The notes beneath the pieces are model-generated. The model made no database searches and was not told where the DNA came from. It saw only the letters and a program-made list of their open reading frames with translations. The translations under genes and the position numbers were made by a program. This document shows, piece by piece, positions 1 through 64,000 of a stretch of DNA of 64,000 nucleotides (positions within the stretch are counted from its first letter, which is position 1; every line of letters begins with the position of its first letter). The stretch lies in the NCBI GenBank assembly GCA_025617375.2, contig JAMYGW020000002.1:1054001-1118000 (forward strand), read 5' to 3'. This DNA is from Acarospora socialis (Eukaryota; Ascomycota; Lecanoromycetes; Acarosporales; Acarosporaceae).

Positions 1-863
1 TAGATCCCACCGATCTTTCAATTCTCTTCTTTTGTTATGTTGTATCACTCGCGCAATTGGCTGTGTATAGCAAACTCGCCCCAGGAGCTATTATCCAAAT
101 CTATCCAACACAACAAAGCATCCTCGACCGAACAGTTGAGTGTACTAACAGCGCGGGGCATGAAGTATCATAAGCCACTATGCGTGACAGCTCATCACAG
201 CCAGGGTGTGATTCCAAAGCCTTGGAGGTACTCTTTACTACTGCTACCAAGGTCATTCTCCTCGCCCGTCAGAAGATCGAAGAGAGGATTTGCTTGCCTA
301 GCCGCCCTTCCAAACCGCCTCGTGTACCCACTGATGGATGAACCACAACCATACGGACAACACCCCTCGCCGGTCAGCAACTCTGTGTTATACTACAGTA
401 GTAAGCTATCTCGTCGAATCACCTTCGAGGATTCTAGGCGGTAGTACTGTGCCCCTAGACTTATCGCTGTACAAAGCGCATTTCAGGCGGTCCAAGCGTG
501 TCGAGAGCCTCCAGCAATCTGGTGTGGCAGATGGTGCTAGACGCCGAGATAGCTACACTCATCCGTACCCGGAGAGCTCCAGTTGTCATGTCTCTCGGGT
601 CTTGTTCATGCAATGTCGGGGAGTGTTCTCGGTTTAATTTTCTATTCTACGGGCATGACTTGAAGCAAGTAATAGGCCCGTTCATTACTCGCATAAGTCG
701 TCTGTATTCATCATCCAGATACAAAAGATCTCATTTCATAGCCATTGTACGCTCCAGCCTCGGGCTCACAGTTTGGATCTTTCGGCAATCATTGCGTAGC
801 CCTTGGGATATGACTCTGCTCTCGCCGTTAGCATAATTGATATCACTGTCGGAGTACGGAGTG
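1..863. other. Intergenic, no supported gene
   Basis: Several short open frames overlap here on both strands (for example 37-444 and 338-637), but none shows a recognisable domain, biased codon use or paired splice signals. The stretch includes the 3' flank of the FMN dehydrogenase gene, which ends at 864. I see nothing further in it. Confidence 0.6.
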
Positions 864-2204
864 TCACCGACCTATAGCATCCCTCGTAATCTGCCCAATA
901 TTCTGAAAACCACCGACATTCATCAAAATGTCAAAGTCCGCCAGCAGACTCTTCATCACATGCCGCACGCCCGGCTCGCCCATGATACTAAGCCCCCAGA
1001 TCCACAAGCGGCCCACGAAGACGAACTTCGCACCCAACGCCAGCGCCTTGAAGATATCCGCTCCGCCTCTGATCCCGGAGTCGTACATGATGTACGTCTT
1101 ATCGCCCACGGCCTCGACAATCTTCTCGAGCGCATCCAGCGACGCTATGGCGCCATCGACTTGCCGCCCGGCGTGGTTTGACACCACGATGCCATCGCAT
1201 CCAATCTCCACGCACTTCTTCGCGTCCTCGACGCTCTGAATCCCCTTAATGCAAAAGGGCTTCCCGCCGCTGATCCGCTTCCACGCCTCCATCAGCCAGG
1301 GCATGCGTTCCCAGCTCTGAGCGCGGCCGTGCCAGACTTTATCGATCCAGAGCGCCCCTGCGCGCTGCGGGTCCTTCTTGGGGTCGATACCTTCCTCCGC
1401 GAGGCGTTTCTGGAAGACGGGGTCGGTGAGACCCAGGTCGGCGCCGACGCCGCGGTAGAAGGCGTAGTTGCCCGTCGCGACGTCGTCGTGGCGCCAGCCC
1501 AGCTGCCAGGTGTCGGTGGTGAGGATGCAGGCGGTGAAGCCGGACTTGTGGGCGCGTTCCAGGAGCGAGATGGTTAGTTCGTCGTCGTGCGGCATGTAGA
1601 GTTGGAAGAAGCGCGGACCGGCGCCGTTGGCTTCGGCGACGGCTTCGATGGATGTCGAGCCGGCGGTGCTGAGGCAGTAGGGAAGGTTGAGTTCTTTGGC
1701 GACGGTCGCCACGGGGAGCTCGCCGAGAGGGTGGTAGATTTTGTTGATGCCAATTGGCGCAAAGCCAATCGGCGCAGAGACTTTGTGCCCGAAGATTGTG
1801 GTCGTGGTGTCGCGGAGGTTGGTGTCAACGAGTTGGCGGGGAATGATGCGGTGCCGGTAGAAGGCTTGGCGGTTGGCAAGGTGGGTGTAGGATTGGCCGG
1901 CGTTGGAGGAGGCGTAGAACCTAGTATAACAGGCCCATTAGTAAAGGTGATAGTATCAGAGACTAGGACGGGGCGAGATACCAGCCGCCTTGAGTGAGCT
2001 TCTCCTTTGCTGATTCTTCGAGTTTGCCTGGCTCTAGAATCATCATCAGTCTCAAGTAACCAGCAATGGTGCGGTCAAGGATACCGTACCAGTGTTGAAA
2101 GGTGGGACCTCCCCGGTATTTGGTTTCCAAAAGTTCTCTCGCTGGTAAAGACTCCATTGAGGGGTGCTTCTCTTCTCAATGTTTGGGTTCTTCGGATCAG
2201 ACAT
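864..2204 (-). CDS. FMN-dependent alpha-hydroxy acid dehydrogenase (lactate 2-monooxygenase-like)
   Basis: Predicted to oxidise a 2-hydroxy acid such as lactate with FMN as cofactor, in a TIM-barrel fold. I join three exons: 2204-2090, 2033-1982 and 1920-864. The introns are 56 and 61 nt with GTACGG and GTATCT donors and CTAG acceptors, giving 407 aa, the usual length for the family. The start reads MSDPKNPNIEKR, a common opening in fungal homologues. The C-terminal half carries SNHAGRQVDG, which holds the catalytic His and substrate Arg; most relatives have SNHGGRQLD. It is followed by the phosphate-binding segments DSGIRGG and FVGRLW. The single long open frame 864-1712 starts inside the protein and is not the full gene. 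The substrate is not readable from sequence. Transcribed alone; the next gene upstream lies about 970 bp away. Confidence 0.9.
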
Positions 2205-3172
2205 GATTGCTGGCTTGTCTTCGATATTGAGAGTTTCAAATTAAATTGCTCTTGAAGCAAGGTGAACCTGGAATGATTGACGCCAGTGCACAAGTAGAGA
2301 TATATATTCTCCTCATCGTCACGACCGAGAGATGTCCCTATGAACGAGAATGACTTCATCTGCTCTGTAGCGTACCTGCGCGGCCTCGTTCCGCCCAGTC
2401 CCATCTTAGGTCTATCGGCAGATAAAGATCAAGCATCGCTCTAACATGGGGTTATCGGAGCTACTGCAAGGTCTCAATCCGCCTCTTCTCGCCCGAGAGA
2501 CAACAACAAACCACTGCTTGAGTCTTGCGTGTCTACGCTTCCGAAAAACGGCGACGGTTCGAATAAGGCTCCCTTCGTCTACGACTGTCTCCGTAAACAT
2601 GCGATGGTACTGATCGCACGACTGCGCTGAATTCCGCGAATGCAAGACAGAGACACGGCAGAACCCTAAAGCGGAATGAAGCTGATGAGTTTCCTCTGCC
2701 GCACATAGGGTTTCGTGGAGTACCCCAGAATCTTCGTGACCTATCTGCACTCAGTCCAAGGTTCTCGATCAAAGCTTTCAGGCGATCTATATCCGCTGGC
2801 ATCTCGGACGTAAAGGAGGGTGAAGCAACCAGCAGGCGGTATTGCACTGTCAGAGTGTCTATGGTTAAGCACTTTTCAAATGTCAATGCAGTCCAGACGA
2901 TACTCAGAGCAACTTTAGGAAGCACTATACAGTTCTGGCTCACGTCCACCTACTGCCTTGATGATTTTACGGTTATATGTAAACGATATAGACTATATAG
3001 TCAGCCCTAATCTACAAGTATTCACATATCTTATCTTCCTCAACATAGCTACATCTTATCATGTATGTACACGGAGCACTCTACTGCAACCTATATCCAC
3101 ACATATCTCTGTTTCAGGGCGACAGCGAGAAACAAGCAAGGCAAGCTATGTGGCCGATATTCTGTACCTATA
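2205..3172. other. Intergenic, about 970 bp, no supported gene
   Basis: Contains the promoter side of the FMN dehydrogenase gene and the 3' flank of the Pro/Ser-rich gene. A minus-strand open frame at 2533-2949 (138 aa) begins plausibly, but its second half has no recognisable domain and no splice partner, so I do not call it a gene. Confidence 0.5.
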
Positions 3173-4294
3173 TCAATCACGACTTCCCTTCCGACCCCCA
3201 AAGCCCTTTAACCCCACCAACGCACCGACCCAACTGCCTCTTCTCCATTTGGCCTGCTGCACTTCTTTCTTCCACTGCTGCAGCTCGTCGGCACTCAAGT
3301 CTGTACGGGTGCGTTGCAATGGGGGCGGGGTTGGTCGGCTGTTGTTCGCTTTTTGGAGTGTGGACGGGTGCGTCTGGGATGGTGACGTTGGCTGCTTTGG
3401 TGGTGTCACTGCCGATCGTGGTGATGGTGGTTTTGGCTGGGATGAAACAGGTATGGAGTTGGTATTTGCTGGTCTTGGAGGGGTCCAAGCTTGCGCGGTA
3501 AAGCTGGTACGTTGCCTGGACCCAGGTCTGGGTATGGGAGTAGATGGGCGAGGGTGATTCTGGGTGTGGCCTGACACGTTGGGTGGATGAGTGTCGCGCC
3601 TTTGCCGCGAGATTGGTGGAGGGACTGCGTCGTCTGTTTCATCGTCTAAAGTATTGGATTCCTCGTATAGCGTGTGGGTTGTGCGATCAAGTGCGGATGG
3701 AGGAATGGCTTCCAGGAGCATTTCACCCAGCGTCAACCCATCCACGGATGAGCGTGGAGTCGTTTTCTCGGAACCGGGTGAGGAATCCAGATCAAGATAA
3801 TCTAGAGTAGTTGGGAGGGGAGATGGAGGCGCGTATAACTGGGTGCTCGGTGAAAGAGCTCGAGATCCCGTGGCGTGAGAAGCTTGAGAAGAGTTCGAAT
3901 CGAAGTAAGACCGAGGGCTTGGAGGTTTGTAGATTTGCGTCACAACCGAGGAAGGTGTATGCGATGATGGGGAAGCTGGTGTGTGACGAGGAACGAGTTG
4001 AGGTGGGGAGCCTCGTGTGAGGTGCTCGGCCTGATCAATAACGGAGGAGGCAGGTCGTGGTGGAGACGCTTTTGGTGTTGAGGGCATCGGTACGCTGATC
4101 TCCGGAGTCTCGATGGTATAAGAAACCGGAGATCTTGTGCTCGAGCTCGAGGGAACATAAGACGGAGACGACGATGGGTGATGATGTATGGGCTGGTGGT
4201 ATCTGTAGATTTCTCGTTGGTAAATGGAATCGAAGACACCCCGCTTCTCGTAGTCACTGAGGACAAAGGCATGGGAGTAGCGGTTTGGCATCAC
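3173..4294 (-). CDS. Disordered Pro/Ser/Thr-rich protein of unknown function
   Basis: A single uninterrupted frame of 373 aa. I do not recognise a family. The first 30 residues are tyrosine-rich and look ordered (MMPNRYSHAFVLSDYEKRG). The middle, about residues 35-330, is low-complexity Pro/Ser/Thr with many SP and TP dipeptides, possible phosphorylation sites, and is probably disordered. The last 50 residues look conserved and basic: LSADELQQWKKEVQQ, then a Trp- and Gly-rich end (WRRGSWVGALVGLKGFGG). No signal peptide or convincing membrane segment. The upstream ATG is the first in frame. Its 5' side faces the retrotransposon block, which begins 685 bp away, so the element sits in or near its promoter region. 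A regulatory or scaffold role is only a guess. Confidence 0.7.
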   Translation of the reverse strand: MMPNRYSHAFVLSDYEKRGVFDSIYQREIYRYHQPIHHHPSSSPSYVPSSSSTRSPVSYTIETPEISVPMPSTPKASPPRPASSVIDQAEHLTRGSPPQLVPRHTPASPSSHTPSSVVTQIYKPPSPRSYFDSNSSQASHATGSRALSPSTQLYAPPSPLPTTLDYLDLDSSPGSEKTTPRSSVDGLTLGEMLLEAIPPSALDRTTHTLYEESNTLDDETDDAVPPPISRQRRDTHPPNVSGHTQNHPRPSTPIPRPGSRQRTSFTAQAWTPPRPANTNSIPVSSQPKPPSPRSAVTPPKQPTSPSQTHPSTLQKANNSRPTPPPLQRTRTDLSADELQQWKKEVQQAKWRRGSWVGALVGLKGFGGRKGSRD

Positions 4295-4978
4295 GATGCC
4301 TGATCTTTGTGGCTATCTTTTGTCTCTCATTATCTGTGTGCCTGTTCTTGCAAAGGGATGGTAGGTAAGTGAAGCTGTGTCTGTTAGTTTGAGCAGTAGC
4401 AAGTGGGGCCCTCTCAATGCCTCCATAACTTAGTCGTTCTAGTTCTAGCAGGATCCTGGTTTCTGGTTCTTATTAGAGTTTTGGTGATGGCCTGTGCACA
4501 TGGCAAGGAATGGCGGGGACGATTGAGTTCAGATATAACTCAACGATTCCAATCGGGTGATTAATTTTCAATTCGCAGACGCTGAGGAAGGACAATCAAT
4601 CACCTTATCGATACCTTAATTGATAAGAGTCCGCAACATGCAGATCACTGATGCTGGGTAATCGCAGTGTCTTTCATCTATGTGCACCCAAGTATCTTAC
4701 ACTTCTGTAGTCGAGATCGGTTGAGATTGGTCTTCGCTACGGCTGTGGGAGGTTAGACGGTCAATGTGTAGCCGATGAAAGATCTAAGGTAGATGGTGCA
4801 TTTACGATACCCAAGGTAGGCTCTGGCTAAATGACCTTGGCTTTTGGACATTAGCTGCAGGGCTAGAGAGATGACAACAATAATAGTACCATATCCCAGA
4901 GATACAGCCATAAGCCTACATGGAACGCGCTGTATTGTACGGCCACATTCAGTCTTGTCAGTTTACATAAATATATGT
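4295..4978. other. Intergenic, promoter side of the Pro/Ser-rich gene
   Basis: Normal base composition with CG, CC and GG present right up to the element boundary at 4978, so the mutation seen in the element has not spread out here. A GGTAGGTAAG motif near 4370 resembles the TAGGTA-type repeats seen elsewhere in the window. No gene is supported. Confidence 0.55.
4974..4978. repeat. Target-site duplication, left copy (TATGT)
   Basis: The 5 bp before the left LTR are TATGT, and the 5 bp after the right LTR (22714-22718) are also TATGT. A 5-bp duplication is standard for Ty1/copia integration and fixes both ends of the outer element. Confidence 0.9.
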
Positions 4979-5153
4979 TGTCAGAAATCCAGGCCTTATC
5001 CAGTAGAGATTCTCATAGAGTTTTAAGTCACATTCTCCAGTAGCCTATTTGAACTTAGTGATACACACCACATATCATGTAAATTAATTCTAGATACTCT
5101 AGATAATAATGACAATCAATATTACTCACATGCTTTGATCTTCAAGTCTGACA
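4979..5153 (+). repeat. Left LTR of the outer copia element
   Basis: 175 bp, TGTCA...TGACA. It aligns along its whole length, without gaps, with 22539-22713. Its outer (left) half keeps several CC and GG dinucleotides, while its inner half has mostly lost them. Confidence 0.92.
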
Positions 5154-6355
5154 GATTATAAACTCAAATTACATGTAAAACATTTGAAACAGTGAAGAAG
5201 AATCTTGTTGTTGCTGACATATGAAATTGTCATCAATATTCTAAGAAAAAGTGCAGACTCAACATAAAAACAGACACTCAGCTGTTCAAAAGTGTTATAG
5301 ACATCTGTGCAACATTCATATGAATAAGAATTGAAATAATGATCTCATAAACATCAAAATCACATTTAAAATCAAAAAATTTGTTCAGAAACACAACAAT
5401 TTTCAATTTTGATGATATCATCATACAAATTGAACACAATGTTGTCTTCAAATCTTTTTTTTTCATAAACTGTAAAACTGAAAGATTCAGCAGACTATTC
5501 AGCATAAAAAATATTGATTAAATACATCTTGATAAGCTTTAAACTATGAAATATAGTTAAAAAAATGAATTTAAAATCAAATCTGATGACAACAATTATA
5601 ATGTTAACAGTCTTAACATCAGACAGTACAACAGCTGCAGTGTTACAAATCACAGTTTTTAACTCAGTTCACAATGACTGAGTCAATAGAAACAACAAGA
5701 TCATGATCATCATCATTCTCAATGTTATCTTTAAAGTGACAATCATCATAAACAACATAAGAACTGCAAAAGAAATGTGAGAGCATCTGCATTTAATTTA
5801 TACTTCTTATAAATTTAATCTTCAGTATATTCTCTTTATCAATCTCTATGATTTCTGTTTGAATTAATTTGCATTAATTAATAATTATGTTCTCAAATAT
5901 AAGAGATTTCTGATCAAAATTGCAACATTTAATTTCATTATTAACAAAATTCTGAAGATCATTCTCTTTCTCATCAATCTAAAATTTTTTAACAATCAAT
6001 AAGTGACAGCAAAATGTTCTGCTGTCTGAATCATACTTTTTTTGCTTAATAGTTTAATTGCAAAACTTATTGATGAAGAACAGCTCAAAGAAGAAAACAA
6101 GAATCTGACTTTAATGAGAAAGTTCAAAGAAAAGAACAGAAATAAAAATGAAAAAAAAAATAAAAAATTGAAGAACAAGAAGAAAAATGTTGAAAAGAAC
6201 AAAGAAAAGAATGAAAAGTGCACACACTATAATAAGAAAGTTCATGCAGAACAGAACTGCTGACACAAATACTTTAACAAGATATTAAATGAAATTAAGA
6301 AGAAACAGAAAGTCAATAAGAAAAAGAGCTTGAATTTAAATAAAAAGTGTTGTTT
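5154..6355 (+). pseudogene. gag remnant of the outer copia element
   Basis: AT-rich fossil coding region on the plus strand. Near 6,216-6,265 it shows a retroviral-type zinc knuckle of the form C-x2-(C)-x4-H-x4-C embedded in a lysine-rich stretch, as in copia Gag. Sequence related to copia continues after the gypsy guest at 12,658. Broken by many breaks. Confidence 0.75.
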
Positions 6356-6753
6356 TGTTACAATCAAGTCAGAATAAGCTTGAGACAGATTGAAGAGTGT
6401 TACAATTAAGTCAGAATAAACTTAAAGCAAACTGATGCATATATGCAGAGAGTATACATTCAGAAAAATGTTTAAACAGCAGTTATGTGACATCTTAACA
6501 TGCTCAACATGCAAACAGTGAGCTGAACAAGCTGAAAACTCAATGTGCTCAATATGCTCAATAATAAAATCAGCAAGAGCTGACAAGCAGACTTACTATA
6601 TAGTAGAATTATTTTTCTTATGAAAACAATCATGTTCAACTTAAATAACTATCTAAAAGTTAAAGATCAGAATCATTTCAGATCAGCTGTTATATCAATA
6701 AGCACAAACTTTTAATTCTACATACTTGAGAAATCTCAGATTAAAATGTTACA
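6356..6753 (+). repeat. 5' LTR of the gypsy element
   Basis: 398 bp, TGTTAC...GTTACA, aligning without length change to 12260-12657. Differences are transitions. Within it an 18-20 bp segment ending in CAAGTCAGAATAAGCTTGA is imperfectly repeated about 45 bp apart. Confidence 0.9.
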
Positions 6754-9179
6754 CTTTGAACATTCTTATGATATAACAAGTATGATGTCTGACACACAGA
6801 AGAACATCTCAACTTTATTCTTGAAGTAAGTTCAGACAAATTTATCTTTATTATTTACTTTGAGTAGAATAATGACACAATCAGTGATGATGTTGATTCA
6901 TACTATACAATTATTCTTAAGTGCATCTAAGATACAGATATCAGATATCTTTAATAAAGAAAGAGAGAAGCTGCAAGTCTTTGTGATTAAACTCAATCTG
7001 TACATTGAATTCAATCAATTGAAGTTTTAAATCAATCAAGAAAAGACACTGTTTGCAATAATCTATCTTGTGAATGCAGTCTTTAACTGAATTAATTTCA
7101 AGCTGCATGAGTTTCTAGAAAAAAGATACAAAGAATGCAACACAGACACAAAATTTATGTTCAATGACTATGTACAGTTTAAAAAAAAGTTAAAAAAAGT
7201 CTTCAGAGTGATCAATGAAGAAAGAGCAGCTGAGAAATGAGTTTACATCTTGTAACAGAGTGAATCAGCAGCAATGTACATCACAGAGTTTCAGTGATTA
7301 GTGATACTTATCAGATAAGATAATGAAACACTTATCTATCAGTACTATTGTGAATTGAGAAAGTTCATCAAAGACAAGATAGTCTGAGCAGAACAATCAG
7401 ACAATCTTTAGAAAATGATTGATCTGAGTATCAATATCAATAGTTGTTAATGAAAATGACAGATAAAATGAAAAGAATATTGAATGTCATCTATGATAGA
7501 AGATCAAGAAGAAAGCTTTTGACTGTGAGTGAAGTGATATGTTTTATTGATAAGACATAGAAAGATGAACTCTATGAATCTCAATGTGATTGAGAAGTGT
7601 TGTTAGAAGTCATGAAAAACTAAACAAATGAAGTATGAATATCAGTCAGAGTGATTCACTAAGTCTTAAATAACACTGCAAAATGAAATGTGAATGTATT
7701 ACAACTGTAAAAAACTTGAACATCTTGTCTGAGAATGCAACAGATCTCAGATGAAAAGAAAGAATGTTGCAGTGACAATTAAGAAGAATACATGCATAGT
7801 GCATAACATTCTCAGCTAAACAGTCTGTTACAATGACATGTGCAGAGTACACATGAATGCAAAAGATAAAATCAAATGATATCTTCAGAAACTGTGCAAA
7901 GACATGAAGAACAGATATGATATGATGAGTTGATCAATCTACAAAAAAAAATTAGCTACTCTTATCAAAAAAGATGTTCTTGATGCTGAGAAAGAAAACA
8001 ATGTTCTTGAAGATGACATTAAAGAGACTGATAATTATGAATTTCAAATTGATGAATCTTAAATATTTTCTAATAGTGATACACTTGCAGAAGAAAGTTC
8101 AGATGATGTTGAGACAAAGTTTTTGAGAAAGTACTGAGCAAAGATCAAAAGAAATCTAAGTATTCAGAAAGAAACAACATCAGACTGCAATATAATGTAG
8201 AAGAAAGAGTAAAAAACTTGAAAACAGAAAGCAGAGATATGCAAAGAATTTGACAGTTTAATGAGAGATATACAAACAGTCACAAGAAAATCAATATCAA
8301 AATCTCTTGTGTGAAAAATCAAAAGTCACAAGATTGAGATATACTTATCTGAAGAATATATCACACAAAATAAAGACAAATGAATCTTCAGCAAAGAATA
8401 TATATCATTTGAATTTCTGCAAAGAGTAAAAATCTTTGAGAGTCAGTTGCAGATAAAGTATGATCAATATAAACTCTGACTACACTCAGAAAGACACATT
8501 GAGCAACACAGTCTAGAGTATGTGAATCTTATGATTGAAAGAAAATCAAGATGATTTTAAGAACTTTGAAGATGAGTCAAACAACTGAGTGAGTCAAAAA
8601 ACAAAAAACTCTCTCAACAAGACTAGAGAACAAGAAGCTAGTGATGTCTTAAAGACAAGACAATAATCATCAGATATGAATTAAGATTATAATTAATGAA
8701 CACTGAATCAATGCATTGATGAATTCTGAAGTAAACAAAAACATTATGAATCAGAAAACAGTCAACATGTTGAGATTAGAGACATGACAAGTGCACTGTT
8801 TATTCAACATATAAATGACAAATGAAGTCATCAAAAGAATTGATGAGAAAATCTATGTGAAAGTCTCAATTCTTGAAAACTCACAAGAGATAATGTTTAA
8901 TGTTATAAAATCAATTGAATACAACACAGTACTAAAGATGCTCTGATTGTGCAGAAAAAATCTGAAGATTGATTGAGTTATGAAAGAAATATATGTGATT
9001 AAAGACACATACAAGATTCTCAAACAATCAGAGATGAGCTTATCAGAATATAAGTCATGAAATCATGAAATATCACTATTGAATGAAAAGCAATCTAAGT
9101 GAATGTCATTATACTCAATGAGCAAAAATCAACTCAAGAAAATTAGAACTTATCTTGATGAAAATCTCAAGAAAAAATT

Positions 9180-9720
9180 CATAAAATCATCAAAGTCATC
9201 AGCAGAATATCTGATTCTGTTTATATCAAAGAAGAATGACAAAAAATGACTATATGTTGACTACAGACAACTCAACAAGATAACTTATTAAGATAGTTAT
9301 TCTTTACTGCTGATAGAAGAGTTGCAAAACTGATTAGATAAGACTAAATGATTCACAAGTTTAGATCTCAAAGACATTTACTACTGAGTCAGAATGAAAG
9401 AAAACAAAGAGTAAAAGACAGCATTCTAAACAAGATACAGACATTATAAATACACTGTCATGTCATTCAGACTAAAAAATGCATCAGTTATCTTTCAGAG
9501 ATTAATTAATGACATATTAAGAGAATATCTCAATGATTTTGTAATCACATATCTGAATGACATTCTGATATACTCAGAAGATCTTGAGAAGCACTGTGAA
9601 CATGTGTGCAAGATATTAGCAAAGCTCAATGAGAAAGCTCTGTATGTGAAAAAGTCAAAAAGCAGATTTAAAATCAAGAAAATTAAGTTTCTAAACTATG
9701 TAATTTGATCTGAACAAATC
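9180..9720 (+). pseudogene. Reverse transcriptase remnant of the gypsy element
   Basis: The best preserved coding stretch of the block: an open frame of 82 aa at 9460-9708 reads as the gypsy palm region, starting MSFRLKNAS and containing YLNDILIYS at the catalytic YxDD position. It is followed by RNase H-like sequence. A fossil with many breaks. Confidence 0.85.
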
Positions 9721-11539
9721 AAGAAGAATTTAAAGAAGATAAAAGCAGTCAGAAACTGATCAACATTAAAATGAATCAAGAAAGTATAGATCTTTCTAGA
9801 ATTAATGAACTATTATTGAAAGTTTGTATCAAACTATGCAAAGATTGCAGAATCACTGATGCATTTAACACACAAAAACAAAAAATAACACTGAGATCAA
9901 GAACAGAAGAATGCATTTCACATATTAAAGAGAAGTTTTAGTGAAACAGCACATCTGAGAATACTCAACTCAGCATACAAGAAAACACTGAAAACTGATG
10001 CTTCAAATTTTGCAGTGAGAGCATATTTATATCAAATTGAGAATGAGCAGCAGAGATTCATAACATATCAGTTTAGAAAACTATCAGAATTCAAGAAAAA
10101 ATACAAGATTCACAACAAAAAACTTCTTACAATAGTAAAAGCACTACAGAATTGAAGATCTTATCTTGCAGAAATGAATAAGTCAATTTAGATCTATATG
10201 AATCATAAGAATCTGAGAAACTTCATAATGACAAAATAACTCAATCAATGACAGATTCATTGAACAGAGCAGTTAGCAGACTATGAATTTCAGATTTATT
10301 ACAAGAAGAGTAATAAAAATAATGAAGCAAATGTTTTGAGCAGATAATCTGATCATGAAGATGTACAGACAATATATATTGAAATTTTCAGTGAAGACAA
10401 TAAAGAAATTCTCATGAAGAACTTAGCAGCAACATACAAAATGAAGCAAGCTTTCTTGACAGACAAAGAACTCATTAAGATGTGTCACTACAGCAGAGTT
10501 GATGAACATCTAAAAATTAAGTGCACTGAGAATCTAGTGCAAAGAAGACACAACATTAGTGATTTTAGAAATCAAATCATCAAGATGATCACTGTGTGCA
10601 ATTCATGCTGAAAAAACAAGATCAATTAAAATAAACAATATGATGAAGTAATGTGACTAAACACATCAGATGCACTGTGAAAGTCAGTTATCATGAACTT
10701 CATTATGAAGCTATCATTATTAAAGAATTCAGCATGAAAAGTGAGATTTAACAGTATATTGACAATAGTGAATAGATTAATCAAGTACACAATGTTCATT
10801 TCATTCAAAGAAACTGCAACAGCATCAGTATTGATGTACATCATACTGCAAGAATTGATTAACAATTACAGACTATTAAAGAAGTTTATCACTGACAGAG
10901 ACAAACTGTTTATAAGCAAGTTTTGAGAAACATTCACAGCAGAACTCAGAATAAAACATAAAATGTTGACAGCATATTATTCACAGATGAATGAGCAGAA
11001 CAAATGAATGAATCAGTCAGTAAAAATGTACTTGAGACACTATGTCAACAAGAGTCAAGATAACTGAGTACAACTGTTGTCAACAGCACAGTTTGCATAC
11101 AACAATGCAAGAAACAAAATCACAAAAAAAACATCTTTCTATATGAATTATGACTACAATTCAGAGATATGATGAGATCTCAGAGAATATGAATCATGAA
11201 GTCAAAAAGTGATTTTGAATATTGCTCAGATGAAAAAACTGTATTAAGATCTAACAAAACAGATCAAACAGCAGATGAAATGAACAACAGAAGCAAAATC
11301 ATTCAAAGAAGAAGAAAAAATATACTTAAAAATAAATAATATAAAAACTAAAGAAAAAAACAAGAAGCTGAAAAACAAGAGCATTGAATCATTCAAGATC
11401 ATATGAAACATCAAAGAGTTAAGCTATGAGTTAAACTTACTCAAGAAGATAAGAATACACTCAATATTTCATGCATTTATGCTACAGCATTGTGATCAGT
11501 TCATATTACTTCAAATCACTGAAACATTTGTCAAATTCA

Positions 11540-11700
11540 AAAAAGAATATGAAGTCAAGAACATCTTAGAGAAGAGAATGATTAGTGAGAAAGCTCACTA
11601 TTTCATTAAATGAAAAGATTACAATATCTCAGAAAATATCTGAAAATCCAAAGAGAATTTCAAGAACTGCACAAGAATGCTTCAATGTTTTGAGAAAGAA
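11540..11700 (+). pseudogene. Chromodomain remnant of the gypsy element
   Basis: After the integrase and a segment resembling the 'IHSIFHAFMLQ' linker of chromoviruses, the frame shows EYEVKNIL and further aromatic residues spaced as in a chromodomain. In the family this domain reads histone marks and steers integration to heterochromatin. Confidence 0.75.
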
Positions 11701-11761
11701 GATTGACATTGATATTAACTCAGAAGAATGATGACATCAAGTCAATAAGTTATAACATTGT

Positions 11762-12181
11762 TTAAGAATCTTCATTCTCAGTTTCATCATTATCACTATC
11801 AAGTTCAGCAGCAAAACAGTCAGTCTTCTGTGCAGCACAACAATCTATTTGATTTAGAGTTTTCTGAAGATGCATGACTTTTGAGAAAAGTGTGACAAGC
11901 TCAGTGTGCTTAGTTGTCAAGACATTGTTTGTCTTACTCACTTCTTTCATTGTCTTTGATATTTTCTTTCAAAGCAAAATACAAGTTCTGTTGAGAAACT
12001 TTCACAATACATTAATACACAGATGATCATGACAAGTATACTTATTACATTTCAATCAAGATTTCATTACAAAACAATCAAGATCACAAGAGACACAGTG
12101 ATCACAGAAAAATGAGATTAAGATGTCATCAAGTTGAATTTTCTTTGTGATTCTTAGATAATTGAAATTTTTAGAAAGCAT
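11762..12181 (-). pseudogene. Antisense Cys-rich/coiled-coil reading frame inside the gypsy element
   Basis: Between the chromodomain and the 3' LTR, the minus strand carries a separate coding-like track starting near 12181. It has a short N-terminus, then LDDILIS followed by clustered cysteines (C-x2-C-x2-C-x3-C, then FVMK, then further Cys), then a coiled-coil segment and an acidic Asp/Glu tail ending at 11762. The layout resembles the many short fungal proteins with DILIS, clustered Cys and FVMKG motifs that are commonly annotated next to gypsy elements. That link comes from memory of the family and was not searched. Function unknown. Broken here. Confidence 0.6.
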
Positions 12182-12259
12182 TGTCACTGATGATGAACAA
12201 TGTGAATACTCTCACTTATATAGATTCTAGAGAACTAGCATCTGAAAAGAAAAGAATAG

Positions 12260-12657
12260 TGTTATGATCAAGTCAGAATGAGCTTGAAGCAGATTGAAGA
12301 GTGTTATGATTAAGCTGAAATGAGCTTGAAACAAACTGATGCATACATGCAGAGAGTATACATTCAGAGAGATGTTTAGACAGCAGTCACATAATATTTC
12401 AATGTGCTCAACATGCAGATGATGAGCTGAGTGAGTTGAGAACTTGATGTGCTCAATATGCTTGACAATGAAATCAGCAAGAGCTGACAAGCAGACTTAC
12501 TATATAGTAGAATTGTTTTTCTTATGAAAATGATCATGTTCAACTTAAATAACTATTTAAGAGTTAAAAACCAGAACTGTTTCAGACCAGCTGTTATATC
12601 AATAAGCACAAACTCTTAGCTTTACATACTTGAGAAATCTCAGATTAGAACATTACA
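12260..12657 (+). repeat. 3' LTR of the gypsy element
   Basis: 398 bp copy of 6356-6753. It keeps slightly more G and C than the left copy and has a few surviving CC dinucleotides near 12,570-12,590. Confidence 0.9.
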
Positions 12658-13478
12658 TATTTCAACAAAGACTTGCTCATTCTGATGACAATCATCACTG
12701 TTTTTGTTATCAATGAATTGTCATGACTGACTGATTTCACAGCTATACAGCATATATACTGTGACTGTTCTATGTTTTTAACAATTAAGATGCTCAAAGA
12801 TAAATCAACAAATATTCACAGTATCAGAATCATTAAACTACAACTGAAACACAAAAATGACAGTGAGTTTCATCAAATCATCTTAATAGATGTCTACTTC
12901 ATGTCAAATATTGATCTCAATCTCTTCTTGATAGAAATAGTCAAATTGAAAGATATATTTGTTGAAATTCATGAAGAAATACTACAACTAAAGAATAAGA
13001 TGAAAGAAACAGTTAAATATGCATATAAATCAGACAAGCTGTACTATTTACAGATTTTGACAGATAAGTATATTTTCTTTGAGCAAGAGACATTGTCAGT
13101 CATTGATAACAACAAGATATCACAAGTCACATGATATTAACACTTTGAATATCTAGAAGATTCAAATCTTAAATGTGTATTTAAGAACTCAGACATCAAC
13201 AGCATTGATTTACACAGATTTGCAGATAAATTATCTTATTTATGCAACATCTGTTTAATGACAAATCAGAAACAACAGCTGTTCAAGCTTTTTCAATGAT
13301 GAGTTATCAAAGTGATTGAACTTGTTCATATTGACATCATTAATCTCATTACACTAAAAGCATTTGACAAATCAACATGATTTATAATTTTTATGAATGA
13401 CTATTTCTGCTAATAATACATTTACAACATAAAGATTAAAGATCAGATCAAAGATAAAATTGTATACTTTATTAATAT
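12658..13478 (+). pseudogene. Protease/integrase remnant of the outer copia element, first part
   Basis: Resumes copia sequence after the gypsy guest. The open frame 12772-13134 matches the copia segment between protease and integrase (a 'FMSNIDLNLF' block like the LYVPxLxxNL motif). It is followed by integrase zinc-finger and catalytic-core-like sequence up to about 13,440, where the antisense copia guest interrupts it. Fossil. Confidence 0.78.
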
Positions 13479-13685
13479 TGAGAGATAAAAAAATACTTGT
13501 ACTATACTGCTGACTAACTGTCTATCTAGTGAAACATACATCATTAATTTGATTATGATTGACATAAGTTGTAAAGATTGTCTATTCACATACTCTGTCA
13601 CACAGACTATATGAGTAATAAGTAATCTTTGATGTTAATTTCAACTAAGATTATGAAAGCAGTTAAAACATCATACTTCTCAATA
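13479..13685 (-). repeat. Outermost 3' LTR copy of the antisense copia element
   Basis: 207 bp beginning TGAGAGATAA on the plus strand. It aligns with 14247-14453 and 19491-19697. Confidence 0.88.
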
Positions 13686-14246
13686 TTTTTACTCAGTGAT
13701 GCTGCATCTATTGACTTTTATTAACAGTAAGTCTCAGTTGTACAACAAAGTGCTTAAAGATTCATTTAAATAAGAACTTAATTAGTTTATCAGTCATTAT
13801 GTCTTGACTAAACACAAAGTTCACATCAATTTGATTTTGCTTGTGCAGATTACAAATATGATGATAGACAATGTTAATGTGCTTTGATCACTCATGCACA
13901 TGTGCATTCTTAATTAAAGTTAAAATAATCTGATTGTCTTTCTTGAACTGAAGAAATGAGACTGCTTAATGAACTTTATTCTTCTTGATGTTTACATAAT
14001 ATAAATTATTTTCAAAATACTTACTTATATTCATGTCTTACAGCATCTGTGTAAGTCAGATCTCAGTTTTTGCATATATTGACATAATTATGTATTCAGT
14101 CTCTGTAATTGAGATGATAATAGATTTCTGCTTTTAACTTATTCATAATATTGATTTATCTTCAAGCATGTATACATGTTTCAGAATTAACTTTCAATCT
14201 TGTTTGTCTGATGCATAATTGAAGTTAAAATATTTAAGTATGATAT
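13686..14246 (-). repeat. Duplicate of the 3' internal end of the antisense copia element
   Basis: 561 bp that repeat 14454 to about 15,014 (RNase H end and 3' untranslated part), so LTR plus internal end form a 768-bp tandem unit at 13479-14246 and again from 14247. Differences between copies are transitions. Confidence 0.85.
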
Positions 14247-14453
14247 TGAGAAATAAATGAATACTCATGCTATACTGCTGACTAACTGTCTATTTAGTGA
14301 AACATACACTATTAACTTGACTGTGATCAATGTAAGTTGTAAAGATTGTCAATTCACATGCTCTGTCACACAGACTATATGAATAATAAGTAATTTCTGA
14401 CATTAGTTTCAACTAAGACTATGAAAGCAACTAGAATACTGCACTTCTCAACA
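14247..14453 (-). repeat. Middle LTR copy of the antisense copia element
   Basis: 207 bp, TGAGAAATAA...TCTCAACA. This is the LTR that directly abuts the main internal region, so it is the expected 3' LTR of the original insertion. Confidence 0.88.
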
Positions 14454-17400
14454 TTTTTACTTGATGATGTTGCATTTATTGATTTTCATTAACAGTAAGT
14501 TTCAGTTGTTCAACAAAGTGCTTAAAGATTTATTTAAATAAAAACTTAATTAATTCATCAGTCATCATGTCTTGACTGAACACAAAGTTCACATCAATTT
14601 GATTTTGCTTGTGCAGATTATGAATATGATGATAGACAATATTAATATACTTTAATTACTCATACACATGTATATTCTTAATCAAAATCAAAACAGTCTG
14701 ATTGTTTTTCTTGAGCTGAAGAAATAAGACTGCTCAATGAACTTTATTTTTCTTGATGTTCACACAGTATAAATTATCTTTAAAATACTTGTCTATATTC
14801 ATGTCTTGCAGTATCTGTGTAAGTCAGATCTTAGTTTTTGCACATATTGACATGATTATATATTCAGTCTCTGTAATTAAGATAATAATAGACTTCTGTT
14901 TTTAATTTGTTTATAACATTGATTTATTTTTAAACATATATATATATTTCAGAATTAATTTTCAATCTTGCTTGTCTAATGCATAATTGAAGTCAGAATA
15001 TTTAAGCATGACTTAACTTTCACTGAGTTCATACACAATGTTAAAATTGATGATTAATCTCATATATTGCAACAGTTTCTTAAACATATGTTCATGATGT
15101 TCTGCAGAATTACTAAGATATTAATTTAATTAATTTAGAATAAAGATGATGTTCAGTTAAGTATGAATCACTGTGTACATTAGATTTTCAATTGCATGTT
15201 AATACTGTCTTTAATCTATTCTTTGATCAGCTGAGTTGATGAAACAAAAAGTATTATATTTATTGAGTAAAATCATCATGATCTTGTGCTTATCAAACTG
15301 CATATAAAGATTTCTCAGCATCTTATTTACATAGTGAGTCTGATTTAAATGTAGAGTTCTTCTCTTGCAGTCATGTGTGACTTATATGTTAAGAATTTTC
15401 TGTGTCTCTTTTAAGTTCTTAACTTTGAACATTTTCACAAGAACTTTCTTGAATCAGAAAATGTGTATCAAACTTGTTGAAACTATAATTATATTATTCA
15501 CATAGAGAAGTAACATGATTCTTTTGATGCTGTTGATGAGAAAACATAAATTAATATTGCTTTAATGAAAATTTAATTTGTGCAGATCAGTGATACATCA
15601 TTTATATCAGTTTTGTGCAACTTACTTCAGATCATAAAAACTATGCAATATATACAGTACACAGTCAGATGCAATTTGAACTTCAGAAGAGACTGTTATG
15701 TAGATGATCTTTTTAAAAAAGAATTTTGTGAAAATATTGTTGATATTTATTTAATAATATTCAAGATTTTTAAGAACAATGATGACAAGAAAGATTCAAA
15801 GAGTGTTGAACTTAACTGTAAATGTGAAGATGTTCTCATAATTAATGTTATACATCTGTGAGAAATCTCTCATCATAATTTTTGTCTTAAACTTGTTCAG
15901 AAATTCATCAGTGTTCAGTTTAAGTTTAAATATTCATTTATTGATCACTATATTTGTGTTCTTTGATGACACAATCTTTTTTTATGTTTTATTGACTGTC
16001 AGAGTCATCAATTCTGCATGAATAACATTTTTTTACATCTTTTTTCAAACTGAGTCTCTCACTGCTTCAGCATAGATGACAGACATGAGAATGTTAAATT
16101 TAATATTTTTAGTGTTTTTTTCATTATCTGTGATGAACACTGTGAATATCAACATAATTCATAATATTTTAATCATGAACTCATCAAAGTCTTTATTATT
16201 GTTGTTCTGTTTTCTCTTCAAAATCTCAACACACAAGAATATCTTGACTTTTTCAGTTAAAATGTTCAGTGCTTTGCTGACAAAAACTTCAATATGTAAG
16301 AACTACTTAATCTCATTCTGTTTATTTGTTTGTGATTTGTTTAAATTAACTGCAGTTAATTTATTCATTATATGAATGTCTGATGAAAATGTATTGAGAT
16401 TATCTGTAATTAATTTAAACTCTTTTTTGTTATTTAAATTCATAAATCTAAATCTGTAAATTTGTTTAGAGACAGTAGACAGAGTTGTAGATACTGTGAG
16501 ATTTGTGATGACTACATTTTTTTATGATTATTCAACTGACTTTTGTTCAGACAGAATATTCAGTATTTATTTTTGCAGTTTGAAATCAACACTATTTTTC
16601 TTCTCATTCTCAACAAACTTCACAACATAACTCTTAATGATCTGCTTAAGATCTGAAATTTAAAGCAGATATTGATTTGTAATTTTATTTGCATAATTTA
16701 TGAAAATTTTCACTCATTCTTAATTCATGAACTTATTCTGTCTGTTCTTCAATAATGATTTGAGATCAACATAGAAGTAGCATTTGCAATCTTAAATACA
16801 AATATAATCAATGAATAACTACACATCAATGAAAATCTTCTTTAAAATTATTTATCTATCATTAATCAAGAGATCAGTTGCTGTTCAGTTACAAAAATAA
16901 ACATTTATTTGTGCTATTTTTGTTCAAAACTTTATTGAAAGTTCTGTCTTCTTAATTATGATGTACACTGAATTCTCAGTGATATAGATGATTTTTTCAG
17001 CAATATTATTCTGAATAAACATATAAAACACAGTGTACTGTGATGTAATGTTAAAAAATCTACATCAGTCATTCAGAATTGATTTTAACTCTATAATATT
17101 GTCACTCTGTACAGTAAGCACTCTTGTATTGATTTGAAGCTCAATTTTTAATTGTTATTTTTGCAGTTTCTATAAAACATTATTGCATTACTTCAGTGAT
17201 ATTATTTATGTCTTTTAAGAGTAGTTGTTCACAATCTTCAAAAAATACTGATGTTTGACAAATAACAGAGATAAGAAACTGCATATATCAATGAAAATTA
17301 AAACAAAAATGTTGATCTTCTGCTCACTTACAGTATGCTTTTGCTGATTGATAAATTTAATAATGACACAAACTTTACATACATTCTTCTTGTTTTCAGC

Positions 17401-19490
17401 AATGAAAATTAATTTCTCAAAAATTATAACTTTATAAAGATTGCAGAGCTTTGCAGAGTCAAGATAAACAAATTGTTAATGTCACAGCTTGTAGATCTTA
17501 ATCTTTTCACTTAAAAATAAAATATCAACAAAAAATGAAGTGTCAGCAGAACTTAATGAATCAATCTGTGTCTAAGAGTTTACATTCAGTACTGTGACTG
17601 AAAGAGTCATCTCTGAATTAAATAATATATGTATAACAGATAACAGAATGAACATGTTCAGTTTTTTCACAATGTGTTTAACTATATAGACACTGTCTTA
17701 CTCAGACACTTCTATTATGACATTATCATATTTATTTTACATATAAAGACTGTGCTGATCAAAGATTTTCTGCAATTTCATTTTACATATTTACTTTCTT
17801 AATAAAAGATTAACTTCTAGTTCAGACACATAAAGTGTTGAACTTAAATTTATTCTGAATCTGTTTTGCATCATAGTTACTTCACAGTAGTGAGAGTATA
17901 AGTATTTTTTTTCAACTTTAATTCTTTAACATCATATGCATATTAAAGAATCACTGAAGAGTTAATGTTGATTAATTATGTGTGTGAAGCATTTAGAATT
18001 TGCAACTCATTTAAAGCTGAATATTTTATTGACAACTTTCTTAAACAAAGTGACAATCTCATTGTCTTTCTCTGCATCAAACTCAGATAAAAATGAATCA
18101 TTATTGTTTTCAGTCTCAGCATCAAAAACTCTATGCTTTCTGTTTTTGTGTTTGAACTCTATTTTGTTTTTATGATGTAAATTATCTGCAAATAACTTAT
18201 TTAACTTTCTGACTAACTTAACTGCAGTTAAAATAGATAATTTTCTTAACTTAATGTTTTTGTAAGTAGCAGAAAGATATTCACAGTCTTAAATATGATG
18301 AGAATTATAACAGAGAAAATATTTAACTGATTTATGCTAAGAAGAACAGTCATTGTCAAAACTTGATAATCTTCAATAATGATATCTCACATTATACTGA
18401 TATAAGTGTGTCAAATTTTTCTCTTTGTGTTGATCTGTTCATAAGACAATCTCAATAATCTTTAATTGTAATTTTTTCTCTTAAAGCTTCTGCAGACTTC
18501 TCTTGATGTTTAAGATGTCTTGAATATTAATGATGTTATAGATCATTATGTAGTTCTCAGATAATGCTTAAAGAAATATTTAAAATTATTACTCAAACTT
18601 GAATAGATCAATCATATTAAACTGAGTTGCAGCAATCTTTTTGTTCAGCTTACTGAGATGTGTTTATACTTTATTGATAAATACATTTGTCAATATTCTG
18701 TATTCAATAAATTTCATTAAATATTGTTTTTTAATGATCTGCAGCTTCTTCTTATATTTGAACTTTAAGATATTTCAAATGTTCTTTATGTTGATTTTAT
18801 CTGCAATATACTTTTAATCATCTGTACTGATATAGATGATGAGTCAGTACAGAGTTTTTGTGTTAAACTTTTAATTTTCAAAGTCAAAATTACTGAATAA
18901 AAAGAAGAAGTCATTAACAGAAGTATTGATTACTGAGATTTCAACAATATATCATAGATCTTCATTTATTAGTCATTTTCTTATGAAAGTAAATCATTGA
19001 TTGTAGTTCTTGCAACTGAGAATTGAGATAAGTTATTGCTTCATGAAAGAGTTATTGAAATTTATAATGTAACTTTTGACAGTAGTCAGCACATAATATA
19101 AAAAATGAATAAAATGAAGTATTAAGATGTACAAAAGAAGATAATGTAAATAAAAGAAAGAAGAAGTGTGTGTACTTATTTATTTAACTATTGAGCACTG
19201 TATTAAGTTGTCAGTAAGTTTTGTTTTACTCAAACTTAAAGCTCTGTATTGAGTGTCAAGAATGTTGTTTTGTTTAATTTTTGAGTTTCATATTGACAGC
19301 TAAGAATGCTTGTTTTAATTCTGTATCAAGCTGTCAAGAATGTTGTTTTGCTCAATTTTAAAGCTTTATATCAATGATTAGTAATGCTTGTTTTGCTTAA
19401 TCTTTAAGTTCTCATATCAAGCTATCAAGACACTAAAACAGTATGCACTTTCTTTAAAAAGCTTCTTGCTAATCTGAATTTATAATTTAT

Positions 19491-19697
19491 TGAGAAATAA
19501 AAGAATACTCATACTATACTGCTGACTAACTATTTATCTAATGAAACATACACTGTCAACTTAATCATAATTGACATGAATTGTAGAAATTATCTATTCA
19601 CATACTCTGTCACACAGACTATATGAGTAATGAGTAATCTTTGATGCTAGTTTCAACTAAGACTATAAAAGCAGTTAGAACACCATACTTCTTAACA
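19491..19697 (-). repeat. 5' LTR of the antisense copia element
   Basis: 207 bp, TGAGAAATAA...TTCTTAACA on the plus strand, followed by ATTAATAT, which also precedes the leftmost LTR copy. Confidence 0.88.
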
Positions 19698-22538
19698 ATT
19701 AATATAATTTATACACAGATGCATAGAATTGTCAAATGTATATGAATTGACAATGACAAGAAGTTTGAAGATTAAGCTCTTATTGACTGACTACAAAATC
19801 ACAGTATAAGCTACAAAACTATCATTTCTTATGAACTGAAACAAAACAATATCATCAAACAAAACAACAGTTTACTGACTGAAAAGACTAGAGCTATAAT
19901 AATTGACAGTGAAGTATCACACAACTTGTGATTAAAAGCAGTTAAGACTGCTTGTTATTTACTGAATAAATTATCAATCTTAGCAATAAAGAATAACAAA
20001 GTTTCATTTTAATTACTCTACAAATCACTCAATAACAACAGTACAGTTAACTAAATCAATCTTGAACATGTATAATTCTTCAGATGCATCACATACATGT
20101 ATATTTTTAAAGAGAAACAACATTAAGATGTTAAATTTAAAACATAAAGCAACAAAAACATATTGATAAACTATGAAAAACATAATCAGTATAGAATCTG
20201 ATTGTTGAAGAAAGAAAAAAAAGTAAAGTGATTAGAATCTGAGATGTTTAATTTGATGAAGAACTCAGAATTTATGACTTGAATATAAATTTTAAATTAC
20301 TCAATGCTTTCAACTCTAAATTCTCTGTGACACAAATTAATGATTCTGACTCTAGAAAGTCAATGAATAATGTAATGAGTATAGAGTAAAAAAACATAAA
20401 CAATAGTACTCTGCACTTATTTTGTGCACATTAATCTCTTATATATTAATCACAAGCTTTTCATCTTGCACATCAGACACAAGCATTATTGATACTGACA
20501 CATTTGTTTTTTATGTTCAGCATGAAAAGTTTCTCATCTTTATACAAATCACTGTATATATCTTCAAACAAGATATCTTGATCAGAGAAGTACAACAAGA
20601 AGTTCAATAATAAGATGAAGAATGAGAAGAAGAACATAATAAAGTAATAATTATCAATTAATGTGTCAACATTACTGAGACACTCAGACAGAAAACAAAA
20701 AAAGCTCTTAAGATTTAGTTCTAAAATCATTGTTGTCTTGTTTACTGTTCATGATGTATTTTTTGATGCTGCTGTCATTAATATTATAAAAGAGTATAAA
20801 CTTGAATCTCAGTCAGACAGCAAACTCAGCATTTATTATAAGACTGTTGCAAACTTCAGTTTTAAGCACTGAAAATAGATTATAAACAACAAATTTAAGT
20901 TTTTGAAAGTTAATTTGACCTAAAATCTAATGATATTATCTCTGAATTGCTGCACTCTACATGAAAAGTGAGTTTATTGTTACAAACATGATTTTGATGA
21001 CACAATGACACAATTATATAATATAAAACATGATGAGTTGTCAAAGACTTTGAACAATGTTTCAACATCAATTACAATAAGACATTTATTATCATCATCA
21101 AGTTCATAATCTACAAAGTCATCTTTGTCATTGCTGCATACTATGATTACAAGTTGAAACAAATGAATATCAAGATGATATTCTTGCACAGTGATTTGAA
21201 AAAGATAATGTATATGATACAATTCATTAAATATGAAAAAAAAAAAAGATGTGCAGACTGAAGAAAGTCTTATATAAATTAAAACAGTCTTTTCATCTAT
21301 GATATAAAATCATGCACAAGTTTCTTACTGACAATAACTATACACATCTTTATACAGATAATAGTGTGTTTTTAATCAGCAATCTCATCATTATTATCTA
21401 TATTGACAACATTTTGATGTGTGAATCAAGTAAGAAAGTAATTTGCAATTTAAAGATTAAATTAAGCAGTCAGTTCAAAATAATGAACTGTAGAATATGT
21501 AAGTATTACTTAAATATGTAAATAATACACAATAAAACTCATTAAACTCTCACTCTGTCATAAAAAATTTATTTTAAAAAAATGTTTATCAAATTTAATC
21601 TCAGCAACACAAAATCAGTTCTGACTTCTATGAATTCTGATATATATTTGATACAAATTAAGAAATTCTTTACTTCACAGTTAATACAATGATATCAGTG
21701 TACTATAAATTTTCTCATGTACACAATGATTCAGATGTGTTCTGATATCATTTTTGTAATATTAATATTCAGTCAGTTTTCACACAATTCTGATGAGATG
21801 TATTGAAAGATCTTGAAGTGAGTATTCTGCTACATATATGATACTTTTAATGTTACTGTTAAATACAAATTGAACTTAGATTATCTTCAATTTTTAAAGT
21901 ATTCAAACTTGAATTGAAATGAAGATCTTGAAACAAGAAGATCTACAATTAACTATGTATTTCAGCTAACAAATGAGTTAGTTTTTTAATGTTCAAAACA
22001 TCAAAAAACAGTCACTCTGTTTTTTATAAAGATAGAATACATGATTGCAACAAAAACAATCAAGAAAGTTATCTGAATGTGAAAACTATTATAAGAGATG
22101 AAACTTAAAGAATTTAACACAGTATTTATTCAAATAAATAATACAGAGACTATAGTCTTGATCAAGAATTCTGAGTTTTACATTCATACAAAGTATATTG
22201 ACATATATCATCATTATATACAGAAAGTTAAATTGCAGAATCTTATTCATCTTAATTACATTCTCATCAGCAACATATTTATCAACAGACTTACTAAGTC
22301 ACTTTTTATCATCAAATTCACACACTTTATTGATCTTATTGATCTTATCTGTCACTAAAGATTCTGTGATTTATATGAAAGAATATTGAGTCATCATTTG
22401 ATGAACTTCAATAAAATGTGTTCAAATTGTGTCAGAATCAATTGAATCTTTGTGATAAACTGAGTGATTTATTGTAAAGATTCATTCTTTTTGCTCTTCT
22501 TATCTATCTCACTGTTGCTGAAACAGTCTGAGAAAATG
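19698..22538 (+). pseudogene. Integrase end, linker, reverse transcriptase and RNase H remnants of the outer copia element
   Basis: The integrase similarity that stopped at about 13,440 resumes at once after the guest (about 19,706-20,000). Reverse transcriptase is visible at about 21,250-21,520 (the block YIDNILM at the catalytic site and QFKIMNCRICKYYLNM after it). RNase H is seen at about 22,098-22,330 (the HTKYIDIYHHYI block). The linker between 20.1 and 20.9 kb is low complexity. Fossil. Confidence 0.82.
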
Positions 22539-22713
22539 TGTCAAAAATTCAGGTCTTATTCAGTAGAAATTCTCATAGAGTTTTAAGTCATGTTCTTCAG
22601 TAGTCTATTTGGGCTTAGTGGTGCACACCACATATCATGTAAATTAATTCTAGATACTCTAGATAATAATGACAACCAATACTACCCGCATGCTTTGACC
22701 TCCAAGCCTGACA
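22539..22713 (+). repeat. Right LTR of the outer copia element
   Basis: 175 bp, TGTCA...TGACA. Its outer (right) part still holds CCCGC, GGGC and CCAAGCC, while its inner part has lost such dinucleotides. This is the mirror image of the left LTR. Confidence 0.92.
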
Positions 22714-22718
22714 TATGT
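22714..22718. repeat. Target-site duplication, right copy (TATGT)
   Basis: Identical to 4974-4978; marks the right end of the outer copia insertion. Confidence 0.9.
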
Positions 22719-22986
22719 TCTGTTCTAGGATGAGCATCACCAAGGTAATGAAGCCTACAAGACAAGTTCACCATCTTAACTCCAAAATGCTTGATCCAAT
22801 GTCTTCCCTTTCCATTCCTGAGTACCCACTCCGCCATGATGAACAAAATCAACACCGTGACTCAACCATCTACTAGAGACAAGCAATGCCTGCTCGATCA
22901 TAACGAGGAGGCAAAGTACGCCAATGACCGCTGAAAAGCTGGAAGTGGGAAAGAACTAGAAGCAATCAGAGCAGGAAAAAGACAGA

Positions 22987-25486
22987 TCAAGCTACCGACT
23001 TCGGACGACTGTCGACGGTAATGGTGAAAAGCTCGTTGAGAAAGGTCTCACCCTCGGCGATCGTTGCAATCTTACCTCTTCGGTTACCAAGATCTCTGAG
23101 CTCGACGTCTCGTTCGGAGGCACTTTCTATCCCACTCGTTTCGACTTGGAAGTCACGCGTGACGGTTATGCCACCATAAGCTTCAGCAGCGGGAGCGTGC
23201 ACCAAATTCTTTTCGTACGAATTTGGACCCAGCATGTTTTTCAAGCTTGCCCCTCTGCCCGGGAAACGCCACGATCTAGTTATACCTCGAGAAAGAGGAC
23301 TGCGGTTCATGGCGTCTCGAGCAAGGTTAGAAGAGCTGGGGATTGAAAAGCGAGCGGCTGGGTTGTACGGGGAGGACTTGATGTCTAAGAGCGGGCCGAA
23401 CTCGCGATGGACCTCGGAAGCGAAGTTCTCTTGCTCGGCACTGTTGTTACAAACGTTCTGTTGACATTTGAAGAAATTATATGGCGAGAATTTCACCCTT
23501 GCAGTAGGCCTGCTGGTGTGAATGTCGACGAGCTTATGGAATGCGAGGATCTTGGCTGTGCGTGGGCTTTTCCGGTTGTCTAGACTCTGAGATGGAGCGG
23601 TGATAGGGTGGCCGACGAGTCGGGCTTCAAGAAAGAAAGGGTGTTCTATGTATGTGGCGAGTGCCGTAAGACTCTCATAGAATTCTCTGACGAAGATCTG
23701 CTCATTGCCACTGGTGGCACTCCGTTGGTCCCTGAGCCATGTCAGACACGCGGCCATCGTCCAGTCCTCCATATGGCGAAGGAGGGCAAGTTGGCTAGAT
23801 TCGAGGTCGTCGAGCCGCATGGGAATGCTCGGAAGCAGGTTTGTCGCATCTTTGCGGACTAAGATATCGAAGGATCTCAGGACGGAAGGTCGTATGGCGA
23901 AGCATGCAGTATGTACCCCAGGCTCGAGGACGCGGTTTTGCTTGGAGTACTCCCGCATGCCTTCGATATTTGTGAGCAACTCTTCGCGGGTCACTTGCAT
24001 CCTTCGAGCCAACGATTCGGCTATACTCTGAACATCTGCGAAGCGAAATCCAGAAGCTTGTAATCGACCAGCTTCCACTTTGTTTGCTAGACGGACCACG
24101 AACAGGAGTTGACCACGGCCAAAAGAAAATGGCGTCCTTCCCTGCTCAATGTCAGGTGAGGTCTTGTCTTGGCTACTCAACGAAGACAACCTGCCCGTTC
24201 TCTTCAACTCAGTCGTTCCAGTGTTCATAATGTCGTCGTACAAAACCCCCATTTCTTCCAGAGGTTCGTGGATCTGTTCTGCCAGGTCTTGTGCTGCGAC
24301 ACAGAATAGCTCCTTGAAAACCCGAGAGAAGTTTGCATTGATCTCCTTGTGTCCTGCGTCTGTAGATTGTGTTTCGAGATAGATATTTCCCGGTGTGGTG
24401 ATTGCTCGCATATGACTGCGCATGCCAGGTATTAGGTCAACCACGGCCGCCCAGTTACGCGTAGCGCGAAAGATCCATCGAAATGCTTCGTGAGATACAT
24501 TGAAGATATCCTCAAGGGACTCCTCGATATAAGAATTTGTGATTGTCTGACTAGGTAGCGAGCCCTCCGGCTTCACCATTATATTTCCACTATGATCGAA
24601 GGTTGCAGAAGCCAGGACAATCTGCTTGGCCTTATTTGCGTTTCGAAGAACCTGAGAGTGGGCGATAGTAGCGATTGTGAGGAGCAAGATACACGTTGAT
24701 ATGGACAGGACAAGAACGACTACCACCGTTGCACCTCTTGACATGTTGTCGCCGTGCGCTGGATCGAAATCTTTGGTCTTGTAGTCGGTACCAACCGTTC
24801 CAAGCCAGTGCATTCCGGAGATCCCTGCTGATAGGAGCAAAGCACATAATAATCTTTCCCACCAGCTGTTCGTCCATGCCGCTCGAAGGACAAAGAAGAT
24901 TCCAAGTGCTGCAATGCTTGCAATGCATGCAACAATTGCGGAGCCCACAATATACGCAGGATGATAGACACCGGTATAGTTGGCAATTCCGGCCTGAGCA
25001 AGATAGTGCATGCCGCAGATGGCAAATCCGGTCAAAGTTCCAGAAATGACGATACTTATTCTCGACACATTTTCGCTGATGCCGGCAGCGCACAAGGGAA
25101 CGATAAGCGCAAGAATGGGGAGGAAGAAAGAGGCAGCCGTGACGCCGGGATTGTAGACGATCTGAAGTTCGGGTTCGCCATTCTCAAGGACAATCGCACG
25201 ATTCCCGATAAAGTGCATGGACCATATAGCAATGGCACCCATTGTTATGCATGAGGTGAGGAGGAGATACCTGGAGTACATCCGTTAGTGAAACAAGCTA
25301 GATTCTCACTTTCTTTCATCAGGACCCGTACCAGTTGTACCATCCTTTCAGTGACGTTCTTCGATGCAGCAACTCCAGGGTCGTTATTGCGCCAATACAG
25401 CTGATTAGATAGGATAGCACGACGTAACCGGGGTTGAAGCTTCGATGGACAACTCCATCATTTGGAAAGCCGGTGACCATCGTCAT
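22987..25486 (-). CDS. MHYT-domain integral membrane signalling protein
   Basis: Two exons, 25486-25332 and 25270-22987. The 61-nt intron has a GTACGG donor, a CACTAAC branch site and a CTCCAG acceptor; the product is about 812 aa. I start at ATG 25486 (MTMVTG), which puts the first helix at the usual distance; ATG 25582 is an in-frame alternative. Seven hydrophobic helices fill about the first 270 residues. Three of them carry the family's Met-His pairs (SMHFIG, GMHYLA, GMHWLG), which are proposed to bind copper or sense oxygen, CO or NO in bacterial MHYT proteins. The long cytosolic tail has no domain I recognise and ends about 270 bp from the retrotransposon. Fungal homologues are common but functionally unassigned. 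Location: a membrane, probably plasma membrane or vacuole. Confidence 0.88.
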
Positions 25487-27321
25487 TGGGCGCAGAGGGC
25501 TGACAGGAGTGATGTGTGTGTTGAGGTTTCGAAAGAATGATGAGGGGAAGATTGGGCGACACTTGGTCCGTTGCGACTTCACTAGATGGCGGCACCAGTC
25601 ATAACACTCGAACAGAGACAGAACAACCCACAGGAGAGTGATTCAGACAGGTCATGTCAGGGTCTACTTTAGCTGAGATAGACTGTCGGTCACGGAGAAG
25701 GGCCCCGAATTGTCTTGCAGCATCGATACTCCTGCACGACCAGATTTCCAGTGGTTGCGGTCAGAATAATCGCAAACAGCCGGTGGCGAGTTCGGGTCCT
25801 TGGCGAAAGAGAATATGGAATCTGCACTGAGCCATGGAATCGGACCTGAAATCATAGAGAAGGAGTCAATGTTGAAGTGCTAAATCTGCCTGGTTTGAAC
25901 CAGAAGTCAGTTCGGTCATTCGAAGCTTAAAGCCACCAAGCTCCACCACGATGATTAATATCGAAGTCGATTAGGTATAGCTTTGTGTGCTTAAATTGAA
26001 AAGACTACGTCTTTGTGTTACTCTGCGTGCCTCATGCTTGAGTACCATAGTGACCTTGAAGGCAAAGATTAACAAGGTACTGAAGCCGCCTGGGCTTCTG
26101 CGGCCGAGATAGTAGCCTGGACGAGAGAGAGTGAATGGTCTGACGAAACAAGAGGTACAACTGATCTACTTTGGAGACACTCAAGTAGGTAAAACTATAC
26201 AGATAGAAAGTTAGGTATGAAATAGGTATCAATACCTAAGTTGTGGTCGAGTACTCAATGTAACTTCATCCAGGCTGATATACAAGACATACCTTAGCTA
26301 CCTAGTTAGTGCTAGCTCGGGCCGGTCGATCTCCCGTATTCTCGGAACCGAGCGCCCGATCGTCCTGAAGTATCGCCGAACTCTATCACGCTCGGACCAC
26401 ATACACAGTATGTGTAATCTTTTGCCCGGATTGCCGCCATTGCCTCGTCTCATTCGAGTTGTCGGCAGTACCGGTACAGCTGCGATGGGGCAAAACTGCG
26501 TGATCCGCATTCGATTGATGCAGCTTTTCGCTTTGTGGAGGCGAGATTTCGGCTGGTTGCATGAATGGCAAATGGTTCGCTACGTGGTCAAAGGAAGCTG
26601 TGACTTGAGGTAACACGGCATCTCATGCATGGGTAGGTAGAGGCCGCTTTACCTCTCTGCACTACCCCGCAACGATGGTCGTACACGGCACTTCGAGCCT
26701 TTCTTGGGATTGCGAGAGTAAAGGGTCGAAACATCGTACTCGGAAGAATCCAAGGCGGAAAGAGGGCGCCACTCGAGTCGTACGAGACGGCGCAGACGGT
26801 TGGCGACTGCCAACAGCGGATCCTATCTATGATGCCAAGCGAGACAGGCGTCTTCCCTTAAGGCCTAATGAATCTGATCAAGGCTACCTCTCTTGTTGTT
26901 CCCGAGCTCAACAGACCGGATATCGACATACCTATGTTATGCAATCTACCCCAGCTATGGCTTCATGCGTTGCGCTGGAAAGTTGACAGACAGAGGTAGT
27001 TGATCATCGATTAAGACATTGTCATTCCTTAGAGTACCGAACTCTTCTCGAATATGATCATCAATGAAGTGTGATTAATGAAGCTTCAAGTAGCTTCTTA
27101 GCACAAGCCAGCGTTGTGCTTGCCCCTAATATCTGTTACGGTAACGTACGAAATATCGTGCTGCTAACTACGTCACAGCACAAAAGCGATATGTGCGGCT
27201 ACTGTACCTAAATGTCCCATGCCTTGTGGACAAGCGCGATTGGAAACGCACTGTTGGCCTGAATTGCAGTCTTGATCGTGACAAGGGTCCTATACAGTGC
27301 ACATCAACGCTAACCTTCACA
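25487..27321. other. Intergenic, 1.8 kb, shared upstream region of two divergent genes
   Basis: Lies between the MHYT gene (minus) and CIA1 (plus), so it holds both promoters. TAGGTA-type motifs cluster at 26,200-26,310 (TTAGGTATG, ATAGGTATC, AATACCTAAG, TAGCTACCTAG) and near 26,630 (GGTAGGTAGAGG). No coding region is supported; the short frames at 25664-25855 and 26298-26616 show no domain. Confidence 0.55.
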
Positions 27322-28707
27322 ATGTCCACCACCACCAACTCAAACGGGGAGTACGCTTCTTCTAAACCCACCGGTACAATCACTTTATTGTCGCCCCTAA
27401 CACCTCCATCACTAGCCCGCTCCTGGTCTACAGCTCCTCATCCCCATCTACCCATCCTCGCCACTTGCTCCTCTGACAAGACTGTGCGCATCTATTCCCT
27501 AACTTCCTTCACTCTCCTATCTACGATCGCCGGTGGACACAAGCGGAGTGTACGATCATGTGCCTGGAAGCCCGGGGCGAAAGGCGAGTCGGTGCTTGCG
27601 ACCGGAAGCTTCGACGCCAGCGTTGGCATATGGAGGAGGTGGGACAATGGAGAGATGAACCCTAAACCCGTCAAGGCGGAAGAGATCAGTAGCGCGGAGA
27701 ACGAGTTTGATCTGACGAACGGCGTCGACGGCGGTCATTCTCACGAGAATGAGGACGAGGACGACGATGAAGAGTGGCGTTTTGCTGTCGTTCTCGACGG
27801 GCACGAGAGTGAAGTCAAGAGCGTGGCCTGGTCGGCAGGGGGCAACTTCCTAGCGACTTGCAGCAGGGACAAGAGCGTGTGGATATGGGAAGAAATGGAA
27901 GACGATAATTTCGAGACGATTGCGGTATTGCAGGAGCATGAAGGGGATGTCAAGTGCGTGGTGTGGCACCCCGAGGAGGAACTGCTAGCCAGTGCGAGCT
28001 ATGACGATACGATCAGGTTATACAGGGAAGATCTCGATGACTGGACATGTGTCTCAATACTGAAGGGTCATGAGAGTACAGTCTGGTCTGTGGACTTTGA
28101 ACCGGTCAACAACCCTTCGCTTGACGCCTCAGACGAGCCTACGGAGGATGTTGCCGCTTGGCGGAGGATAAGAGAGGCGTCAGGACCACGGCTTATTTCG
28201 TCATCCGACGATCAAACGATCAGAGTCTGGCGGACAAGACCACGGGCCAACGCAGCTATAAACGCCGGACAACCACGAATACCCAGTGTAATAAGGACAG
28301 ACAGTATTGAGGAGCATTGGATACAAGAGTCAGCGCTACCAAGAAGACATGAGAGGGCTATCTACAGTGTCGCGTGGAGCAAGAAGACCGGCAGGGTTGT
28401 GAGCACTGGCGGTGACGGCAAACTTGTTGTTTACGAGGAAAGATGGAAAAACCCAACGAACCAATCATCAGCAACGGAAGGTGATAGATATTCAGGAGAT
28501 ATGGAAGGCATCGAGACCGAGAACGACAAAGACAAGTGTGCCACCGAATGGGTTGTTCTGGCCGAGATTGAGGGAGCCCACGGAGTGTTCGAAATCAATC
28601 ATGTCTGCTGGGCGAGAAGAGCAGATAAGGGCAAGAGGTCGGACCAGGAAGAGGTGATTGTGAGTACAGGAGATGATGGCTTGGTTAGGGTGTGGGCCCT
28701 GGATTAA
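27322..28707 (+). CDS. CIA1: Cytosolic iron-sulfur assembly protein 1 (CIA targeting complex WD40 protein)
   Basis: An intron-free gene of 461 aa folding as a seven-bladed WD40 propeller. In the cytosol it docks Fe-S client proteins in the CIA targeting complex with the MMS19 and CIA2 homologues. Visible blades include HKRSVRSCAW, HESEVKSVAW with LATCSRDKSVWIWE, HEGDVKCVVW with LASASYDDTIRLY, and HESTVWSVDF. These match CIAO1/Cia1 better than other WD40 families, especially the SRDKSVWIW and SYDDTIRLY blade ends. Compared with yeast Cia1 (about 330 aa), fungal-type insertions occur between blades (an acidic loop at about residues 130-155, another at about 375-405). The frame is open upstream to 27193, but I choose ATG 27322 (context CACAATGTC) because similarity begins right after it. 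Confidence 0.9.
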   Translation: MSTTTNSNGEYASSKPTGTITLLSPLTPPSLARSWSTAPHPHLPILATCSSDKTVRIYSLTSFTLLSTIAGGHKRSVRSCAWKPGAKGESVLATGSFDASVGIWRRWDNGEMNPKPVKAEEISSAENEFDLTNGVDGGHSHENEDEDDDEEWRFAVVLDGHESEVKSVAWSAGGNFLATCSRDKSVWIWEEMEDDNFETIAVLQEHEGDVKCVVWHPEEELLASASYDDTIRLYREDLDDWTCVSILKGHESTVWSVDFEPVNNPSLDASDEPTEDVAAWRRIREASGPRLISSSDDQTIRVWRTRPRANAAINAGQPRIPSVIRTDSIEEHWIQESALPRRHERAIYSVAWSKKTGRVVSTGGDGKLVVYEERWKNPTNQSSATEGDRYSGDMEGIETENDKDKCATEWVVLAEIEGAHGVFEINHVCWARRADKGKRSDQEEVIVSTGDDGLVRVWALD

Positions 28708-29177
28708 CCGTGATACGATCGCGATCGACAATCCAAGTGTTTATTCATTGCAATGGTTGCCGGCTTCATGCCACAAACCATTCACACGGTGGCCATTCAC
28801 TTAAGGAGCCACTGGTTATAGGGCCAAGTGAATTATAGAAGAACAGACCATATCAATTTGCAGCGTCCGCACTCTTATGCTTGGAACAAAGACATCTGGC
28901 ACAACCCACTTTAGGCAGCCTCCCACCCACTCGATCCCACTGTGACAAATACTCCTTTACAATAAGCTTTGTTCGAGGATTCCGCATCTCTTTGTTGGCC
29001 AACAAAGCGCATTGCCCGACATCCAGCCCACAAAGCCTCTCCCAACAGCATATATCTCAATTCACAAGCCTGAATAATATCATCAAACGCTCAACATCTC
29101 CAAGAATACCCACAATTCTCTACAGAAGCCACACATAGCACGAAACTCGACCTAACAACTCACTCCTGATAACAACG
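28708..29177. other. Intergenic, about 470 bp
   Basis: CIA1 3' flank and promoter of the small secreted protein gene. Pyrimidine-rich and CAA-rich near the downstream start, as is usual for fungal leaders. No gene supported. Confidence 0.5.
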
Positions 29178-29549
29178 ATGCCGATCAAACTATCCACCCT
29201 CCTCCTCTTTTGCGCTCTCCTCCTCCTTCTCGTCAACGCCGCTCCCTCAAACCAAACAACAGCGTCCGCATCTCCACCCACACCATCACGCACACTCTCA
29301 TCCTCCATCCCCAACTCTAACTACAACTGCACCCAAAGCCCCAACAACACCACAAGACCCCATTGCGGACCCGCCCTCGGCTACGACTCTCTGAAAAAGG
29401 GCGGCGGTCGCGTCGGCGGTTGGGGCCGCAGTCCTGCCGTAGGCGTCGGCGGTGCCACATCCGGAACGGCAGGGCAACGGCAGGCGAGCATGGGTTCTTT
29501 TCTGGCGCTTGGTGGATTGATTCTGACGGGCGGGGCCGTGATGGCTTGA
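29178..29549 (+). CDS. Small secreted or GPI-anchored protein, unknown function
   Basis: 123 aa in one exon. An N-terminal signal peptide is clear: MPIKLST followed by a Leu-rich core and a cut site near VNAAPS at about residue 21. The mature part is Ser/Thr/Asn-rich with several N-glycosylation sequons, then a Gly-rich stretch. The last about 19 residues are hydrophobic (SFLALGGLILTGGAVMA), preceded by small residues, which fits a GPI-anchor signal. Only two cysteines, so it is not a typical Cys-rich effector. I recognise no family; a cell-wall protein is the simplest reading. Confidence 0.6.
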   Translation: MPIKLSTLLLFCALLLLLVNAAPSNQTTASASPPTPSRTLSSSIPNSNYNCTQSPNNTTRPHCGPALGYDSLKKGGGRVGGWGRSPAVGVGGATSGTAGQRQASMGSFLALGGLILTGGAVMA

Positions 29550-30026
29550 GGGTGGTTTGGGAGGAAGGTGGGGTGTCTCCATTGGCTGGGTCGAGGGAAC
29601 TAGGTAGGTCGGTAAGTCGAATTGTGGATGTTTCGGGTTGCGTGTTTGTGGGGGTGTATATATATTGTAGATATTGATGGTATACTTGTCTTGGGGAGCT
29701 GTGCTTCTGTGGAGGATGAGAATATGTCAATTGAACCCACTCATCCCTCGTGACCGCATATTTCACCTTACATGTGGTCCACGCAGGGCTGGCGCCATAG
29801 CGAGGGTGACGTTCGTGAAGCAAAATCATCGATTGAGGGTTCGCTCGTTACAAGAGAAAGACCTTGACCAAGATATGGATCATGGAAGTAGACGACAAAA
29901 GTTGGTAGATGGAATGTATTATCAAGTTGCTGTCAAAGGAGTCACTCCACCAAATATTGTATGCTCACGACAAGCGTCGAGCGGAGATGTATAGGACCAT
30001 GTAGTAGACGGATTCGTAATACACTA
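29550..30026. other. Intergenic, 3' flanks of two convergent genes
   Basis: The secreted-protein gene (plus) and the RhoGAP gene (minus) end toward each other here. A TATATATATTG stretch near 29,655 may serve polyadenylation. Nothing else is seen. Confidence 0.45.
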
Positions 30027-31971
30027 TTAGATCTCTCTGGGGAGAGGTTTTCGTACTATCACCGGCGCCGGAGCTCGTGATGCCTGCTCATCTGGCGCCT
30101 TTTGCGAGGGACTGCTACTCTGGTGGTACGGCTCGGTCCGGGGCTCATCACGTCCTACCATCAAAGCTGACGGAGTTGGATTAGGGTCGACTGCAGGAAT
30201 TTGATACCGATCAGGGATAATCGTAGAATACCGCGGCGGCATTTCCTGCGCCGGCACCGGCCTCCTCCTTACCACAGGGCTAGAACTTCCAGGTGACCCT
30301 ACCTGGTCCGCTGCCGGAGGAACGCAAGGTCGCGGCGGAAGAGGAGGTCTCGAATCCTCGGTATCGCTCAAGTCATTGTCGACGAGGGTGATGCCGAATT
30401 TCTGTACGTGCAGCGCTTCGGTGTCGGAGTTGCGTGTTTGCAACGGACTCGCTGGGTCGTCTTCGAGTGGGTCTTCGTAGTCTTCGGCCGCGGCCGGTAC
30501 GCGTAGAGAGTCTTCGAAAATGGCGTGGTCTAGGTGGCAGAATGGCGCTAGAGTTTCGCGCCAGAGGTATATCGCTTCTTCGAGGACTCGAGAGACGATC
30601 GAGGATATCCTTGCGTCTTCGATGGGGTCAGGCCCGCAGAGGAGAGATGGGGCAACACAGGTTGCTAGGTTATGGGGTGTCATCAGGTTCCAGGCTTGGA
30701 ATTGGGCGACTCGTGATAGCAGTGGAAGGAGATGTTTGGTCAAAATAAGTCTCGAGGTTTCCGTGAGTAGAGACCACTCCGAGTTGATCGACACCAGCTC
30801 TATCAGCCGTCCACGGTCGATGGCTTTGTCCGGGTTACCAAACAGGTCATTTAGCTGTCTGTAGCTCGTCTTGGGAATGATGGGTTGTCTTAGTTCTCGG
30901 TACCACAACTTGATCAGACCTGCCGCAGCGTGTACGCCGTAACCTTCGGTTTGGCTCATACAGTCACTGAGCACTTGTCCCCTTTCAGGCCGGTAGAAGA
31001 TCACCGCTTCATCCTTCTCATGCCACATGATATACTTTTGTCCTCGATCAAAAGCCTCCCGAAGTACTTCAACTGTGATGGCAGCGGGTGGTATTCGAAA
31101 TAACCCTTCGGTTTTGACGTTCTCGTCCATCAGTATGAAACTCGTCGCCTCTCGTAGAACTCTCGGGAGTCTATGACCGCCGTTCGAGGAAAGTGGTAAA
31201 GGCTCTTTGACCGCGAATGCTCGATGTCCGCTAGCGTACGGTGCATATATATCTGGCGAGATGCGGCGGTCACATAGGTACGCTGATGGTGGGATCATGA
31301 GGTCCTCAATGGGCATGTGGAGTGCAAGACCGCTCAATGTAGAAACTGTGTCATGCAAACTGAACATCAGCCAAGACAGTGGCATACAGGCAACCATACC
31401 CATATGACTTACCATGCACAATCTTCTTCCGAAACTTCGGGCTCACAATTGTTGAGAACATCTCCACTAGCATTCGGATCCAGCTCTTCTCGTGTACAAT
31501 GTAAAGCTTCTGTAGTCTCTTCCTCGTCGCCCGCGTGAGGAGATGGTACGCTTGCACGAACCACCCCAGGCTTGGCCTACCCTTCTTGATCGCAGCGACT
31601 CCATCTCCCCCACCTCCAGCGAAGAAGACTATCTCATAACCTTCTCCGCCGATCAACTCCTCTTCGTTCGGTAATCTGGCAAGCACATAGGGTAGTAGCG
31701 TATCATAATCAATCACCTTGGAGTCAGGGAAAGCTGCTGCATTTAAAATAAAGACAGGAAGACCATTCTGTGACGGAAGCGGCGAGCGATAGAGGATATG
31801 GATTGCAAGCCGTTCAAGACTGGTCGAATAATCTTCCGAGGTGTGAGGAGGTGGCACGGAGCTCAAAGATGAACTTCGTAGTCGCTGAGCAATTTGTGAG
31901 CGCATCGAGATGATCGAGATGTTACTTAACCCTACATGACATGGCGTCCAGTCTTTAGCATGTGATAACAT
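30027..31971 (-). CDS. Sec14-like/RhoGAP-domain GTPase-activating protein
   Basis: Exons 31971-31413 and 31345-30027 flank a 67-nt intron (donor GTAAGT, acceptor CACAG), giving 625 aa. An earlier CAG acceptor breaks the frame, so I use the second. The first about 210 residues resemble the CRAL-TRIO/Sec14-like module of human ARHGAP1 and yeast Ecm25. Residues about 245-430 are a RhoGAP domain with the arginine finger in EGLFRIPP (Arg at about 270), and later LIKLWYRELRQP and NLATCVAPSLL. The C-terminal about 190 residues are Pro-rich with PPLPPRP-like SH3 ligands. It should stimulate GTP hydrolysis by a Rho-family GTPase at membranes during polarised growth. The start could instead be the Met at residue 23. 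Confidence 0.85.
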
Positions 31972-32444
31972 ATTTTCCAGGTCGCATGGATTCCTAATTC
32001 TCTACTGCGAGATACTATTACATACCTTCTGGTCAAATTCACTCAATCATATCTGCGAAAAATCAGAATTCAACAATTATGTTAATCATTTTAGCATATG
32101 CAACTTCCAACCCGCAGTGTCTTGACCCTGTAACTCAGCACTCGATGCTGAGACTTCTCAATAATCGACCATAATTGACTGCCTCACGGGAGCCCCAGTA
32201 TATAGACTACAGCACTCATATACAAGGACCTATCACCCCGGAGGTCACCATAATCAGTCACTACGATGAGAAGTTCGATGCAATTTCAAAATCTAATTCT
32301 ATCCAATGCTGGGGTATCCTACAAATTAACAAAAACAAACAAAAACCCAGCTACCAATGCCCCAAAAAAGATACCCAAAACAATGCTAATCTAGAATACA
32401 AAATAGAAATACAAAAACGCATAACAATACAATAAAAATACAGG
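31972..32444. other. Intergenic, about 470 bp
   Basis: RhoGAP promoter and the 3' end of the repeat-protein gene. An A-rich stretch at 32,325-32,440 lies just downstream of the repeat-protein stop and probably holds its polyadenylation signal (AATAAAAA). No gene supported. Confidence 0.5.
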
Positions 32445-34277
32445 CTAAATAAAGTCCCCCTCATACAGCCCCAGCGCCATCTCCTCCGCCAGGATGTGGT
32501 TGACCTCCCGGCGGAGGGCCACGACCTCCGCCAAATACAGACCTCTTGCGAGGTCCGCCTCCCCGTCCTCCGAGGGGTCCTCCTCCTCGCAGTCCGGAAA
32601 CTGCGCGGCTAGGTCCTCGGAGGACGGGGCGGGGAGGTCGGGCTGTGGCGCTGGGGCCGAGGGGGACGCCGACAAGTCCTCCTCTTCTGCCGCTGGTGCG
32701 GCGGCGGCGGCGGCGGCCGGGGCGAAGGGGGTGGCGGGCGCCACGAGCTCCAGTTCCGGATACTCGACGAGGCCCCCCGGGGCAATTGACGACCGGTGGC
32801 CGCCGGGGGGCTTCGCCATGTGGCGCTCGTGGCGCCGCACCCACCCCCGGAGCAGGTCGCCCATGCTCCGGGCCCTCCTGACCGCCCTCGCGGGCGACCC
32901 CACCACCACCGGCGCGAAGTCCCGCACCGCCACCCCCTCCCGGCCACCGGCGGGCGACATCGATCGCCCCCGCCTGTCGTGGCTGGGGTAACGGACCCAG
33001 ACGCTGTCGAGCGACCTGCGGGGAGGTGGCAGGTCGCCCGACAGCGTCATGGGGGTGGACGGGGCAGGTGATGGTGGTGCGGCGGGTGGTGGCGGTGACG
33101 CGGCGGGTGGTGGTGGTGATGCGGGTGGTGGTGGTGGTGGTAATGAGGGTAATGATAGTGTGCTGGCAAGTGCACTCGCGTGATTTGCGTAAGGATATGC
33201 CAGGTCTGGAAGAGATGATGATGAAGCTTTAGCTGAAGTGTAGTCGCTGCCTTTGGAGGTTTTCCGAGTTATGAGGTGTGTGAAGATGCGCGATCGATGC
33301 TCAGCAGGCTGTGGTGCGTCGACTAGGTAAGTGTTCCGATTCGTCTCGTCAGGGGTTGCGTCTGTGTGCAAATCCTCGCTGCGTTTGGGGGTGTTTTGAG
33401 GTGAGAGATGTGTGAATATACGCGACCGGCGTTCAACAGGGTGAGGTACGTCGACGACTAGGCTTGTGTTCTGAGATATTTCGATCGGGGATGCTTCAGC
33501 TTGTGTATCCTCGTTGGCTTCGGAGGTATTTTGAGTCATGAGACGTGTAAAGATACGCGACTGGCGTTCAACAGGGTGAGGTACGTCAACGACTAGGTTT
33601 GTGTCCTGAGATGTTTCAACCGGGGATGCTTCAGCTTGTGTATCCTCGCTAGCTTTGGAGGTTTTTCGAGTCGTGAGACGTGTAAAGATACGCGAGTGAC
33701 GTCCGACAGGGCGAGGAATATCGACTGAGGTTGCGGGTTGAGATGCCTTGATAGGTTTCGCTTCACTTTGCAAATCCTCGCTGTCTTTGGAGGCGTTGCG
33801 AGTTATGAAGCGTGTGAAGAAACGCGATCGACGCCCACTAGGTTGAGGCACGTCGATTGGGTTTGGGGTCTGAGATGTCCCGATAGGTGTCGCGTCGATG
33901 GAGACGGATGTTCCAAACGCTGGCCTCGTAGCTTGAAGGTTGCTACTGTCTTTAGAGGCATTGCGAGTTGTGAAGCGTGTGAAGAGACGCGACCGATGCC
34001 CACTAGGTTGAGGCACGTCGATTGGGTTTGGGGTCTGAGGTGTTCCGATAGGTGTCGCGTCGATGGAGCCGGATGTTCCGAACGCTTGCCTCGTAGGTTG
34101 AAGGTTACCACTTTCTTTAGAGGCATCCCGCGTCTCACTGCCTTGGAGAGCTTTTCGAATGGTCAAACGTTGGAAGACAGGCGTCCGAGCCCCAGCAGGA
34201 CGCGGCAAGCCAACAGGTCGGTTGTTTGGTAGAGGGGAGACTGGACGCTGGGAGTAACAACACCACATAGAAGACAT
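32445..34277 (-). CDS. Repeat protein with seven copies of a basic FTR motif and a Pro/Ala-rich C-terminus
   Basis: One exon, 610 aa, family not recognised. Residues about 24-345 hold seven copies of a motif of the form VPxPxxRxSRIFTRLxTRxxSK, starting near residues 24, 88, 143, 187, 232, 277 and 321. Spacing is about 44-45 residues for the later copies and 55-64 for the first ones. Copies 2 and 3 are nearly identical in DNA, so duplication was recent. Residues about 365-410 are proline runs and about 525-540 an alanine run. Between them lies a part that looks conserved (RRSLDSVWVRYPSHDRR; RRARSMGDLLRGWVRRHERH), with an acidic end. No signal peptide. The basic repeated RSRIFTR units could bind nucleic acid or membranes, or be phosphorylated; I cannot choose. 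Confidence 0.7.
   Translation of the reverse strand: MSSMWCCYSQRPVSPLPNNRPVGLPRPAGARTPVFQRLTIRKALQGSETRDASKESGNLQPTRQAFGTSGSIDATPIGTPQTPNPIDVPQPSGHRSRLFTRFTTRNASKDSSNLQATRPAFGTSVSIDATPIGTSQTPNPIDVPQPSGRRSRFFTRFITRNASKDSEDLQSEAKPIKASQPATSVDIPRPVGRHSRIFTRLTTRKTSKASEDTQAEASPVETSQDTNLVVDVPHPVERQSRIFTRLMTQNTSEANEDTQAEASPIEISQNTSLVVDVPHPVERRSRIFTHLSPQNTPKRSEDLHTDATPDETNRNTYLVDAPQPAEHRSRIFTHLITRKTSKGSDYTSAKASSSSLPDLAYPYANHASALASTLSLPSLPPPPPPASPPPPAASPPPPAAPPSPAPSTPMTLSGDLPPPRRSLDSVWVRYPSHDRRGRSMSPAGGREGVAVRDFAPVVVGSPARAVRRARSMGDLLRGWVRRHERHMAKPPGGHRSSIAPGGLVEYPELELVAPATPFAPAAAAAAAPAAEEEDLSASPSAPAPQPDLPAPSSEDLAAQFPDCEEEDPSEDGEADLARGLYLAEVVALRREVNHILAEEMALGLYEGDFI
33060..33160. repeat. GGT/GCG microsatellite-like tract
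   Basis: About 100 bp of imperfect GGTGGTGGT, GCGGCGGGT units on the plus strand. They encode the proline runs of the repeat protein on the minus strand and are likely to vary in length between strains. Confidence 0.7.
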
Positions 34278-35864
34278 GGCTCAGAGACTGTCGTGTAGGA
34301 CTTGAAGAGTGGTTGATAACTTGGAGATTGAACAACGGGTAGCGAGATGCGTGATCAGCAAGAAGAGTGGTTGATGACTTGAGGAGATTGAACAACGGGT
34401 AGAGAGATGCGTGATCAGCAACAAGAGTGGTACGAAGAAGAGAAGAAGAAGAAGAAGAGAAAAAAAATAACAGAAACCATTGTTTATATAGCAGAGCGGG
34501 TGCCGTAGGAACGGGTATATTCCTACTGGAGGAAGGCCCAATCTGCAGGTTTTGGGAAAGAAGAAATCATCTCAACCTCCTTCTCGAGAAAGCAGTCACG
34601 ATCCACAATCAGGTATGGAAGGGCCCTCTTGACGCTGCAATTGCTACAAGCAACTAGCACGCACAAACTCTCGCTCTCTGAAAGAAAGCGCAATGGCATC
34701 CTGATGGACAATGCCCAACATGTTTAGATTGAGAAACCGGAGCACCTCTCGATAAGATAGTATTGAGGATGCGACGTACCATAAGCGGCAGCAAACAGGA
34801 ATGGCCACCAAAATCATTAAACAAAGATGTATACCTAACTTTCTGTAGACGTTAAACTGATTACGGACCGGTGCTCTTCTGATTTTTGATTTTACTGTTA
34901 TTTGGAGATCCGTATGGAGGACTTCCTGTGAGGATGAGGTACGCCTAGTATGCATCGCCGCTTATGGCATGTCCCATCGCTCAATACTGGGTAGGTATAT
35001 CCTTAAGCGGCATGTAACGGCTTGTCCCGTAACTTATTGGGTGTTTGTAGACTCGGCGAAGTGCTCCGAGATTTGAGTGTGGTCTGGAGAAGGACGGACC
35101 GGGTGCAATTAATTGCAGCAGATGCAGCGTGGAATGCGCCTTCCAATCTCATCGTGGATCATGATTCATGACTCGTTTCTTGATGAGGTTGAAGAGAAGT
35201 TCAGATACAGGTGCGATACTTGGGTACTTACTTAGTCATCGCCCCAAAAAGCCGAGCCCGAGGCTGGCAGTAGAAATTCGTTACCATGCAATCTACCTTA
35301 GGTTGTACCTATCTAGGTAGGTAGGCGTCACTCGATATATCCATGGATGGTCATGAGCTGTTGCTGTATAAGACTGAAATACAGCCATACCGAGTCACTT
35401 AACTTCTTCCCCAAAATAAAACATCAACTGACTTAGCATGTTGTCCCTCAGCACTTCCAAATTTTAAATCTGAACACTGTGTGTTGTTATGTGGTTATAG
35501 CACTTTCAAGGGCGATTGTCTGTGCATGGTAACGAGTTTCTACTCCGACTCTCACCGATTATCGGATAATCTTAGATTTAGCGCAAAAGTTCAAGCCCCC
35601 ACCAATAATGGCACCATCCATCCCACCGACTGAATTCGGTGAATTTTCTGCTGACCGCTGCACTTTATCAAACCTTTTCAGAGATCAAAGCTGACCTTCA
35701 TTCTCTTACCACCCGCTTGAAAAGTAATCAACCCATTCTATCAGTCACAGCCTCAACTTACACCCGCTGAAGTCTAACGATCCTGAGCTGTGGTAATCCG
35801 CCGTTGTAACTTACCCGTTTCTTTCAGAATTGCCCCGTTTCGATCCAGTCTCCGCTCCGTGAAG
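34278..35864. other. Intergenic, 1.6 kb, divergent promoters of the repeat protein and methionine synthase
   Basis: Holds a 58-60 bp tandem repeat near the repeat-protein start (given separately), a purine tract (GAAGAAGAAGAAG) at 34,433-34,462, TAGGTA motifs at 34,991 and 35,295-35,325 (CTATCTAGGTAGGTAGGCG), and the pyrimidine-rich methionine synthase leader near 35,830. No gene is supported. Confidence 0.55.
34305..34430. repeat. 58-60 bp direct tandem repeat in the 5' leader of the repeat-protein gene
   Basis: Unit 1 is 34305-34362 and unit 2 is 34363-34422, both starting AAGAGTGGTTGAT and including GATTGAACAACGGGTAG and GATGCGTGATCAGCAA. A third copy starts at 34423 but breaks off after about 8 bp. 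The units differ by a few bases and a 2-bp indel. Confidence 0.85.
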
Positions 35865-38389
35865 ATGGTTCAGTCGTAAGTCAACATTCATTGATATCTT
35901 CCAACAGGTTGTTAGTCAAGATTCTAATAGGGCATGCAGGGCCATTCTCGGGTTCCCTCGCATGGGAGTGAACCGTGACCTCAAGAAAGCGACTGAGGCA
36001 TACTGGGGTGGAAAGCTATCGCAGGAGGAGCTTCTCAAGGAGGGCAAGAGACTCCGCCACGCCCACTGGAAACTCCAGAAAGACGCTGGAATCGATGTGA
36101 TCCCTAGCAACGACTTTTCCTTTTACGATCATGTCCTTGATCATATCCAACTTTTCGGGGTGAGCTACCACTTGGAACCTGTTGTACGGTAAAGACACAA
36201 GGCATCGTTGGCTAATGATCATATCCAGGCAATTCCTGAAAGGTACTCGAAACACAAGCTATCACCCATCGACGAGTTCTTCGCTATGGGACGAGGCATC
36301 CAGAGACCTGCAAAGGACGACACGCCTGCTGTGGATGTTCCTAGTCTGGTATTAATTCATGTCTAAAGTTACTTCTGTGGGGATGCTGGCAATGCTAACA
36401 CTCACGAAGGAAATGGTGAAATGGTTCGATTCCAACTATCACTATGTCAAACCCACACTGCTGGAAGGCCAGAACTTCAAGCTACAAGCGAATCCCAAAC
36501 CTGTCGCGGAATTTCAAGAGGCACAAGAAGCCGGATTCAACACACGTCCTGTCCTTGTCGGGCCCGTTTCATTTCTCGCCTTGGCTAAGGCCGATCGCGG
36601 TCAGAAGGTGGAGCCGATCACTCTTCTCGAAAAGCTCCTACCGGTATACGAGGAATTACTGGTCAAGCTGAAAGACGCGGGAGCAGAGATTGTGCAGATT
36701 GACGAGCCAGTGTTGGTCTTCGACCTCGCACAAAACGTGAAGGACGCCTTTAAGCCAACGTATGAGAAGCTCTCTGGCTTGGGCGATAAGATCCCAAAGA
36801 TCGTCTTCGCTACGTACTTCGGTGATATTGTGCACAATATCGACGTCCTTTCATCTCTTCAGAACCTCCACGCCATCCATGTCGACCTCGTCCGCAACCC
36901 CGAGCAGCTTGACACTGTGATTGGTGCGCTGGGGCCCAAGCAGGCTCTTTCCGTCGGTGTAGTAGATGGGCGCAACATCTGGAAGACTAACTTCAAATAT
37001 ACCATCGAGATCGTCGAGAAGGCAATCCAAAAGCTTGGCAAAGACCGTGTGATCGTTTCCAGTTCTAGCTCTCTGTTGCACACGCCCCATACCTTGGAAA
37101 GCGAGAAGAAACTCGATACCGAGGTGAAGGATTGGTTCTCGTTCGCCGTCGAAAAAGCTCATGAGCTCGCCGTCATCGCGAAAGCTGTGACTGAGGGTCC
37201 AGCGGCTGTTCGGGAGCAGCTTGAGGCCAACGCGAAGTCGGTTAAAGCTCGATCAGAGTCCAAGTTGACCAACGATCATAAAGTCAAGGACCGTCAGTCC
37301 AAGGTGTCCGAAGACATGTACAACCGACGGTCACCATTCCCCACAAGAATCGCGGAGCAACAAAAGCTCCTCAATCTCCCAATGTTCCCCACTACTACTA
37401 TTGGTTCTTTCCCACAAACCAAAGAGATCCGTATTCAGCGAAACAGATTTGTGAAGGGCGAAATCAGCGAGCAAGAATATGAGAAGTTCATCGAGAAGGA
37501 GATCGACGAGGTCGTCAAAATCCAAGAAGAGCTTGATCTCGATGTCTACGTTCATGGAGAGCCAGAACGCAATGACATGGTTCAGTACTTTGGAGAAAGG
37601 CTTACCGGATATGTCTTCACGACTCATGCTTGGGTGCAAAGCTACGGATCCAGATGTGTGCGGCCTCCTATTATCGTGGGTGACATCTCCCGTCCTGCTC
37701 CAATGACCGTCAAGGAGTCAAAGTACGCCGCCTCGGTTTCGAAGAAGCCTATGAAGGGCATGTTGACAGGTCCCATTACTTGCCTTCGGTGGTCCTTCCC
37801 TCGTGACGATGTACATCCGTCTGTTCAAGCTGAGCAGCTCGCTCTGGCTCTGCGTGATGAAGTGGTCGACTTGGAGTCTGCCGGTATCTACGTTATTCAG
37901 GTGGACGAACCGGCCCTCCGGGAAGGCCTGCCGCTCCGTTCAGGTGTCGAGAGGGAGAACTACCTGTCCTGGGCTGTCAAGTCATTCCGTCTGTCAACAG
38001 CTGGAGTAAGGGATTCTACCCAGATCCACTCCCACTTCTGCTACTCCGAGTTCCAGGACTTTTTCCACGCTATTGCAGCCTTGGATGCCGATGTGCTCAG
38101 CATCGAAAACAGCAAGAGTGATGCCAAGCTCCTGAAAGTCTTCGTCGATGAAGCTTACCCGAGACATATTGGCCCTGGCGTCTACGACATCCACTCCCCG
38201 CGTGTGCCAAGCGAGCAGGAGATCAAGGATAGAATTGAAGAGATGCTTCAATACCTCAAGCCAGATCAACTCTGGATTGACCCCGACTGTGGGCTTAAGA
38301 CCCGTCAATGGACCGAGACGAAAGCCGCTCTCACCAACATGGTGAACGCTGCCAAGTTCTACCGTCAAAAGTACTCCAAATCCTCCTAA
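35865..38389 (+). CDS. MET6: Cobalamin-independent methionine synthase (5-methyltetrahydropteroyltriglutamate-homocysteine methyltransferase)
   Basis: Transfers a methyl group from 5-methyltetrahydrofolate polyglutamate to homocysteine in the last step of methionine synthesis, in the cytosol. Four exons: 35865-35875, 35940-36159, 36229-36348 and 36410-38389. Introns are 64, 69 and 61 nt with GTAAGT, GTGAGC and GTATTA donors. The first intron follows only 11 coding bases. The product of 776 aa matches the family (about 765-770). It starts MVQSAILGFPRMG and has two barrel domains. The zinc ligands that activate homocysteine are present in the C-terminal barrel: His and Cys in HSHFCYSE (about 659 and 661), Glu in SIENS (about 683) and Cys in DPDCGLKTR (about 744). 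The long frame from 36359 begins in intron 3 and is not the true start. Confidence 0.96.
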
Positions 38390-38998
38390 AAAGCCTCAAC
38401 GGCGGGAGATGATGCATAACGACAAAAAGTTCAACAGCATTGGTCGACGATATCCCGGTCTAGGTTGGCCACTGATCTCAACATCGGCGTTACTATGGGG
38501 ATATTGTGAGCTTGGTTTCTGAATAGGTGTTCGAGCTTTTGCAGCGTTCAACATTGCATACCCTCATCTTGTCTTGATGTGGTCTCATTCTTCAACCTGA
38601 CGCCATAGAAGGGTAGATATCGCATGGCATTCATAAACATAGAGATCTTGACGTTCGTTCACAGATATTCAGAGCTCTAAACTCCCGGTCAATAGCCGGT
38701 AGCAATCTTTTATAACTATCCCAATGAATCTTGCCAAATTTAGAACAGATTCAGAGCTATAGAAGTAAAGAGTGTAACGACACACAGTAAAGCATCGCCA
38801 CTGATAACCATTTAGCAGCATCACATTTGCACAGATAATTGCTGCGACTTCGAGAATGAGAGGGCCAATTTGACATGGTAATTGAGAAATGTATGTGGAG
38901 CGCAAGCGTCTGAGAGCCGTCAAGTGTTTGTGGTGACGACACACAAGCGACCTGAACCTCAGTTCACCTCAGGAACAACTCAAGTAAAATCCACAACA
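38390..38998. other. Intergenic, about 610 bp
   Basis: Methionine synthase 3' flank and promoter of the steroid-reductase-family gene. The short minus-strand frames at 38669-38944 have no recognisable content. Confidence 0.5.
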
Positions 38999-40010
38999 AT
39001 GGCGGCGATAGAAAGCTGGCTTCCCCCTTCACGGGAACATTGGGAGCTTTTAACCTGGCTATTTCAATTCTTCCCTCTGGTATCTCAAAATAGATTCCCC
39101 AACCTCCGACCGCCCATCCACTGACAACTACCCAGTTCACCGTTGTGCAATGGCTCTTCGATTACTATCCGCAGGGCAAGACCTCCATCGACTCCAACCT
39201 CAACATCCCCGGCGCAATCGGCTGGGCAACAATGGAAGCGCCAGGCTTCATGGTCCTGCTCTACATAATGTTCACGTTGCCGCAACAAGTCGGCATCGAG
39301 AAGCTACCGCAAGCCAACTGGGTCATGGCCTCTCTCTTCGTAAGCCCACCCCTCCCCCGCCATCTGCTCGTCGCACTCCCCAGTTCCAGTCATTGACACC
39401 CCGGCCCAACCCCGCGCAGACAATCCACTACATCTACCGCGCGCTCCTCGCCCCACTCGTCCTCAACCCCAGCATGTCGCCCATCCACCTCAGCGTCTGG
39501 CTGTCTGCCCTCGCCTTCCAGTTCGTCAACGCGACCTGCATCGGCGGCTGGCTCGCCGGCTACGGCCCCACCACCACCGCCGACTGGGCCGGCCGCATCC
39601 TCTGGATCGAAGTCGGTCTCATGATCTTCGCGGTGGGCTTTCTGGGTAACATCTATCACGACGACGAACTCCGCGAGATCCGGCGCGCCGCGGCCCGGAA
39701 CCAGAAGCGGAAGGAGGCGGCGCAGGGGGAGAAGGGGAAGGAAAAGGGAAAGGGCGTGGCGAAGGTGTACATGATGCCGGAGAACGGGCTGTTTAGGGCG
39801 GTGTTGTTTCCGCATTATCTGTGCGAGTGGATCGAGTGGTGCGGGTTTTGGATGGTCGGCGGGTTGGGGTGCGTGCCGGCGAGGAATTTTGTGGTCAGTG
39901 AGGTGGCGACGATGATGCCCAGGGCGTTGCAGGGGAGGAGGTGGTATGTGGAGAGGTTTGGGAAGGAGAGGGTTGGGAATAGGAAGGCGGTTATTCCGGG
40001 GCTTATTTGA
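38999..40010 (+). CDS. 3-oxo-5-alpha-steroid 4-dehydrogenase (SRD5A/DET2) family membrane reductase
   Basis: Three exons: 38999-39079, 39136-39339 and 39420-40010. Introns are 56 and 80 nt (donors GTATCT and GTAAGC; acceptors CCCAG and GCGCAG). The protein is 291 aa, close to SRD5A length. It has about six hydrophobic segments and the C-terminal steroid-reductase signature, FPHYLCEWIEWCGFW, with NxxHDDELR-type cytosolic residues before it (GNIYHDDELREIRR). A fungus-specific basic insertion of Lys/Glu/Gly residues lies at about 190-215. The family reduces enone double bonds with NADPH in the endoplasmic reticulum. In fungi the substrate could be a sterol, a polyprenol intermediate or another enone, and cannot be read here. 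Strong GC bias in the last exon reflects codon choice. Confidence 0.87.
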
Positions 40011-40079
40011 GACTTTGAATGCTGTGCTTGCCTTGGATCCGTTCGTCATCTCTTAAGCAGGCTATGTTACGTACTTGAC

Positions 40080-42297
40080 TTATTGAGTGTAATACAAGAG
40101 CCCATTCCAAGACAGCTTTCCAGTGGCGTAAACCAGAAGACACACTTTGAACATAAAAGCGAGAATGATAGTCGCAACAAGGCCAGGCAAAAATTTGAAT
40201 CTCAGAGAAGCACAAAGAAGAGTCCTGAGTATCATCACATTGGCCCAGATCTGTGTTGCAGATAGTGCGTTACACTTGGTGTCGGAGCCTTTATCTGTGG
40301 TGCAGCTCTGGTACAGCAGTTCGTCTCTGTCCGAACTTGTATCAGTTCTTGCTTCTGATTCGAAATCGGGCAGAAATTCATGAAGCGCGGTTGCATTCGG
40401 CCCACGAGCTAGGCGTGAAGGCATGTTCCCATGCTTATCCGGTGATAGCAGGAGTCCCCTATCGTCCAGAGCCGCAAATTGTTTGGCCGCTTCTAGATTT
40501 TTCCACCACGGAGCACAATGTAATACGTTTCGAGATGAGTTATCCGTAGCATAAAGACTGCCACCGCGAGCTAGGAGCAATTCAATGGTCTCTGATGTCT
40601 TGCTTTGCACTGCATAATGAAGAGCTGTACGCCCTTCCTGGTCTGTCTTGTTTAGATCAGTTGAGGTGGCTCGTTTAAGAAGGTATCTAAGGAGGTTGAT
40701 ATTTCCTCTCGACGCAGTCAAGTGCAGACAAGTCCTCCCGAAACTGTCAACTGACCACAAGTCGGTGGAATCGTGTGCAGCCCCTCGTTCGAATATCTCA
40801 GGGGTGGTCTTACTACTCCAAGCTAAGAAATGAGTAATCGACATTCCTTGAGAATCTGGAGGTGTTTCTTCGATCCAATCGTCCCGCAACAGGACCTCTT
40901 TGACTGTATCATTGTACAATGTATGTAATGGGGTCTTCCTGTCGACCGTAAAGTTCGCAAGGTCCGCGCCATTCTCGATTAGCAGTCTCGCAACGTTGAA
41001 GTTGCCCTTTCTAGTCATCGCCCAGTGGAGTGGTGTATCGCCATCCTCATCTCCAGCGTTCACATCTGCGCCTTCTTGGATGAGTAATCGTATCAGCTCT
41101 AGACTGCCGGTCTTAGAGGCCAAATGCAGCAGAGTGATACCGTGGATCGTAGCATCCCTGGGTGACGCTTTCCCGGCACTGAGCAGACGTTGTACATCGT
41201 TCAATGAACCTTCTTCCACACATCGCATAATTTTTGCACTTCGAGGGATGATCCTGGGACAGTCCATGTCCCAATAGAAGGCAAGCCTTGTTCGGGATAA
41301 GAATGACGCTTGAACTAGGTATAGAACGATATCAATTCTTGTGCGTAAACACTTTGACAAATGCAGTGAGACACCAAGTCCAAATCCAGTTTTCCTATAG
41401 TGTGCCGGGGATTGGGCTCTCTTTTCCCCGTTCAAGTTTAGCACGATAGCTGGACCCATCCGAAGTGCAAGATCACAGGACATGAAGCTCCATCGCCTTG
41501 AGGACGTTACTCTAATTGACGGTGATAACGAAAGAGGTGCTGGGGTACCAAAAGTAATGGGCTCGCTAGATTTGCCACGGTGGCCGAGAAATTCAGATGG
41601 ACCTTCCAAGCTCCAAGCACTTCCACTAAAGGGTATTCCAGCTATTGGGCGTTCGTGAAAATTCATTGGTTCATTTAGCCGCAGGGCCACAGCTGCACTC
41701 GAGGGAGCTGCCGCCGAAGCTGCGCTTGTTATCGCCGACCCTGATGCGACTACCGGGGCTGTTGGAGCTCCATTGATGGTCCTGCACTCTAGTATCAGCC
41801 TCTGCGACCCTTTGAGTCGCACTGGACTGGGGACCGGCTCACAAGAGCATCGTGAGAAGTTCTAGAAAGAACTCGATCTGGTATAATTTGATCTTCTCTA
41901 GGAACTTCCCCATCTCTTGCTCTCCAATCATCACCCATTTGACCCTCTCCCATGATCGCCTCGCTTTGCCATCCCAGTCACTCTTGCGGGTCCCTTTCTT
42001 GCCGAATTTGACATCAACCTTGCCTATCTTGGCCTCGAAAGTTTGCAAATCGTTCAAGCACTCGTTGAGCCTACGGCAGAAATGCGCCGGAAACTTGTGA
42101 GTAGGATCCAGCTTCGTGCTAGCTTGTTGAAGATTGTTCATGGTCTCGTGTAACGACTTTAATGACTGCAGTGATTCTTGCACTTCGATCGGCATAGAGC
42201 TGATTCCTCGAAAGAATTTGAATAGGATCTTGCTAGACTCGGCAGCAAAGCCAACCACGGTCATGACCGACGCCGTGGTAGAGAGAGGGTCTGCCAT
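40080..42297 (-). CDS. STAND-type N-terminal domain / ankyrin-repeat / C-terminal membrane-segment protein
   Basis: Exons 42297-41843 and 41781-40080 flank a 61-nt intron (donor GTGAGC, acceptor GTGCAG). The join keeps frame and gives 718 aa. Residues 1-about 150 are a helical domain starting MADPLSTTASVMTVVGFAAESSK, typical of fungal STAND and HeLo-like N-terminal domains (Pfam PF17111-like; named from memory). The middle is a hydrophilic linker, then about seven to eight ankyrin repeats at about 345-620 (GITLLHLASKTGSLELIRLLIQ; DGDTPLHWAM; GRTALHYAVQ). The end has one hydrophobic segment (PGLVATIILAFMFKVCLLVYA). There is no NB-ARC or NACHT module between them. Such N-domains act in fungal non-self recognition and cell death; here that is inference. 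Divergent from the kinase-ankyrin gene 980 bp away. Confidence 0.82.
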
Positions 42298-43277
42298 ACT
42301 AGTGTTTTCCTCTTCGAAAACTTCAACGATAGAAGTGAACTGGATAGCAATCGTTCGAGAAGAGCACCGGAAAGCTCAACGAGACTGCAGTAGGCAGCAT
42401 CGCCAAGACGTCGCGCTCTCGGGCATAGGCCGGCTCCAGCCTTGTGGAAGACATGCTGCTGGAAGGGCGCAAGGCTGGACAACGACAGCATTTATTGGAA
42501 AGGAAATCATAGTACTGCAGTCGGTAAGTAACGCTGCGCATGGCCACATTCTGTGTGTGGATGCAAGGCTGTGTATAGAAGCATGTCGTACAAGATGCGG
42601 GGATACTCTTCTACCTCTGTTCCTATCCCCTTTCTTGGATCCTTCCTACTCCATATTTGCAATCCGCGTCAAGTGCCGCACAACCACTCTGTCAGCAGTC
42701 TCGTTGAATCAAAATAGCTCATGCCCTGCCTATAAGACATGCCCTCACGTCCAAACCCTCCAGCAGATTCCACTAAGGAAGCATTCTACAATAAGTCAGA
42801 CGTAGTGTACTACTTCCGAAGTGGTACGTCATTGAATCTTCATCACCTGAAATGCATCTTCATTTCGCCCCCAGCTTAAGTCTTCTATTGTACACAGGGA
42901 AGTGGCGACGTGGAGAAATCATTGGCGAGGGCACCAGCGAGGACCGATACAAGGTAGGTCCCATCTGCACACAAATGATTGTTGGTTTTCGCTCACGAAA
43001 ATGACGAAGATCAAGGATCTCACCAACAACATTGAATACTTGTGGGACAGACACGACATTCGAAAGATTTCTGCATAGTCAACATTTGCCAGTTTAATGT
43101 GGCTTAAAGAGTTGACACACTAGATTGCTACATCTATCGTCTACATTTCGTGGACCAGGGACTTCTATCTCTCAACCTCGTGCATCTCCTCCATCATACT
43201 CGTTTGAAAAGGATGTCCTGCACCTCTGGAAGTCGCATATAGAGCCATTTCCGTCCGGCCGACAAGGATAGCCCAAA
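42298..43277. promoter_or_regulatory. Shared 980-bp region between two divergent ankyrin genes
   Basis: The STAND-N/ankyrin gene starts at 42297 going left and the kinase-ankyrin gene at 43278 going right, so this stretch must contain both promoters. A plus-strand open frame at 42134-42805 overlaps the left gene and looks like a shadow. I see no clear TATA box or operator. Confidence 0.5.
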
Positions 43278-45888
43278 ATGGATCCATTGCAACGGAGAAG
43301 ATCTGCATCATCACCGCATGGTGATAGTAGCTCTTCCCTCCGTGAGCTTCTTCTCCAACATCTTCAGGAGAACAAGAATTACGAAGGCCACAGTTTCTTG
43401 TGTACGGCAACAGTCAAGGAGCTGCTGACCCGCGAACGGATTTCTAACTGGATAAATAGCCATCCACTCCATCGGTACTCGCACATCGATACTCGTGACC
43501 AAGATCTGATTGACTGCATAGTCAACGATTCTAGCCTGCTTTTCGCCAGATTAGTAGTGGCAGAACTCGAACATCTCACGTCAGCCCTTCTCTCGAGTGA
43601 TCGAACCGACCATTCGTTACCTGAGATTGATTGCGAATTCCTAAATTTGACTCCTGAAGAGCAAGATAGGTTTGATAGCTATCGTTATGTCGCCGGTCCG
43701 ATTCTTGGGAAGAGGCACCTGTACCTCCCTCTAAAGACGGTATTACCCTTTGTAAAGAGGGAATCGCATAGAAATGGAGCGTATGGTCAAATAAATCGTG
43801 TTAAGGTTGCAGATGGCCATTTGGAAGGCTATGACATGGTATGACACTCATAACTCATCTGAGTATCTGCAAATAGCTCACGGGAAGTAGAGCGAAGTCG
43901 CCGAGAAACAAATTCGCTTCAACTACCCTCGCCACGAGCAGATTGCCCTTAACGAAGTGGAGACCCTTCAACAAAGAAAACATCCCAATATCGTCCCTCT
44001 GTTGGCATCCTACACTTTGACAACAATGGAATCCGAATTTCCCGTGACAACCATGCATCTGATTTTCCCGTTCGCGGATAAGGACCTGGAAGAATGGATG
44101 ACTAACCCTCGACCGCCTGCTTGTCTCCAAGAACTGCCCAGATCGGAGCGCCGGGCATATTTATACCGCTGCATATATGCGCTTGTGTCAAGTCTCTCGT
44201 TTCTGCACCGCGAGCAAGGTGGTACAGTTACCGCACATCATGATCTGAAGCCGCGCAACATCTTGGCGTTTGGGCAAGAATTGAAGCTTGCTGATTTTGG
44301 CAGCTCACACCTTCGACCTTTAGCTGAAGGATCGGAGACTGAGACCAACTCGCTTGGAACATATGACTACCAACCGCCTGAATTCTGGAACGATGATGGA
44401 TCACATGCCACAGTAAAGCACGGACGTGTGTTCGATGTATGGTCGATGGGCTGCATCATCATCGAGCTCGCAACACTGATCGTGTATGGCTGGGAGAGCG
44501 AAAAGGTCACTCTTTTCAGAGAGAAACGGCGGAAGAACCCAAGTAAAACGAGACCCATGCTTGCTGCAAGTCGGCACTCTGAGGATAAGTCGTTTCACAA
44601 TAACTGGGCTGTGGTCAAAGATTGGATCCATCAGTTACAGGTTGAGGATGCCAGTCCGAAGCTGAAGTCGACGTTGAAAGTAGCCCTGCAGATGATAGAC
44701 AGAACGCCTAGCAATCGCATCTATAACTGGGAAGCTGAACTGGATCTATACAACATACAACACCCTGATGACGATCGAGTCATGCAGCTGAAAAGGGGAG
44801 CTCTATGTATTCAACCTCCATCAGCCCGAAAAAAGATCCTTAATGGCACGCAAACACCCCTGCATAGAGCTGCTCAGGCCGGGAACTTGGCAAGACTTGT
44901 CCAGCTTTATGAGGTTGGATGGCCGCCGTTTGTGCAAGACTACAGTGGCCAGACAGCAATAGATGTGTTCAATCAGAGTCAAGATCTTTACTCTTGCGAG
45001 ATCTTGCGCAAACGCCTAGCTCCCAAGCTACCTGCAAAAATAACAGATGAGCCACAATGTCAGAAGTTGTTTCAGGCTGCAACGGAAGGTCGGGTCGATG
45101 TAGTTCAGGAACTGTTAGCCCAGGGAGTGGACCCCATGTCTGTTGACGATGAAGGTTACTCGGCCTTGTACAAAGCAGTTGTACACAACCAATCCGATGT
45201 GGTCGAATGCCTCTTGCTAGCCAAGGGAAAGGATCTACTGCGACAGAAAGAATTTTGGGGGCACAATACGCCTCTGCACAAAGCTGCTGATTTGGGTCTT
45301 GCGAACATAATGAAACGCCTACTGGAATACTCCCCCGACATCGAAGATCAGCAAAAGGAGGGCAAAACTGCCCTATTCCTTGCGGCTGAAGCGGGCCGCG
45401 AGGGAGCTGTCCAAGTCCTTTTAGCCCATGGGGCGCAAGCATTCACCCAATCGAACTTGAAAGAAACCCCGCTTCATGCTGCAGTAGGGTTGAACAAAAC
45501 CAAAGTCCTCAAGCAGCTTCTTCGGGCTAATGATGCTGGCAAATGTCTTGAGCATAAAAACCGGTTCGGTAACACTCCATTGTTGCTTGCAGTCGGTTAC
45601 AGAAACCTTGAATGTGCTCAAGCCTTGGTCGATAAGAACGCTTCTGTGCATGTCGCCAACAACAACGATATGACAGTTCTCCATCTCGTGGTGCAAAGCA
45701 AATTTTATGACTTTCTAGTGAAGAACGTACACCTCTTTAACCGGCAAGACGTTCGTTCCCGCAACAAGTGGAATGATACCCCGTTAATGCTTGCCCAGAA
45801 GTGGAATGAGACCCCATTAATGCCTGCCCAGAAGTGGCGGAAGGATAGATTTATTGAGCTCTTGACAAGCCTGCGTGATCAAGGCTGA
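43278..45888 (+). CDS. Protein kinase-ankyrin repeat fusion protein
   Basis: Exons 43278-43838 and 43891-45888 flank a 52-nt intron (GTATGA donor, AAGTAG acceptor); 852 aa. Residues 1-about 150 are an N-terminal region seen before kinase domains in fungal multidomain proteins. The kinase spans about 155-470: a reduced Gly loop (NGAYGQI), catalytic loop HHDLKPRN (HHD in place of HRD, Asp at about 305), LADFGSS (about 320-326), GTYDYQPPE and DVWSMGC. Catalytic Asp and DFG are present, so it may be active, though the glycine loop is weak. Residues about 505-830 form about seven ankyrin repeats. A 33-bp tandem duplication near the end repeats the KWNDTPLMLAQ unit. Divergent pairing with another ankyrin gene suggests a joint signalling or recognition role, which is inference. 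Confidence 0.85.
45766..45831 (+). repeat. 33-bp in-frame tandem duplication
   Basis: 45766-45798 and 45799-45831 repeat with four differences (AAGTGGAATGA...GCCCAG), followed by another AAGTGG. It adds 11 residues to the C-terminus of the kinase-ankyrin protein without breaking frame. Confidence 0.85.
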
Positions 45889-47077
45889 AGCCACCAAAAC
45901 CCTGACTTGCGAATGAGAAGGTTGCGGTAGACTGTTCGAACTTATGCTCATCGGCGTTGATGGTCTAGCTACAAGACTGATGAAATTCTTTCGCTTCACA
46001 CCTCTGTCAAATGATTGCACATTTCATACATTTCTTGAAATCTAGTTCTTGACGCTTCCTCTCTTACTTTTTGAGCTGTCTCAGAGCATTTGACCTCTGA
46101 TGGATAGTTGTCGTCTGTAAAAATGAATGTGCTTACGAGAATGGTGATGCAACGGGACTGTAAAATCACACAGACCTAGTTTCTATGAATCTAACGTTAA
46201 TGCAGCGCTCACTCTGGTCCTCTTGGTATGCTGTACCCCAGAGTGTGGGCTTACGGGAGGATGCACATTGTTACTTTGAGATGATCCTTCCGGAGAGTTG
46301 ATTGCAGGGTACGGCAACCTTACGCTTTCGATAAGGAGTGGGATGCTTAGCAATGCGCCATCCCAGAATTGAGTGATGCTTTGTAGTATGGTCAAGAGGG
46401 ACACTACGTTCACAGCTAGTCCTACAATGGGCCCTGGCTGATACCTTTTAGAGAGTATCTACATGTTGAAGAACAATCCCTCGTACATGTCCAACACTTC
46501 TGACAAAGATCACTTCGAGTCCATCCATTCGTTCTCTTTCATTTCGTGTTGTTTCATCTTTTCTCTGTTATTAAAAATAGCTAAATGTGGTGATCTGTCT
46601 GCAGTGCCTGCTACATGTTTCCCATCTTAGAGAAGAATTGGCTGGATCGAGTAGCTGTGCATGGGCTTTGCTCTTTCTCTTACATATGTGGCAAGATCAC
46701 CAAGCAGCTTTGCCATTAAGTCCCTTGTAACTTCACTGCTTGAAAGACCACGCAGTGGTCGCACTGCGACGCGTTGCGCTGGTGCTACATATATAGGATC
46801 TTAGCGATAACTCCGCCATATGAGCGCAGTTATAGTAGTCTTTTGACTCAGTGAATTTGCATGCGTCGCTAAACGCTTTGCTCTTACACTGCTGTTGTTC
46901 CACCTCGCACGAGTATCAGTCAAAGAGAGCTAGCATTCTAGACCTTTGCAGGGGCTTTGGTGCGATCACATCCAGGACTTTCCTGGCACGTGGTGGATGA
47001 GGTTTAAAATGAAACTTAACAGTGTCATATTAGCCTAGTATTATCCTTCTCCCAGTACCATCTTTTCTACCCCAGTA
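45889..47077. other. Intergenic, 1.2 kb between convergent genes
   Basis: Holds 3' flanks of the kinase-ankyrin gene (plus) and the Cys-rich membrane protein gene (minus). A short imperfect palindromic GC-rich stretch at about 46,750-46,785 (CCACGCAGTGGTCGCACTGCGACGCG) stands out. The 76-aa minus-strand frame at 46183-46413 has no domain. No gene is supported. Confidence 0.5.
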
Positions 47078-47900
47078 TTACGATGATAGTTCTGCCGGCG
47101 GACCGCCCAACACGTGATGATTCTGTTCCTGCGCATCGAGCTCCTCTCGCCGTGGCAGGGAAGGCGACTCCACCAGCAAGCGTACCTCCCTTCCATCTAA
47201 CTCGTTCTTCGAGTCATAGTATGGTGACGTTTCCTGACGTTGTAGCTTTTTCAGCTTCCGAATGCAGAAGAAATAGACAGAAGCAAGGACGCCAAGAAGA
47301 AGTGGCACACCGAGTCCAGCACCTAGCCCTGCTCCAAGGGCTGTGCTGTTTGAGCCGTTTCCATCGTTGGGGGTAGATGTGGCAGTCAGGACCGCGCTGG
47401 TTCGGGAGGCTGAGAATGTTAAGGTTGGGGATGATGCGGATGCGGATACGCTGGCCGAAATCGTAGTAGAAGATTTTGCAAGGCTCGTCACGATAGTAGC
47501 TACACCCAGTTCAAAGAGCCTTGTTGCAGAGCAGTTGCAACCATCGAGATCGTAGCAGCAGTAGGATTCATTGCCACAGGCCTGCAGTCCGTTGCCGCTG
47601 ACTAGGGTGAATCGTCAATCAATCTCATTGTGTAGATGCAAAACGAGAAAATATTTGAGCTTTGAACGTACATGAGTTACAGCCACTAAAGCATTTCTCC
47701 GTTTGCCATTTAGGATCTGTGCAGCCTGCCGGTCTGTAATAATTGGTGTACCCATGGTTAATCTTGCCAGGGCCCGGTTTGCAGAGGCTGTTGCTCAAGC
47801 ATTCATCACCAGGTTCGCAACACGCCCCTAGAATACTGCTGTTATAGCACGGAATTGCATCAGTCTGAACGCCGTTGACGTCGTAGCAGAGAGACATATT
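47078..47900 (-). CDS. Cys-rich extracellular domain, single-pass membrane protein (5' end uncertain)
   Basis: Exons about 47900-47672 and 47601-47078 join across a 70-nt intron (GTACGT donor, CCCTAG acceptor). The N-terminal domain has paired cysteines: SLCYDVNGV, GACCEPGDECLSNSLC, EKCFSGCNS, then after the join GNESYCCYDLDGCNC. Next come a Ser/Thr-rich stalk, one hydrophobic helix (ALGAGLGAGLGVPLLLGVLASVYFF), a basic stop-transfer (RKLKKLQR) and a tail of about 55 residues. This is the layout of many fungal cell-surface proteins with a Mid2/WSC-like shape. I see no signal peptide in the visible exon; an upstream exon is likely, with a possible acceptor near 47,935 but no donor I trust. Function unknown; a wall sensor or receptor is possible. 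Confidence 0.62.
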
Positions 47901-47915
47901 CAAAAGAGGAGACAA

Positions 47916-50900
47916 TGGGTATGAAGAGTGCAGGCTGAGTCAAATACTAGAATCAGCTCATGCCGGTGCCCAGCAAGACAATATGTATCAACCAAGAGAG
48001 ATAGGTGAGATAGGGTGTGATTGAGAGGACAAGTAACCTTTCCGTAAAATAGGTCTGGGGAAATGCACTAAGCAAAACAACCTCTCAAATACTATGAAAA
48101 ACCCGGTGGAACAGAACAAAACCGGGCAGATTGAGATTATTCTTTGGCTTGGGGCCAAGGGCAGGAATATCCCATGTATCATCTCTTATTTGGATGGATC
48201 AACGGGGGCCAGATACTGCAGCTCGAAGCACGGGCCAGAATGTGTTGGATTGACTTGTAGGCCTATCGCACATGTAAGATCCCGATGCAGTTGAGGGTAA
48301 AGTAGGCATGGCGGAGTTGTTTCAATGTGAAAAGACCTAGTTCAGGCGTAACATCTCGCTGATGCATTGGACACTTTCCTTAGCCCATGCAATTCACTCA
48401 ATGCACCACTATAACAAGGCAATCGGTCAGGGTGCAGTCTGAGGAGCCTCATCTGCTGAAAATAGCTGAGAACAATGCTCTGCTCGGTTACATCTATATC
48501 TTTCTTCTTTCATTGACGCAACATTTAGGTTTGTTTTCAATCGGTGATGATCTGCAGACTCTCCGACCTCGCCTGAACACTGTAATTACGCTGCAACCTA
48601 CAGTCTCTTATAATGGCGGAGTCTGGAATGGCTATCCATGGCCTTCAGCGCTTGAAAAATTCATGGATTGCTCATCATGCACACCAGTCCCATTCCACAC
48701 TTAAGAATACAGGAATGGTTGGTTAGTGTTTACCGATCTCAAATCAGTAACACATATCTTAACAAATCAGCCAAGATATCATACTTTAAAGAAGAACATC
48801 CTATAGACTCAGTTGTATCTTCTTGACCTCAAGCTGTTTCACACTGTGCGCTCTTTTATTGACATCTAAACAATGAAGAAGCATTGGGGAAAGAGTGTAT
48901 CTATTTGTTGGCCTACAACTTAGGGCGGGTAAACACTAACCAACTAGTACTGTACACATACTCCTCGCCATACAGGGCTATTAGAAAGTACATGCGGAAA
49001 TCTTGCAAATATATACGGGCAACTAAGACTGACTTAACAACAATCAGGAATCAATATAAACAGCAACTCCAAAGTTCAGAATGACAGAAGAGTCAAAGAG
49101 CATAAACTTGTTTAATTCTTCTTCTTTGACTGTTGATAACTTTCATATCTAATGCAGTGTCAAGAAGATAATCTCGTACAACCCACTGTTTCTTCTAGCT
49201 GTTCATGTGAGAATCACTTGTACTCAGTTAGATCTACTAAATTTTGAAGTTGTAGTCTCAAGTTATATGTGTGGATTGTTGCTCTATGATGAGAGAAGAA
49301 AAAGTTGTCCCTGAAGAAAGCTAGATTCATATGATCCTTCCAGCTCTTCTTGACCATCTCTTGTATTCACTTAGTGTATTCACATCAGCCTCAATTACAG
49401 CGTCCCACGCAGACCCACATACCCCCAGAATGCCAGCATGACCCCGGCTCACGCCAACTCCCACAAGGGACTGCTTGATTCATTGATCCGCCCTGGCAGG
49501 CTGGCCACGACCACCTTCCAGGCCTCCGGACCCTATCTCAACAGGCAGCACGATCGGCAGCATGTCGCCGCCCAGTGCGAACCCCGCCTCCCGAAACCCG
49601 CCATCGCGGACTCGGAACGCGCAAACAGACACGCACCATCCTCCAAATACAAGCCGGGGGACCTATGAGCATTAATGTCCCGCGAGACGAGGAGCGGAAT
49701 CAAAAGAACCTTCAATCCAATCCCTCATACGATCCAGCAATCCTTCGCAAGCTGGCCTCCACTCTCCCATCGGCTCTCAAGAGCCAACGTCAGTCTTACA
49801 GTACTCGCTCACCGTATCACCGCGTCTGCGCCTGAGCCTGAGCCTGACCTGCCACACCCCTACCCTTGCACGAAAGGGAAAGCGAAGTCTACACCGTCAC
49901 GTCATGTCTGCACCCCACCCCAGGCGCAGCCATGGCCATGCGCCACGTGGCGGGCTTTCACTCACCATGGGTTAGGGAAAGAGCACCGGCAAGCTAGCTA
50001 GAGTGTCTACCGGCACGATCCACTCGCTCCGCAAGGCACCCCCCTTGCCGCCGTGCAGCCGAAGATGAGAAGCCCTTGTCTTCTCTTACCGATCCTCGCA
50101 CGTGAGCCAAGGGAGAAGCTTTGGTAACTCTTCCGGTCCTGTCGGACGCCCCATCCCATCCTTTTCCGCTGCGACACGGGTACGAAGTACGCTGCCAAGG
50201 GGTGGTGGACCGCGCCAGTCGTAGTCGTTCGTGCGTGCTTGCCCCCCTCCAGACAGACAAGGAGACAGCTACTGGATGAGTCTTGCTTGGCAAGCTTGAA
50301 ACGAAGACATCAATCAACGTACTGGCATAGCAGCCATACCGTCTGTCTTGGTCCGAATGACCGCCATCTTCGGCGCCCTTTATGGAGGGAGTCGAGTAGA
50401 GACATGAGAAACGGGCAAGGACACTCTTGCCAATTTGTCTCGGACTGAAGGCGGAAGAAAGCTTGTTGTGCGGCATTCCCAGAAGTGATTATGTAGGCTT
50501 CCTTCTTGATGTTACCTTATGGGATATCGATGCGGGCGGAGCGTGGTTCGCCACGATCGGAAGCTATCATCGATCACGGACGAAGATCGGCTGATCTGCT
50601 CCTTTCCGCCCGAGAGGATACCGACTCTCCGTTCGCAATATCCATGTCGGTAGTTCGCTCCGTTCGGGACCACTTAAGTGGCTGTTCTGGTGTTGCGGGT
50701 GGTGAGCACCATGATATTAGTCCCATCTTTCTTCCGTCTGTGTTATTCTGCCGCGTGTTTTGGGTTCGAGAATCGTTCGAGGTTAGCTGGAACAGAGATG
50801 CTTTGGGAAGGGGGAATGAGCGACAAATCGGGATGGAAGAGCGTGTCTGCTGTTTCTGTAGTGGAAAGGCAAGGCAAGAGCTGCGATGGAACGGTGATAT

Positions 50901-51205
50901 TGTATATGTACATTATGTTATTGGCAGGATTTAGGAGAGGGATTAGATAGGCGATATGCGATAGAGGCTCTTCAGCGACGATGCTGGGAATAGAACAAGG
51001 GAAAGGCTGGGGTCAAACTGAGTTGATGCGAGAAGAGTTCGGTGCGGGATTAGATATTAATTTGTTCTAGATAACTCAAGTATGATACATACTCAGACAA
51101 AGACCCGACACCGAGGGTGGGAGAAAGTATATACAAGAAGATGATATCGATACATTGTATAACAAGATCCACTCAATCGTACCCGTAACGACTCACACCG
51201 TCAAC
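47916..51205. other. Gene-poor stretch, 3.3 kb, no supported gene
   Basis: Two parts. The first, to about 49.4 kb, has moderate AT and only short frames. The second, 49.4-50.5 kb, is distinctly GC-rich with overlapping frames on both strands (49438-50001, 49994-50476), but I find no domain, start context or splice pairs. A frame at 50506-50934 (142 aa) is likewise unrecognised. The last part carries the 3' flank of the ferritin-fold gene. An RNA gene or gene relic in 49.4-50.9 kb cannot be excluded. Confidence 0.45.
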
Positions 51206-52268
51206 TTAGTTGGTAGGGTTGGTGACCTCGACGATCGCAGGCCCAGCGGCAACAGTGTTGTCATTGACGGCGTCCTTGCAGCCCGTCAAGACAACATACG
51301 TCTGCCCATTCACACCCTCCGGCACGGTGACGGTATATCCGCCGCCCACGGCCGTCGCATCGACGAAGATGGGCCCGGTAACGGTGATGAAAGCTCCATA
51401 CACCTGGGTGCTCGCGTCGACCGGCTTGAGGATGAAGTTCGGCGTGTTCAGCGTAATGGTGTCGCCGCTCTTGATGGTGCCCTTAGTTCCCAGGGCCAGG
51501 ACGGGGAACGCCTTTACGGGCAGCGCGACGTTGGTCGAGGGGCACGAGACGATGAACTGGGCCGCGAGCGTGTAGACCTCGTCGAAGCTGAGCGGGGTGT
51601 CGAAGGGCGAGGGGAATGGCGACTCGCCGAGGGCGGCGCGCACGTAGGCCGTGTGGCGCGCCTCGACCGTCAGCACGGCGCCGGCGTCAGTCAGGTACTC
51701 TTTCGACATGATGTCGGCGGCCGCACCGAGGTAGGCGCTGACGCCGACGCCCTCGAGAACGGAGGAGAGCGTGACGAAGGATTTCGGGTCCGAGACGCCG
51801 AAGTTGTATGTGCATTCGGCGACGGGCTTGGCGCCGGCGGCTGAGAGGGTCATTGTCAGTAAGGGTCTGCATTCGAGATATTCTGAGTGGAGGAGGGAAT
51901 GTACCGGTGAGAGCATCGGTCAGGAACTTGACGTGCGTCGTCTCGTCCTTGGAGATTTCCTTCAGGTTGTTGTAGAAGGTAGCATCGAAGCCGGCGGCGG
52001 CGAACTGCTCCTGTGTGTAGTTGGCCAGACCCTCGCGGTAGAACTTGTCCTCGAGGTGTTCCAGGGTAAGGGCGTAGTTGAAAACTGTGTGGCACAAGTC
52101 GGGTCAGTTTGGTCCAGACATCCAGGGAAGTAGAATTGCATAGAGAGGAGAAAAGCAAGACGTACTGTCGGCATCGGTGATGGGCGCAGACTGTCTCTTT
52201 ACGACGGGGCTAGCGGTGGTCAAGCCAGCAGCGGCCACGAGGGCAACAACGGATTGAGAAAACTTCAT
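51206..52268 (-). CDS. Secreted ferritin-fold (Rds1-like) stress-response protein
   Basis: Three exons: 52268-52166, 52084-51905 and 51840-51206. Introns are 81 and 64 nt (GTACGT and GTACAT donors; CACAG and CTCAG acceptors), giving 305 aa. A signal peptide starts MKFSQSVVALVAAAGLTTAS, with a KR processing site soon after (VVKRQS). The ferritin-like domain (family PF13668 from memory) covers about residues 34-190: FNYALTLEHLEDKFYREGL, then DETTHVKFLTDAL, and later EARHTAYVRAALGE. These Glu and His positions fit a ferritin-type di-metal site. The C-terminal 100 residues are beta-rich. The family includes fission yeast Rds1, induced by nutrient and heat stress; biochemical role unproven. Transcribed alone. 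Confidence 0.88.
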
Positions 52269-54989
52269 CTTGACGACTGGTGGAACTGGACTTGAGTTCT
52301 GAAGAGACAGATGGATGTACGAGAACAAGAAGAGCAACGAGAGTAGATGAAAGCGACAGAGAAGAGAGAGAAGAGGAAGAGCAAGGGAAAGGTGCGAGGG
52401 CAGCTCAGTTTTGTATGGGGCAGTCCTGTCTGCCGCACAAGGTAATCTCCATGGCAAGGCAAGTGCCGAACGGGGCCAGTCCAGCCCGGTCTATTATCGA
52501 GGTAGATTTCAGATGCGGTCAGCCGCTGTACTGCAGTCATAGCATGAAAGCAATAACGTTATTGTTATTGTGGAGAATTCCTTCATCTCCCGTCCAGCAA
52601 GGTTGTCATCTTGTGCCCTACATTGGGTAAGCCGATATGCACTACTGCATTAGCTTGGAACTAGCGCAAGGTACTGGTGCTCTTTTTGGAAATGACCTTG
52701 GCTCTATTCCTAATTCGTTCAGCTCTCGCCGGGAGATCGCTGCTCCGTGACTGAGATGGGCGCAGATTGACTGGGCAAATCTCAGTAGCGCAAAAGTATG
52801 TTTGATGAAATCGGATTTGCGTGATGAGCTTGTTCTTTGACAAGGAGATCCGTTGGTGCCTGGGCAGAGTTCCAACCTTTCTCAAGCAATATTTCGTCAT
52901 GGTCTACTATGGTACCATCCCGCAACACCCCGGAACTTTGCCCTCCGTGTTGGATTTCAAATGTGTTCCACGGGATGACGGACTCCCATTATCTTCTTAC
53001 ACGCGTGCGTTTTATTGCTACCTCCACAGATCATGTCTGTTGTGTTTACGACAACTCCGTCGCTGCGCCTGTTCGTTACTAAAGTTTGCGCGCGCTCGCT
53101 TTAAGGTTCGCTGTTTTACGGCCTAAAAATGCAAGCAAAAGGGGGTCTCTGCCCTTTCTCGTGCTGCCTACCTTAAGGTGCCTACCAAGGCGGTAGCGTT
53201 GTGGCGCCCAACGCTCATCTCCACCCGCTGCTGCTTACCTACTTGTATACCTTGGCCAAGTGGGTTATAGCATTTCCCCTGGAGCTAAGATCATCCTTGA
53301 TAGGGCTTTCGAGCTGACCGCGAGGTTGTCGTCGTCGACCAGACTGATACCATCTCAGGAATTGCAGATACCATTATCCGTACTTTCGACTCTTCTACAT
53401 TCGCAAAGGAAAGAGGTGCCATTCCTCGCGAATGGCAATTTCAGCCCGGCTCTCCTCGACTCTCTGACTCTCTGCCACTTGGACGTTGCGCCACGATGTA
53501 ACGCGTTCTGGGAGACAGCCAGTCGATGCCAATTTTGTCGACTACAAGTGGATGTTAGACTGAGGATCCGCCTTGACTCGAGCTTGCTCCGGGAGAGCTG
53601 GACCTTGCAATGGTACATGAGGTGTTTGGCGATGGCTTGGCAAGCTGTTGCCGGCTCTGCTATTGATGTTCGCAGACCTTGACTTGTCCAGCGACTCTTG
53701 CAGTAGTCATTGATTCAGGCTTAGCTCTTCAACGGCGTTGCACTGTCGCAAGTCCTACCACCGTTGCTTGAGTCGACTCTCCGGATTCTATTGATGAGTC
53801 TGAGATGTGCCACTAATGATGGCGCTGGCATCTTCATCGTTATCAGAGCCCTCCTCCACCTCCGGACTACCCAGCATCCTGGCACGTGTTGGGCTGTATA
53901 GTGCTGCTGTCACACATCCGTGGAATAATCTCTAAGCTTTGAACTACTGATTCTCCAGTTTTAGTACCACGGCCGTAACGTCTTCTGCGGCAGCATTTCA
54001 CAGAAAAGTCGCCGCATTACCACAAATCCCGAATTCGATTCATGCAGCCGTCATCTATACCGCGACAGCTACTTCTCGTTCCGACTTCCGGCAATAGCCA
54101 GAGAAGTGTACGTTGTAATGATACGCGAGTAAAGTTTCAGCCGTCATCGTCGAGAAGCCCCCAGGCGGAATACACCCGGCTCGACTATGGTGCTATAGCT
54201 CGCCATGACGAGAATATCCCCGGTTCGGGTTTGGAAAGCAAAGGGAAACATCCTTAGCCTGTTGTCATTCGAGTCTTCCTTGTGTGAACCTCTGGGTTCG
54301 GTGTATCTGCGGCATGATCACTGGGGTCTTCCTCAATCTCATTCCGCATCCAACTAGGCTCTGACTGATGGTGGTAGGCGGGGGGTGTTCGATCGTGGCC
54401 TTACAAGTTCACTTGGTAACAGTCAATAGACACGTGAACAATGAGACTTTCGTAACTCGCAGTTTTCCGTGACCTCTGAGATCGGACATGTGTCTGTGCA
54501 TCCACAATTCTTCCATGCACCCATTCATGGAGTTTCGCGATTGTCACCTGCCTTTGCCCCTTTCGAAGCATCACGACACCCTTCCATGCGGAAACACCAA
54601 GTCATATCCTATATACAGGTTAGAGTAGCCGGGTAGGGAACTTAGTTCTCGTCAGTTAAGGATGGTTCGATGCACGCTCTCAGCTTCCGTCTTGATACTC
54701 AACGACGGAACCGCGGGTGGTCGATGTCGATGCCTTGCCAAAGCTCCAGTAGTGTCAACTCGGCATGGTGGAGTGGAGAAAACTTTCCGACAGATAGATG
54801 GTTCACTACGTGTACTGTGTGCAGCGGGTCCAGAAAGGCGCGCTTTCGCGTACAGGCTTGTCATACATGTCCACGAGTGCCATGAGCTCAACCGTGATTG
54901 CACCATTGACTGCCAGTTCCTGTTGTTTCGCAAGCGTCTCATCCGTCCCACTTGTCTTAGCTCTCGCGGTCTGAGTGACTGACTGGCTT
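52269..54989. other. Gene-poor stretch, 2.7 kb, no supported gene
   Basis: Begins with the purine-rich leader of the ferritin-fold gene (52,280-52,400, GAGAGAAGAGG-like). TAGGTA-type sequence occurs at 53,168-53,260 (GCCTACCTTAAGGTGCCTACC). Frames at 53260-53682 (140 aa, plus) and 54652-54982 have no recognisable domain or splice signals. I see no gene here. Confidence 0.45.
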
Positions 54990-55740
54990 CTAATGCTGCT
55001 CATTTGTATTGCTAGCTCTCTCCAATGCCAGCTGTTCCGAGCTTGTGACAGGCGGACTGATGCCTAAATCATGGTGAGAGAGTGTGCGGCGGAGTCTGAA
55101 GCGAGAATACATACCATGAAAAGTGAGCAAAGCTTTCAACATTCCCCTAACATCAGACATCTCTGTCTGAAGCATTTCAAGATCATACTTAATTGCGGAT
55201 ATCTCAGCTCTCACAGCTTTGTCTCGCTCCTCAGCCTGAGCCCTCCGTGTGTCTTCCTCAAGCGTCGCCTCGATCGTCCTTGCGCGAGCATCGAGATCTC
55301 TGATGATCTTGAGTGGCTCTTCAACAGAGGCGCGTACGGGGAAAAAAAGTCTGCGCTGTCTGATCCAGAGACGCGGCAATCCGATCAGTGAGTATATGAG
55401 GTCTAAGATGTTACAGTATAATTCGACAAGGACAGGCTCTAATTCGATGTTACCCATGTCCATGGTGGCCGTGGCGATGTAAGAGTCGTGGGAAAGGATG
55501 ATGTGTGGAATTTCTGTGAAAATGTTGACGATGCGTTCTAGAATATTGACATTGTGACGTCTTTGGCATTCCTGTTCCTCGTCAGATACTTTGCTCTGCT
55601 CACCATGTTTGATTGTGACTTACAAGCAACAATATATGGAGTCCAACCCACGGCAATCTAGCCTCGACGAGCCCGAGTTGATGCATATCACCTGTATGCA
55701 CCCTCTCATGAACCCTCTGGGGCCTTTCGCGCTGAGTCAT
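54990..55740 (-). CDS. Small DUF7708-like / STAND N-terminal-like coiled-coil protein (5' end uncertain)
   Basis: Exons 55740-55624 and 55571-54990 flank a 52-nt intron (GTAAGT donor, AACAG acceptor); 232 aa as drawn. The core resembles the helical DUF7708-like domain found at the N-terminus of fungal NACHT and ankyrin proteins: ARLPWVGLHILLL, then ILERIVNIFTEIP, then PVLVELYCNILDLIYSLIG. A charged coiled coil follows (about residues 130-185, LEMLQTEMSDVRGMLKALL). The protein then stops, with no NACHT or repeat domain. The frame is open upstream of ATG 55740 to an acceptor-like TGTAG near 55,798, so another exon may precede it. A last 51-nt GTATGT...TTTAG intron is optional and frame-neutral. 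Tandem, 3' of the HET gene. It may be a relic or a free-standing adaptor. Confidence 0.55.
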
Positions 55741-55936
55741 AGTTAGCCATTTTGAAAAGTTTCCATCGTCTCCTTCAATGAAGACGTTGATGAAGATCTA
55801 CATTAATCAAACCCACTTGTTGAGTGGGTCAGTTCAGTTCAAATCCGGAAAAATTGGCAAACACCATACTTACTCTAATATTTTCCTTCTCTGCGCTCCG
55901 AGAAAATGTAAATCTTTCAAGAAAAGGGAAAGGTAG

Positions 55937-58264
55937 TTAACGCAGTCGTATACCTCTAGTTCTTCGCCTTAAGCTGCGTCTCCTCTCCTCCTCACCCCAA
56001 CTTTCCCCATCGACTCCGCCTCGATGATGCCCTAGAAGGGCTTCGCCGTCCATCAGGCCGTGGATGTAACATGCTCCGATTAGGATATAGTCTTCCTCGT
56101 CGCCATGATTGACATGATCATTCCGTTCTTGATCTTGATTTCCCCGCCCCTCCTCCTTGTCTTGCTCATCTCCATTGTTTCCTCCTCCTTCTTTGTCCTC
56201 TTCTCCTCTTGTGGTGGTCGTGGTCACTCTCTGCAGCCGCGGATATGGGCGGAGGATGAATGGTGCCCTCCCGCCGGAGAATATGCAGATCACGTCATCG
56301 GGCGCGAGGCCGCGGGTGCCGTAGCCCGGTTGGCCGGTGTGGGTCCGGAAGAGGCGGTGGTCCTGCCAGCGGTCCGAGGCGCGGCGGAATTGGTCTCGAC
56401 CAGGGTTGGTGGTGGGAGGTTCGGGTTCGGTGGCTTCTCCTTCATCTTCCTTCTCTTCTACTTCCTCCTGTTCCTGCTCTACTTTTGGTTGGGGAATTTT
56501 GGTTGGGGCTTGGGGCTTTGCTTGGACGTCGTCTTGGTTCTCCTCCTTGTCCTCCTCCGCTTCTTCTTCTTCTGCTCGTGCTGCTTCTTTCGTTTCTTCT
56601 TCTTCTTCTTCTTCTTCTTCATCCTCCTCCGCTACCCTGTCGTCTCCAGTGTCCTCTCCTTCTCCTTCCTTACCAGCTTGGGCCTGTTCCATACAAAATT
56701 CCAGATACGCGTGAAAATACTCACCGTACTCCGGACCCGCGGGCCGACATTCCTCTGTTATGTTGCAGATCAGAGTCCGCCAGAAGGCTTCCTCCTCATT
56801 AACCTTACTAGCCCGTTCAATCTCATCACCATCACGGTTTCCCTCCTCACCACACTCATCTCCCCTCTCCAAGGGAACCAGCACCTCCCTCACCCTCTCC
56901 ACCCATCCTAAGAACTCATTCAGAATCTTCTTCTCCTTCTTTCCCCCCGGATCCATTTCCGCCTTAACCCCAACAGGCATCATATCACAAACGCTCTCAA
57001 CCTTTCCCACAATGCACCCGTCAATCTCGATAGACGTCTTGTCTGGCCCAGGACGGATGCTCACTGAAGTGTCCCCGGCAGCATGCCAGAACGAGGCCAC
57101 ATATCCAAACACCTCCCCGGACTCAAACTTCGCCCAATCTGGCACCCACGACGGAAGCCCGGGAGTAGTCCGCGGGGATCCAGCTCCAGCCATGGAGAGG
57201 AGCTCAAGTGACTGGTCACGAAGCATAAGATGTCGCGTCGAATTCGTGTACACATCCACAACCGCCAACCCATAATCAGGATCCAGCTCCCTATCCCCTG
57301 CATCCTCCGCCAACCCCAACAAACCAAACACCTTATCCCTGGCATCCGTTGCCTCAGCCCGACAATTCTGCCTCAGCACAGTCTCGAGCTTAGTAAATCT
57401 CCCCGCCGTCCGTTCCTGCTTCAACAACCATATTCGGGATATGGTCACACATCCCTTCGGCTGGTCATTCCACCCTGTCCCGTGCCCACCGGGATCATAG
57501 CTGAGGAACTCGATCATATTGTTGCGGAGGAAGTTGTAGGCCAAGCGGGCTACAATCTCGCCGTCGATGGCACCTGTGGAGCCGCATTGGAATGTGCTGT
57601 GGGAGGTGAGGACGACTTCTTGGATGATCCACACGCGGGAGAACCAGGGGCGGTTTAGCAGTTTCGCAAGAGCTTCCCATTTCGGAGAGGGGTGTTCACA
57701 TCCCGGCTGTGAGAGTACATCAGCCATATCTACGCCCTTGCCCGCTTTCTCGGCCTGGCGTTCCAGCGCGAGAAGGGTTTCGTCAAGGGTTTGGAGGAAT
57801 TCGAGGGCCATGTCTCCACGCTCGGGAGTCGGATCGCCGAGCCAGACGAGGACGCGCGATGCGCAGGTGTAGATGTCGCGCATCAGTTTGACCTGGCGGC
57901 TCTTTTCGGGGTTGTCGGATTGGTTGATGCATATTGCGTCGATCCAGATGTAGCCTGTAGCGCCAGCGGCCATTCGGGCACGAAAAATCGAAGCTGCTGA
58001 GGCGTTAATGCGGATGAATGCAGTGTTGGTGACCCAGAGCTTGGCAACGGGTGTAGGGTCGCCCCAGCAGTAGGATATTGCTTCATAGGTGGTCGAGGAG
58101 GAGGACAGGGAGGCATGGACGAGTTCACCTTCTATGAGGCCGGTGGTAGAAGAGATGATACGAAGAAGTCTGATGTCTTGGGACGCGGTGAGAGGGTTGT
58201 AGATGTATGGTGTTCTGGGTGGAAGGCTATGATGTTGTGTTTCTGTGGCCATAGTGAAAGGCAT
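55937..58264 (-). CDS. HET-domain (heterokaryon incompatibility) protein
   Basis: One exon, 775 aa; the start could also be the Met at residue 5. The HET domain covers about residues 55-225 with its blocks: YEAISYCWGD, GYIWIDAICINQSDNPEKSRQV, ASRVLVWLGDPTPERGD and PWFSRVWIIQEVVL. The usual downstream segments follow (DARDKVFGLLGLA at about 320, GLPSWVPDWAKF at about 385). HET domains (TIR-like fold) trigger cell death when incompatible hyphae fuse. The C-terminal part is split by a very acidic Glu-rich insertion (about residues 545-640) encoded by a GAA/GAG tract at 56,560-56,660. After it come EDYILIGACYIHGLMDGEAL, the typical HET-protein ending, which shows the insertion expanded inside a normal tail. 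Frame intact, so probably functional. Confidence 0.92.
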   Translation of the reverse strand: MPFTMATETQHHSLPPRTPYIYNPLTASQDIRLLRIISSTTGLIEGELVHASLSSSSTTYEAISYCWGDPTPVAKLWVTNTAFIRINASAASIFRARMAAGATGYIWIDAICINQSDNPEKSRQVKLMRDIYTCASRVLVWLGDPTPERGDMALEFLQTLDETLLALERQAEKAGKGVDMADVLSQPGCEHPSPKWEALAKLLNRPWFSRVWIIQEVVLTSHSTFQCGSTGAIDGEIVARLAYNFLRNNMIEFLSYDPGGHGTGWNDQPKGCVTISRIWLLKQERTAGRFTKLETVLRQNCRAEATDARDKVFGLLGLAEDAGDRELDPDYGLAVVDVYTNSTRHLMLRDQSLELLSMAGAGSPRTTPGLPSWVPDWAKFESGEVFGYVASFWHAAGDTSVSIRPGPDKTSIEIDGCIVGKVESVCDMMPVGVKAEMDPGGKKEKKILNEFLGWVERVREVLVPLERGDECGEEGNRDGDEIERASKVNEEEAFWRTLICNITEECRPAGPEYGEYFHAYLEFCMEQAQAGKEGEGEDTGDDRVAEEDEEEEEEEEETKEAARAEEEEAEEDKEENQDDVQAKPQAPTKIPQPKVEQEQEEVEEKEDEGEATEPEPPTTNPGRDQFRRASDRWQDHRLFRTHTGQPGYGTRGLAPDDVICIFSGGRAPFILRPYPRLQRVTTTTTRGEEDKEGGGNNGDEQDKEEGRGNQDQERNDHVNHGDEEDYILIGACYIHGLMDGEALLGHHRGGVDGESWGEEERRRSLRRRTRGIRLR

Positions 58265-59635
58265 GTGAAGGCTCGTGGGTTGACTACCTTGGGATAACGG
58301 AAGGGCGGATGATATTGCTTAGTAGTGTTGGGCCTTGCTAATTGTAGTCATTGTGTTGGAGAGATGAGCCCATCCAGCACCCGTGAGTAGCTCGCGATAT
58401 CGAAGCACCCAGAAGTTAGTGATGGATTTGGGAAGAAGCCACGCAGGCTCATGTCTCAATCTTGTAGCATAATGCTCCACAGAAAAGCATTGTATCATAT
58501 TGAAGATGAAGCAAAGCGGAGGGTGATTGAAGCACAAAGCTCAGATTCAAGATATATGTGATCAAATCACCCACATAGTCCAACATAGAGATGTTTTTCT
58601 CCCAGTTTCAGTTACGGTCACCAACCTGAACAGCTGCTGCTTTAACCTGAGCTGAGGGGTGATGAAGCCTGAACTGAGGCTGAGCGTGCCTGCGCAAGGA
58701 AGCGGACCATTTCCGGGACCCCCTGTCAGGCCCCAATCAACCCGTTTCTAGCGGGCAGGTGCACATTCTCCGCTGAGGCTGAGAAATCTGCTGCCAATCA
58801 AGAAGGGGCATTTTCTGAGTGACACGTGAAAGCGCGGCAACAAACGGTGCTTGACAAAGATGTTTACTGATCTGGAAAATCGAGGTTTATAAGTTTACAT
58901 TAGAATGTGCTTCTCATATCAAAACTACAACTGAAGCGGATTGTTATGCTGTCGGGACCTCCCTCGCTCTGACATGTGGCCCGGGCGCTAGGCTTCGCTT
59001 ACCCCCTTCCTCCAAGGAATGTCAGAGTGCTGCTCTTGAGGTCTCACAGATACAGTTTGAACCGTAGGGACGTTTTGTGGACTGTTTATCATGTAGAAAC
59101 CAGGAAGTGTTGTGATCGCTTGGTTTGCCATCATCTCTGACATCGGGTTCTAGCCTAAGAACTGTATGTTTAGGAACCACAGGAATCCAATTACAGTAAT
59201 CTCATGAAGAATCGCATCCAGCGATCGTGCGCATGACGCCACGCTTAGATATGAATCTCCGCTGCCTAACATCGTCTTCTCCACATTGTGAACAGGACTC
59301 ACCTTCGAATATCCACTGATAATATGTCGAAGTAGACAATCGACCACAACGCCGCGGGACGGGACCATAGCACCAGCTCGAGAATCGAACAGCAAGGATT
59401 ACCCACACGCCGTCAGAGAAGCTGCCACGCTTCGCTCCAAAGCAAACTGAACCCGGGGTTTACTGCCTCCAAGAGCGACCAAAAGGACAGTCTTCCTATT
59501 CACGAGCGTCGTTCGTCCAGTCCTCCCCTCTAGCTCGTCCAAGTCTACAGATCCTACTCTAAGGATACATTTCTACGACGGCCCATTCCACTGAGGAAAC
59601 AAACCAAACCCCATTTCCCCACTACTGCCCTACTC
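58265..59635. other. Intergenic, 1.4 kb
   Basis: HET promoter and 3' flank of Rtt106. CCCCCT/AGGGG stress-element-like motifs occur near 58,710-58,740 and 59,003-59,012. Short minus-strand frames at 59150-59408 have no domain. No gene is supported. Confidence 0.5.
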
Positions 59636-61138
59636 TCACAACTCCTCCTCCTCCTCGCCCCCACTCCCCAACTCATTCTCCATCAAGCCCTCTTCCCGCC
59701 TATCACCACCCTCCTCCTCCTCACTACTAGTCCCACTCCCCTCACTCTCGCCCTCGCTCCCCGGATCATAATCCTCGCCCTCCTCGCCCTCATCCTCCTC
59801 ATCCTCCTCCTCCCCAGCCCCACCCTCCTTAGCCACCACCTCCCTCCTCGCCTTCTCCAACTCGCCTTCTTCCTCCCTCCCATCCCCATCCCCTTCTCCC
59901 CCCTTCACACCATTAACATTCGCCCTCTTTGCGCGCCGCTGCTCCGCCATGCTGGCGTCCTGCAGGGCGTGCCGCTTGACGTACGCGTCGATGCCCGCGA
60001 AATCGGCCTGGTCAAGCATGGAGAACTCGAAGTCGTGCGTGGGATCCTGGGGTTCGTTCGACCGCGACGTCGCGGCGGAGGAGGAGGGGGCGGTGGTGAT
60101 GTTAAGGTTGAAGGTGCGCTGCAGGACGGAGGTGTAGGAGACGGAGTCGATGGCGTCGAGGGGGAAGAAGAGGAGGGGTTTTTTGAAAGCGTAGAGGATG
60201 CCGGTGGGGAGGAAGAACAGGAAGCCTGGACGGAACACGAGTAGAACATTAGTTCTGCGCCCCGAGAGAGAGGGAGCGGTGTAGCGGCTAGCCTAATAGC
60301 CGTGTGTGCGAGGGTCCGAACGTACCGTCTTTGCTGCCTCGAAACGCGCTGACATGGAACGCCTTCTCGCCCTTCCGATGCGCGTGCACGAGCGTACTCG
60401 CGAATTCCTTCTCGTCCGGTTCCACGACCTTCCTCCCTACAAGCCCCAAACTGCTATCCAGTAGCCGCCGCACGTAACCCTTATACGTGCCATCCGCAGC
60501 CTGTTCGCCATGCCCCTCGCGCCCCAGACTCACGTTCTTCGGCACCGTGTCCGGCACCGTCCACACCATCGGCTCCGTGGCCAAGGAACCCGCCGGCGGG
60601 CTCGTGACACCGTCTCCGTAGGCAGGGAACACGCAGAAGGCATATTGACGCTGCGCTTTCTCCGGCACGGGCACGCAGACGGCGTGTAGCACGTCCCTCC
60701 ATGCTATGCCGAACTCGACGGCCCCGGTGGTGGGGTTCCTGGCTCGCAGGCCCTCTTCGAGACGCGGGCTTATTTCCAGAGTGAGTTTCTTGCGTTGGGG
60801 GACTAGGAAGGACATGTCGGGCACGGTGTGGTAGCCGGCCTTCCATTCCGTTGGCGAGGGAGGAAAGGTGCCGTTGCTGGAGCTGGCGTCTTCGAGTTTC
60901 CGTTTCTTGGACGGCGGAGGGTCGCCATTCGTGGCTGGAGTTGTTGTCGATCGTAACGATTGGGCGTAGTTGGCTATGTCATTGAATAGCGCTGTGTGTT
61001 GTGGTGATTGTGCTGCGGCAGAGTTAGGTCTACTGCCGTTCCCAGGAGGCGCATCACCGTACCTATTGCATCATAAGTGCGCTTTTTCAGATCTGGTCGT
61101 TCAGCAAATGCTTTCTCGATAATAGAGCTCACGACCAT
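59636..61138 (-). CDS. RTT106: Histone chaperone Rtt106
   Basis: Binds H3-H4 carrying acetylated H3 Lys56 and delivers it during replication-coupled nucleosome assembly, and helps heterochromatin silencing, in the nucleus. Three exons: 61138-61063, 60991-60326 and 60225-59636; introns of 71 and 100 nt (both GTACG donors; ACAG and CCAG acceptors); 443 aa. The start [20 protein letters not shown] matches the N-terminal helix. Next come [12 protein letters not shown], a basic KKRK stretch, then the tandem PH-like domains ([79 protein letters not shown]). The last about 110 residues are an acidic tail, usual for the family. The frame is open above ATG 61138, but this Met has the best fit. Confidence 0.93.
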
Positions 61139-61803
61139 GACTACTGTCACTGGGTCGGTGTAGATGCAATTCACAGACCGATATAGGTTTACAGCTGCAG
61201 AGGCAAGGGGTCTGCCGGCGCCTGTTTGACTGTCAAGCGAGAGTCCGGCGTCTTTCGTGACCCAGGAGTACGTAGCGGTTACTTGAGATAATCAGGAGTT
61301 GATTGGAGTCAATTTGTGCATCACTACGACCCAAGACGAGATGTACGAGGAGCAAGGCGTTCTATATCAAAAGAATATTTTAAGACGTTGAATCGGTAGC
61401 TAGTGGTAGAGGTCGCTGCTTGTCTAATTCTAGTCTTTCCGCTTCTCGGATCCTTTCACTCGAGTAAGTACAGTTCGAGTATTCATCCGGATGACTGCGC
61501 TATCCCACATCGCAATAGATGGAGCCTAGCCGCCGATAATGACACTGAGATAGTAAAGAGATGTGGCTGATGAGCCATATGGTTGGGTATCCGCGCCCAC
61601 TTTCTTCCCCAGCGCCGCCTTTTAATGGAATTCGTAATCTTCCCCGATGGTAACAACCAATACAAAGGAGAAATGAATAAAGGAATGACAGAGTGAGTCG
61701 TAGTTTTGAACGCCAGACAGCGTTATGTCGTTATCGTGATGTCGTGAAGTTTATGGTACATCGAGTCTAGACCGTTAACCCGGGCCGTGAGGTCGAAAGG
61801 ATT
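61139..61803. other. Intergenic, about 665 bp
   Basis: Rtt106 promoter and the 3' flank of the conserved unknown protein (both genes on the minus strand). No further feature is seen. Confidence 0.5.
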
Positions 61804-63504
61804 CTATGATGACTTTTCCCCGGCTGGCCGTCCTGATAAAACACCGGTAGGTATGACCCCACGCAAGAACTTGAAAAATGCAGCTTTCCGCGAAGGACGC
61901 TGTTGGAACTGAGATGCGATCTGCACCATCGGCCCAACGATGTCCTCATCGCCAAGCTTGGGAAATTTACCGTCGCTTCGTGGATCGTTCAACGACGGCA
62001 TCTTCAGCAGCGGGGCGGGTTCGATGCTGCTTTGGCTGAGTGACAAGGCTGGCCCATCACCCTCTCCCGCCTTCGCCACTAGAAGTTCACTGTTTCTCTT
62101 CCACTGCAAGTCTACATCCGCCCACTTTTCGTCCGTGAGCTTGTAGATTTTGGACGTTACCCCGTAATGCTCGCCGGTGCGCACAAGGTGCTTCATGTAA
62201 TTACACCGTGCCATGTCCCAGTCGGCTCGCATCTTGTTGCAGGCCTCACTATCAAGGACATCCGGAACGTATGGCTGTGGGTAGATGACAAAGTTTGCAT
62301 GGCCCAGTTTATTAGTCCACTCATCAGTAGGGCCACCAACCACCATTGGACGAAGATCGGACGACGCTGTTGGTGGGGTAACTTTTTGCCTGTGGAAAGA
62401 CGACACCGAAGGTTTCGAGGAGAGTGGCGGGGACGGCAGACCAGCTACGGGAGCGTTGTCCGTTGGACTGGTGCCCATCAAAAACGAGTTGCGGGCATCG
62501 GCAACGGTTGGTGACTGAAGAGGTGACTGTACGGGAACGTCCGCAACATGAGGTGGAAACGCGACCATCAGAGGCGGCAGGAGTGGGGTTGTCGCCAAGT
62601 TATCCGGGTCCTCTTCCTCGGTGGAGCAATTGGCTTTCTCGATATCAATGGACGGTGGTAACGCGCCATTATCGGTATGCTCGTCGAAGGTGCTTCTGGT
62701 CGGAGTAGGAGGTAGTTGGAAGTCGCGCCGTTCGGAGAGAAGCATCGAACCGGCCATGGAGGACGACCGCGACTTGATAGAATTAGGCGCGGAAAGGTCG
62801 GCGTCTCGAGAACCTTCGGGGACCGAGACAGTGTTGCCAGTCTTCCTGATTTTCCACTTCCTCGAGAAAGATGGAAACCTAGTGCCGAGTCTAGATGCCA
62901 TTCCCAACAAGGGAGAGTCACCCGCGCGGCGTTTCCTTGCCGATTGCATTGTTGCAAACTCTTCATCTCTATAGGATCCGTCCATGAAGTCATAATCGGT
63001 TGAAGTGGGTATAAACGCGGAAGAGCGCATCGCCGTGTCTGCTTCGTCGTGGTAGCCCGGCACATTACCTGAGAGATGCCGTCAGTCATGAAGGATATTC
63101 TCGCTCAGCGCATGGTGACATTTACGCTGAGCTGGCGCGTGAGACTCACAGAAACAGTCGGGCGCACCATCGGCGTGGTCGAGTATCTCAAAGTCTTCGT
63201 CGCGCTCCTGCGGCTCTTCCTTCACGTCCGTCAACGGCCTCTTCCCGGAGCCGAAGGTATCCATGGAATCGCACAGAACTGGAGACGAAGCTAGCGACGA
63301 AGTTGAGCTTGGAAAGCGCGAATGTCCTCGCAGAGAGAAGGTCGGTGTCACAGGGGACGGATAGTCGGAGGATACGGTCGATTGCGTTAAATGCAGCGCA
63401 TTGCCCGAAGCTCCAAACTCCGGTGAATTGGCCCTCGTTTCAATGTCCTCTTTCCTCCTTGCTTCCACCAATTGAGGCAACTTGAGCTGTCGCAACTCGC
63501 GCAT
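61804..63504 (-). CDS. Conserved fungal protein of unknown function
   Basis: Exons 63504-63150 and 63068-61804 join across an 81-nt intron (GTGAGT donor, TCTCAG acceptor); the join keeps frame and gives 539 aa. The N-terminus MRELRQLKLPQLVEARRKEDIE looks helical and conserved. Residues about 30-340 are Ser/Pro-rich with acidic patches and probably disordered. A folded-looking block at about residues 375-445 starts NFVIYPQPYVPDV, includes a WDMARCNYMKHL helix, and ends LTDEKWADVDLQWKRN. The C-terminus is basic (RPSRKAAFFKFLRG). I know of similar proteins annotated only as hypothetical in Pezizomycotina. No signal peptide or membrane segment; nuclear or cytosolic by default. Confidence 0.8.
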
Positions 63505-64000
63505 GCTTGCTTCAGTAAGGGTTGTTCGGATGCGCTCTGTTCGACGAACGTTGTAGGTCGTAGCCTGGCCGATGCTCGAGAGGTGAAGTCAACGGGCAAA
63601 CATGGTCCTTGTATGGAAAAATAGCTGGCTCGGATGAAGCTCAATATGCCAATACGTGGCTACGTAATGAAGGGACCAGCAGTGTACGGTGTTGATCAAT
63701 GGTCAATGGCTCCACGTATGTTCGGATGCAGGTACCAGCTGTCATAAACAACTGTTTCTCTCTACCAGTCAGCACTCGCGTAATAGGTAGAGAGCAACCA
63801 AAAGATGAGACGCTTTCGCACTCTATTTAGAAACGTGGACGGCGCAAAGAGGATGCTGAGGGAACTCACCGGATCGGGATTCAATGATAGTAAGGTAGTG
63901 AAAGCAAGGAGAATTATTAGGGAGAGAATTCTTATTTGCGAAACTGGGGAAATGCGGGAGGGCTGCGGATTTTGTGGAAGATTTCTGGGTAGGAGGCTCA
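63505..64000. other. Intergenic to window end
   Basis: Promoter side of the unknown-protein gene. No gene start or splice signal that I trust before the window ends. Confidence 0.45.

Follow-up and report, generated by a model that had tools for sequence, protein, structure and literature searches.

Nested retrotransposons in a tract depleted of CG, CC and GG

The window analysed here is a 64,000-nucleotide stretch of the Acarospora socialis genome (GenBank assembly GCA_025617375.2, contig JAMYGW020000002.1, positions 1,054,001 to 1,118,000 of the forward strand). Positions 5154-22538, described in an earlier note made from the sequence as a retrotransposon block, comprise not one but three nested LTR retrotransposons, namely an outer element X and the elements Y and Z inserted into it (Table 1). 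Given the outer LTRs and the target-site duplication that bounds them, X is slightly larger than this block. The ends of Y carry TGTTT/TATTT, and Z has a repeat of ~205 bp at each end and a tandem copy of ~770 bp at 13475-15011.

Table 1. Features of the nested retrotransposon locus, in window positions
Feature	Position	Strand	Basis or remark
Hypermutated tract (CG and GG absent, CC five times)	5070..22551	.	Dinucleotide counts and shuffles
TATGT target-site duplication	4974..4978 (left); 22714-22718 (right)	+ (left)	Read directly
5' LTR of Copia-type element X	4979..5153	+	CC/GG kept in the outer part, lost from the inner part, which starts near LTR position 73
X interior, segment 1	5154..6355	+	Similarity to other X copies
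Nested LTR element Y	6356..12657	. (orientation tentative)	LTRs at about 6356-6755 and 12260-12657
X interior, segment 2	12658..13475	+	Similarity to other X copies
Nested Copia-type element Z	13476..19698 (approximate ends)	-	RVT_2 match 15301-15981, minus strand
X interior, segment 3	19699..22538	+	RVT_2 matches 21016-21243 and 21234-21632
3' LTR of X	22539..22713	+	Approximate mirror of the 5' LTR, mutated in its inner part and largely preserved in its outer part

The block (17,385 bp, 27.5% GC) contains no CG, no GG and five CC (positions 11648, 12571, 12587, 19683 and 20919), where its base composition predicts ~325 of each (CC 323, GG 333, CG 328). An artefact of composition is ruled out by 200 shuffles of its bases, whose minima were CC 279, GG 295 and CG 280, and by the flanks, which on both sides have 51% GC and normal CC, GG and CG (observed/expected ratio, O/E, 0.91-0.96). 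The longest run free of all three dinucleotides measures 7,096 bp in the block, as against 106 bp outside positions 5000-22700. CA and TG are enriched in the block (O/E 1.55 and 1.58) and CT and AG are likewise abundant (1.18 and 1.21), so that no depletion of CA/TG as strong as that of CC/GG is found there. These counts agree with the near-absence of CG and GG, the few CC and the abundance of CA, TG, CT and AG that the earlier note had reported, but the abundance of CA and CT conceals that CpA and CpT also undergo genuine C-to-T change, only more slowly. The same loss of CG, CC and GG is seen in 19 further AT-rich regions (12 places around X copies).

Indices of repeat-induced point mutation (RIP) call a sequence mutated at a product index >1.15, a substrate index <=0.75 and a composite index >0, as given in a passage of PMC7882544. 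All three thresholds are failed by 20 of 20 blocks, and the normal flanks of the window fail them too (composite -0.51 and -0.41). In the window block TA/AT is 0.71 and (CA+TG)/(AC+GT) is 1.56, and TpA/ApT lies between 0.56 and 0.84 with an excess of CA/TG in every one of the 20 blocks. The indices rest on a gain of TpA and a loss of CpA, and these heavily mutated blocks score negative.

Context and strand of the C-to-T changes

Comparison of less- with more-mutated copies ranks the rate of C-to-T change by the 3' base as CpG > CpC >> CpT = CpA. For a LINE family, 12 of 151 RVT_1 matches were compared with nine of ten loci (the tenth, L033, belongs to a different element), keeping only columns with C in all nine reference copies and assuming that long open frames mark the copies closer to the ancestral sequence. 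T occupies 47/66 of such columns at CpC, 5/6 at CpG, 17/244 at CpA and 8/182 at CpT, and the per-site rate at CpC is 13 times that at CpA; related copies share some mutations, and p-values are a guide only. Both strands carry CpC changes in 11 of the 12 copies, though in unequal numbers (87 non-coding, 39 coding). The two LTRs of X differ at 20 sites, all by transitions and mostly at a C before C or G, much as the earlier note had seen. Judged by the less-mutated copy, 14 of these sites are a C with C or G on its 3' side; two others together amount to a single CA/TG swap, and the remaining four have a CpT or CpA context. In the LTR pair and the LINE copies alike it is the first of the two cytosines in CC that changes, and the 5' base has an effect of about twofold.

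The suggestion that the mutated cytosines are those followed by C or G thus stands for the main contexts, and the copies of the LINE, the LTR and the inner element, put forward as a test of CpA as the main mutated context, return CpC and CpG instead. It does not stand as an exclusive rule, for CpA and CpT are also mutated at a lower rate; for example, in one inner element 35-39% of CpA and CpT have changed in comparison with a less-mutated relative. Among eight X segments (the window copy and seven other X copies; 28 pairs), single differences are mostly C/T before A (1,605) or T (1,598), while TG/CA double changes number 641 and transversions 419. These differences contradicted a pure rule of C before C or G (CpS), and follow-up showed the lower-rate change at CpA and CpT to be real, although comparing saturated copies misleads because almost no CpC or CpG survives in them to show a difference. 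The CpA and CpT shares from the X copies do not count columns in which most copies have T (13/143 and 32/146, respectively) and are therefore low estimates.

That the pattern is really classical CpA-directed RIP or simple AT-richness, mistaken on the strength of composition, is hardly credible. The genome does have RID-like and DIM-2-like genes and CpA does change at its lower rate, but the TpA/ApT values, the CA/TG excess, the shuffles and the CpC to CpA ratio in the LINE copies all speak against it, and we reject it on the indices and the polarised copies.

Editing of the elements by an AID/APOBEC-like or other cytidine deaminase, possibly during reverse transcription, is very unlikely. APOBEC3G edits retroelements C-to-T at CC, which the hypermutation seen here resembles, and seven matches to the deaminase family profile PF00383 are present in the genome. 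AID/APOBEC editing is marked by a 5'-neighbour preference and a one-strand bias. In the copies compared here it is the 3' neighbour that decides, the first C of CC being the one that changes, and both CC and GG are lost, with changes on both strands of nearly all LINE copies; the strand imbalance in the LINE family is modest. Furthermore, the two LTRs of a single element are mutated in opposite parts, as set out below, a result that editing of the cDNA would not produce.

Edges of the mutated tract within the X LTRs

We compared 25 copies of the X LTR, of which eight, with flanks that do not show the side, were kept outside the 5' and 3' classes. In both LTRs mutation steps between LTR positions 66 and 73, with opposite sides kept. 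Sites 59 and 66 are kept in 13/16 cases in 5' LTRs vs 0/18 in 3' LTRs, whereas sites 73, 74 and 82 are kept in 2/24 cases in 5' LTRs vs 21/27 in 3' LTRs, where 5 more are mutated and 1 is of another kind. Exceptions are the GG at position 28, kept in 4/8 5' LTRs, and the CC at position 90, which is mixed on both sides. Element Y sits inside mutated DNA, and its edges are uninformative on a stop at an LTR position.

Like sequence is spared in one LTR and mutated in the other, and hence sequence alone does not decide what is mutated. A stop near one LTR position on both sides is also contrary to the prediction of plain homology-directed RIP, and such sharp edges inside LTRs allow targeting by homology and by transcription to be told apart. 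The shared stop position suggests, from the copies aligned, that the tract may be limited to the transcribed part of the element. Mutation coupled to transcription, or to how far the transcript reaches, beginning in the 5' LTR and finishing in the 3' LTR, rather than to homology, would account for the step. We nevertheless think this unlikely, for the step is documented in one family only, whose copies may share history, not every LTR site fits, and the spared ends of ~70 and ~100 bp may be edge effects that coincide by chance. A CpS mutator with its tract set by transcription in cis, which would leave U3 in the 5' LTR and U5 in the 3' LTR untouched, is doubtful to the same degree. L032, a solitary LTR flanked on either side by DNA of normal GC, retains most of its CC and GG, which is compatible with the duplication requirement of RIP.

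CpG and CpC do not behave alike at these edges. In the outer parts of the LTRs CpG is mostly mutated (12/16 at two 5' LTR sites and 7/9 at one 3' LTR site), unlike the CC sites there, which are mostly kept. CpG is also lost faster at locus L046, where CG has an O/E of 0.08 while CC and GG stand at 0.65 and 0.68, and the LINE family is nearly free of CpG, yet many CC and GG remain. Together with a candidate DNMT5-like gene, these observations would fit the alternative raised in the earlier note, two overlapping processes, namely an ordinary loss of methylated CpG across repeats, perhaps maintained by a DNMT5-like enzyme, and a separate CpC-directed, RIP-like activity. We hold this explanation to be tentative and on balance somewhat improbable, as a single enzyme that acts faster on CpG than on CpC gives the same pattern and CpG is only slightly low in the first 100 bp of the DNA flanking the blocks (O/E 0.60 vs 0.67-0.78 further out). 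No leak of mutation into the flanks of the blocks was seen.

Methyltransferase genes and comparison with known RIP systems

RIP acts before meiosis and depends on RID and on a duplication that exceeds a threshold length. The earlier note had proposed a search for homologues of RID/Masc1 and DIM-2, and a candidate for each is present, along with a DNMT5-like one. The DIM-2-like gene has a long match, of 642 bits, to the solved structure 9bap_A (1456 aa; listed as DNA (cytosine-5-)-methyltransferase), which we take to be a fungal enzyme of the DIM-2 type. In DNMT5 the methyltransferase domain precedes RING-like and SNF2 domains, and the DNMT5-like candidate has PF00145 at C8:614409, a sub-threshold IBR match and SNF2 at C8:617422 on the same strand. 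The gene at C2:1420221-1421136 matches PF00145 only at 2-160 and 253-324, in two frames, and contains SPPCQ. A PF00145 domain with a part missing characterises the RID/Masc1 class in a passage of PMC4352252, and by this layout and the PPCQ motif the predicted product is RID/Masc1-like. Enzyme activity data for RID or Masc1 are lacking according to a passage of PMC8016269.

The mutational rule described above operates on both strands, is confined to repeats, has sharp edges and occurs in a genome that has these genes. C-to-T change on both strands of repeats with single-copy neighbours spared is what RIP as a process produces, while CpA is not the preferred site here. We consider it probable that the tract records a RIP-type defence with an inverted 3'-base preference, a variant of RIP that is new in its context. 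Such a defence would convert cytosines in either strand of dispersed repeats to T in the order given above, presumably in the sexual cycle, and repeated exposure would leave old elements saturated, with CG, CC and GG almost gone. CpA and CpT are only partly converted, and GC therefore stops near 27% and CA/TG stay high. The agent would most likely be of the C5-cytosine methyltransferase family, the RID/Masc1-like protein being the first candidate and the DIM-2-like protein the second, with an altered readout of the 3' base, and one enzyme may serve both CpG and CpC. The lead of CpG over CpC, the mutation stop near one LTR position, the strand imbalance in the LINE family and some of the saturated-copy differences at CpA/CpT count against this RIP reading.

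RIP in Neurospora crassa, which depends on RID, resembles this variant in the both-strand C-to-T change of repeats, the sparing of neighbours and the presence of RID/Masc1-like and DIM-2-like genes. Its order is CpA>CpT>CpG>CpC in a passage of PMC5496416, whereas in A. socialis CpC ranks close to the top and CpA and CpT come last, the indices fail and no leak into flanks was seen. Trichoderma reesei likewise has CpG among its preferred contexts, but there CpC is the least preferred context (same source, in part). Loss of CpC has partial precedents: in the repeats of Stagonospora nodorum, CpC and GpG belong to the dinucleotides that are depleted (PMC2621366), and double changes of CpC to TpT are described in Monilinia (PMC8959702), in each case from passages of the paper. 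Between nuclei of Rhizoctonia solani AG8, C/T hypermutation is most closely spaced at CpC of the four contexts (Table 2 of PMC4014442: CpC 214 bp genome-wide and 301 bp in repeats; CpG 370 and 583), which recalls the CpC loss seen here; this fungus is a basidiomycete, in which genes and repeats are affected alike and far from saturation, and in the portion consulted the authors call the bias CpG. Strong loss of CpG from repeats is shared, in partial accounts, with Microbotryum, Tuber, the MATE elements of A. nidulans and Coccidioides, where CpG is lost alone or with CpA. The Dim2-dependent mitotic C-to-T change of Zymoseptoria tritici likewise involves the DIM-2 family and targets repeats, but is CA-specific (PMC8016269, in part). 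A ten-genome survey, in the passages of PMC4352252 available, similarly ties species-specific signatures to methyltransferase classes; the contexts in those passages are CpA, CpT and CpG only, and the word CpC is absent. An overrepresentation of CpC is described in an excerpt of PMC12774611, CpC is among the contexts scored in excerpts of PMC4522978 and PMC3017866, and the CPC of PMC11185503 is an unrelated abbreviation. In the open-access library searched, no paper links a change of CpC to TpC with repeat-induced point mutation, and an earlier report of a CpC preference is possible.

With the usual preference of RIP reversed, standard RIP tests would overlook the mutation, and surveys by index may miss species of this kind. 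The near-complete conversion of CpC indicates that the 3' readout of a RIP-type defence can be turned round, and makes this fungus a natural comparison in the search for the RID or DIM-2 residues that determine it. CpC is the context reportedly least touched by RIP in the two species whose published orders are cited above, and in the old elements of A. socialis its loss is near-total.

Dinucleotide loss in the block and its relatives

The block at 5154-22538 of the window, in which the outer Copia-type element X carries two nested LTR elements, Y and Z, contains no CG, no GG and five CC dinucleotides against an expectation of 323-333 each, and the minimum for these three over 200 shuffles of the block is 279. 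The GC dinucleotide is not lost (344 versus 328 expected), CA and TG are each enriched 1.55-1.58-fold, and the GC content is 27.5%. Dinucleotides are normal on both sides of the block, over 5 kb and 41 kb of flanking DNA.

Coordinates of the nested elements (window positions) and of the candidate methyltransferase genes (contig and position)
Feature	Position	Details
Element X, Copia-type, outer	LTRs 4979-5153 and 22539-22713	TATGT duplication
Element Y, LTR element nested in X	~6356-12657	
Element Z, LTR element nested in X	~13476-19698	minus strand
RID/Masc1-like methyltransferase gene	C2:1420221	PF00145 matched only at 2-160 and 253-324
DIM-2-like methyltransferase gene	C3:855595	642 bits to 9bap_A, which we take to be the DIM-2 enzyme
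DNMT5-like methyltransferase gene	C8:614409	PF00145; SNF2 match 2.5 kb downstream, same strand

The window occupies C2:1054001-1118000 of a genome of 31.1 Mb in 38 contigs, whose genes and methyltransferases we read as resembling those of a filamentous ascomycete. From this genome we took 20 regions surrounding X LTRs other than the window pair, a non-random sample selected for carrying these LTRs. AT-rich blocks occur in 19 of them, from 12 places (seven as two halves each), all with observed/expected (O/E) ratios of at most 0.03 for CG, 0.06 for CC and 0.08 for GG; the remaining region (L032) holds a solitary LTR between flanks of normal GC content. X copies without the Y and Z inserts, about 5.3 kb end to end, are found at L022 and L023. 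Among 10 further loci sampled by a Copia reverse transcriptase match, five (L044, L045, L047, L049, L052) have no more than three CG, CC or GG in 3.7 kb, L050 and L051 have 8 and 26, counts are higher still in L046 and L048 (the latter extending past its block), and L043 is near normal. The Copia-type element L043 (C2:447002-447721), with O/E of 0.83-1.05 for CG, CC and GG and one stop in its match, is apparently untouched by mutation.

Two of the five leftover CC in the block (12571 and 12587) sit in the Y LTR, and since several other Y copies (L016, L019, L027, L067, L020, L029) keep CC at the same places, the leftover sites look non-random. By eye and without a tally, TGA makes up most of the internal stops in the broken RVT_1 matches listed across the genome, as would be expected from CGA and TGG codons under CpG and GpG change, and Copia (RVT_2) matches have many TAA stops too. 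Near a contig end, an SNF2-type helicase match (C5:7965-9047) has nine TGA stops and one TAA, which is how a duplicated helicase gene might look after mutation of the same kind. A small-subunit rRNA match (L069:1938-3020) covers 1,083 bp against 595 model positions, an excess that points to inserted introns.

C-to-T change by the following base

Less-mutated copies were taken as reference for polarity. The outer parts of the X LTRs carry less mutation than the inner parts, which allows a comparison of these 175 bp inside a single element as its own control. In this comparison T is found at 5/6 and 8/10 C before C, 1/2 before G, 1/8 and 1/18 before A, and 2/14 and 1/12 before T; in the window LTR pair the changed base is the first C of the CC pair. 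Within the mutated tract of the X LTRs, T is seen at 5/174 CpA and 17/187 CpT, versus 0/183 and 9/187 outside it. In eight saturated X copies, T as the minor base has a share of about 15% at CpA sites and 19% at CpT sites.

A LINE family provides nine near-identical copies whose open frames span 576-1,329 aa; in one of these copies, L036, a stop separates the endonuclease part from the reverse transcriptase part. Twelve further copies, each scored against the nearest of these nine, show C-to-T change at 157/956 CpC, 24/100 CpG, 37/3,043 CpA and 14/2,317 CpT sites. The CpA and CpT figures are near background, given the size of the reverse T-to-C counts (6-8 per copy; in total, 48 that create CpT, 23 CpA, 12 CpC and 1 CpG). 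With each column counted once, T is seen at 47/66 CpC, 5/6 CpG, 17/244 CpA and 8/182 CpT. Change at CpC targets varies about twofold with the 5' base (T 0.21, G 0.19, C 0.18, A 0.10); the effect is stronger for the second base on the 3' side (A 0.20, T 0.16, C 0.06, G 0/12). CpC changes fall on both strands in 11 of the 12 copies, unevenly (87 non-coding versus 39 coding); over 3.75 kb, about 109 GG versus 83 CC are present on the coding strand.

An intermediate mutation state is represented by L046, a relative of Z (O/E 0.08 for CG, 0.65 for CC, 0.68 for GG). Against it, window Z has 24 transversions in 2,954 sites and T at 124/138 CpC, 6/8 CpG, 265/646 CpA and 181/441 CpT, or, where the next base is unchanged, at 72/72, 2/2, 205/581 and 163/418, respectively. 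Thus, by the polarised comparisons of X LTRs, LINE copies and L046 with Z, the preference order is CpG > CpC >> CpT = CpA, in which CpA and CpT are mutated slowly and are not immune.

We also note that the LINE copies L034-L042 (C1:2.65-2.80 Mb, C8, C10, C14) are almost CG-free (O/E 0.05-0.07) and retain about 80-110 each of CC and GG per 3.75 kb, with the long-frame copies concentrated in few genomic places; this family may have lost CpG while remaining active.

Edges of the mutated tract

Just outside X (17 flanks), O/E is 1.05 for CC and 1.0 for GG in the first 100 bp, and that of CG is 0.60 there and 0.67-0.78 farther out. The edges lie inside the LTRs and were sampled in eight 5' and nine 3' LTRs, the window pair included. 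In 5' LTRs, CC at positions 11, 16, 22, 59 and 66 is kept in 35/40 cells (three mutated, two other) and GG at 74 and 82 in 0/16. The 3' LTRs mirror this: at 11-66 every CC is lost or otherwise not kept, and GG at 73, 74 and 82 is kept in 21/27 cells (five mutated, one other). In 5' and 3' LTRs alike, mutation stops at a step between positions 66 and 73, so that opposite parts are spared. Exceptions are GG at 28, retained in just 4/8 5' LTRs, GG at 14 and 48, retained in 2/9 and 3/9 3' LTRs, and CC at 90, which is mixed (kept in 5/8 and 5/9, respectively). Most CpG sites are lost in the 5' and the 3' LTRs. Both edges at one LTR coordinate would be expected from the extent of an LTR transcript, and not from a symmetric edge effect. 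As the copies come from one family and may share history, limitation of the tract to this extent would be a bold and rather unlikely reading, short of a conclusion.

Candidate enzymes and known systems

The preference of AID/APOBEC enzymes is set by the 5' base, and readout of the 3' base fits the C5-methyltransferase family better. PF00145 matches identify three methyltransferase genes in the genome (table), and we infer that the mutating agent is one of these candidates. The partial match at C2:1420221 agrees with the RID/Masc1 class as described in PMC4352252.

Neurospora-type RIP was rejected on the CpA test. By the thresholds used in PMC7882544, RIP indices are negative in 20/20 blocks (TpA/ApT 0.56-0.84, substrate 1.37-1.80, composite -0.53 to -1.24); the composite index of normal flanks is -0.41 and -0.51. 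RIP is reported to follow CpA>CpT>CpG>CpC in N. crassa, and CpC is also its least used context in T. reesei (PMC5496416). The signatures given by a ten-genome survey are those of CpA, CpT and CpG (PMC4352252), Zymoseptoria Dim2 targets CA (PMC8016269), and CpG-biased cases are on record (PMC2621366, PMC4014442). Loss of CpC is in itself already known and not new. Published cases are CpC depletion in repeats of S. nodorum, where RIP is CpA-dominant (PMC2621366), CpC to TpT changes in Monilinia (PMC8959702), and CpC as the closest-spaced C/T change in Rhizoctonia solani AG8, whether in genes or in repeats (PMC4014442, Table 2). The block stops at 27.5% GC, whereas TE-derived sequence of a lichen fungus with strong RIP is mostly at 10-20% GC (PMC12542154). 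Based on these comparisons and the index results, we file the mutation in the block as a variant of RIP-like repeat mutation that is new with respect to the cases cited here.
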